Shown here piece after piece: positions 1-32,527 of a stretch of DNA of 32,527 bases; within the stretch, counting starts at the first letter, position 1; each line of letters begins with the position of its first letter. The DNA comes from Peptococcaceae bacterium (GTDB lineage Bacteria; Bacillota; Desulfitobacteriia; Desulfitobacteriales; Syntrophobotulaceae), in NCBI GenBank assembly GCA_012520405.1, contig JAAYOJ010000220.1, positions 1 through 32,527 of the forward strand. Reading direction: 5' to 3'. The notes beneath the pieces were generated by a model, which did no database searches, was not told the origin of the DNA, and was given only the letters and a program-made list of their open reading frames with translations. The position numbers were made by a program, and so were the translations under genes.

Positions 1-47
1 ATAATAGTTATTTTTCTAGCTTCTTCTTTACTCATTTCTAATTTCAT
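1..47 (-). CDS. 5' end of an unidentified leftward gene (partial)
   Basis: Reading leftward, a GGGAGG ribosome site at 48-53 is followed by in-frame ATG codons at 47-45 and 35-33, then open sequence to the window edge (MKLEMSKEEARKITI). The ATG at 35 has the more usual spacing (12 bases); the one at 47 abuts the ribosome site. A TATAAT-like box lies just upstream on the same strand (55-60). Only about 15 codons are visible, so no function can be assigned. It would be transcribed divergently from the corA region. Confidence 0.4.
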   Translation of the reverse strand, partial: MKLEMSKEEARKITI

Positions 48-143
48 CCTCCCATTATATACCTTTCCATGGGGGATGACATTTTACCTGATGAGTTATA
101 CCATGACATTATCACAGATTAACAACAATAAATTAAAAAGGTC

Positions 144-173
144 TTGACATTTAAAAAATGTATGAAGTAAAAT
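144..173 (+). promoter_or_regulatory. Sigma-A-type promoter for a short RNA/leader
   Basis: A perfect TTGACA (144-149) is followed after 18 bases by TAAAAT (168-173). Transcription would begin near 180, directly at the GC-richer stem-loop segment 181-260, which ends in an intrinsic terminator. Confidence 0.65.
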
Positions 174-179
174 AGATGA

Positions 180-267
180 TTGGAAGGATGGGGAACCTTC
201 CTTGGGGAAAAAGGTGGACGAAGTGGCGGGAACAGGCAGTGGTACGTACGCTGCCTGTTCTGCTTTT
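180..267 (+). ncRNA. Short structured RNA or transcription attenuator upstream of corA
   Basis: About 88 bases from the predicted start of the 144-173 promoter to the T-run of a terminator. It contains a GGAAGG/CCTTCC hairpin (182-187 with 196-201), a purine-rich linker and the terminator hairpin. No ribosome site with a start codon and useful reading frame was seen. It could be a free small RNA, or a riboswitch-like attenuator for corA, which starts 210 bases further on. I do not recognise the family: M-box, ydaO, yybP-ykoY and SRP motifs are not present. Confidence 0.45.
230..267 (+). terminator. Intrinsic terminator of the short RNA
   Basis: GAACAGGCAG (230-239) pairs perfectly with CTGCCTGTTC (251-260). 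The loop carries the palindrome GTACGTAC, and TGCTTTTT follows. Confidence 0.8.
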
Positions 268-477
268 TGAAAGCCTTATAGATAATTAATAAAGTGATAT
301 AGATTTTGATATTTGTTAAGGCCTTTATACATAATTGTTTAAAAGGCCTATTATTATGGAAAACATATTCCGGCTAGAACCGGCTAGATCCATCCTAAGG
401 AATAATTAACATAGTTCTGCGAATAGTAATATTGCTATTCAATAAACATAACCTAACTTGACATCTTGGAGAGGCAA
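268..477. other. AT-rich corA leader with hairpins and a tandem decamer
   Basis: No reading frame is supported here. The segment holds an AGGCCTTT/AAAGGCCT hairpin (319-326 with 342-349), a tandem near-duplicate decamer CCGGCTAGAA/CCGGCTAGAT (370-379, 380-389) and a GAATAG/CTATTC hairpin (421-426 with 435-440) close to the corA ribosome site. It may be an untranslated leader; no known riboswitch was recognised. Confidence 0.4.
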
Positions 478-1284
478 ATGGAGATTAAAGCACTGAATTT
501 TAATTCCTGGGATGAGATAAAATCTAATATTAATTTACTGTCAGAGTCGGAAAAAACAGACTTTAAACATTTAGCAACTTTAGAGAAGAGTTTTTCTAAA
601 CAATTAAATAGCCATCTGCAGTTTTTTAGTTTTAAAGGAAGTCGTTACCATATTAGGATTTTGATAAGTGAGAACGCCTTTTATTATCATCCTAACAATA
701 TTTTGGATGAAAACCTCGCCCACTGGAGAAATGACCAAAAACTGGCCAATACTTATGATCTTTTGTGTTTAGTAGGCTTTGAGTTATTGGAAATAATTCA
801 ACGCCAAAGCCACAGCTTGGAATCATTTATGGATAAATTCGAGGCTGACATCTTGGAAGATCCCAGGAAATCCCAAATATCAGATATTATCAGACTGCGT
901 GGTAACGCCCTAAAGATTAAGAAACAATTAAACAACTATAATCAAATCTTTATCCGCTATAAACGTAGTACCCCTTTATGGGATGAATTAATCATTAATC
1001 TGCAGAGTAGCCTTGATGACGCCAGGAGTTTGGTTGAAGTTATCGAAAATATCAGAGAGGCTCACCAAGCTTCCATGGATAATAAAGCGAATGAAATTAT
1101 GAAGTTTCTCACTATAATGGCGACAATCCTACTGCCGATCAGCCTGCTGACTAGCTTTTTTGGTATGAATTTTGAAAATATGCCCTTGATTCATAATCAC
1201 AATGGGATTTATATTTTATATGGGTTATGTTTGATTGTTGTACTGATTTCTATTTACCTGTTTAAGCAAAAAGATTGGCTGTAA
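478..1284 (+). CDS. corA: CorA-family magnesium transporter
   Basis: Inner-membrane divalent cation (Mg2+/Co2+) channel subunit; CorA works as a pentamer. The N-terminal ~205 residues are the soluble, helical, charged domain. Two membrane segments close the protein (about 207-230 and 245-262), and the CorA signature Gly-Met-Asn (229-231, in FFGMNFENMP) sits at the end of the first. The C-terminus is short and basic (FKQKDWL), as in the family. At 268 residues it is shorter than typical CorA (about 310-320), mainly in the N-terminal domain. The ATG at 478 is chosen because GGAGAGG (468-474) sits just before it; the upstream in-frame TTG at 466 lies before that site. A CYTH-domain gene follows after 24 bases, so the two may be co-transcribed. 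Confidence 0.88.
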   Translation: MEIKALNFNSWDEIKSNINLLSESEKTDFKHLATLEKSFSKQLNSHLQFFSFKGSRYHIRILISENAFYYHPNNILDENLAHWRNDQKLANTYDLLCLVGFELLEIIQRQSHSLESFMDKFEADILEDPRKSQISDIIRLRGNALKIKKQLNNYNQIFIRYKRSTPLWDELIINLQSSLDDARSLVEVIENIREAHQASMDNKANEIMKFLTIMATILLPISLLTSFFGMNFENMPLIHNHNGIYILYGLCLIVVLISIYLFKQKDWL

Positions 1285-1308
1285 GCAATAAGGTTTAAGG
1301 AGATGACA

Positions 1309-1791
1309 TTGAGCATGGGTCTGGAAATTGAGCGTAAATTTCTGGTTCACCATGATTTGCTGCCTCCATTAAGTGCTGGGGAAAAGATTATTCAGGGATA
1401 CTTGTCGGAAAAACCAATGGTTAGGTTTAGAATTATTAATTATAACTTAATTATTACGGTTAAACAGTATTTTTCCGGCGGTAGACGTTTTGAACTGGAA
1501 ACACCGGCTAAAAAAGTAACGGAGGAGGAAATTGCAAAAATCCAGGAGCTAGCTATAAGTCCCCCTATTATCAAAATCAGGCACAAAATCAAAGATGAAT
1601 TGGGCTTGATCTGGGAGTTAGATATCTATGAAGGCCCAAACAAAGGACTGGTGACAGTGGATATAGAACTGCCGACTGAAGATTATCCAATTAACTTTCC
1701 GGCCTGGGTGGACCGCGAGCATGAAATAACCGAAAATGAACATTATAATAATTTAAACTTAAGCCGCAAACCATACTCCAGCTGGGCATAA
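1309..1791 (+). CDS. CYTH-domain (triphosphate tunnel) protein
   Basis: The CYTH fold hydrolyses triphosphates (inorganic triphosphate, thiamine triphosphate) or, in class IV adenylate cyclases, makes cAMP. The N-terminal signature LEIERKFLV carries the ExExK metal/phosphate motif. Further tunnel strands are visible: ITVKQ, RRFELE, KIRHKI, WELDIYEG and VDIELP, all rich in the alternating charged residues that line the tunnel. At 160 residues it is a single-domain protein without a CHAD domain, which points to a small triphosphatase rather than a YgiF-type fusion. The TTG at 1309 lies 6 bases after AAGGAG (1297-1302); the ATG at 1315 is 12 bases away and equally possible. The ATG at 1303 abuts the ribosome site and is unlikely. 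Confidence 0.82.
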   Translation: MSMGLEIERKFLVHHDLLPPLSAGEKIIQGYLSEKPMVRFRIINYNLIITVKQYFSGGRRFELETPAKKVTEEEIAKIQELAISPPIIKIRHKIKDELGLIWELDIYEGPNKGLVTVDIELPTEDYPINFPAWVDREHEITENEHYNNLNLSRKPYSSWA

Positions 1792-1871
1792 ATTAGTATT
1801 TTTTTGCCTTACTGTGTATAATAACCAAAAGAATAATCCTGTTAGAATTTTATTAGTTGGGAGGAATGATT

Positions 1872-3686
1872 TTGGCCAAGACCTTGCGTAAGAGGGAAGA
1901 AATCCCACAAGAAGATAAATGGAGATTGGAGGATATTTTTCCTTCAGATCAGGAATGGGAGAAAAGATTTAAAGAAACTGAACAACTTATTTCTTTAGCT
2001 GAAAAATACAAGGGCAACCTGGCTCAAAGTCCGTCTATGTTTATAGAAGGAATGGAATGGGCCGACAAACTGAGTCTTAACTTAGAAGATTTATATACTT
2101 ATGCTAAAATGCGCCGGGATGAAAACAATAAAATAAGTCTCTATCAGGGAATGACGGACAGAGCCGGCATGCTTTCCGTACAAGCCGGGAGCGCTTTGTC
2201 TTTTATTGTGCCGGAAATACTGGCTATTCCGGAGGAAAAATTAACTCAAATTCGCCGGGATCCAAGACTGAAACTTTATGATCACTTTCTGGAGAATGTT
2301 TTACGTCAAAAGGAACATATTCTTTCTCCCGAAGAAGAAAAGTTACTGGCTGAAGCAGGTGAACTTGCCGCAGCACCGAGTACGATTTTCAGTATGGCCA
2401 ATGATGCCGACTTAAAAATCGGTTATATTAAGGATGAAAAAGGCCGGGAAATTGAACTTACTAAGGGCAATTTCATTAAGTATATGGAGAGTAAAGAGCG
2501 GGCGGTAAGAAAGGACGCTTTCACCACTTTATATGCGGCTTATAATAAACAAATAAATACTTGGGGTGCTATGCTTAATGCCAGCGTTAAAGCTGATGTT
2601 TTTTTTGCCAAAGCCAGGCGTTATCGCTCCTCTATTGAGGCCGCTTTAGATAGTGATAACGTTCCGTTGGCGGTTTATGATTCCCTCCTTGAAACCGTAC
2701 ATAGCTTTCTCCCGGAATTTCAGAGATATCTGAAGTTGCGGAAAAAAGTACTGGCCCTGGATGAACTCCATATGTACGATATTTATGTGCCCTTGCTGCC
2801 GGAAATGGATGCCTATATACCATTTGCCGAGGCTAAAGAGAAAGTAAAAGAAGGTCTTAAGCCTTTGGGTGGAGAATACCTTAAAGTTTTGGAAGAAGGT
2901 TTTGCTAACCGCTGGATAGATGTTTATGAAAATGAAGGAAAGACGAGTGGGGCTTATTCTTGGGGCACTTACAGCAGTCACCCCTACGTTTTGCTCAATC
3001 ATCAAAATACCTTGGATTCCTTATTTACTTTAGCTCACGAGATGGGACATGCCCTGCATAGTTATTTCTCCAACAAGAAGCAGCCCCATTTATATGCCGG
3101 GTACAAGATTTTTGTGGCTGAGGTTGCTTCCACCCTTAATGAGTCACTGGTTATGAGGCACTTAATCCATACTGCGGACAATCCCAAAATGAAAGCTTAT
3201 CTGCTTAACCATTACTTAGAGCAGTTCCGGGGAACGGTTTTTCGCCAGACAATGTTTGCAGAGTTTGAAAAAACCATTCACGCTGCAGTGGAAAGAAATG
3301 AATCCTTGACTGCAGACAACCTCTCTCAAATATACAGGGAATTGAATTTGAAATATTTCGGCCCGGATGTTGTTGTCGATGAACAAATAAATATAGAATG
3401 GGCAAGGATACCTCATTTTTACAGTTCTTTCTATGTTTACAAGTATGCGACCGGTTTTTCAGCCGCCACTGCCTTATCCCAGCAAATCCTGAATGAAGGT
3501 CCAGCTTCTGTTAAGAGATATTTGGAATTTCTAGCCGGCGGGGGTTCGGATTATCCGATTGTGCTGCTGCGGCGAGCAGGGGTAGATATGGAGAAGCCTG
3601 AACCTGTTAGGGAAGCTCTCACTGTATTTTCTGACCTTCTAAACCAATTAGAGGATCTAATAAACAAAGAAAATTTATGGGGGTAA
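1872..3686 (+). CDS. pepF: Oligoendopeptidase F (M3B zinc metallopeptidase)
   Basis: Cytoplasmic zinc endopeptidase that cuts short peptides. The HExxH zinc site is at 389-393 (HEMGH), with the third ligand Glu417 28 residues after the first His (in AEVAST), the M3 arrangement. The N-terminus (KREEIPQEDKWRLEDIFPSD) is the usual PepF start, and the length, 604 residues, matches the family. The start is set at the TTG at 1872, 7 bases after GGGAGG (1859-1864); the ATG at 1866 is only 1 base from that site. A TATAAT at 1817-1822 could be part of a promoter but has no good -35. The stop lies 5 bases before the mrp start, so the two are probably co-translated. Confidence 0.93.
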   Translation: MAKTLRKREEIPQEDKWRLEDIFPSDQEWEKRFKETEQLISLAEKYKGNLAQSPSMFIEGMEWADKLSLNLEDLYTYAKMRRDENNKISLYQGMTDRAGMLSVQAGSALSFIVPEILAIPEEKLTQIRRDPRLKLYDHFLENVLRQKEHILSPEEEKLLAEAGELAAAPSTIFSMANDADLKIGYIKDEKGREIELTKGNFIKYMESKERAVRKDAFTTLYAAYNKQINTWGAMLNASVKADVFFAKARRYRSSIEAALDSDNVPLAVYDSLLETVHSFLPEFQRYLKLRKKVLALDELHMYDIYVPLLPEMDAYIPFAEAKEKVKEGLKPLGGEYLKVLEEGFANRWIDVYENEGKTSGAYSWGTYSSHPYVLLNHQNTLDSLFTLAHEMGHALHSYFSNKKQPHLYAGYKIFVAEVASTLNESLVMRHLIHTADNPKMKAYLLNHYLEQFRGTVFRQTMFAEFEKTIHAAVERNESLTADNLSQIYRELNLKYFGPDVVVDEQINIEWARIPHFYSSFYVYKYATGFSAATALSQQILNEGPASVKRYLEFLAGGGSDYPIVLLRRAGVDMEKPEPVREALTVFSDLLNQLEDLINKENLWG

Positions 3687-3691
3687 TTATT

Positions 3692-4525
3692 ATGTCTGAT
3701 GCATGCAGCAGTTGTTCTTCAGCTTCCAGTTGTTCCGGAGATTGTTCTTCTGTTCCGGTGAAAACTAAGGCCCAAGAGGCCAGTAAAGTTAAAAAAGTAA
3801 TCGCCGTCATGAGCGGTAAGGGAGGTGTGGGCAAATCTTCGGTTACTGCAATGCTGGCGGTTAACTTCAGGCGTCAGGGTTACCAAGTGGGTGTATTGGA
3901 TGCTGATATAACAGGACCCAGCATACCTAAAATTTTTGGCCGTAAAGATACTGCGGGTGCTAGTGAGATTGGCCTTCTGCCGGTTGAAACTGAAACCGGT
4001 ATTAAGCTCATGTCTTTGAATTTAATGATACCTAATGAAGACGATCCTGTTGTTTGGCGTGGGCCTGTTATTTCTCAACTGGTTAGACAATACTGGACCG
4101 ATGTAGTTTGGGGAGAATTGGACTATTTGTTGATTGATCTGCCCCCGGGGACAGGAGATGTGCCTATTTCGGTATTCCAGTCCATACCTGTTGACGGGGT
4201 AGTCATAGTGACCAGCCCCCAGCAGCTAGCTAACATGGTAGTCAGAAAAGCGATTAAAATGGTTAGAATGTTTAAAGCTAATTTCTATGGATTAATAGAG
4301 AACATGGCCTATGTAGAGTGCCCTGAATGTAAGCATAAAATCGAAGTCTTTGGTAAGCCCAGGGGTAAGGAAGAAGCAGAGAACAATAATATTCCTTTCC
4401 TGGGAGAGTTGCCTCTTGATCCGGAGTTGGCCGGTTTGGCTGATGCCGGAGAAATTGAGAAGTATTATTCTCCGAGATTTGAGGCCATTAGTCAAGCCTT
4501 AAGTACTGAGCTGGCAAAGCTGTAA
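3692..4525 (+). CDS. Mrp/NBP35-family Fe-S cluster carrier ATPase
   Basis: P-loop ATPase of the MinD/Mrp (ApbC/NBP35) group that binds and transfers [4Fe-4S] clusters. The deviant Walker A is at 42-50 (GKGGVGKSS), with downstream switch segments DADITGPSIPK and LIDLPPGTGD. The cluster-binding CxxC is Cys210/Cys213 (CPEC). The N-terminus is rich in Cys (5, 8, 14, 18), like the extra cluster site of NBP35-type proteins, although the spacing differs from the eukaryotic motif. The start at 3692 is 7 bases after GGGGGT (3679-3684), which overlaps the end of pepF. It probably works with the IscS/IscU system encoded at 14.3-15.9 kb. Confidence 0.92.
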   Translation: MSDACSSCSSASSCSGDCSSVPVKTKAQEASKVKKVIAVMSGKGGVGKSSVTAMLAVNFRRQGYQVGVLDADITGPSIPKIFGRKDTAGASEIGLLPVETETGIKLMSLNLMIPNEDDPVVWRGPVISQLVRQYWTDVVWGELDYLLIDLPPGTGDVPISVFQSIPVDGVVIVTSPQQLANMVVRKAIKMVRMFKANFYGLIENMAYVECPECKHKIEVFGKPRGKEEAENNNIPFLGELPLDPELAGLADAGEIEKYYSPRFEAISQALSTELAKL

Positions 4526-4544
4526 ATAATTCAAACGCAAGCCT

Positions 4545-4574
4545 TTGAAAATACTTAATAATATATTTGATAAA
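4545..4574 (+). promoter_or_regulatory. Possible promoter for ahcY
   Basis: TTGAAA (4545-4550), an 18-base spacer and GATAAA (4569-4574, overlapping a TAAAAT at 4571-4576) stand in the 90-base gap before ahcY. The -10 box is weak. Confidence 0.35.
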
Positions 4575-4615
4575 ATACCTAAATATAAAGCTAGATGCGA
4601 GATGGGGGTGGTTTA

Positions 4616-5863
4616 ATGAGAGAGTACAATATAAGGGACATAGCTCTGGCTCCAAGCGGGCATCGTAAAATAGAGTGGGTTCGGCAGTTTATGCCTGTTT
4701 TGAATCGCTTGAATCAAGAATTTACGGACCAAAAGCCTTTTGCCGGCAAAAGGGTGGTACTGTGCCTCCATCTGGAAGCTAAAACCGCTTATTTGGCCTT
4801 AACCTTACAGGCCGGAGGAGCAAAAGTGGCGGTTGTTGCCAGTAATCCGCTTTCTACCCAGGACGATGTGGTTGCTGCTTTGGTTGAAAACGGCATTAGT
4901 GCTTACGCCTGGTATAAGGCCACGGATGAAGAATATAAAATGCATATTAACCAGGCCTTGGATTTTAAGCCGGACCTGATTATTGATGATGGCGGGGACT
5001 TGGTTTCGGCGCTTCATACTAGCCGGCGGGAACTTTTAGATAGGATCCAGGGTGGGGCTGAGGAAACCACGACAGGAATCCTTCGTCTCAAAGCTATGGC
5101 TAAGGAAGGAAAACTATGTTTCCCGATGATGGCTGTCAATGACGCCCGCAGCAAGTATCTTTTTGATAACCGTTATGGAACGGGGCAGTCGGTATGGGAT
5201 GCAATCTTAAGGACTACAAACCTAGTGGTGGCCGGTAAAACCGTTTGTATCATTGGCTATGGCTGGTGCGGCAAAGGGGTTGCTTTACGAGCCAAAGGGT
5301 TAGGAGCCAAAGTAGTGATCTGTGAAGTTGATCCTGTTAAAGCGAATGAAGCTTGGATGGACGGACATGATGTTAAAAAGCTAAAGGAAGCGGCTCCTTA
5401 TGCTGATTATTTTATTACGGTTACCGGTAATAAGAATGTGATTCACCGGGAACATATGCAATTAATGAAAAACGGAGCTATTTTAGCTAATGCCGGGCAC
5501 TTTGATGTGGAAATTTGCAAGCCGGATCTAGCTCAAATCAGTATTTCCCAAAAAACAGTTAAGCCCAATATCGAAGAATTTATCTTGCCGGACGGCAGGA
5601 AAATCTATTTATTAGCTGAAGGACGATTGGTCAATTTGGCTGCAGGGGATGGTCATCCGGCTGAAGTAATGGATATGTCTTTCGCCTTGCAAGCATTGGC
5701 CTTAGATTACCTGGCGAAAAATAAGGAAATTGAGAATGGTGTGCATAATGTGCCGCTGGAAATCGATAATAAAGTAGCGCTGATGAAGCTAAATTCCTTA
5801 GGATTGAATATCGATAGTTTGACAGATGAACAGGTACGATACTTAGCAGCCTGGCAAGAATAA
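4616..5863 (+). CDS. ahcY: S-adenosylhomocysteine hydrolase
   Basis: NAD-dependent enzyme that reversibly splits S-adenosylhomocysteine to adenosine and homocysteine, clearing the inhibitory by-product of SAM-dependent methylation. The NAD-binding segment is recognisable (IIGYGWCGKGVALRAKGLGA, then CEVDPVKANEAWMDG), as are the NGAILANAGHFDVEI strand and the C-terminal LAAGDGHPAEVMDMSFALQA. At 415 residues it is the shorter bacterial/archaeal-type form without the long insertion of some proteobacterial enzymes. The ATG at 4616 follows GGGGGTGG (4603-4610); the in-frame ATG at 4595 lies upstream of that site. No homocysteine- or methionine-cycle partner is next to it. Confidence 0.95.
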   Translation: MREYNIRDIALAPSGHRKIEWVRQFMPVLNRLNQEFTDQKPFAGKRVVLCLHLEAKTAYLALTLQAGGAKVAVVASNPLSTQDDVVAALVENGISAYAWYKATDEEYKMHINQALDFKPDLIIDDGGDLVSALHTSRRELLDRIQGGAEETTTGILRLKAMAKEGKLCFPMMAVNDARSKYLFDNRYGTGQSVWDAILRTTNLVVAGKTVCIIGYGWCGKGVALRAKGLGAKVVICEVDPVKANEAWMDGHDVKKLKEAAPYADYFITVTGNKNVIHREHMQLMKNGAILANAGHFDVEICKPDLAQISISQKTVKPNIEEFILPDGRKIYLLAEGRLVNLAAGDGHPAEVMDMSFALQALALDYLAKNKEIENGVHNVPLEIDNKVALMKLNSLGLNIDSLTDEQVRYLAAWQE

Positions 5864-6026
5864 TTAAAATTTAATTCTTCAATTTCAGCTAATTAAGTCA
5901 GAAAAAGATTGTTAAGAGGGATTGAAATTAGTTTTACTGTCTTCTTTTCAGAATGTTTGGGTATGCTGATTTTGGATAGCCTGTTCAGCTTTTGAAATTA
6001 AAGAACTATTAGAATAAAATATAGAT
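5864..6026. other. Intergenic gap between ahcY and the long RNA
   Basis: AT-rich, with no reading frame. It contains the short palindrome ATTAAAATTTAAT just after the ahcY stop, without a convincing T-run, and ends in the promoter of the long RNA. Confidence 0.4.
5992..6020 (+). promoter_or_regulatory. Promoter of the long structured RNA
   Basis: TTGAAA (5992-5997), exactly 17 bases, then TAAAAT (6015-6020). This predicts a transcript starting near 6027, about 70 bases before the GC-rich structured core. Confidence 0.65.
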
Positions 6027-6654
6027 AAAACCAATATATTAAACTATCTAATAAAAATTGGTTCTTTGAAAATAAGAAAGTTTCTTACAGGCATGGGGCG
6101 TTATTCTAGTGCACAGAACGATTGTCGGAGGGCGGGCCTAAGAATCCGCTAAGGGCACACCGATGAAGTTCCTGGTGGTGGCTCGAGGACGCCCAGTCGC
6201 GGGCTGTTGCTGGGAGTTAAGGACTTAGGGGGATCTACAATGGCATGTAGGCGCTACCCTTTGTCCGTGGAGGCCCAGGTTCGTGGCTTAATCAAGTTAC
6301 GGCTTGGGGATGAACCTGCATTAGGAAGGGACTTAGTGCAGTGTAGCCTGCCTTGAGGTGGAGAAGTTGGGAAGGCGCGAAACGGTAAATAAGTATCGGC
6401 AGGTATTTATTTATCGGCCGGAAATTCTTTTCTGCAAAAGAGGCTAGGACAATTGGGAGTGTGAAGGAAAACTTCTAGAGCGCTGTCAAAAAGGATTAAA
6501 GTGCGGACTAAGTGGCGATCAAGTTCCGAAAGTGGTGACACTTCGGGCTGGGAGTAAAGGGAAACCGCCTTTTGGGAAACCAAAAGGATCCTGGCGGGAA
6601 AACCTACTTGACCTAAGCCGTAACGTTTACTTTTTGACTTCCTAAACCTGTAGA

Positions 6655-6688
6655 AACTTTATTATTTCATTGTAAAAATAATAAAGTT
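6655..6688 (+). other. 13-bp perfect hairpin before the RNA terminator
   Basis: AACTTTATTATTT (6655-6667) pairs with AAATAATAAAGTT (6676-6688) around an 8-base loop, immediately upstream of the terminator. It could be a 3' stabilising element of the long RNA. Confidence 0.5.
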
Positions 6689-6690
6689 AT

Positions 6691-6717
6691 AAAGATCCTA
6701 AGATAAGGATCTTTTTT
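6691..6717 (+). terminator. Terminator of the long RNA
   Basis: AAAGATCCT (6691-6699) pairs perfectly with AGGATCTTT (6706-6714) around a 6-base loop, with a T-run at 6712-6717. Confidence 0.8.
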
Positions 6718-6746
6718 ATTTATCATTTTTATCTCAAATAAAACAG

Positions 6747-6783
6747 AAAAAGAAAGACCCGGTAATAACAGGGCCGAAGTCTT
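6747..6783 (-). terminator. Probable terminator of the bactofilin operon
   Basis: On the minus strand, AAGAC and CC segments (6771-6783) pair with GGGTCTT (6754-6760) in an imperfect, bulged hairpin followed by TTCTTTTT. It lies 25 bases beyond the bactofilin stop. Confidence 0.5.
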
Positions 6784-6807
6784 AAACTATTATATTATAC
6801 TATCCGG

Positions 6808-7260
6808 TCAGTTTTGTTGTTTATCGTTGTTTTTTGCAGATAAGGGAACAGTAGGCGATTTGCCGGCCGATGAAGCATTTTGCGATCCATCCGAACCATC
6901 GTAGGTACTCTTACCAATAAAACGCGCTCCCTGATCGATTATTAGTTCCTTAGTATGAATATCTCCGTATATACGGGCAGAAGAACTTAACTCCAGTAAT
7001 TCATTTACTTTGACGTTGCCGCGGACTTCACCGGCTATGCTGATATTTTGGGCTTCGATATCAGCCTTGAGTACTGCGGTGGGGCCAATGACCAGAGAAC
7101 CTGTAACATGGACTGAGCCTTCCAACTTACCGTCAATCCTTGCATTGCCGGCAGCTATAAAAGAGCCTTTGATTTCGCTTTCTTCTGCTAAATAGGTAAG
7201 ATTTGAGTTGTTAGAGCTTTTGGTTACCGGCTTAACGTCATTTTCTTTTCTTCCAAACAT
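6808..7260 (-). CDS. Bactofilin-family cytoskeletal protein
   Basis: Bactofilins polymerise without nucleotide into right-handed beta-helix filaments, often at the membrane, and position cell-wall enzymes. The core (about residues 22-118) shows the short beta-strand repeats of the family: IKGSFIAAGNARIDGKLEGS, VIGPTAVLKADIEAQNISI, VRGNVKVNELLELSSSARI and YGDIHTKELIIDQGARFIG. Disordered, polar tails flank it (MFGRKEND at the start; a Ser/Asn/Lys-rich end). The length, 150 residues, is typical. It starts 6 bases after the stop of the membrane/coiled-coil gene at 7267-7650 and is almost certainly co-transcribed with it. The usual neighbour of bactofilin in Firmicutes is an M23 peptidase. Confidence 0.9.
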   Translation of the reverse strand: MFGRKENDVKPVTKSSNNSNLTYLAEESEIKGSFIAAGNARIDGKLEGSVHVTGSLVIGPTAVLKADIEAQNISIAGEVRGNVKVNELLELSSSARIYGDIHTKELIIDQGARFIGKSTYDGSDGSQNASSAGKSPTVPLSAKNNDKQQN

Positions 7261-7266
7261 CTTTTA

Positions 7267-7650
7267 CTACTCCTTATTATTTGTTTTCTCTGATTCTGTG
7301 GAGTCTTGATTTTGCGGCTTGATTTTTAAAATATCAGCTATTTTTTTCTCCAAGGCAGCAATAGCTGACAGCTGCTTGTTAATCTCTTCAGTCTTTTCAT
7401 TAAGACGGGCAATTTCAAGATTTTTCGCTTGTATTTCCGATTCAAGCTTATCGGCATAGGCCATTTTTTGGCGATATTCATTGATGTAGTGGGCTTGGTA
7501 TCTATTATGAACAAAAAGACTGGCTAAAAAGATCACAATTATAACCGAACCGAAAATTAATATTCTTTTTAATTTATGGGAAAAATTAAATTGGCGAGGC
7601 GCTTGATTGTGTTCAGGCGGAACTATGATTATGGAATACTTGCGTTTCAA
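7267..7650 (-). CDS. Membrane-anchored coiled-coil protein resembling an M23 peptidase N-terminus
   Basis: A 127-residue protein: a basic cytoplasmic N-terminus containing IIIVPPEHN, one membrane segment (about 29-47, ILIFGSVIIVIFLASLFV), then a long extracytoplasmic coiled coil (about 55-112, Lys/Glu/Leu/Ala rich) and a polar tail. This layout matches, from memory, the N-terminal part of the M23 (LytM) endopeptidases encoded beside bactofilins in Clostridia, but no peptidase domain (HxxxD, HxH) follows: the stop is 6 bases from the bactofilin start. It may be a truncated relic or a stand-alone activator/anchor. The TTG at 7650 is 8 bases from GGGAG. A strong promoter lies at 7691-7719. Confidence 0.72.
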   Translation of the reverse strand: MKRKYSIIIVPPEHNQAPRQFNFSHKLKRILIFGSVIIVIFLASLFVHNRYQAHYINEYRQKMAYADKLESEIQAKNLEIARLNEKTEEINKQLSAIAALEKKIADILKIKPQNQDSTESEKTNNKE

Positions 7651-7690
7651 ACTATCACTCCCGAAAGGCCCAATTATATTTCCAAACTAA

Positions 7691-7719
7691 AGCATATATG
7701 CCTTTGATCGCCTTGTCAA
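7691..7719 (-). promoter_or_regulatory. Promoter of the coiled-coil/bactofilin operon
   Basis: On the minus strand, TTGACA (7719-7714), a 17-base spacer and TATGCT (7696-7691) stand about 40 bases upstream of the start codon. Confidence 0.65.
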
Positions 7720-7759
7720 CAAGACTATAGCAGCAAGATTATAGCGGTCAAAGCTTGTA

Positions 7760-9514
7760 TTAATTATGAAAGTGATTATATACTTCTTGAGCAATTTTAA
7801 GCGGTAATCCTGATTTTCTTAACTCTTCGACTTCGGCTTGTTTGATGGCTTCTAAAGATTTAAAGTATTGAAGAAGCTGTCTTTTGCGTTTAGCCCCAAT
7901 CCCGGGTATCCCATCCAGTTCTGATGCTATCATGCTCTTGATTCTTTGCTGACGGTGAAAGGTAATTGCGAAACGGTGAACCTCATCCTGAATACGTTGA
8001 ATGAGATGAAAGACTTGAGGATTTTCTTTTAAATATAATTCCCGGCCGGCGCTGTTAATTAAGCTACGTGTTTCGTGTCGCTCGTTCTTAACCATGCCGG
8101 CTACAGGGATTTTAAGGCCTAACTCATTTAAGGCTGCCAAGGCAGCATTTATTTGTCCTTTACCGCCGTCAACCAAAATCAGGTCCGGAAAAGGAGCCCC
8201 TTCATTTTGTAAACGCTTATAGCGGCGGTAGACAACATGTTTAAGATAACCGGTATCGTCATTAATATTCTCTTCAGGTGAAATATTAAATTTCCGGTAG
8301 TTAGCTCGACAGGGTTTACCATCTAGGAATTGAATCATGCCGCCCACCACATTTGTTCCTCCTAGCTGGGAAATATCGAAGGCTTCGATGACCTGGGCCT
8401 GGGGAATATTAAGTTCTTGGGCCAGTCCGGATAAGGCTTTTTCTGCTTCTTCGCTTTTATCAGCCTCCAGTTTTACCTTCTCTTCGAGTAGGGTTTGAGC
8501 ATTGGTAAGGGCCAGGTTGATAATTTCCCGAATCTTGCCTTTTTTGGGTACGGTTAAAGGAAGCAAATCCTGTACAGAAGTAGAAGTTAGTTCCGGGATG
8601 CAAATTTCATCCGGGATAACGGCGTTTCCGGCATAATACTGGACTAAGAAAGAAATAAATGATTCTTCGGGGTCAAAAAAATAGGGGAAAATAAAGCCGT
8701 CCCTAGTGACGAGTTTGCCTTGCCGGAAACAGAAAATCTGGATACTGATTAGTTCTTCATTGGTGGCATAGGCAATTATATCCCTGTTACGAAAGTCGTT
8801 AAGCGTAATATTCTGTTTTTCCTTTATTTTTTGTAAATCCTCAATTAAATCACGGTATTCCGAAGCAGCTTCGAATTGCAATGCTTCGGAAGCCTCTATC
8901 ATTTTTTGTTCCAGCCAGTCTATAACGATCTTCTGGTTGCCCCGCAAAAACTGATTGGCTTTTTCCACCAGCTCTTCATACTGCTCAGGTTTAATTTCCC
9001 GGGTACAAGGGGCTAGGCATTGGCCGATATGATAGTATAAACATTGCTTATTGGGAATATGCTTGCATTTGCGAAAGGGAAGGAAACGGTTGAGCAGGCG
9101 GGCAGTTTCTCTGGCGGCGGTAGCATTGGGATAGGGGCCGAAGTATTTGCCTCCTTTTTTATTTACTTGGCGTGTCACGACAATCCGCGGGTGTTCTTCG
9201 GAAGTAATTAAAATATAGGGGTAAGTTTTATCATCTTTTAGCATAATATTGTATTGCGGGTTGTACTTTTTTATAAGATTGCATTCCAGTAAAAGAGCCT
9301 CAACTTCTGATGACGTGAGGATGTATTCAAAGTCTGTTATTTCACTAACCAGCTTTTGAGTCTTTTGGTCATGGGAGCCCGTAAAATAGGAACGGACTCT
9401 GTTTTTTAAAATTTTAGCTTTGCCGACGTAGATTATTTTATCGGCAGCATTCTTCATAAGATAGACACCAGGACTGTCAGGCAGTAAATTAAGCTTTTTT
9501 TTAATAGTTTCCAA
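7760..9514 (-). CDS. uvrC: Excinuclease ABC subunit C
   Basis: Nuclease of nucleotide excision repair that makes both incisions around a lesion handed over by UvrB. Domains in order: GIY-YIG endonuclease at about 12-90 (GVYLMK, then IIYVGKAKILKNRVRSYF), a Cys-bearing segment at about 150-170, the UvrB-binding UVR helix pair at about 195-235 (LQFEAASEYRDLIEDLQKI), the RNase H-like 5'-incision domain at about 375-480 (EAFDISQLGGTNVVGGMI; ILVDGGKGQ) and C-terminal helix-hairpin-helix motifs at about 525-584 (LDGIPGIGAKRKRQLLQYF). At 584 residues it is near full length. It starts at TTG (9514) 8 bases after GAGGTG. uvrA and uvrB are not in this window. Confidence 0.96.
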   Translation of the reverse strand: METIKKKLNLLPDSPGVYLMKNAADKIIYVGKAKILKNRVRSYFTGSHDQKTQKLVSEITDFEYILTSSEVEALLLECNLIKKYNPQYNIMLKDDKTYPYILITSEEHPRIVVTRQVNKKGGKYFGPYPNATAARETARLLNRFLPFRKCKHIPNKQCLYYHIGQCLAPCTREIKPEQYEELVEKANQFLRGNQKIVIDWLEQKMIEASEALQFEAASEYRDLIEDLQKIKEKQNITLNDFRNRDIIAYATNEELISIQIFCFRQGKLVTRDGFIFPYFFDPEESFISFLVQYYAGNAVIPDEICIPELTSTSVQDLLPLTVPKKGKIREIINLALTNAQTLLEEKVKLEADKSEEAEKALSGLAQELNIPQAQVIEAFDISQLGGTNVVGGMIQFLDGKPCRANYRKFNISPEENINDDTGYLKHVVYRRYKRLQNEGAPFPDLILVDGGKGQINAALAALNELGLKIPVAGMVKNERHETRSLINSAGRELYLKENPQVFHLIQRIQDEVHRFAITFHRQQRIKSMIASELDGIPGIGAKRKRQLLQYFKSLEAIKQAEVEELRKSGLPLKIAQEVYNHFHN

Positions 9515-9538
9515 AGAAAATTCACCTCTATAGCCATA

Positions 9539-9567
9539 ATTTTAGAGAGAATGTCCTCAATATGCAA
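9539..9567 (-). promoter_or_regulatory. Promoter of uvrC
   Basis: On the minus strand, TTGCAT (9567-9562), exactly 17 bases, and TAAAAT (9544-9539) lie about 25 bases before the uvrC start. No LexA box was recognised in it. Confidence 0.55.
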
Positions 9568-9619
9568 CCGGACATCATATTCCAGTCGGGTGTAACGTAT
9601 ATTTTCATTGGGTGATATT

Positions 9620-10117
9620 ATGGGTAACGCCTGGGGAAGACCCCCGAAAAACGATATCTGGAACGATATTAGGGCCTTAGCTTTATGGGTTTTTATTGTT
9701 GGCATTGTGGGCTATTTGCTATTTCCGGATTTTTTTCACAATGTTTACGAACATTTAGCCATGCCGGCTACGACAGAAACTGAGGATCTAGGCGAGATAA
9801 TTTTGCCCGAAAACACTACGGATACCTATGATTTCCAATTGCCCAGTACCTATAATGCTCTTTATAGCGGGGACAGTGAAATTTCCGACGGTTATTGGGC
9901 CTTGTTCGTTGTGGATAATGAGCTCAGACAAATGGCTTTGTCTCCGGAAAGTTATACCTTTATTTTGATTGTAATCGATGCTGATACCAAAGCGCAGGTT
10001 AAAAATACGCTGCTTCTGGCGGCCAATGGATCCATAAAAAAATACATTGTGAGCGATGAAGTATACGGTATTGTTTCCCAACTATATAAAATTAAATACA
10101 GAACGGGGACTATTTAA
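9620..10117 (+). CDS. Single-pass membrane protein of unknown function
   Basis: 165 residues. A hydrophilic N-terminus (MGNAWGRPPKNDIWND) precedes one membrane segment at about 21-40 (ALALWVFIVGIVGYLLF). An extracytoplasmic, acidic, Thr-rich linker follows, then a compact C-terminal region of alternating strands (YTFILIVIDADTKAQVKNTL). No family was recognised. The ATG at 9620 follows GGGTGA (9610-9615); an in-frame TTG at 9608 lies before that site. Its stop overlaps the stop of the convergent YdcZ-like gene by 4 bases. It is divergent from uvrC. Confidence 0.65.
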   Translation: MGNAWGRPPKNDIWNDIRALALWVFIVGIVGYLLFPDFFHNVYEHLAMPATTETEDLGEIILPENTTDTYDFQLPSTYNALYSGDSEISDGYWALFVVDNELRQMALSPESYTFILIVIDADTKAQVKNTLLLAANGSIKKYIVSDEVYGIVSQLYKIKYRTGTI

Positions 10118-10557
10118 CGGAAGAGCAATTTTGCTCCGGTGGCAAATAGCGCTAGCCCTAGAAACTGCCAGGGATTCCAGGGGATTTTTTGGACGCCGAA
10201 TAGGCCGAAGTGGTCAATAAGTACGGCTGCACCGACTTGCCCCACAATTATGCAAGTGGTAGCATTACATACTCCGATCTTGGATATGGACAGGGCAACT
10301 AAAGCTACAATTATCACGCTTAAAACTCCGCCCAAGTACAAATACCATGGTATTTGTATCCATTTATGTTGTAAAAATGGCACTCGCCACACTAATAAGG
10401 CCAGTAAGGCAATAAAAGTACCGATAAAATGGACGACGAAGGTGGAAGATAGCAATGAGGTTTTTTGGGTTAATTGGGAATTAAGGGTACCTTGTAAAGC
10501 CATAGCAATGCCGGATATAGCGGCAATTATGGCTGGAATGGAGAAAAGCTTGGTCAA
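10114..10557 (-). CDS. DMT-superfamily membrane protein (DUF606/YdcZ-like)
   Basis: A very hydrophobic 147-residue protein with about five membrane segments, beginning with a short Lys-containing N-terminus and PAIIAAISGIAMALQGTLNS. The Gly-Gln-Asn segment in the first helix, the LGGVLSVIIVALVALSISKI segment and the internal GQVGAAVLIDHFGLFG match the DUF606/YdcZ family of small drug/metabolite-type transporters, which often act as pairs. Substrate unknown. It starts at TTG (10557), 8 bases after AGGAGG. No second small DMT partner is adjacent, so it may be a homodimer. Confidence 0.8.
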   Translation of the reverse strand: MTKLFSIPAIIAAISGIAMALQGTLNSQLTQKTSLLSSTFVVHFIGTFIALLALLVWRVPFLQHKWIQIPWYLYLGGVLSVIIVALVALSISKIGVCNATTCIIVGQVGAAVLIDHFGLFGVQKIPWNPWQFLGLALFATGAKLLFR

Positions 10558-10694
10558 AATTCTAACCTCCTAGAAATTTTTTGAATATATTATGGGCAAG
10601 AACACCAAGTAAGTTAAAAATATTGTAGTATTTGTTCATTTTGTAAAGGAGAAAATGTAACAGAACAGAACAAAATAAGAGAAGAGGTGGAAGA

Positions 10695-11057
10695 ATGGAT
10701 TTTGATTCGGAATTAGTACACAGAGCTCAGATGCTTCTCACTCTCGATCATTCTTTGAGTCAAGTTAAAGAAATTCTTTTGCGTGAAGGTTATCCTGATA
10801 AACAGGTTCAAGAGTTAATAGATGCTACGGAAGATGTGTTAAACTATTTTGTTCCTCCGGTTTATGATGATAATAAAATTGCCATTGATATTCGCCACGC
10901 TAACAAAGACCCTAATCTGGAGGCATCTCCCGATATTTTAGTTGACAGGGTAAGCGGTAAAGTGGAACTGCTAACTCCCCAGCTTCAAGAAACCTGGAGA
11001 GTAGCTAATGAAATAAGAAAGACACTTAAATACCAACATCAATATCGTTATTACTGA
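10695..11057 (+). CDS. Hypothetical 120-residue cytoplasmic protein
   Basis: A small acidic protein with helical segments, no membrane segment and no signal peptide. The N-terminal ~50 residues (FDSELVHRAQMLLTLDHSLS, then VKEILLREGYPDKQVQELID) look like a helical, UBA- or HTH-like bundle; the end is rich in Tyr, His and Gln (KYQHQYRYY). No family recognised. The AGAGGTGG ribosome site is well placed before the ATG, and an intrinsic terminator starts at the stop codon, so it is probably a monocistronic gene. Confidence 0.7.
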   Translation: MDFDSELVHRAQMLLTLDHSLSQVKEILLREGYPDKQVQELIDATEDVLNYFVPPVYDDNKIAIDIRHANKDPNLEASPDILVDRVSGKVELLTPQLQETWRVANEIRKTLKYQHQYRYY

Positions 11058-11084
11058 AACAGGGATTTTAAATCCCTGTTTTTT
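11057..11084 (+). terminator. Terminator after the 120-residue protein gene
   Basis: AAACAGGGAT and ATCCCTGTTT form a perfect stem around a short TTTAA loop, followed by TTT. The first base of the stem is the last base of the stop codon. Confidence 0.85.
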
Positions 11085-11222
11085 GCTATTAAAATTATGA
11101 ACGCAAATAGCCTTATTTATGTAGAAAAGTTTAGAAGAAGAATTCTGGCAAAATCTTGGGGAATGTTATAAGATAAAATTTATGAATAGGTTATAAATAT
11201 GTATTGTTTAGGGGTAGAAGTA

Positions 11223-11705
11223 ATGAAAGTTGGAATTTTGGCTGATACCCATATTCGTAGAGGTCGTAATCTTCCAAAGTTTGTGTGGGAGACTTTGTCT
11301 GAAGTTGATCTGATTTTGCATGCCGGAGATATTGTCAGTGTTAGTTTTTTAAAAGAACTGGAGTTATTAGCCCCTGTAATCGCCGTCAGAGGAAACGGCG
11401 ATTGGATGATTGATGATCTTCCGGACAGGGTGGTTTTTGATTTGGAGCATCTAAAAATTGGCCTTACTCATGGCTATGAAGGCCCGGGGAAAAATACTCC
11501 TCAAAGAGCATTAAATACCTTTGCCAAGGATAGGGTAGATATTATTATTTTCGGCCATAGTCATATGCCTTATAAAACCTATACCAGCGGCATATTGCTA
11601 TTTAATCCCGGTTCACCTACCGAGAAGAGAAGGGCAGAGTTTCACTCTATGGGCATAATGAATATTAAGGATAACAGCTTTGATATCCAGCATGTTTTTT
11701 TCTAA
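11223..11705 (+). CDS. YfcE/MJ0936-type metallophosphoesterase
   Basis: Calcineurin-like phosphodiesterase of the YfcE family, which splits simple phosphodiesters in vitro with Mn2+; the in vivo substrate is unknown. All metal-binding motifs are present: Asp8-x-His10 (ILADTHIRRG), HAGD near residue 40, GNGD near 61, an isolated His in LTHGYEG, and GHSH near 109. At 160 residues it has the usual compact size. The ATG at 11223 starts the conserved MKVGILADTH; the upstream in-frame ATG at 11199 adds eight residues that do not fit the family. A DUF2103-like gene follows after 22 bases. Confidence 0.9.
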   Translation: MKVGILADTHIRRGRNLPKFVWETLSEVDLILHAGDIVSVSFLKELELLAPVIAVRGNGDWMIDDLPDRVVFDLEHLKIGLTHGYEGPGKNTPQRALNTFAKDRVDIIIFGHSHMPYKTYTSGILLFNPGSPTEKRRAEFHSMGIMNIKDNSFDIQHVFF

Positions 11706-11727
11706 GCAATGTTTATGAGGGAAAGTT

Positions 11728-12339
11728 ATGAAATACCGGCATAAAAAAATAAAACGAGAACACAGTATTATTAACGGGGCCCTGGATTGGTTGGAAGACC
11801 TAAGCCGCAACCGGGAGGTAACCGATATTATTCCCGGTGTAATAGATGTTACTCATTCCAAGGAGAGAGGGATATTCTTCAAGTATGAGACCTCATCCGG
11901 GTGCAAATTATTGGTTAAAAACGGAGGTTCAATTCAAGAGGTATTTGTTGTGACTTCCAATCCTCAAACTGTTCAACAATGGGTGGCTAAAATCATGGCC
12001 GAGTTGGATCTTATGCAATCAGCGTTGACTAAAAAACCACCATCAGACCAAGAAAATGAATCTAAAAGGATAAATAAGGCCAAACAAGTAAGATCTGCTT
12101 CCCGCAAAAGGCAAAATAATGATTCTGCTCAAGCGGGGAGTCAGCTCGTCGAAAGAACATTTTTGGGGGGCATTCGGGAAAATTACCAGCTGGTAGAGAT
12201 TAATAAAGCTTTAAGAGATTCCTTTATGGACAGCTTGGCTACCATGGCTGATATAGATAAGCCTAAATTGGAAGATGTTTTAGACTCAACTGTTCTGGAA
12301 GCCTTAAAACAATATAAAAAACCCCAAACAAAAAAATAA
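11728..12339 (+). CDS. DUF2103-like protein with a charged C-terminal extension
   Basis: 203 residues. The N-terminal ~90 residues (KKIKREHSIINGALDWLEDL, then IIPGVIDV and GCKLLVKNGGSIQEVFVVTS) resemble DUF2103, a small family of predicted metal-binding or RNA-related proteins; this is from memory. A basic, Lys/Arg/Ser-rich linker follows (about 105-140), then a helical C-terminal region (150-200) that I do not recognise. No membrane segment. The ribosome site is GAGGG before ATG 11728. It probably shares a transcript with the phosphoesterase. A terminator-like hairpin stands at 12416-12436, inside the end of rarA. Confidence 0.65.
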   Translation: MKYRHKKIKREHSIINGALDWLEDLSRNREVTDIIPGVIDVTHSKERGIFFKYETSSGCKLLVKNGGSIQEVFVVTSNPQTVQQWVAKIMAELDLMQSALTKKPPSDQENESKRINKAKQVRSASRKRQNNDSAQAGSQLVERTFLGGIRENYQLVEINKALRDSFMDSLATMADIDKPKLEDVLDSTVLEALKQYKKPQTKK

Positions 12340-12343
12340 GGCC

Positions 12344-12379
12344 AAATATAATTCGACCAATTAAATATAATTCGACCAA
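12344..12379. repeat. Two-copy 17-base direct repeat
   Basis: AAATATAATTCGACCAA occurs at 12344-12360 and again at 12363-12379, separated by TT, in the gap between the DUF2103-like gene and rarA. It may be a slippage duplication or a pair of binding sites. Confidence 0.7.
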
Positions 12380-12403
12380 AAGGTTTAAGAGTGGACTAAA
12401 ATG

Positions 12404-13705
12404 TTATTTTTCGACACCGGGTTTTCCCCGGTTTTTATCTAGGCCTTTTGAGCTAGGTTTATAAAAACTTATTCCCTTAGCTTCCGCCGGCAGGTAATCT
12501 TGCTCCACCCAGCCGCCGGGAAAAGAATGAGGATAAAGGTAGCCGACGCCATGCCCCAAATTTTTGGCTCCGGGATAATGGGCATCTCGCAAGTGGGGGG
12601 GGACAGAGCCCGCCCTATGGCTGCGGATATACTCCAGGGCATTATCAATGCCTGTGACTACGGAATTACTTTTAGGTGCCGTAGCAATAGCTAAAACAGC
12701 TTGAGCCATTGGTATTCTGGCCTCCGGCATTCCCACCCATTCCAGGGCATTGGCTGCCGCTTGAGCTTGAAGCATAGCGGTGGGATCGGCCAGGCCTACA
12801 TCTTCCGAGGCATGAACTATTATCCGGCGCATAATAAAGCGCGGGTCTTCCCCTGATTCCAATAAAACCGCCAGCCAATAAAGAGCAGCATCCGGATCCG
12901 ATCCTCTCATACTTTTTATCATGGCGGAAATAATATCATAATGGTTGTCGCCTTTTTTATCAAAACGGAAATGCCGTTCTTGTATGGATTCTTTGGCAAT
13001 AGACAAATCAATTTTTCTAATTCCATTTTCAGGCTGAGTTGTAAGCACTGCCAGTTCCAGGGCGTTTAAAGCCCTGCGCATATCACCTGCAGCATGGTCA
13101 ACCCAGTGAACAATGGCTTCCGGTGCTATCTCGGTCTTGTAGTTTCCCAAACCGCGTTCTTTATCGGCTAAAGCTTTCTCTAAGCCTGAGCGGATTTCCT
13201 CATCAGTAAGCGGATTTAAACGAAAAATTGTAGAACGGCTTAATAAAGCGGAATTGATTTCAAAATAAGGATTTTCGGTAGTGGCTCCAATAAAGACAAT
13301 AATACCTTGTTCCACAGCCGGCAGTAATACATCCTGCTGGCCTTTATTAAACCTATGGACTTCATCACAAAAGACCAGAGTTTTTTGAGTATAAAAGTGA
13401 AGCCTTTCCTGAGCTTTCTCCAGAATCTCCCTAATATCTTTTACTCCGGCGGAAACAGCATTGATCCTAACGAAATGGGAGGTAGTCTTATTGGCAATTA
13501 TTTGGGCCAGGGATGTTTTGCCCGTGCCGGGCGGTCCATAGAGAATCAGAGAACTAATTCTATCTGCTTCTATAGCCCGCCGTAAGAGTTTGCCTGGACC
13601 AAGTATGTCTTTTTGTCCAATAAATTCATCCATGGTCCGGGGCCTCATTCTTTCCGCTAAAGGGGCTGTTTGGCGGGCATCAAAAGTGGCGGAAAATAAG
13701 TTCAT
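12404..13705 (-). CDS. rarA: Replication-associated recombination protein A (MgsA/RarA AAA+ ATPase)
   Basis: A clamp-loader-like AAA+ ATPase that acts at stalled replication forks. Walker A GPPGTGKT is at about 57-64, Walker B with the RarA-typical CDEVHRFNKGQQ is at about 113-124, and sensor 1 is in GATTENPYFEINSALLSRS. The C-terminal half carries the tetramerisation/RarA signature (GSDPDAALYWLAVLLESGED, then GHGVGYLYPHSFPGG). The start is placed at ATG 13705, 8 bases after AAGGA; an in-frame upstream ATG at 13738 would add 11 residues but lacks a ribosome site. Length 433, normal. It is divergent from iscR, as cymR is next to yrvN/rarA in Bacillus. Confidence 0.95.
   Translation of the reverse strand: MNLFSATFDARQTAPLAERMRPRTMDEFIGQKDILGPGKLLRRAIEADRISSLILYGPPGTGKTSLAQIIANKTTSHFVRINAVSAGVKDIREILEKAQERLHFYTQKTLVFCDEVHRFNKGQQDVLLPAVEQGIIVFIGATTENPYFEINSALLSRSTIFRLNPLTDEEIRSGLEKALADKERGLGNYKTEIAPEAIVHWVDHAAGDMRRALNALELAVLTTQPENGIRKIDLSIAKESIQERHFRFDKKGDNHYDIISAMIKSMRGSDPDAALYWLAVLLESGEDPRFIMRRIIVHASEDVGLADPTAMLQAQAAANALEWVGMPEARIPMAQAVLAIATAPKSNSVVTGIDNALEYIRSHRAGSVPPHLRDAHYPGAKNLGHGVGYLYPHSFPGGWVEQDYLPAEAKGISFYKPSSKGLDKNRGKPGVEK
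12416..12436 (+). terminator. Terminator for the rightward 11.2-12.3 kb genes, overlapping the rarA 3' end
   Basis: ACCGGG (12416-12421), a TTTTC loop, CCCGGT (12427-12432) and a T-run through 12436. It lies within the last codons of the convergent rarA gene. Confidence 0.55.
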
Positions 13706-13751
13706 ATTTAAGATCCTTTCCGGTTCAGGTTTTGGCATTCTATTTTTTTCT

Positions 13752-13780
13752 ATTATATCAGTATTTCTAATTATTTTTAA
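13752..13780 (-). promoter_or_regulatory. Promoter of rarA (extended -10)
   Basis: On the minus strand, TTAAAA (13780-13775), 17 bases, then TATAAT (13757-13752) preceded by TGA, an extended -10. Confidence 0.6.
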
Positions 13781-13792
13781 GTTTAAAACTTA

Positions 13793-13821
13793 TTGACAAA
13801 TCCCGATTGGTTTAGTAGGAT
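13793..13821 (+). promoter_or_regulatory. Promoter of the iscR-iscS-iscU operon with overlapping palindrome
   Basis: TTGACA (13793-13798), 17 bases, TAGGAT (13816-13821). A degenerate inverted repeat with ATCC/GGAT ends (13800-13821) covers the spacer and the -10 box, where a repressor of this operon would be expected to bind. Confidence 0.6.
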
Positions 13822-13862
13822 ATAAACAAAGACTGCTTGTATATAGGTAGAGGTGAAATTAA

Positions 13863-14294
13863 TTGAGATTTTCTACGAGAGGGAGGTATGGCCTACTCCT
13901 AATGATTGATTTGGCTCAGAATTCGGCCCAAGGGCCAGTTTCCCTAAAAAGTATTGCTGAGAGGCAAAACTTATCAGAACACTATCTGGAACAGATTGTC
14001 CCCGACTTGCGTAAGAACGGGTTAGTCAAAAGTATTAGGGGAGCCCAAGGAGGCTATATTCTGAATAAAAGCCCGAATGAGATCAATGTTGGAGATGTAA
14101 TTAGAGTTCTGGAAGGTCCTATAGCTCCGGTAGAATGCGAAAACCAAATGGATGAAGAATGTTGCGCTAATACTGATTTTTGCATCAACCGGGAAGTATG
14201 GGTTAAAGTCAGGGATTCCATTACTGATGTAGTTGATTCTATTTCTCTTGCCGATTTGCTTCAGGGCGAGAATAAAGAGATTATGGAACAATAA
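13863..14294 (+). CDS. iscR: Rrf2-family regulator, IscR type
   Basis: A winged-helix DNA-binding protein that senses the Fe-S cluster state and controls the isc operon. The N-terminal MRFSTRGRYGLLLMIDLA is the family hallmark, and the recognition helix region is around 34-50. Cysteines 92, 100, 101 and 107 allow a Cx7-8CxnC cluster site, as in Firmicutes IscR; the related CymR lacks these cysteines, so IscR is the better call. Length 143. It starts at TTG 13863 after GAGGTG. It is followed by iscS 52 bases later and most likely represses its own operon through the palindrome at about 13800-13821. Confidence 0.88.
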   Translation: MRFSTRGRYGLLLMIDLAQNSAQGPVSLKSIAERQNLSEHYLEQIVPDLRKNGLVKSIRGAQGGYILNKSPNEINVGDVIRVLEGPIAPVECENQMDEECCANTDFCINREVWVKVRDSITDVVDSISLADLLQGENKEIMEQ

Positions 14295-14346
14295 CAAATA
14301 TTTAGGATCTTACTGTTTGCAGGAAAATAGAAATGAGGGATTAATA

Positions 14347-15516
14347 TTGAGACGGATTTACCTTGATCATAGTGCGACTACTCCGGTTGATCCTGAAGTT
14401 GCAGAACTTATTATGAAATATTATCTTGAGTCTTATGGAAATCCTTCCAGCGTTCATTTTTTCGGACGCCAGGTTAAAAAAGCTGTAGAAGAAGCGCGGG
14501 AACAAGTTGCTCAACTAATTGGGGCTCAGGCTGGTGAAATTATTTTTACCAGCGGTGGTACAGAGTCCGATAACTTGGCTATTCAGGGGACAGTTAGAGC
14601 AAGGGGGAATCGAGGTAAACACTTAATTACGACAGCTATTGAACATCATGCCGTCTTGGATGCTTTCAAATACTTGGCCAAAAACGGATATGATTTGACG
14701 ATTTTACCGGTGGATGAAGAAGGAATTATCGACCTTGAGGACCTTGTTAAAGCTATCCGGCCGGATACTATCTTAATCAGTGTTATGCATGCCAACAATG
14801 AAGTCGGTTCCATTCAGCCTATAGCGGAAATCGGCAAAATTACCAGGGAAAAGGGAATATTCTTTCATGTTGACGCCGTTCAGTCTTTAGGTAAACTCCC
14901 GATCGATGTTGTTAAGATGAATATCGATTTGTTAACCATCTCCAGTCATAAGATTTACGGACCTAAAGGGGTGGGTGCTCTGTATGTTCGCAGGGGAGTA
15001 AAGATTTCACCGCTAGTTTTCGGTGGCTCTCAGGAGAAAAAAATGCGTTCCGGAACAGAAAACGCCCCCGGCATTATAGGATTCGGTAAAGCTTGCGAAT
15101 TAGCAGGTTTAAGAATGAATGAGGAAAATAAGGCGCTCCGGCAACTGCGGGATAAACTGATTAAAGGCATTATGGATAATATACCGAGCGTAAAACTCAA
15201 CGGTCCGTCAGGCGACAAACGCTTGCCCAATAATGTTAATATCAGTATTAGCTTTGTTGAAGGTGAATCCCTGCTTCTTAGTCTCGATATGATCGGCATA
15301 GCCGCTTCCAGTGGGTCGGCCTGCACTTCCGGTTCACTTGATCCCTCACATGTTTTATTGGCTATGGGCTTAAGCCACGAAGTAGCCCATGGATCATTGC
15401 GTTTTTCGTTAGGTAGGCAAAACACGGAGGAAGAGATTGATATAGTTATCCAGGAACTGCCGAAAATAGTGGAAAGATTAAGAGCTATGTCTCCTTTGTA
15501 CAATAAAGTGGACTAA
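14347..15516 (+). CDS. iscS: Cysteine desulfurase (IscS/NifS)
   Basis: A PLP enzyme that takes sulfur from cysteine and passes it as a persulfide to IscU and to tRNA-thiolation enzymes. The PLP lysine is Lys202 in ISSHKIYGPKG; the cofactor-binding HVDAVQS lies at 174-180; the catalytic Cys326 sits in the flexible loop SSGSACTSGSLDPSHVL. The N-terminal IYLDHSATTPVDPEV is typical. Length 389. The open frame begins earlier (14233), but the TTG at 14347, 6 bases after GAGGGA (14335-14340), is the start that fits the family. Operon with iscR and iscU. Confidence 0.95.
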   Translation: MRRIYLDHSATTPVDPEVAELIMKYYLESYGNPSSVHFFGRQVKKAVEEAREQVAQLIGAQAGEIIFTSGGTESDNLAIQGTVRARGNRGKHLITTAIEHHAVLDAFKYLAKNGYDLTILPVDEEGIIDLEDLVKAIRPDTILISVMHANNEVGSIQPIAEIGKITREKGIFFHVDAVQSLGKLPIDVVKMNIDLLTISSHKIYGPKGVGALYVRRGVKISPLVFGGSQEKKMRSGTENAPGIIGFGKACELAGLRMNEENKALRQLRDKLIKGIMDNIPSVKLNGPSGDKRLPNNVNISISFVEGESLLLSLDMIGIAASSGSACTSGSLDPSHVLLAMGLSHEVAHGSLRFSLGRQNTEEEIDIVIQELPKIVERLRAMSPLYNKVD

Positions 15517-15571
15517 TTACAAGTAACTGTTTGCGGCCTTATAGGTTCTACCTTAAAAAAGGAGAGATGAT

Positions 15572-15946
15572 ATGTACTCGGAAAAAGTAATCGATCATTT
15601 TACCAATCCACGTAATGTAGGAGAAATTGAAAATCCTGATGGCATTGGCGAAGTAGGAAATGCTAAATGCGGGGATATTATGCGCATAACTTTAGATGTG
15701 GAAGATAATATAATTAAGGATATAAAATTTAAAACCTTCGGCTGTGGAGCTGCAGTTGCGACCAGCAGTATGGTTACAGAATTGGTCAAGGGCAAAACCC
15801 TGGAAGAGGCTTTGACTATCTCTAACGCAGCAGTGGCCGAGGCTTTAGGAGGATTGCCCCCACTAAAAATGCACTGTTCCAATTTGGCTGCTGATGCTGT
15901 GCATGCGGCCATTAAAGATTATTTAGATAAAAAAACCAAAGTTTAA
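15572..15946 (+). CDS. iscU: Fe-S cluster scaffold protein IscU
   Basis: Scaffold on which new [2Fe-2S]/[4Fe-4S] clusters are built from IscS-derived sulfur. Ligands are in place: Cys33 with Asp35 (AKCGD), Cys58 (TFGCGAA) and His101-Cys102 (KMHCSN). The LPPLK segment (95-99) corresponds to the chaperone-recognition motif LPPVK. At 124 residues it is the N-terminal NifU/IscU domain only. The ribosome site is AGGAGAGATG. The gene ends the isc operon: a terminator follows 18 bases after the stop, and the mnmA gene often found here is absent. Confidence 0.95.
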   Translation: MYSEKVIDHFTNPRNVGEIENPDGIGEVGNAKCGDIMRITLDVEDNIIKDIKFKTFGCGAAVATSSMVTELVKGKTLEEALTISNAAVAEALGGLPPLKMHCSNLAADAVHAAIKDYLDKKTKV

Positions 15947-15963
15947 TTTATGCCAGCTTCTAC

Positions 15964-15998
15964 GCGGTATGGACAGTCCATAACCGCTTTTATTTTTT
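15964..15998 (+). terminator. Terminator of the isc operon
   Basis: GCGGTATGGA and TCCATAACCGC pair around CAG with one bulge, followed by TTTTATTTTTT. Confidence 0.8.
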
Positions 15999-16079
15999 GA
16001 CAATGAATATTAGCTTCCAAAAATGGGAAACGTATATAACAAAGCTAGTTCTAGATTTTTTTATGATTGGGGGATTGGT

Positions 16080-16538
16080 ATGAGGAGAATGAGAGATTTA
16101 ATAATGCTGCCAATTATTGACCCCAATACGGGGGAAAGATTGGGCTGGGTTAAAGACATTGTTTTTGAATCGACTACTAATACTGTTACCGGCATTATTA
16201 TGGAAAAAGATACTTTTCTCAAACCACAACAATTAAAAATTGCCAGAGCGGATATTGCTTCTTTCGGTAAAGAATCATTAACTATAGCCCAATTAATACC
16301 CCAGGATGTTGTTGGAACCTGTTGGTCCCAAAAGGTCGGCAGCAAAGTATATAACGACGATGGCGATATCAAAGGAACAATCGGTGACATTTATGTGGAT
16401 AATCTAGTACAGAACATTGTTGGCTATGAGATATCGGATGGATTATTTGCCGATTTGTATAATGGTCGAAATGCTGTTTTTGAAAATAATATTTTAGCCG
16501 AAAGTCAAGATGTTGTTATTATTGAAGGGGGGGTGTAG
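16080..16538 (+). CDS. PRC-barrel domain protein (YrrD-like)
   Basis: 152 residues carrying two PRC-barrel-like beta domains: about 5-75 (LIMLPIIDPNTGERLGWVKD, with a VTGIIME strand) and about 80-150 (SKVYNDDGDIKGTIGDIYVD, with VGYEISDGLF). PRC barrels are small protein- or RNA-binding modules; in Bacillus the similar yrrD lies in the same neighbourhood, and its role is unclear. No membrane segment. The ATG at 16080 follows GGGGGA (16069-16074); the upstream ATG at 16023 has no ribosome site. It is followed after 2 bases by the zinc-ribbon gene, so the two are co-translated. Confidence 0.82.
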   Translation: MRRMRDLIMLPIIDPNTGERLGWVKDIVFESTTNTVTGIIMEKDTFLKPQQLKIARADIASFGKESLTIAQLIPQDVVGTCWSQKVGSKVYNDDGDIKGTIGDIYVDNLVQNIVGYEISDGLFADLYNGRNAVFENNILAESQDVVIIEGGV

Positions 16539-16540
16539 TC

Positions 16541-16738
16541 ATGATTTGCCCTGTTTGTGGAGGACGGGAAATTGGTAAGGTTGGAGTTGAACAATATTAT
16601 TGTTGGGAGTGTTGTGTTGAATTTAACAGTAATACCGATAACGTAGTTGTTTACAACCTGGAAGAAGACGGAAGTTTAGTAGCCTGGGAGGAATTTTATG
16701 CCGAAACTCCGGAGACTGCCCAAGCTTTTGCCGAATAA
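16541..16738 (+). CDS. Small zinc-ribbon protein
   Basis: 65 residues. The N-terminus holds a treble-clef/zinc-ribbon pair, Cys3-x2-Cys6 (CPVC) and Cys21-x2-Cys24 (CWEC, followed by Cys25). The C-terminal half is acidic (YNLEEDGSLVAWEEF, then an AETPET tail). It may bind RNA or protein; function unknown. It follows the PRC-barrel gene by 2 bases, with GGGGGGGTG upstream, and is followed by a terminator. Confidence 0.78.
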   Translation: MICPVCGGREIGKVGVEQYYCWECCVEFNSNTDNVVVYNLEEDGSLVAWEEFYAETPETAQAFAE

Positions 16739-16770
16739 CAAACATACTATTATTTCTCACTCCCTTTAGA

Positions 16771-16799
16771 GGTTGGACTTAGCAAAGTCCGGCCTTTTT
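16771..16799 (+). terminator. Terminator after the zinc-ribbon gene
   Basis: GGTTGGACTT (16771-16780) pairs with AAGTCCGGCC (16785-16794, including G-U pairs), followed by TTTTT. Confidence 0.82.
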
Positions 16800-16825
16800 A
16801 ATCGCCAATGGGATAAAAGGTATAC

Positions 16826-17878
16826 ATGATTAAAATAACAAAAGCACGTGTTGTCTTTATAATAGTAATCATTATTATAGGTTTTTACTTCTTATTAAAA
16901 GTAAGCGGTATTATTTCCCCCTTCGTGGCCGGAGCGGTTATGGCTTACTTATTAAGTCCCGCAGTGAAATGGCTGCAAAAAAAAGGTTTGCGGCGCAGGG
17001 GAGCAGTGGCCGTAATTTTTATCTGGATTAGTTTTCTTATGGTCTTTATAGTTTTCATGGTTTTGCCCTTGATTTATTTGGAAATAGGAAAACTGGCCAC
17101 TGTTTTGCCGGAAAGACTCCAGGTTATTAACAACTATCTTGAGACCCTGAAAAGCAATTATACCCAGGCCGGTTTACCCGGTGAAGTTAACCAGCTCATT
17201 GATGAACAAATACTGCGCAGTCAGGATGTGCTTATTACTTGGCTGGAGAATATATTACAGAATTTACCTTCCATTCTGGTATCTATCGGTTTATTGGTGT
17301 TATCGCCTGTACTCGCTATCTATTTTTTGCTGGATTGGCCCAAAATTACCCAAGGCATAATTAATCTTGTACCGGCCAGGGTAAGGGGAGAATGGCTCCG
17401 TTTACTGCAGGAAATCGATTATCTTATTCAGCGTTATATCCAGGGCAATATTATTGATGCTCTAATAGTCGGTTTGCTCATAGGTTTAGGGGTCAAAATA
17501 GTTGGAATGGAGTATGCGCTGCTCATCGGTGTTATTTGTGGCGTAACTAATTTAATTCCCTATTTCGGGCCGGTTCTGGGGGCAGCTCCTTCTGTGTTGC
17601 TGGCTCTGGGAAAAAGCCCTGTTATGTCTTTGAAAGTTCTTCTGGTTATTATTATTGTCCAGCAACTGGATAGCAATTTTATTAACCCCTATCTTATGAG
17701 CAATAAACTCGGTTTGCATCCCTTGTGGGTAGTGTTCGCCTTGCTGGCCGGAGGAGAAATAGGCGGCATCTTGGGAATGTTGATCGCCATACCCTTGGCC
17801 GCGGTCCTAAGGATAATATTCCGCCATATTTACTATTATCTGGTATCCCCCCGAGAACTGAAGACAAGCAAGAATTAG
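16826..17878 (+). CDS. AI-2E family (PerM/YrrI-like) membrane transporter
   Basis: A 350-residue polytopic membrane protein of the AI-2E exporter/UPF0118 family. Hydrophobic segments stand at about 8-30, 32-50 and 60-88. A long soluble loop follows (about 90-150, with amphipathic stretches), then further membrane segments at 155-175, 215-245 and 250-345. The family signatures PFVAGAVMAYLLSPAVKWLQ, YIQGNIIDALIVGLLIGLG, TNLIPYFGPVLGAAPS and NPYLMSNKLGLHPLWVVFAL are all visible. Substrates in the family range from AI-2 to Na+/H+ exchange; here it is unknown. It sits directly upstream of alaS, as yrrI does in Bacillus. The ribosome site is weak (AAAGG). Confidence 0.9.
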   Translation: MIKITKARVVFIIVIIIIGFYFLLKVSGIISPFVAGAVMAYLLSPAVKWLQKKGLRRRGAVAVIFIWISFLMVFIVFMVLPLIYLEIGKLATVLPERLQVINNYLETLKSNYTQAGLPGEVNQLIDEQILRSQDVLITWLENILQNLPSILVSIGLLVLSPVLAIYFLLDWPKITQGIINLVPARVRGEWLRLLQEIDYLIQRYIQGNIIDALIVGLLIGLGVKIVGMEYALLIGVICGVTNLIPYFGPVLGAAPSVLLALGKSPVMSLKVLLVIIIVQQLDSNFINPYLMSNKLGLHPLWVVFALLAGGEIGGILGMLIAIPLAAVLRIIFRHIYYYLVSPRELKTSKN

Positions 17879-17895
17879 GACATTTATCGGCGGCA

Positions 17896-17931
17896 AGGCT
17901 ATCTACCGCTGCTTTATTGCTGAGATAGCCT
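17896..17931. other. 9-bp inverted repeat between yrrI-like gene and alaS promoter
   Basis: AGGCTATCT (17896-17904) and AGATAGCCT (17923-17931) are perfect complements around an 18-base loop, without a T-run. It may be a weak terminator or mRNA-end structure. Confidence 0.5.
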
Positions 17932-17945
17932 GAGGTTAAGTGCTG

Positions 17946-17975
17946 TTGACAGTAAACTCCACAATTAGCTATACT
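17946..17975 (+). promoter_or_regulatory. Promoter of alaS
   Basis: TTGACA (17946-17951), 18 bases, TATACT (17970-17975). The predicted leader is only about 35 bases, too short for a T-box. Confidence 0.7.
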
Positions 17976-18017
17976 TAAATGAGTTCATTTGAGCCTCGAA
18001 ATTAAGGGAGGAAAAAG

Positions 18018-20645
18018 ATGTATAGCGGTAACCAATTAAGAGAAATGTTTTTAAAATTTTTTGAGGAAAGAGGCCATAGCATTCAGCCCAGCGCTTCCTT
18101 AATTCCTAAGGATGATCCGACTTTGTTGTTGACGGTGGCAGGCATGGTCCCGTTTAAACCTTATTTTTTGGGACAAGTGGAACCCCCCTTTGCCAGGGCC
18201 ACATCTGCTCAGAAATGTGTGCGGACCCCTGACTTAGAATGTGTAGGTCAAACAGCCAGACATCATACTTTTTTCGAGATGTTGGGCAACTTTTCTTTTG
18301 GTGCTTATTTTAAAAAAGAGGCTATTAGCTGGGCTTGGGAATATATTACCGGGGTATTAAAAATTCCTGAAAGCCAACTGTGGGTAACCATACACCCGGA
18401 AGATGAAGAGGCTAAGAATTATTGGATAAAAGAAGCAGGAGTAGATCCGGCTAGAATCGTGGTGGATGAGAGCAATTTCTGGGCCGCAGGCCCTGTTGGA
18501 CCCTGTGGTCCTTGTTCCGAAATCTATGTTGATTTGGGTGAAACCCGCGGCTGTGGTAAGCCGGACTGCGCTATTGGTTGTGACTGCGATCGGTTTCTTG
18601 AAATATGGAACCTGGTTTTTATGCAATATAATGGGGATGAAGCCGGAAAACTAACCCCTCTTCCCAAACAAAACATTGATACCGGCATGGGTCTGGAGCG
18701 TATCGCTTCCGTCATGCAAGGAGTAGATTCTAATTTTGATACCGATCTTTTTATGCCTATTATCAATAAGGTTGCTCAAATAGCAAACACAGCCTATAAA
18801 AAAGACGCTAAAACCGACACCGCCTTAAAAATAGTAGCTGATCATGCCCGGGCGGTTTGCTTCATGCTGGCGGACGGTATCCGCCCCAGCAGTGAAGGAA
18901 GAGGATATGTATTACGGCGTATTTTGCGCCGGGCAGTGCGCTATGCCCGTCTCTTGGGGATAGAAAAGCCCTTTTTAGAGCAATTGTTTAGGGTTATTCA
19001 GGAGCACTATGCCCATTACTATACCGAACTTAAAGAAAATGAGAATTTTGTTTTGAATCACTTGCGTTTGGAAGAGAAAAATTTCTTGGCCACCTTGGAA
19101 CAAGGAACTCTAATCTTGCAGGAAAAAGTCAGTTCTATAAAACAAGCCGGTTTAACAAGCCTAAACGGCCAGGATGCTTTTCATCTCTATGATACTTATG
19201 GTTTCCCGGTAGAACTTACCGCAGAAATACTGGAGGAAGAAGGCCTAACAGTTGACCTGGAAGGCTTTAAACAAGCTTTCGAAGAGCACCGAAGGCTGGC
19301 TAAGGAACAGTCCCGGCAAATGAAGGCAACCCTGGAAAAAACCGCTTTAATTGAGAAAGCTAAGCAAACCGGGCCTACTGAATTCACCGGTTATCAAGAA
19401 ATAGTTTCGGAGGCCAAAATCTTGGCCTTATTTGTAGAAGATGAGGAAACTGACAGCGTAGGAGAAGGGGAAGAAGTAAGCTGCCTTTTAGATAAGACTC
19501 CTTTTTATGTGGAAAGCGGTGGGCAGGTAAGTGATGAAGGAATACTGCAGACTGTTAAGGCGGTAGCTCAAATTAAGGAATTAAGAAAGTTGCCCAACGG
19601 CACTGTTTTGCATCGTCTTTTTGTTAAGACAGGGGTGCTGAAAAAAGGAGATATTGTTCAGGCTGTTGTGGATTCAGAAAGCAGAAAAGCAATTGCCCGC
19701 CATCATAGTGCAACTCACTTACTGCACCAGGCTCTGCGTCAAGTACTGGGCGAACATGTTCAGCAGGCCGGTTCGTTAGTAACCAAAGAACGTTTGAGAT
19801 TCGATTTTGCTCATTTTTCGGCCTTAACTCCGGAACAGATCACGGCTGTAGAAAATGAAATTAATGAGCAAGTTCTAGCCAATATTCAAGTCCGAGTAAG
19901 CGAAATGACTTTAGACGAGGCTCGGGAAAAAGGTGCCATAGCTTTATTCGGCGAAAAGTACGGCCATATGGTTCGTGTTGTGGAAATGGACGACTACAGT
20001 ATGGAGCTTTGCGGCGGCACCCATGTGCAAAGTACCGGGGAAATTGGGCTGGTTAAAATTGTCGCTGAGGGAGGCATTGGCGCCGGCTTAAGAAGAATTG
20101 AAGCTGTTGCGGGCCAAGAAAGCTTAGAATATTTAAGAAAAATGGAATATCAGCTTGCTGAAATCAACTATCTGCTTAAAGGACAGGGCCAGGATACGGT
20201 AAAAAGAGTGGATGCTTTAATCACCCAGGCCAAAGATATGGAAAAAGAAATTCAGCACTTAAACGCCAAACTTTCAAAATACGAGGCCGATAATATATTA
20301 TCTAAGGTCCAGGATGTGTCCGGAATAAAAGTGCTAGCGGCCAAAGTGCAGGCCGCGGATATGGATACTCTTCGCCAAACAGCCGATATGCTTCGCGACA
20401 AGTTAAGCGAAGGGGTAATTGTCTTAGGTGCTGCGGTTGAAGGAAAAGTAAACTTAGTTACAGTGGTTAATCCCCCGGGTTTGAGAGGACTCCATGCGGG
20501 GAAAATTATTAAGGAAGTAGCCGCTATTACCGGCGGCGGCGGGGGTGGAAGACCTGATATGGCTCAGGCCGGAGGCAAGGACACTTCCAAATTGGGAGAA
20601 GCGTTGGATAAGGCCAAAGTTATTATTAGTAACTTTTTAGGTTAG
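18018..20645 (+). CDS. alaS: Alanyl-tRNA synthetase
   Basis: Charges tRNA-Ala with alanine and, through its editing domain, removes mischarged Ser/Gly. Class II catalytic core at about 1-240 (motif 2 in TARHHTFFEMLGNFSFG; motif 3 in NIDTGMGLERIASVMQG), with a small extra Cys cluster (GCGKPDCAIGCDCDRF, about 178-193) typical of Clostridia. The editing domain contains the zinc site His563-x3-His567 (HSATHLLH) and Cys665-x3-His669 (CGGTH). A coiled coil and the C-terminal DHHA1 domain end in a Gly-rich segment (GGGGGGRPDMAQAGG). 875 residues, full length. GGGAGG precedes the ATG. ireB follows, as in Bacillus. Confidence 0.98.
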   Translation: MYSGNQLREMFLKFFEERGHSIQPSASLIPKDDPTLLLTVAGMVPFKPYFLGQVEPPFARATSAQKCVRTPDLECVGQTARHHTFFEMLGNFSFGAYFKKEAISWAWEYITGVLKIPESQLWVTIHPEDEEAKNYWIKEAGVDPARIVVDESNFWAAGPVGPCGPCSEIYVDLGETRGCGKPDCAIGCDCDRFLEIWNLVFMQYNGDEAGKLTPLPKQNIDTGMGLERIASVMQGVDSNFDTDLFMPIINKVAQIANTAYKKDAKTDTALKIVADHARAVCFMLADGIRPSSEGRGYVLRRILRRAVRYARLLGIEKPFLEQLFRVIQEHYAHYYTELKENENFVLNHLRLEEKNFLATLEQGTLILQEKVSSIKQAGLTSLNGQDAFHLYDTYGFPVELTAEILEEEGLTVDLEGFKQAFEEHRRLAKEQSRQMKATLEKTALIEKAKQTGPTEFTGYQEIVSEAKILALFVEDEETDSVGEGEEVSCLLDKTPFYVESGGQVSDEGILQTVKAVAQIKELRKLPNGTVLHRLFVKTGVLKKGDIVQAVVDSESRKAIARHHSATHLLHQALRQVLGEHVQQAGSLVTKERLRFDFAHFSALTPEQITAVENEINEQVLANIQVRVSEMTLDEAREKGAIALFGEKYGHMVRVVEMDDYSMELCGGTHVQSTGEIGLVKIVAEGGIGAGLRRIEAVAGQESLEYLRKMEYQLAEINYLLKGQGQDTVKRVDALITQAKDMEKEIQHLNAKLSKYEADNILSKVQDVSGIKVLAAKVQAADMDTLRQTADMLRDKLSEGVIVLGAAVEGKVNLVTVVNPPGLRGLHAGKIIKEVAAITGGGGGGRPDMAQAGGKDTSKLGEALDKAKVIISNFLG

Positions 20646-20785
20646 ACTAAATTTAACCAAAAAGGTATAAAGAAATCAATTTATTTTCTTTAGTGCTGTT
20701 TTACTAACAGGTAATTTCTTGGGCATGAAGAATACTTATGGAGAATAGTATATACAAAAAACTGGTAAGGAAGGAGGTATAAACC

Positions 20786-21040
20786 GTGAGTAATAAGATA
20801 GAAGAAACCATGATGTTTAAATCCCAAATCGGTGATAGTTCAGCAAGGGAAATATTGCAACAGGTTTATGCTGCTTTGCAGGAGAAAGGATATGATCCAA
20901 TTAACCAGTTGGTTGGCTATCTTATGTCGGGAGATCCTGTTTATATTACCAGTCATAATCAGGCCAGGACCAAGATACGGAAATTAGAAAGATACGAATT
21001 GTTAGAGGAACTGGTAGGATTTTACCTCAAAGATCTTTAA
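20786..21040 (+). CDS. ireB: IreB-family regulatory phosphoprotein (UPF0297/YrzL)
   Basis: An 84-residue cytoplasmic protein of the UPF0297 family; in Enterococcus IreB is phosphorylated by the PASTA kinase IreK and affects cell-wall stress resistance. Family signatures: EETMMFK near the N-terminus (the phosphorylated Thr lies in this stretch), [20 protein letters not shown] and [14 protein letters not shown]. It starts at GTG 20786 after GGAGG. alaS-ireB-ruvX-yrzB is a conserved Firmicutes order, but here a reductase gene separates ireB from ruvX. Confidence 0.95.
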
Positions 21041-21045
21041 ACGGT

Positions 21046-21111
21046 AGGGGACACAATAAAACTTGTCTCCTAAAGGGGTAAGGGGGCACACTTCCAGAAA
21101 GTATGTCCCCT
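21046..21111. repeat. Pair of GGGGACA-type hairpin repeats
   Basis: Two related imperfect hairpins: AGGGGACA (21046-21053) with TGTCTCCT (21064-21071), and AGGGGGCACACTT (21081-21093) with AAGTATGTCCCCT (21099-21111). They share the AGGGGnCA/TGTCCCCT theme, look like dispersed intergenic palindromic elements, and stand between ireB and the reductase gene that interrupts the conserved order. No T-run follows. Confidence 0.6.
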
Positions 21112-21167
21112 AAATTATAGTCAGGGTATACATATATTTCGAAAAGTGATCGGAGGATACATGGTTT

Positions 21168-22112
21168 TTGCGCAAGGTAAAACTAGGTTATAATGGGCCC
21201 GAAGTTTCAGAGATCTGTTTCGGTAGCTTGGCAATTTCTCCGCTTCAGGGTAGAGTTTCTTTAGAAGAAGGCAGAGATATTCTGGAATATGCTTTGGCCT
21301 CAGGAATAGACTGGGTCGACACGGCTGAAATCTATAATAACTATGAGCAATTACGGCCGGTGCTGGATAAATATCCCGAGGCTAAGGTTGTTAGCAAATC
21401 CTATGCTGTAACGGCTGCTGAGCTTTGGGAAAGCATAGAAAAGGCTAGGTTAGGTTTAAACCGTGATGTTATCGATATTTTTATGCTGCATGAACAAGAA
21501 AGCCATTTAACCCTTTTGGGCCATGCTCAAGCCTGGGAAGCCCTTCTGAAGGCTAAGGCGTCCGGGTTAGTCAGATACATAGGAATATCTACCCATGCCG
21601 TGCAAGGAGTCCGGGCTGGTGCTCTGCAGCCCGGGCTTGATGTTATTCATCCTCTGGTTAATTATGAGGGCTTAGGCATTATTGACGGTAATTTGGAAGA
21701 CATGCTGCAAAGTATTGCTTTTGCAGCCGAACTAGGCATAGGCATGTATGCCATGAAAGTATTTGGCGGTGGTCATTTGGCTACTAATCCGGAAAAAGCT
21801 TTGCACTTTGTTAGGTCTTTGCCAGGTATTCAGGCTATGGCTTTAGGCATGTCCTCCCGGCAGGAAATTGATTTTAATTTAGCTCTGTTAGCCGGTGAGC
21901 AAATCCCAGAGCAGCTCCGCCATAGTGTTCTGTACCGGGAAAAAAAACTTTATATTGCGGATTGGTGCCAGGGATGCGGGAAATGTTTTCCTGCCTGTCC
22001 TCAGCAGGCCTTGTACTTAAAAAACGGCAAAGCTGCAGTAGTAGCTGAAAGCTGTGTTCTTTGCGGTTATTGCAGCCGAGAGTGTGATCATTTTTGTCTG
22101 AAAATCGTCTAA
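21168..22112 (+). CDS. Aldo/keto reductase fused to a 2[4Fe-4S] ferredoxin domain
   Basis: The N-terminal ~250 residues form an aldo/keto reductase-like TIM barrel: RKVKLGYNGPEVSEICFGS, the Asp/Tyr pair in DWVDTAEIYNNYE, the Lys in KVVSKSY and His in MLHEQ. The C-terminal ~50 residues hold two ferredoxin cluster motifs, CQGCGKCFPACP and CVLCGYCSRECDHFC (an extra Cys at the end). Such fusions are common in anaerobes; the substrate is unknown, and electrons may pass through the clusters. Length 314. The TTG at 21168 is 10 bases after GGAGGA (21152-21157). An out-of-frame ATG at 21161 is closer to that site but runs only ten codons. It lies between ireB and ruvX, which are normally adjacent. Confidence 0.9.
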   Translation: MRKVKLGYNGPEVSEICFGSLAISPLQGRVSLEEGRDILEYALASGIDWVDTAEIYNNYEQLRPVLDKYPEAKVVSKSYAVTAAELWESIEKARLGLNRDVIDIFMLHEQESHLTLLGHAQAWEALLKAKASGLVRYIGISTHAVQGVRAGALQPGLDVIHPLVNYEGLGIIDGNLEDMLQSIAFAAELGIGMYAMKVFGGGHLATNPEKALHFVRSLPGIQAMALGMSSRQEIDFNLALLAGEQIPEQLRHSVLYREKKLYIADWCQGCGKCFPACPQQALYLKNGKAAVVAESCVLCGYCSRECDHFCLKIV

Positions 22113-22157
22113 GTTGGTTAAACTAATAGGGTAGGAGGTAGAGGGACACTGCGAATT

Positions 22158-22550
22158 ATGGGGCTTGATCTAGGCGAGAAAACAATTGGGGTGGCTATGA
22201 GCGATCCCTTGGGTTTAACCGCCCAAGGTATAAGGGTAATAAAAAGATCCTCCAAAGATTTGGAAGAACTTAAAAGCTTGATTACTGAATACGAAGTTAC
22301 GGAAATAGTAGTTGGCTTGCCCCGTCATATGAACGGTACTTTAGGAGACAGAGCGCTTCTGACCCAGAAATTTGCTTCCCGGTTGGAACAAACATTTCAG
22401 CTGCCGGTAACACTCTGGGATGAACGTTTAAGCACTGTGGGAGCGGAAAGAGCATTACTGGAGGCCGATGTTTCCCGGGCCAAAAGGAAGAAAATAATCG
22501 ACAAAATGGCGGCTGTTTTTATTCTTCAGGGTTACCTGGACAGTCGATAA
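22158..22550 (+). CDS. ruvX: RuvX/YqgF-type Holliday junction resolvase
   Basis: An RNase H-fold nuclease implicated in Holliday junction resolution and 16S rRNA 5' processing. Motifs: GLDLGEKTIGVAMSDPLG at the N-terminus (catalytic Asp), VVGLPRHMNG, LWDERLSTVGAERALLE and the C-terminal KIIDKMAAVFILQGYLD. 130 residues from the ATG at 22158. Family members usually begin M-R-I-x-G-L-D; here CTG-CGA-ATT precedes the ATG, so a CTG start at 22149 (10 bases after AGGAGG, 22133-22138) would complete the first strand. No ATG, GTG or TTG lies upstream in frame before the stop at 22119. A promoter for the next gene follows. Confidence 0.94.
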   Translation: MGLDLGEKTIGVAMSDPLGLTAQGIRVIKRSSKDLEELKSLITEYEVTEIVVGLPRHMNGTLGDRALLTQKFASRLEQTFQLPVTLWDERLSTVGAERALLEADVSRAKRKKIIDKMAAVFILQGYLDSR

Positions 22551-22556
22551 ATAAAT

Positions 22557-22585
22557 TTGACATTCCTTACCTGCGATAGTAGAAT
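22557..22585 (+). promoter_or_regulatory. Promoter of the DUF1292 gene
   Basis: TTGACA (22557-22562), 17 bases, TAGAAT (22580-22585), just after the ruvX stop. Confidence 0.7.
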
Positions 22586-22614
22586 TACAATATCTATTTG
22601 GAGAGGTGAATAAT

Positions 22615-22923
22615 ATGACTGATGATTTCAATAAACTAGAAGAAATGGAAGAGGCTTATGATATTATTGTCTTAAACGACGATGAAGGCCATGAACATGA
22701 ATTTATGCATTTGGAAAGCCTCGAAGTGGACGGCAATACCTACTATGTACTTTTGCCGGTAGATGAAGCTGAAGAAGAGGACGATGAGGCCGAAGCCATT
22801 ATTTTGAAACTTAGCAAGGATGAAAATGGCGAGGATATGTTAATGGATATTGAAGATGACGAAGAATGGGAAAAAGTCGTCGATGCCTGGGAAGAACTAG
22901 ATGACATCGATGATGAGGAATAA
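22615..22923 (+). CDS. DUF1292 family protein (UPF0473, YrzB-like)
   Basis: A 102-residue, extremely acidic protein (runs of Asp/Glu in the middle and at the end), with the DUF1292 core: IIVLNDDEGHEHEFMHLESL, YYVLLPVDEAEEEDDEAEAI and ILKLSKDENGEDMLMDIEDD, the last followed by EEWEKVVDAWEEL. Function unknown; it is a conserved neighbour of ireB and ruvX in Firmicutes. The ATG at 22615 follows GGAGAGGTG; an in-frame GTG at 22606 overlaps that site. It has its own promoter and a terminator (22970-23007). Confidence 0.92.
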   Translation: MTDDFNKLEEMEEAYDIIVLNDDEGHEHEFMHLESLEVDGNTYYVLLPVDEAEEEDDEAEAIILKLSKDENGEDMLMDIEDDEEWEKVVDAWEELDDIDDEE

Positions 22924-22969
22924 AAATTAATTCAACATACATAAGAAAGATGTTTAAATGGAACAGTGG

Positions 22970-23007
22970 AGAAACTCAAGATCAAAAATCTTGGGTTTCT
23001 TCTTTCT
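22970..23007 (+). terminator. Terminator between the DUF1292 gene and mltG
   Basis: AGAAACTCAAGAT (22970-22982) pairs with ATCTTGGGTTTCT (22988-23000, one G-T pair), followed by TCTTTCTTT. It argues that mltG is transcribed separately, and it overlaps the upstream extension of the mltG frame. Confidence 0.75.
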
Positions 23008-23073
23008 TTAAAAAGCGTTATAATTAAAAAAAATCCAGCATTAAAGTACAAAATGGAGAAAGAAGAGAGAAAA

Positions 23074-24108
23074 ATGCGATCACGACGTGGCAATCAAAGG
23101 CTTTTAATAAAAAAAGGTTTTAAAACCACCATCCTTATTTTGCTGCTGGTGTTGGCCGGGGCGGGATTTTGGTTTTCTTACAACCTCAAACCGGTTTCCT
23201 CTGCTGCTCAAACCCAGGTATTTGTAATAGAGCAAGGTATGTCGGCATCTAAGGTGGCCGAAGAATTAAAAAAGCAAAATATTATAAGAAGTGCACCTGC
23301 TTTCCTGCAGCTTTGCCGGTGGCAAAATGCGGATTCTAAACTTATGGCCGGTATGTATTATCTTTCCCCGGGCATGAGTTCCCGCGAAATACTTGAGACC
23401 CTGCTCCAAGGTACAGAACCGGAAGTGGTTAGAATAACTATTCCTGAAGGTTATACGGTAGAGCAGATTGTCAATACCCTGGTAAACAATGGCTTAGGAA
23501 CCGAAAAGGAATATTACAAGGTCATGGCCTCGTTTAGTGCCAAAGATTATGCCTTTTTAGCAGGGATACCAAACGGTAAAAACCGTCTGGAGGGGTTTCT
23601 TTTTCCGGACACTTATTTTTTTGATAAAAATGCCAAAGCAAGAGATGTAGTTGACCGCTTTTTGGAGCGTTTTAGCCGGGAATTAACTCCTGAGACTAAA
23701 AATAAACTGGAAGAAATGGATCTTTCAATTTATCATTGGCTAATCCATGCTTCTATTGTGGAAAGAGAAGCACAAAAACAAGAGGAAAGGCCGGTTATTG
23801 CCGGAGTTTTTGCTAATCGTCTTCGAATTGGTATGCCCTTACAGTCCTGCGCTACGGTGCAGTATGTGTTAGGTGAGGCCAAACCGGTGCTAAGTATTGA
23901 GGATACAAAAATAGATTCTCCTTACAATACTTATAAATATCCCGGTCTTCCTCCTGGACCTATTTCTAATCCAGGACATGCCTCTTTGCAAGCGGTGCTT
24001 TACCCGGAAAAAACGGACTACTTGTATTTTGTAGCCAAGCAAGATGGCAGTCATGCCTTTGCTGTTACTTACCAGCAGCATTTAAATAATGTCGCCAAAT
24101 ATCAATAG
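23074..24108 (+). CDS. mltG: Endolytic murein transglycosylase MltG (YceG)
   Basis: A membrane-anchored lytic transglycosylase that cuts growing glycan strands near the membrane and releases them from synthesis. Short basic N-terminus, one membrane segment at about 16-36 (TTILILLLVLAGAGFWF), a LysM-like/YceG N-terminal domain (about 45-110) and the catalytic YceG domain (VVRITIPEGYTVEQIVNTL; FLFPDTYFF). The catalytic Glu lies in ASIVEREAQ, followed by VFANRLRIGMPLQSCATVQY and YNTYKYPGLPPGPISNPG. 344 residues from ATG 23074, which follows GAAGAGAG. The frame is open from 22966, but that stretch contains a terminator. A TATAAT at 23019-23024 may be the -10 of its promoter. Confidence 0.94.
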   Translation: MRSRRGNQRLLIKKGFKTTILILLLVLAGAGFWFSYNLKPVSSAAQTQVFVIEQGMSASKVAEELKKQNIIRSAPAFLQLCRWQNADSKLMAGMYYLSPGMSSREILETLLQGTEPEVVRITIPEGYTVEQIVNTLVNNGLGTEKEYYKVMASFSAKDYAFLAGIPNGKNRLEGFLFPDTYFFDKNAKARDVVDRFLERFSRELTPETKNKLEEMDLSIYHWLIHASIVEREAQKQEERPVIAGVFANRLRIGMPLQSCATVQYVLGEAKPVLSIEDTKIDSPYNTYKYPGLPPGPISNPGHASLQAVLYPEKTDYLYFVAKQDGSHAFAVTYQQHLNNVAKYQ

Positions 24109-24160
24109 ATAAATATGATAAATAGCTCTTCCATCAATTCATGATAAGCCACGTCAGTTA

Positions 24161-24763
24161 CTAACCTTCTTGGTAACGGGCCACCAGGACCATGGCATCA
24201 TCATAGCCTTTGCAATAGCCTGCAAGGATTTGATCTGCAATCTGCTGGGTAGGGTTGTGTACATTTATTTCAGGTACAAAGTTAAAGTTTATGCCGTCGG
24301 TAGCCAGGATCAATGTATCGCCTATAGATACAGGGACCACTGATTCGGAGAGGTGAGGTATCTGGTAGCCGATTATTCCGGGACGCAATAATAAAGACTT
24401 GCTTGCCGGTTTTAAAGCGGGATTGGCAGAAAGCAGGACAGCTTCTACATTGCCCACACCCAGCCAAGTCATAGTTTTTCGCGTGGTATTGAAGGCTGCT
24501 AAAGTCATTACTACCCCACGCGTTTTTTTTAGCTCCTCATGACAAAGTTCAAACAGGGATTTAACCGGTTTTTCGGGAAAAGTAGCCAATATCCTGGCGG
24601 CGGCTCTAGCGGCTAAGGCAGCTTCGGGCCCGTGCCCTAAGCCATCAATAACCGCCAGCAGTATGCTGTCGGGCAGCTGTTGAAAAAAGTAGAGGTCGCC
24701 GGACTCAGCTTCGTGGGGCAGTTTCCGGACGGCCACACCGAGGTCTAAGGGTCTAACAGGCAT
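24161..24763 (-). CDS. PP2C-type serine phosphatase of the stressosome (RsbX-like)
   Basis: A 200-residue SpoIIE/PP2C-family phosphatase. Recognisable motifs: AVIDGLGHGPEAALAARAA (metal-binding Asp and the family Gly-x-Gly-His), GVGNVEAVLL, and the C-terminal LILATDGINFNF and YDDAMVLVAR (metal-binding Asp residues). RsbX dephosphorylates RsbS and RsbR to reset the stressosome. The ATG at 24763 lies 7 bases after GGAGG and overlaps the end of rsbT by 11 bases, showing translational coupling. The last gene of the leftward operon; it converges on mltG. Confidence 0.88.
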   Translation of the reverse strand: MPVRPLDLGVAVRKLPHEAESGDLYFFQQLPDSILLAVIDGLGHGPEAALAARAAARILATFPEKPVKSLFELCHEELKKTRGVVMTLAAFNTTRKTMTWLGVGNVEAVLLSANPALKPASKSLLLRPGIIGYQIPHLSESVVPVSIGDTLILATDGINFNFVPEINVHNPTQQIADQILAGYCKGYDDAMVLVARYQEG

Positions 24764-25166
24764 TTTGCTTCCTCCACTTTTTGACGATAATAGTAGTACC
24801 CTTGCCAATTTCAGAAAAAATTTCAAAGTCATCCATTAATCGCTTTGTCCCAGGTAGGCCGAGCCCTAAGCCCTTTCCCGTAGAATAACCGTCCTGCATG
24901 GCTAGCTCGAGATCTTTAATACCCGGACCATTGTCACGGGCAACAATCGCTATTCCCTGTTTGCCGTTCTGTTGGATGAGTTTCAGAATTATTTCGCCGC
25001 CTCCAGCATAGTCAACAATATTACGCGCTAGCTCGGATATAGCTGTGGCGATAGTGGTTAATTCACTTGACGAAAAATCTAAGTGTTTAGCAAGTTTTTT
25101 TCCTTGTTGGCGGGCAGTTACTATGTCACTTTCCAGGCCGATGTTCACAATTATTTTCTCAATCAT
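24753..25166 (-). CDS. rsbT: RsbT-like serine/threonine kinase
   Basis: A GHKL-fold kinase of the RsbT/RsbW family that phosphorylates RsbS and RsbR and is then released from the stressosome. ATP-binding boxes are present: N box ELARNIVDYA (Asn49), G1 box ARDNGPGI (Asp78) and G2 box STGKGLGLGLPGTKRLMDDF (96-114). 137 residues, matching the family. It overlaps rsbS by 8 bases and the phosphatase gene by 11, so all are translated together. In Bacillus RsbT activates RsbU; no RsbU homologue lies in this window. Confidence 0.92.
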   Translation of the reverse strand: MIEKIIVNIGLESDIVTARQQGKKLAKHLDFSSSELTTIATAISELARNIVDYAGGGEIILKLIQQNGKQGIAIVARDNGPGIKDLELAMQDGYSTGKGLGLGLPGTKRLMDDFEIFSEIGKGTTIIVKKWRKQNAC

Positions 25167-25533
25167 CTTTGGTGCTATTTCCCTTCACAAGCTGTTTAAG
25201 ATAGGCCAGACCTTCTTCCAGGTCAAGAGCTGTCGTTACATCATCCAACATTAAGCCCAGCTGAACCATGGAAAAGGCTACATCTGGCTGGATACCGACT
25301 ACCACGGTTTCTGCGCCCCTAAGTTTCGTGATATGGGCGATGGTGCGGAGCATGCGGGCCGCAAAGGAGTCCATAACATCAAGGGCCGTGACGTCGACGA
25401 TTACCCCTCGGGAACGAAATCGGCCTACTTTTTCCACTAAGTCGTCATGAAGTTGTTTTAAATCAAGATCGGTAAGAACTGATTGTACGGAAGCAATTAG
25501 ATAATCTCCTTGTTTAAGAATTGGTACTTTCAT
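25159..25533 (-). CDS. rsbS: RsbS-like STAS-domain protein
   Basis: A 124-residue single STAS domain, the core brick of the stressosome, holding RsbT until phosphorylated. The phospho-acceptor is Ser56 in the LDVMDSFAARMLR helix, corresponding to Ser59 of Bacillus RsbS. The N-terminal VPILKQGDYLIASVQSVLTD is also typical. Part of rsbR-S-T-X; 46 bases separate it from rsbR. Confidence 0.93.
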   Translation of the reverse strand: MKVPILKQGDYLIASVQSVLTDLDLKQLHDDLVEKVGRFRSRGVIVDVTALDVMDSFAARMLRTIAHITKLRGAETVVVGIQPDVAFSMVQLGLMLDDVTTALDLEEGLAYLKQLVKGNSTKDD

Positions 25534-25579
25534 TATTTTCTCCTTGATTCCTAGCCTAAATTATTAGAACAGCCTATCT

Positions 25580-26440
25580 TTATTCTTTAAAACCCTCGTA
25601 GCCCAGTAGGCGCTCTGCTTTCTCGATTCCCCCTTGTAAATCACCAACAGTGTTCAGTCTGCTCAAGTCCACGCCCAGGGTTACCAAAGTTTGAGCTATT
25701 TCCGGAGAAATGCCGGTAGCAACGACCGTAGCTCCCAAGAGCCGGGAGGCCTCGACTGTTTGCACCAAATGATTGGCGACTTTGGAGTCAACACTGGGAA
25801 CGCCCGTTATATCCATGACCACCACTTTAGCCCGGTGGGCGCGGATGGCATGCAGCAGCTGCTCGGTCAGCTGCCGGGCTCGATATGTATCCAGAACCCT
25901 TATGATGGGCAGCATCAATAATCCCTCTCGCAGTTGTAGTACAGGAGTGGAGAGTTCGCGGATGGCCTCCTGCTGCAGGCGGACAACCCTTTCCCTCTCC
26001 TTGATGAAGGCCAGAGCCACTATGGATAGAATGGTGTTGGCAACGGGCTCATATATGTCCAGGGCTGTTGATAACCGGTTAAAATCATGCTGGTAGCGCT
26101 GAAAGAGACTGCGTCCATAGATATCGCGCAGGGTAAGAAAATTACCTATGATTTGTTCCGTCGTCATGCCGCGTAAGACCCCGCGTTCAGCGAGCATATT
26201 AGCGTAAACCTCGGCGGCATCGTATTTTCCTGTTTCCAAACAACCGACACAAGTGTCATAAATAGTAATGGACTCAGTTTTAATTTCTTCCGGGGTTAAG
26301 TTAGCCAGCAGTCCTTTAGCGGTCGTTTCCTTCAGCCATTGCTGCCGTAGTGTTTCGCGGTTGTCTCGAAAATGATCTACTAATTCCTGCAGAAAGTCAG
26401 ACTTAATGTCTTTCGATGCTAAAAATCCATCATTTCCCAT
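25580..26440 (-). CDS. rsbR: RsbR-family stressosome sensor
   Basis: 286 residues. The N-terminal ~150 form a helical sensor region of unclear ligand (with Cys64 and Cys67, TCVGC), not obviously a globin or PAS domain. A linker helix (about 140-165) leads to the C-terminal STAS domain (about 168-280; MLPIIRVLDTYRARQLTEQL, then LGATVVATGISPEIAQTLVT). The two regulatory sites align with Thr165 (ELSTPVLQL, like Thr171 of RsbRA) and Ser219 (SVDSKVANH, where RsbRA has Thr205). AGGAGG (26452-26447) is 6 bases from the ATG. First gene of the leftward operon, with palindromes upstream. Confidence 0.92.
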   Translation of the reverse strand: MGNDGFLASKDIKSDFLQELVDHFRDNRETLRQQWLKETTAKGLLANLTPEEIKTESITIYDTCVGCLETGKYDAAEVYANMLAERGVLRGMTTEQIIGNFLTLRDIYGRSLFQRYQHDFNRLSTALDIYEPVANTILSIVALAFIKERERVVRLQQEAIRELSTPVLQLREGLLMLPIIRVLDTYRARQLTEQLLHAIRAHRAKVVVMDITGVPSVDSKVANHLVQTVEASRLLGATVVATGISPEIAQTLVTLGVDLSRLNTVGDLQGGIEKAERLLGYEGFKE

Positions 26441-26483
26441 TGCAATCCTCCTGATTGGTCAATTTTGCCATTCTCTATATTTG

Positions 26484-26512
26484 ACGCTATTTAAGCGTAT
26501 TCCTTCAGGAAT
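26484..26512. promoter_or_regulatory. Two adjacent palindromes in the rsbR upstream region
   Basis: ACGCTATTTAAGCGT (26484-26498) and ATTCCTTCAGGAAT (26499-26512) stand directly next to each other, 44-72 bases before the rsbR start. They are candidate operator sites or mRNA stem-loops; no clear sigma-A promoter was found in this gap. Confidence 0.45.
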
Positions 26513-26565
26513 CCTGTCGAATAAATTTGCTTGATGAGTTTTTTTATTGACAAGAAAACCAAATG

Positions 26566-26609
26566 CCAGCTTAGAAAAGAAAAATGTCAAGCTGGAAAAG
26601 AAAATGTCA
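26566..26609. repeat. Inverted repeat with a two-copy direct repeat upstream of the U32 gene
   Basis: CCAGCTT (26566-26572) and AAGCTGG (26589-26595) are inverted copies. The near-identical units GAAAAGAAAAATGTCA (26574-26589) and GAAAAGAAAATGTCA (26595-26609) run in tandem through and beyond them. Possible binding sites in the gap between divergent rsbR and the U32 gene. Confidence 0.45.
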
Positions 26610-26702
26610 GGTATGGATTGAAAAATTTTATCTTTTGAGTTTTTGCTTATATAATATTTGTTGGATTAGAAAATAATTATTTTTAACTTTCGAGGAGATA
26701 TC

Positions 26703-27977
26703 ATGAAAAAACCTGAACTTCTTGCTCCCGCCGGAGACTTGGAGAAACTCAAATTCGCTTTGGAATATGGGGCCGATGCCGTTTATGCCGGGGGAAGCTC
26801 TTTTGGTTTAAGAGCCTATGCCGGTAACTTTGACGCTGAAGGGTTGCACCAGGCTGTAGAGTATACGCATAAATTAGGCCGGAAAATTTATATTACCGTT
26901 AATATTTTTGCTCATGAACCGGATTTTGAATATTTGGAGGATTATTTGGGACAATTAAGCGCTTTGCAGGTTGACGGCCTTATTGTTTCCGATCCGGGAG
27001 TAATTAGTGCAGTCCAAAAGTCAGCACCTGGACTTCAGATTCATTTAAGCACCCAGGCTAACTGTACAAACTCAGCCAGTGCCAACTTCTGGTTTAGGCA
27101 AGGCCTAACAAGGGTGGTGTTGGCAAGAGAACTAACTTTGCAAGAAATAAGAGAAATTGGCCGGCGAACCACAGGAGAGCTGGAGATATTCATACACGGC
27201 GCTATGTGTATGTCTTATTCTGGACGTTGTTTGCTGAGCAATTACCTCACCGGCCGAGATGCTAACCGGGGGGAATGTACTCATCCTTGTCGCTGGGGTT
27301 ATGCCCTGGTAGAAGAGAAGAGGCCTGGGCAATTTTTCCCTATCGAGGAGGATTCCAGGGGTAGCTACATTTTTAATTCCCACGATCTGTGCCTATTGCC
27401 CTATTTACCGCTGCTTAAAAAATTAAGGCTGGCCAGCTTTAAGATAGAAGGGCGCATGAAAGGTACTTACTATGTGGCCAGCACAGTAAAAGTCTACCGT
27501 CAGGCTATTGATACTTTATGGGAACAAGGAGAAGAGGAGTTTAATCGGAAACTTGCTTTCTGGCTCAAGGAACTGGACAAAGTCAGTCACAGGGACTATT
27601 CTCCGGGTTTTCTTTTCGGCAAACCAGGGGCGGAAGCCCATAATATCGAGACTTCTAATTATATCCGAGAATATAGCTTTGTGGGCCGGGTATTGGCCCC
27701 CGAGGAATACAGTAGAACGAAGCAGAAGGTAGAAGGCTTGGAAAAGGAATGTACTTCTTGGATTGAACAACGCAATAACTTCCGGGTAGGAGAAGAACTG
27801 GAGGTGCTTTCCCCGCAGGAGGACCCTTGGACTTTTAAGGTAACAGGACTATGGGATGAAGAGGGGGCAGAAGTGGAAGTAGCCCGTCATCCTCAACAAA
27901 AACTAAAGATAAGCGTGCCCAGACCGTTAAGTCCCTTTACTATTCTGCGCCGGGAAAAGATCAAAACTTTTAAATAA
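26703..27977 (+). CDS. U32 family protein (YrrO/TrhP-like, tRNA hydroxylation)
   Basis: The U32 family, once called peptidases, includes the YrrN/YrrO (TrhP) proteins needed for 5-hydroxyuridine formation at the tRNA wobble position. Family signatures: PELLAPAGDLEKLKFALEYG, GADAVYAGG, VHLSTQANCTNSAS-like (IHLSTQANCTNS), and the Cys-rich FIHGAMCMSYSGRCLLSNYL with RGECTHPCRW, whose cysteines probably bind an Fe-S cluster. FNSHDLCLL and SFKIEGRMK follow. At 424 residues it resembles the YrrO type. In Bacillus yrrO lies downstream of yrrL/mltG, as here, apart from the inserted stressosome operon; the methyltransferase yrrM and yrrN are missing. GAGGAG precedes the ATG. Confidence 0.92.
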   Translation: MKKPELLAPAGDLEKLKFALEYGADAVYAGGSSFGLRAYAGNFDAEGLHQAVEYTHKLGRKIYITVNIFAHEPDFEYLEDYLGQLSALQVDGLIVSDPGVISAVQKSAPGLQIHLSTQANCTNSASANFWFRQGLTRVVLARELTLQEIREIGRRTTGELEIFIHGAMCMSYSGRCLLSNYLTGRDANRGECTHPCRWGYALVEEKRPGQFFPIEEDSRGSYIFNSHDLCLLPYLPLLKKLRLASFKIEGRMKGTYYVASTVKVYRQAIDTLWEQGEEEFNRKLAFWLKELDKVSHRDYSPGFLFGKPGAEAHNIETSNYIREYSFVGRVLAPEEYSRTKQKVEGLEKECTSWIEQRNNFRVGEELEVLSPQEDPWTFKVTGLWDEEGAEVEVARHPQQKLKISVPRPLSPFTILRREKIKTFK

Positions 27978-27998
27978 AATCAGGAGAACAATACTAAC

Positions 27999-28259
27999 AT
28001 GCAGGACCTAAGAAAAAATATTGATAGCAAAGCAGAAAAAACCGATTGCCAGGATTGTGATTGCCTGGTAAAGGCTAGAGTGCCACGTTCAGAAATTCAA
28101 TTATTATGTAAATTAGTGGAAGGCATGGGACACTTGGGGGTGGTTACTACCACCAACCGCCTGGCAGGGGAAGTATTAATCCAAACCACCAGGCACTGTT
28201 GGCCGGAGCTTAAATTTTTATTGCAAAAATCAAATTTCAAAATTGATTTTTTATCTTAA
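27999..28259 (+). CDS. DUF4911-like small protein
   Basis: 86 residues, soluble. The C-terminal two thirds (KARVPRSEIQLLCKLVEGMG, then HLGVVTTTNRLAGEVLIQTT) form an alpha/beta unit resembling DUF4911, a small clostridial family often next to U32 genes. The N-terminus carries three cysteines (CQDCDC). No function known. It follows the U32 gene by 21 bases, with AGGAGA as ribosome site, and is probably co-transcribed. Confidence 0.8.
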   Translation: MQDLRKNIDSKAEKTDCQDCDCLVKARVPRSEIQLLCKLVEGMGHLGVVTTTNRLAGEVLIQTTRHCWPELKFLLQKSNFKIDFLS

Positions 28260-28280
28260 TTAGTGCGAGTATGGCATGCA

Positions 28281-28309
28281 TTGTCAATTTTATAATATTA
28301 ATGTAGAAT
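28281..28309 (+). promoter_or_regulatory. Promoter of the pilM-pilN-pilO-like operon
   Basis: TTGTCA (28281-28286), 17 bases, TAGAAT (28304-28309). A TATACT at 28324-28329 may be an alternative -10. Confidence 0.65.
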
Positions 28310-28348
28310 TAATTTCGGACATTATACTAGTAAGGGGATATGCCAGAG

Positions 28349-29518
28349 ATGAAAAAACAATGGTTGGCAGTGATTAACGACAACAACCTTATTGTTGCTC
28401 ATCTTGCCCTCAAGAAAAACTGTCTTAAATTATTTTTCTTAGACAGCTTGAAACTGGAAGAAAATCTAAATGATTACCCTTCTCAGAAAGAAAGTAACAG
28501 TTTTGACTATATAAAAAGTTGGTTTAAGGCCAATAAAATTCCTTGTGAAAAACTTAAATTAACTGTATCTAGTCTGGGGTTGGTTACCAGGGTAATTTCT
28601 TTACCCTTAATGTCGAGGGATGATCTGGAGAAGCTGGTTAATAATCAAATTAGCCAGTATTTTACTATTGATGCCGAAAATTATACAATAGATTATAAAA
28701 TTCTTAACAAATATTATGAAAACAAAAAGCCTATGATCAATGTTCTGCTGGCTGCTCTACCCAAACAAAAATTGGCCTATATCTGGTCAATGTGCCAATG
28801 TCTTGGCTTTGAACCGCAAGTAATTGATTTGACGGCGGACTGTTTAACTAGAATATATTCTGCTCTGGCTGAACGCAATAAGCTTTCAGGGGACATGGCC
28901 ATAGTTTCTCTTTCTGAAAATAAAGCAGAGTTTGTCCTCTTAAACCAGGGAATTTTCTTTTTATATTCCGATCTGGAAATAGATCTTAGGGCTATTGCCG
29001 CTGACCTTACTAAGCAAAGCGCTGAAAAACAGGCTGAGCATAATTATGGTCAAGAAGAATCTAAGCAAGCAGCATTAGAGATAGCGAGCTCCTTAGCAAG
29101 AACAAGAGAATTTGTGCTTGAGGATTTGTATATTCCAAAAGAAAAAATTCCCTTTCTAAATATTACGGAATCCGATTTGGATCATACCCAGAAAATAACG
29201 CCCAGCCAACAATCTCTGGTTAATAAAAGTGAAGATTTACTGCCGGAGTATTTATTGAATCCACTTATTACGACCTTGGCTGGTCTTCTGAGTGTTTATG
29301 AAACCAGTAATTATGGAAAAAAGGTGAGCAAAATTTATCTAACCGGAGAGTACTGTTTTTTGCCATATGTGCCTGAAATTATGTCTAAAAATTTAGGAAT
29401 AGATACTGTAGTCGGTTTTCCCGGATGGGATCCAAAAATTAGGATAAAAAACAGCAAACTAAGCTTTGACTGGCCAAAGTTTGGAAGCTTATACGGTCTT
29501 GCTTTGCGGGAGGATTAA
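28349..29518 (+). CDS. pilM: PilM-like type IV pilus/secretion assembly protein
   Basis: An actin-like (FtsA/PilM fold) cytoplasmic protein that binds the PilN tail at the membrane. Visible: the N-terminal WLAVINDNNLIVAHLALKK strand pair, VSSLGLVTRVISLPLMSRDD with KLVNNQISQYF (the PilM membrane/secretion ATPase-type segment), and MAIVSLSENKAEFVLLNQG. The middle is divergent. A C-terminal VSKIYLTGEY precedes an FPGWD end. 389 residues. An upstream in-frame ATG at 28340 is only 2 bases from AAGGGG, so 28349 (11 bases) is preferred, with modest certainty. The stop TAA abuts the next ATG. Confidence 0.8.
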   Translation: MKKQWLAVINDNNLIVAHLALKKNCLKLFFLDSLKLEENLNDYPSQKESNSFDYIKSWFKANKIPCEKLKLTVSSLGLVTRVISLPLMSRDDLEKLVNNQISQYFTIDAENYTIDYKILNKYYENKKPMINVLLAALPKQKLAYIWSMCQCLGFEPQVIDLTADCLTRIYSALAERNKLSGDMAIVSLSENKAEFVLLNQGIFFLYSDLEIDLRAIAADLTKQSAEKQAEHNYGQEESKQAALEIASSLARTREFVLEDLYIPKEKIPFLNITESDLDHTQKITPSQQSLVNKSEDLLPEYLLNPLITTLAGLLSVYETSNYGKKVSKIYLTGEYCFLPYVPEIMSKNLGIDTVVGFPGWDPKIRIKNSKLSFDWPKFGSLYGLALRED

Positions 29519-30058
29519 ATGAAGGAACGAAAACAGTTTAATTTTGCCCAAAGGTGGAAAATTGCTCAGCAGAATTTGTCCCCTCTTGCCGGCAGCAAAA
29601 GGCTGGGGGGGCCGCTTTTGGTCTGCCTGGGGTTGGTTGTTGTCCTGGCCTTAACGCCCTGGCTATGGCAGTACAAGCTTGATTATCAATTAAAACAGCT
29701 GGAAAGATATATTGCTGATTATCAAGATGTAGCCGCCTTAGACCTCCAGGTGACCGAGTTGCAGGCCCAGCGTGCCAAAATGAATACCTTTCGGCAAATA
29801 ATGATTGAAAAGAAAAAAGACCCTCAAGCTATTATTGCCGCTATTACTAAACATTTGCCCTCCGCTTCCCGGATGCTTTCTTTTGCCCTGGAAGATGACA
29901 ATAGCATTCAGATAACAGTTATTCTCAACGAGCCGTCTGATATAACCCAACTTTGGGGCGGCCTTAGTAACTCGGATCTGTTTATGGAGTTGGACATCAG
30001 CTCCGTCTCAATGCTTGAAGAACAACAAATATTGGATTTAACTTTAAAGTTAAAATAA
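29519..30058 (+). CDS. pilN: PilN-like membrane protein
   Basis: A 179-residue single-pass inner-membrane protein: a short basic N-terminus, one membrane segment at about 31-49 (PLLVCLGLVVVLALTPWLW), a coiled coil (50-105) and a ferredoxin-like C-terminal domain. This is the PilN layout, but the N-terminal NLLP motif that binds PilM is replaced by NLSPLAG. It starts immediately after the pilM stop (TAAATG), with GCGGGAGG upstream. Identification rests mostly on order and topology. Confidence 0.75.
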   Translation: MKERKQFNFAQRWKIAQQNLSPLAGSKRLGGPLLVCLGLVVVLALTPWLWQYKLDYQLKQLERYIADYQDVAALDLQVTELQAQRAKMNTFRQIMIEKKKDPQAIIAAITKHLPSASRMLSFALEDDNSIQITVILNEPSDITQLWGGLSNSDLFMELDISSVSMLEEQQILDLTLKLK

Positions 30059-30076
30059 TCAGGAGAAAAGGCTAGT

Positions 30077-30619
30077 ATGGCTAATCGTGAAAAAACACAT
30101 AAGCAAATAGCAATATTAACAATTATTATTACCGTAACCTTAATAACTTTGTATGTAGTTTATCTTTTTATTCCTCAATTAGCTGTTATTCAGGCTAAGA
30201 CCCAACTTGTTAAGGAGAAAACGGATTATTTGGCTAAAATGGAGAGAGGTTATCGAAATTACTCTCAGTTAGAAGAACAGGCAGCAGACTTAAGCACTCA
30301 AATCTCAGTCTTGGAGAATGAGATTCTCAAAGTAATGGACAAACCGGAAATTGTACTCACAGTTTACAATACAGCTAAGCAAAGTGGGGTTCAGCCGGTA
30401 GGCTTAAGTTTTGGAACTTTTGAGGAAAAAGGCACTTATGCCGTGCTGCCGCTGGATTTTTCCTGTGAAGGACCTTATAACAAGGTTATGGCTCTTATTC
30501 GGGAACTTCAGCAAGGGTCGCAATATTATTTTACGCTTGATAGCATGAATTATAAGCAGCAGGGGGATAAAGTGAACGCCAGGATGCGATTGCTTTGCTG
30601 TTTCTATAAAGTAAAATAA
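30077..30619 (+). CDS. pilO: PilO-like membrane protein
   Basis: A 180-residue single-pass membrane protein: membrane segment at about 12-34 (ILTIIITVTLITLYVVYLFI), a coiled coil at about 38-85, and a C-terminal alpha/beta domain (PLDFSCEGPYNKVMALIREL, an extended YFTLDSMNY strand) typical of PilO. Order, spacing (18 bases after pilN) and size support the call. No PilB, PilC, PilT or PilQ genes lie nearby; a strong terminator follows. Confidence 0.78.
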   Translation: MANREKTHKQIAILTIIITVTLITLYVVYLFIPQLAVIQAKTQLVKEKTDYLAKMERGYRNYSQLEEQAADLSTQISVLENEILKVMDKPEIVLTVYNTAKQSGVQPVGLSFGTFEEKGTYAVLPLDFSCEGPYNKVMALIRELQQGSQYYFTLDSMNYKQQGDKVNARMRLLCCFYKVK

Positions 30620-30626
30620 CTTTGTG

Positions 30627-30656
30627 GCAGACTCGATTTAGAGTCTGCTTTTTTTT
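30627..30656 (+). terminator. Terminator of the pilMNO-like operon
   Basis: GCAGACTC (30627-30634) pairs perfectly with GAGTCTGC (30641-30648), with a GATTTA loop and eight Ts. Confidence 0.9.
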
Positions 30657-30741
30657 CGTAAAATTACCAACCCTTATGGGGGAGTATTTTTTCCCCCGAC
30701 GCATAGTTATTATTAGGCAGACGAAAGGGGTTGGCTGAAAA

Positions 30742-31488
30742 ATGATTACCGAAGTTTTCCTAGTGGGTTTGGCTTTATCCGTAATTAAAGGGGTTACTCT
30801 ACTTGTATCATATATTAACAACAATGCTTTTCCACAGCCATTAGGGGAGCAGGAAGAAAGTGAATACTTAAAAATATTGGCTGATTATAAAAATCCGGAT
30901 ATTGAGGCTCCGAATGAGCTTATAGTAGAAAATGCCAGAAATAAGCTGATAGAGCATAACTTAAGGCTTGTCGCCCATCTTGTAAAAAAATATGATGGTA
31001 CGGGGGAGGATAGCGACGACCTTATTTCTATAGGTACAATTGGTTTAATAAAAGGGATTAATACCTATAATCCTGATAGAGGAACCCGGCTGGCGACCTA
31101 CGCTGCTCGTTGTATAGAAAATGAAATATTAATGTATCTGCGTTCTCTTAAAAAGTCCAGAGGCGAGGTTTCGATGTATGATCCGATCGGTACAGATAAA
31201 GAAGGCAATACCATAAATCTTATTGACGTTCTGGGAACTGATCCCGATGCTATTTCCGACCAGGTCGAGAGTGAATTTGAACAAAAAGCTGTCTTGGAAA
31301 AACTAAAATGTCTATCTCACCGGGAGCGTCTGGTGGTCCAGCTTCGCTTTGGTCTTTTGAATGCGCCTAGAAAAACTCAGAGAGAAATCGCTAGGATTCT
31401 GGGCATATCAAGGTCCTATGTTTCCAGAATTGAAAAAAAAGCTGTCCAAAAATTAACGGAGGAAATGAAAGACCATCGTCTTAATTAG
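30742..31488 (+). CDS. sigK: RNA polymerase sporulation sigma factor SigK
   Basis: The late mother-cell sigma factor. A hydrophobic pro-segment (residues ~1-25, ITEVFLVGLALSVIKGVTLL) precedes the mature part with region 2 (LIEHNLRLVAHLVKKYDGTG, then DDLISIGTIGLIKGINTYNP and ATYAARCIENEILMYLRSLK) and region 4 (HRERLVVQLRFGLL, with TQREIARILGISRSYVSRIE). The match to Bacillus SigK is close throughout. 248 residues; a single intact frame without the skin-type insertion that splits the Bacillus gene. Activation would need cleavage of the pro-segment (SpoIVFB-like). Preceded by a GGGGGA/TCCCCC hairpin at 30678-30697. The ATG at 30742 lies 13 bases after AAGGGG. Confidence 0.95.
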   Translation: MITEVFLVGLALSVIKGVTLLVSYINNNAFPQPLGEQEESEYLKILADYKNPDIEAPNELIVENARNKLIEHNLRLVAHLVKKYDGTGEDSDDLISIGTIGLIKGINTYNPDRGTRLATYAARCIENEILMYLRSLKKSRGEVSMYDPIGTDKEGNTINLIDVLGTDPDAISDQVESEFEQKAVLEKLKCLSHRERLVVQLRFGLLNAPRKTQREIARILGISRSYVSRIEKKAVQKLTEEMKDHRLN

Positions 31489-31518
31489 GAAACAATCTTA
31501 GTCCTTAGATGCTAATAA

Positions 31519-31547
31519 TTGACATTATTAGATAGATATTTTATGAT
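31519..31547 (+). promoter_or_regulatory. Promoter of the chemotaxis receptor gene
   Basis: TTGACA (31519-31524), 17 bases, TATGAT (31542-31547), about 75 bases before the start. A sigma-D (TAAA...GCCGATAA) box was not found. Confidence 0.65.
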
Positions 31548-31619
31548 TTAGTAGAAAATGCATATTTTTTCTATTTTTTTTTGTAGTAAAAACAGAAGCA
31601 AATAAATGGAGGAAGATTC

Positions 31620-32527
31620 ATGAAATGGTTTTTAAATATGAGGACGAGAAATAAACTCTTGCTTTGTTTTCTTTTCATGGCCGTTATTATTGCTGTAACC
31701 GGAATGCTGGCCCTTACTATTTTAGCCCAAGTGAATAACAACGTAGATAACATACAGGAGAACGCCATAGGACGGCTTACTATTTTAGATAATATTAACA
31801 ATAACTTTTTGGAAATTCAAAAAAACGTTACCACCATTGCCTGGAAAGCAAACGCCTACCAAGGAGATTTATTTTCTATTGATCAATACCGGCAAAAAAT
31901 TGAAGAATTATCTGGTAAAAACAAACTTCTACTTCAAAACTATGAGTCTTTTACCTTAACGGATAAAGAACAAGAATTTGTAAAATCTTATACTTCGAAT
32001 TTTGCTACCTTGGCAGCTAGGATCAATGATTTAATTCAGTCCTGTGAAGCAGGTGATTTGGCCGGGGTCAACCTGCTTACTTCTCAGATAGATTCCCAAG
32101 GAAATATTGTTCTAAGCGCGATTGAAGTTCTAAAACAGGAAGCCTTAACCAGTATAGATAATTTAGTCTATTCTTCACAGGAAACATATAATTCCGCTCG
32201 CTGGCAGGCAACTGTCTGGATTATTGTTGCTTTAATCCTGGCCATTGTAATTAGTTTGATTATCGGGCAGATTATTAGCCGGCCAATAGGAGCTATAGTT
32301 AAGCATGCCGGACTTTTAGCTGCAGGAGATTTTACGGCTAGTATACCCAAAAAATATTTACAACGAAAAGATGAAATAGGGTTATTAGCGAAAGCTTTTG
32401 GCGATATTAGCCAGAATTTGCGCCAGATGATAAAACAAATTATCAACACTGCGGGAGATATGAGCGCCTCCAGTCAGCAACTATCAGCCTCGGCAGAAGA
32501 AGTTACCGCTCAGGGTATGAATATTAA
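31620..32527 (+). CDS. Methyl-accepting chemotaxis protein (partial, runs off the window)
   Basis: The first ~302 residues of a transmembrane chemoreceptor. The first membrane segment is at about 13-37 (LLLCFLFMAVIIAVTGMLAL), followed by a four-helix-bundle extracellular sensor (about 40-190; many Asn/Gln/Ile heptads and an EIQKNVTTIAWKA helix), as in 4HB_MCP receptors. The second membrane segment is at about 196-218 (TVWIIVALILAIVISLIIGQ), and a HAMP domain follows (about 219-271; SRPIGAIVKHAGLLAAGDFT, DEIGLLAKAF). The signalling coiled coil begins at about 280 (SSQQLSASAEEVTAQ). The ATG follows GGAGGA; the ligand is unknown. Its 3' end is beyond 32527. Confidence 0.93.
   Translation, partial: MKWFLNMRTRNKLLLCFLFMAVIIAVTGMLALTILAQVNNNVDNIQENAIGRLTILDNINNNFLEIQKNVTTIAWKANAYQGDLFSIDQYRQKIEELSGKNKLLLQNYESFTLTDKEQEFVKSYTSNFATLAARINDLIQSCEAGDLAGVNLLTSQIDSQGNIVLSAIEVLKQEALTSIDNLVYSSQETYNSARWQATVWIIVALILAIVISLIIGQIISRPIGAIVKHAGLLAAGDFTASIPKKYLQRKDEIGLLAKAFGDISQNLRQMIKQIINTAGDMSASSQQLSASAEEVTAQGMNI

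Follow-up and report, generated by a model that had tools for sequence, protein, structure and literature searches.

An OLE RNA gene between ahcY and a bactofilin gene of a Peptococcaceae bacterium, and its partner gene oapA on another contig

The gap between ahcY and the bactofilin gene

The window, that is, the whole stretch of 32,527 nucleotides analysed, contained a gap at 5864–6807. Upstream of it lay ahcY, encoding adenosylhomocysteinase (4595–5863, forward strand; NCBIfam NF004005, 676.9 bits, and synteny), the upstream neighbour at what is read below as a relocated site, and downstream lay a convergent bactofilin gene (6808–7260, reverse strand; PF04519, E 4e-28). The next frame (7267–7650, reverse strand) encoded a 127-aa protein whose counterpart in genome G009 is longer (about 317 aa) and carries a C-terminal M23 peptidase domain, the window protein corresponding to its N-terminal part. 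The window frame stopped before the M23 domain, and the matching frames of G001 and G002 were equally short (128 and 124 aa); Pfam was applied in this comparison to the window and G009 proteins only.

No ORF of at least 100 aa, the listing threshold, was found on either strand of the gap. The GC content was 53.5–56% at 6100–6399 and 28–32% at 5800–6099, so that the GC-rich non-coding block named in a preliminary description of the locus was confirmed. That description had placed a large structured RNA at 6027–6717, had left the choice between OLE, which it favoured, and an undescribed class, and had called for an Rfam scan, a covariation test among homologues and a genome search for oapA.

The Rfam scan of the whole window returned OLE (RF01071) as the sole family above its gathering score. 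The match covered 6077–6661 on the forward strand with 431.3 bits (E 1.3e-123; gathering score 50 bits) and extended over model positions 1–616 of 616, and the window RNA had 585 nt for the 616 model positions. The interval 6027–6717 thus contains the RNA, and the Rfam boundaries are narrower. No second match was found genome-wide, giving one OLE copy in the genome of the window (G000). The single-sequence fold had an energy of −224.3 kcal/mol (z −5.26), and 0 of 100 shuffles were as low. A structured non-coding RNA in the gap is confirmed, and its identity as OLE is supported by the full-length match together with compensatory changes in 23 homologues. Another large class (RNase P, tmRNA, a group I or group II intron, or an undescribed class), for which only size and structure speak, is extremely improbable, as OLE alone exceeded the gathering score, no tRNA or tmRNA was found in the window, and RNase P class B scored 11.3 bits, below its cut-off of 97. 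RNase P and tmRNA, already excluded in the preliminary description, and other known classes were ruled out by the full-length match and the covariation.

Few structured bacterial RNAs of unsolved biochemical function are as large as OLE, and the window RNA adds an instructively placed member to this known class. According to the available text of PMC11332333, whose authors searched GTDB as a whole, Bacillota gave 2,822 OLE hits, and these very likely include relatives of the window RNA.

Structure and transcription signals

The survey set consisted of 41 genomes, namely that of the window and 40 relatives, in families f1 (the window's own), f2 and f3. OLE was found in 24 of the 41 (13 of f1, eight of f2 and three of f3). 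Alignment A1, the basis of the pair, closing-helix and loop-motif counts, comprised the window RNA and 22 full-length relatives (n=23), and the cut copy of G030 was excluded. Its mean column identity was 80%, with long invariant runs. Both sides were present in the window for 150 of the 159 model pairs, of which 138 were standard and 12 non-standard. Among the 23 homologues, 69 of the 150 pairs showed a change on both sides, and 87.8% of cells were paired. The covariation score was 0.278. Shuffles, which ignore kinship, gave 0.151, and none of the 500 reached the observed score; slid versions did not exceed 0.096, a comparison that favours the tested structure, as it was derived from the Rfam alignment of the window. 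Helix 7 (P8) was weaker (67.8% of cells paired, 0 pairs changed on both sides), as were the two innermost P7 pairs, which formed in 23.7% of cells.

Helix names (P4–P13) were assigned by order and by the published papers, not nucleotide by nucleotide; the elements below were read from the Rfam structure and all lie on the forward strand. The hairpin at 6131–6150, supported by covariation, is P4/L4 by order, with the A-rich loop given as bridge B1 in the available text of PMC12286853. The loop of the window (6140–6144) was AAGAA, with the central A replaced by G and the four flanking A retained; throughout f1 and f2 four A were kept around a central G, U or A, a pattern that would fit four A-A pairs. 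The P5/P5.1 arm (6169–6216) and the P6/P6.1 arm (6221–6266) were also supported by covariation, the former with the loop string ACGCCCAGU in 23 of 23 sequences and the latter without CCUCC in the loop survey. P7 and P8 (6274–6341) were below the Rfam consensus length in the Rfam alignment. The P9 arm (6350–6444) ended in an apical hairpin at 6383–6416 with the loop CGGCAG. Segment CACACCGAUGAAG was near the consensus and may hold the k-turn at J4a/5 for OapC.

The 3' domain (6483–6640) was closed by helix 6483–6493/6630–6640, in which 9 of 11 pairs were changed on both sides; the model has further long-range pairs at 6502–6506/6618–6622 and 6519–6524/6606–6611. The end-closing helix suggested earlier (6098–6104/6620–6626) was rejected, since none of its seven pairs showed a double change and two were unpaired in 20 of 23 homologues. 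The two GNRA tetraloop hairpins of the same description proved real and cap covarying Rfam hairpins: the P13-type hairpin (by order) at 6526–6546 with GTGA at 6535–6538, and the hairpin at 6567–6588 with GAAA at 6576–6579. The stretch near model positions 423–435 was 9–14 columns shorter in all 21 f1 and f2 rows of A1 and is therefore not a sign of fresh decay.

Compared with the RF01071 types of H. halodurans, C. acetobutylicum and C. botulinum, the window RNA shares the full-length match (1–616), the A-rich L4 with its four flanking A, the L5.1 and L6.1 loop strings and the GNRA-capped P13-type hairpin. It differs in its length of 585 nt, the shorter 423–435 stretch, the central G of L4, GGCA in L9.3, the lack of CCUCC in P6 and a gene position not beside oapA. 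With OLE variants 1 and 2 of the TANB77 and RF39 clades, as described in the available text of PMC11332333, it shares the somewhat shorter P7–P9 and an undetected OapB; it differs from them in having P7 and P8, an intact GNRA hairpin of P13 type and an OapC candidate. Variant 1 is described there as being without the OapB-binding end of P13, whereas the P13-type GNRA hairpin was present in 23 of 23 sequences here.

The L9.3 tetranucleotide of the window was GGCA (6398–6401) and not the palindrome GGCC. In the loop survey (n=23), GGCA was found in 12 of 13 f1 copies, and GGCC in all eight f2 copies, both f3 copies and one of 13 f1 copies (G016); for G031 the hairpin was missed when the segment was folded in isolation, and the copy was scored by its GGCC string. 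Four G-C pairs form the self-kissing contact described for L9.3 in the cryo-EM structure of the OLE dimer (available text of PMC12412911), and the tetranucleotide is reported to alternate between three palindromes, GGCC, GAUC and AGCU (available text of PMC12286853). The solved dimer of the latter source has a palindromic L9.3, in contrast to the window and 12 of 13 f1 copies. GGCA set against itself would retain two G-C pairs, with a G-A opposition on either side.

A promoter-like site (TTGAAA-17-TAAAAT, 5992–6020, forward strand) was found by string search, and transcription could start at 6027, 7 bases past the −10 element. All 13 OLE-bearing f1 genomes had the pattern TTGNNN-17-TA[AG]AAT no more than 130 bases upstream of OLE, a count made without a shuffle control and including four nearly identical genomes (G004, G014, G018 and G023). 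An intrinsic-terminator-like hairpin with a T run was found at 6691–6714 (forward strand; string and hairpin search), and 16 of 24 OLE neighbourhoods had a similar hairpin in the 140 bases that follow OLE, a count likewise made without a control. Both signals had been claimed before, the terminator as a clean one. The strings are there, and the promoter pattern recurs in f1; the counts in the gap (two promoter-like sites and one terminator-like site) were at chance level, with 1.8 and 1.0 in shuffles. The promoter pattern upstream and the terminator-like hairpin downstream make OLE look like a separate transcription unit. An own promoter is also described for the OLE RNA of H. halodurans (available text of PMC9723947), as proposed here for the window. 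An inverted repeat (AACCAAT/ATTGGTT) lay at 6029–6063, between the promoter-like site and the Rfam start, and similar repeats were seen in some relatives. When the leaders of the 13 f1 genomes were folded with regard to this 5' hairpin, the scores were inconsistent and only two clearly beat their shuffles (z < −3), so that no leader hairpin is claimed.

OapA and the other protein partners

The commonest immediate downstream neighbour of ole is oapA according to the available text of PMC12265935. In place of this canonical pair, which is common without being a defining trait of the RNA, the window has the bactofilin gene directly downstream, so the statement that oapA is not adjacent was correct. 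The genome search found the oapA orthologue on another contig (G000:C130:7156-7722; 194 aa), between divPAP and dxs, which rules out the absence of oapA from this genome. The query was the f3 protein encoded directly behind OLE (L003), with E 6.3e-41 and 40% identity, and the gene occupies the same operon in which OLE adjoins it in f3. The context, called unusual for OLE in the preliminary description, is unusual in its setting, and the partner gene is not missing.

OapA was found in 25 of the 41 genomes. Alignment of 24 of the 25 sequences, the short G004 frame (L082) being left out, gave 31 invariant columns. OapA of the window's genome had no Pfam or NCBIfam hit, and a PDB sequence search matched no chain. 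Its AlphaFold2 model was helical with a middling confidence (pLDDT 65). The four best structural matches of the model were CNNM transmembrane domains (Z 8.8–9.3, rmsd 3.2–3.6, 124–130 residues), at Z values below the level of about 13 under which matches can be common for helical bundles; the next was an unrelated helical chain (Z 8.3 over 77 residues), and the best CNNM match by Foldseek had E 0.65. The predicted fold is consistent with the link of OapA to CNNM proteins published in PMC11332333, as far as the available text goes. A CNNM Pfam search was of no use as an oapA finder in G000, where it returned only an MpfA-like protein; it weakly caught OapA in G003, G005, G013 and G028.

MpfA, a CNNM-CBS-CorC Mg2+ exporter, is proposed as a functional substitute for OLE in the available text of PMC11332333; it is a protein transporter, whereas OLE is an RNA. 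One CNNM protein exceeded the Pfam cut-off in the window's genome. Genomes without OLE and OapA had 1.67 CNNM proteins on average (25 in 15) and OLE-positive genomes 0.88 (21 in 24), averages that leave out the OapA-only genomes G010 and G011 (0 and 1). This surplus is in line with the published anticorrelation of MpfA; CNNM proteins coexisted with OLE in 18 of the 24 OLE-positive genomes. At least two CNNM proteins were found in seven of the 15 negatives (G006, G007, G008, G036, G037, G039 and G040, with 2–4 each) and in two of the 24 OLE-positive genomes.

A candidate for OapC in the window's genome was an 83-aa protein of the L7Ae family, encoded between rpoC and rpsL, with YbxF as its best PDB match (E 1e-13). 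The bS21 gene was present in this genome and in 36 of the 41. In the genera g5 and g11, which have neither OLE nor OapA, the count of L7Ae-family proteins fell from two to one (none was found in G015), so that OapC/YbxF was apparently lost there. The genomes of these genera with a single or no such protein were G006, G012, G015, G017, G019, G020, G022 and G024. No drop was seen in G007, G008 or the OLE-less f2 genomes, and a single protein was also found in G005 and G030, which are OLE-positive and incomplete.

OapB was confidently found in one of the 41 genomes with two single-sequence queries, namely in G028, where the gene between map and infA matched PDB 7k9b (E 8e-9); elsewhere only matches with E > 0.02 were obtained. 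With these two queries OapB was not detected in f1 and f2, and neither the G028 query (same order) nor the 7k9b segment gave a match in the window's genome, a search that might overlook a short, divergent protein. Among six genomes inspected (G000, G009, G025, G026, G028 and G031), only G028 had a gene in the map-infA interval. Weak KOW hits in G031 and G002 were rejected as OapB by eye. The published OapB-binding region is P13. In A1, all 23 sequences retained a GNRA loop on the P13-type hairpin, with four GNRA types among them, although OapB was mostly not detected in their genomes; an OapB that escaped recognition or another ligand may therefore exist.

CCUCC in P6 is described as a mimic of the anti-Shine-Dalgarno sequence for bS21 in H. 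halodurans (available text of PMC12054373). It was not found anywhere in the window RNA, and a P6 copy was present in one of 23 sequences (G028); three f2 copies had CCUCC near the 3' end instead. Genes for OapA, a YbxF-type OapC and bS21, known from the OLE RNP of H. halodurans, are thus also present in the window's genome, which differs in an undetected OapB, an oapA apart from ole and the lack of the anti-Shine-Dalgarno mimic. The contacts of the window RNA differ from those of the studied species, as OapB was not found, CCUCC is lacking and L9.3 is not palindromic.

These differences bring in a variant OLE RNP, unlike that of H. halodurans, which would work without one or more of the usual components, having no OapB, a changed kissing contact and no bS21 mimic. 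The confident OapB in only one of 41 genomes, the GGCA loop in 12 of 13 f1 copies and the P6 CCUCC in one of 23 argue for it; the OapB-type hairpin with its GNRA loop is nevertheless kept in 23 of 23, so that OapB may have gone unrecognised or another ligand may exist, and small proteins are easily missed. Such an RNP is a tentative option, somewhat short of an even chance, and refines the preferred explanation more than it opposes it.

Probable relocation of ole and its possible joint loss with oapA

In the three f3 genomes with OLE, the RNA gene lay behind ispA-divPAP, followed by oapA-dxs in two of them; in the third (G030) the contig ended within OLE. In f1 and f2, pepF and/or mrp lay upstream of OLE in 21 of 21 genomes, often with ahcY, mtnX or a DUF711-like gene between, and uvrC lay downstream in 19 of 21, the window included. 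Of the two exceptions, G005 had bactofilin-M23 and no uvrC in the stretch taken, and G013 had no downstream marker. The dxs operon was seen in 16 f1 and f2 genomes (14 of the 21 OLE-bearing); 15 had the order divPAP-oapA-dxs, the contig of G002 started inside oapA, and OLE was absent there. The distance between ole and oapA was 61–808 kb in the nine genomes with both on one contig (G003, G004, G014, G018, G021, G027, G029, G032 and G034). In a tree of 14 ribosomal proteins from 40 genomes, rooted on f3 by choice and without G024, in which no ribosomal locus was found, the branch separating f3 from f1 and f2 had a support of 100/100. These gene orders are most simply read as one old relocation of ole, in the common ancestor of f1 and f2. 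On these data alone the opposite direction is possible, though the literature gives oapA as the usual immediate neighbour downstream of ole.

Among AhcY loci of named genomes (best 80 of 378), OLE lay within 3 kb of ahcY in six of 80, one of them a Gracilibacter record and the other five Peptococcaceae; through the 3-kb flanks and the restriction to the best 80 of 378, loci with OLE farther off or with ahcY moved were missed. In the parts of the OLE literature available, no paper naming Desulfitobacterium and no statement on a relocation of ole was found. Breaker et al. reportedly surveyed the neighbours of ole in 730 species in 2023, a survey that may tabulate it.

A decaying OLE pseudogene, left behind after separation from oapA, would account for a window OLE without an adjacent oapA, for the 12 non-standard pairs among 150 and for P7–P9 and a 423–435 stretch below consensus length. 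Its pairs are however compensated across 23 homologues, the mean column identity is 80% with long invariant runs, the promoter pattern recurs in 13 of 13 f1 genomes and oapA is present elsewhere in the genome, and decay is very unlikely. We prefer a functional OLE gene of an anaerobe close to Peptococcaceae MAGs, probably with its own promoter and terminator, that would work with OapA supplied in trans and was relocated in the ancestor of f1 and f2 (probability about 0.93).

OLE and OapA were concordant in 38 of the 41 genomes (23 with both, 15 with neither, one with OLE only and two with OapA only; Fisher p 3.2e-8, kinship ignored). The three discordances fall at contig ends or in an unassembled region: the contig of G030 (OLE only) ended before the expected place of oapA, that of G010 (OapA only) ended just after mtnX, the expected place of OLE, and no ahcY was found in G011 (OapA only). 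Over all 40 tree genomes, eight changes of OLE and seven of OapA were counted, and five independent pairs gave averages of 3.5 changing the same way, 0 the opposite way and 1.5 undecided. When G010, G011 and G030 were left out, having been dropped after their disagreement was seen, the patterns were identical in the remaining 37, with six changes each and four of four independent pairs changing the same way on well-supported branches. The sign test gave p 0.125 in both counts; for this small number of pairs, 0.05 is out of its reach.

Empty sites were found on both sides of the pair. In G007 and G008, ahcY(-mtnX) lay about 105 bases from the bactofilin gene; the OLE-site survey was clean in these two, the f2 genomes without OLE fell outside it and the remaining loci were unclear. 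In operons lacking oapA, divPAP lay 25–90 bases from dxs in G007, G008, G035, G036, G037, G039 and G040, and 139–247 bases in G012, G017 and G020; in a survey without G024, divPAP was not matched beside dxs in G006, G015, G019 and G022. OLE and OapA tend to stay or go together, and new here is that the joint pattern holds with the genes far apart. With 61–808 kb between the genes in nine genomes, a single deletion could hardly account for joint loss.

In the bacterium Halalkalibacterium halodurans, others have shown a role of OLE in stress by Mg2+, alcohol, cold and a poor carbon source. Under the preferred explanation, the common ancestor of f1 and f2 would have moved ole out of the divPAP-oapA-dxs operon and into the interval before uvrC, so that the RNA and its partner gene are no longer neighbours. 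The ole gene would probably form a transcription unit by itself, bounded by its own promoter and terminator. By analogy with studied systems, the RNA may dimerise through its loops, bind OapA made in trans and be held at the membrane, and may aid the cell through the same stresses as in H. halodurans.

A more specific reading, put at even odds, is that a single, ancient event took ole out of the oapA operon, that the unlinked genes were since lost together about six times as an obligate pair, and that they form an RNP without a detectable OapB in which the L9.3 contact of f1 was rebuilt (two G-C pairs with G-A oppositions in place of four G-C pairs). Joint loss of genes so far apart would then mean that their co-occurrence is no by-product of adjacency, and the L9.3 contact of f1 would offer the dimer model a natural separation-of-function case.

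The f1 and f2 genomes separate linkage from function. Unlinked joint loss would lend weight to the idea that neither OLE RNA nor OapA works without the other, and the natural variants of this clade, with no detected OapB, GGCA in L9.3 and no bS21 mimic, make the published claims on protein partners and dimerisation directly testable.
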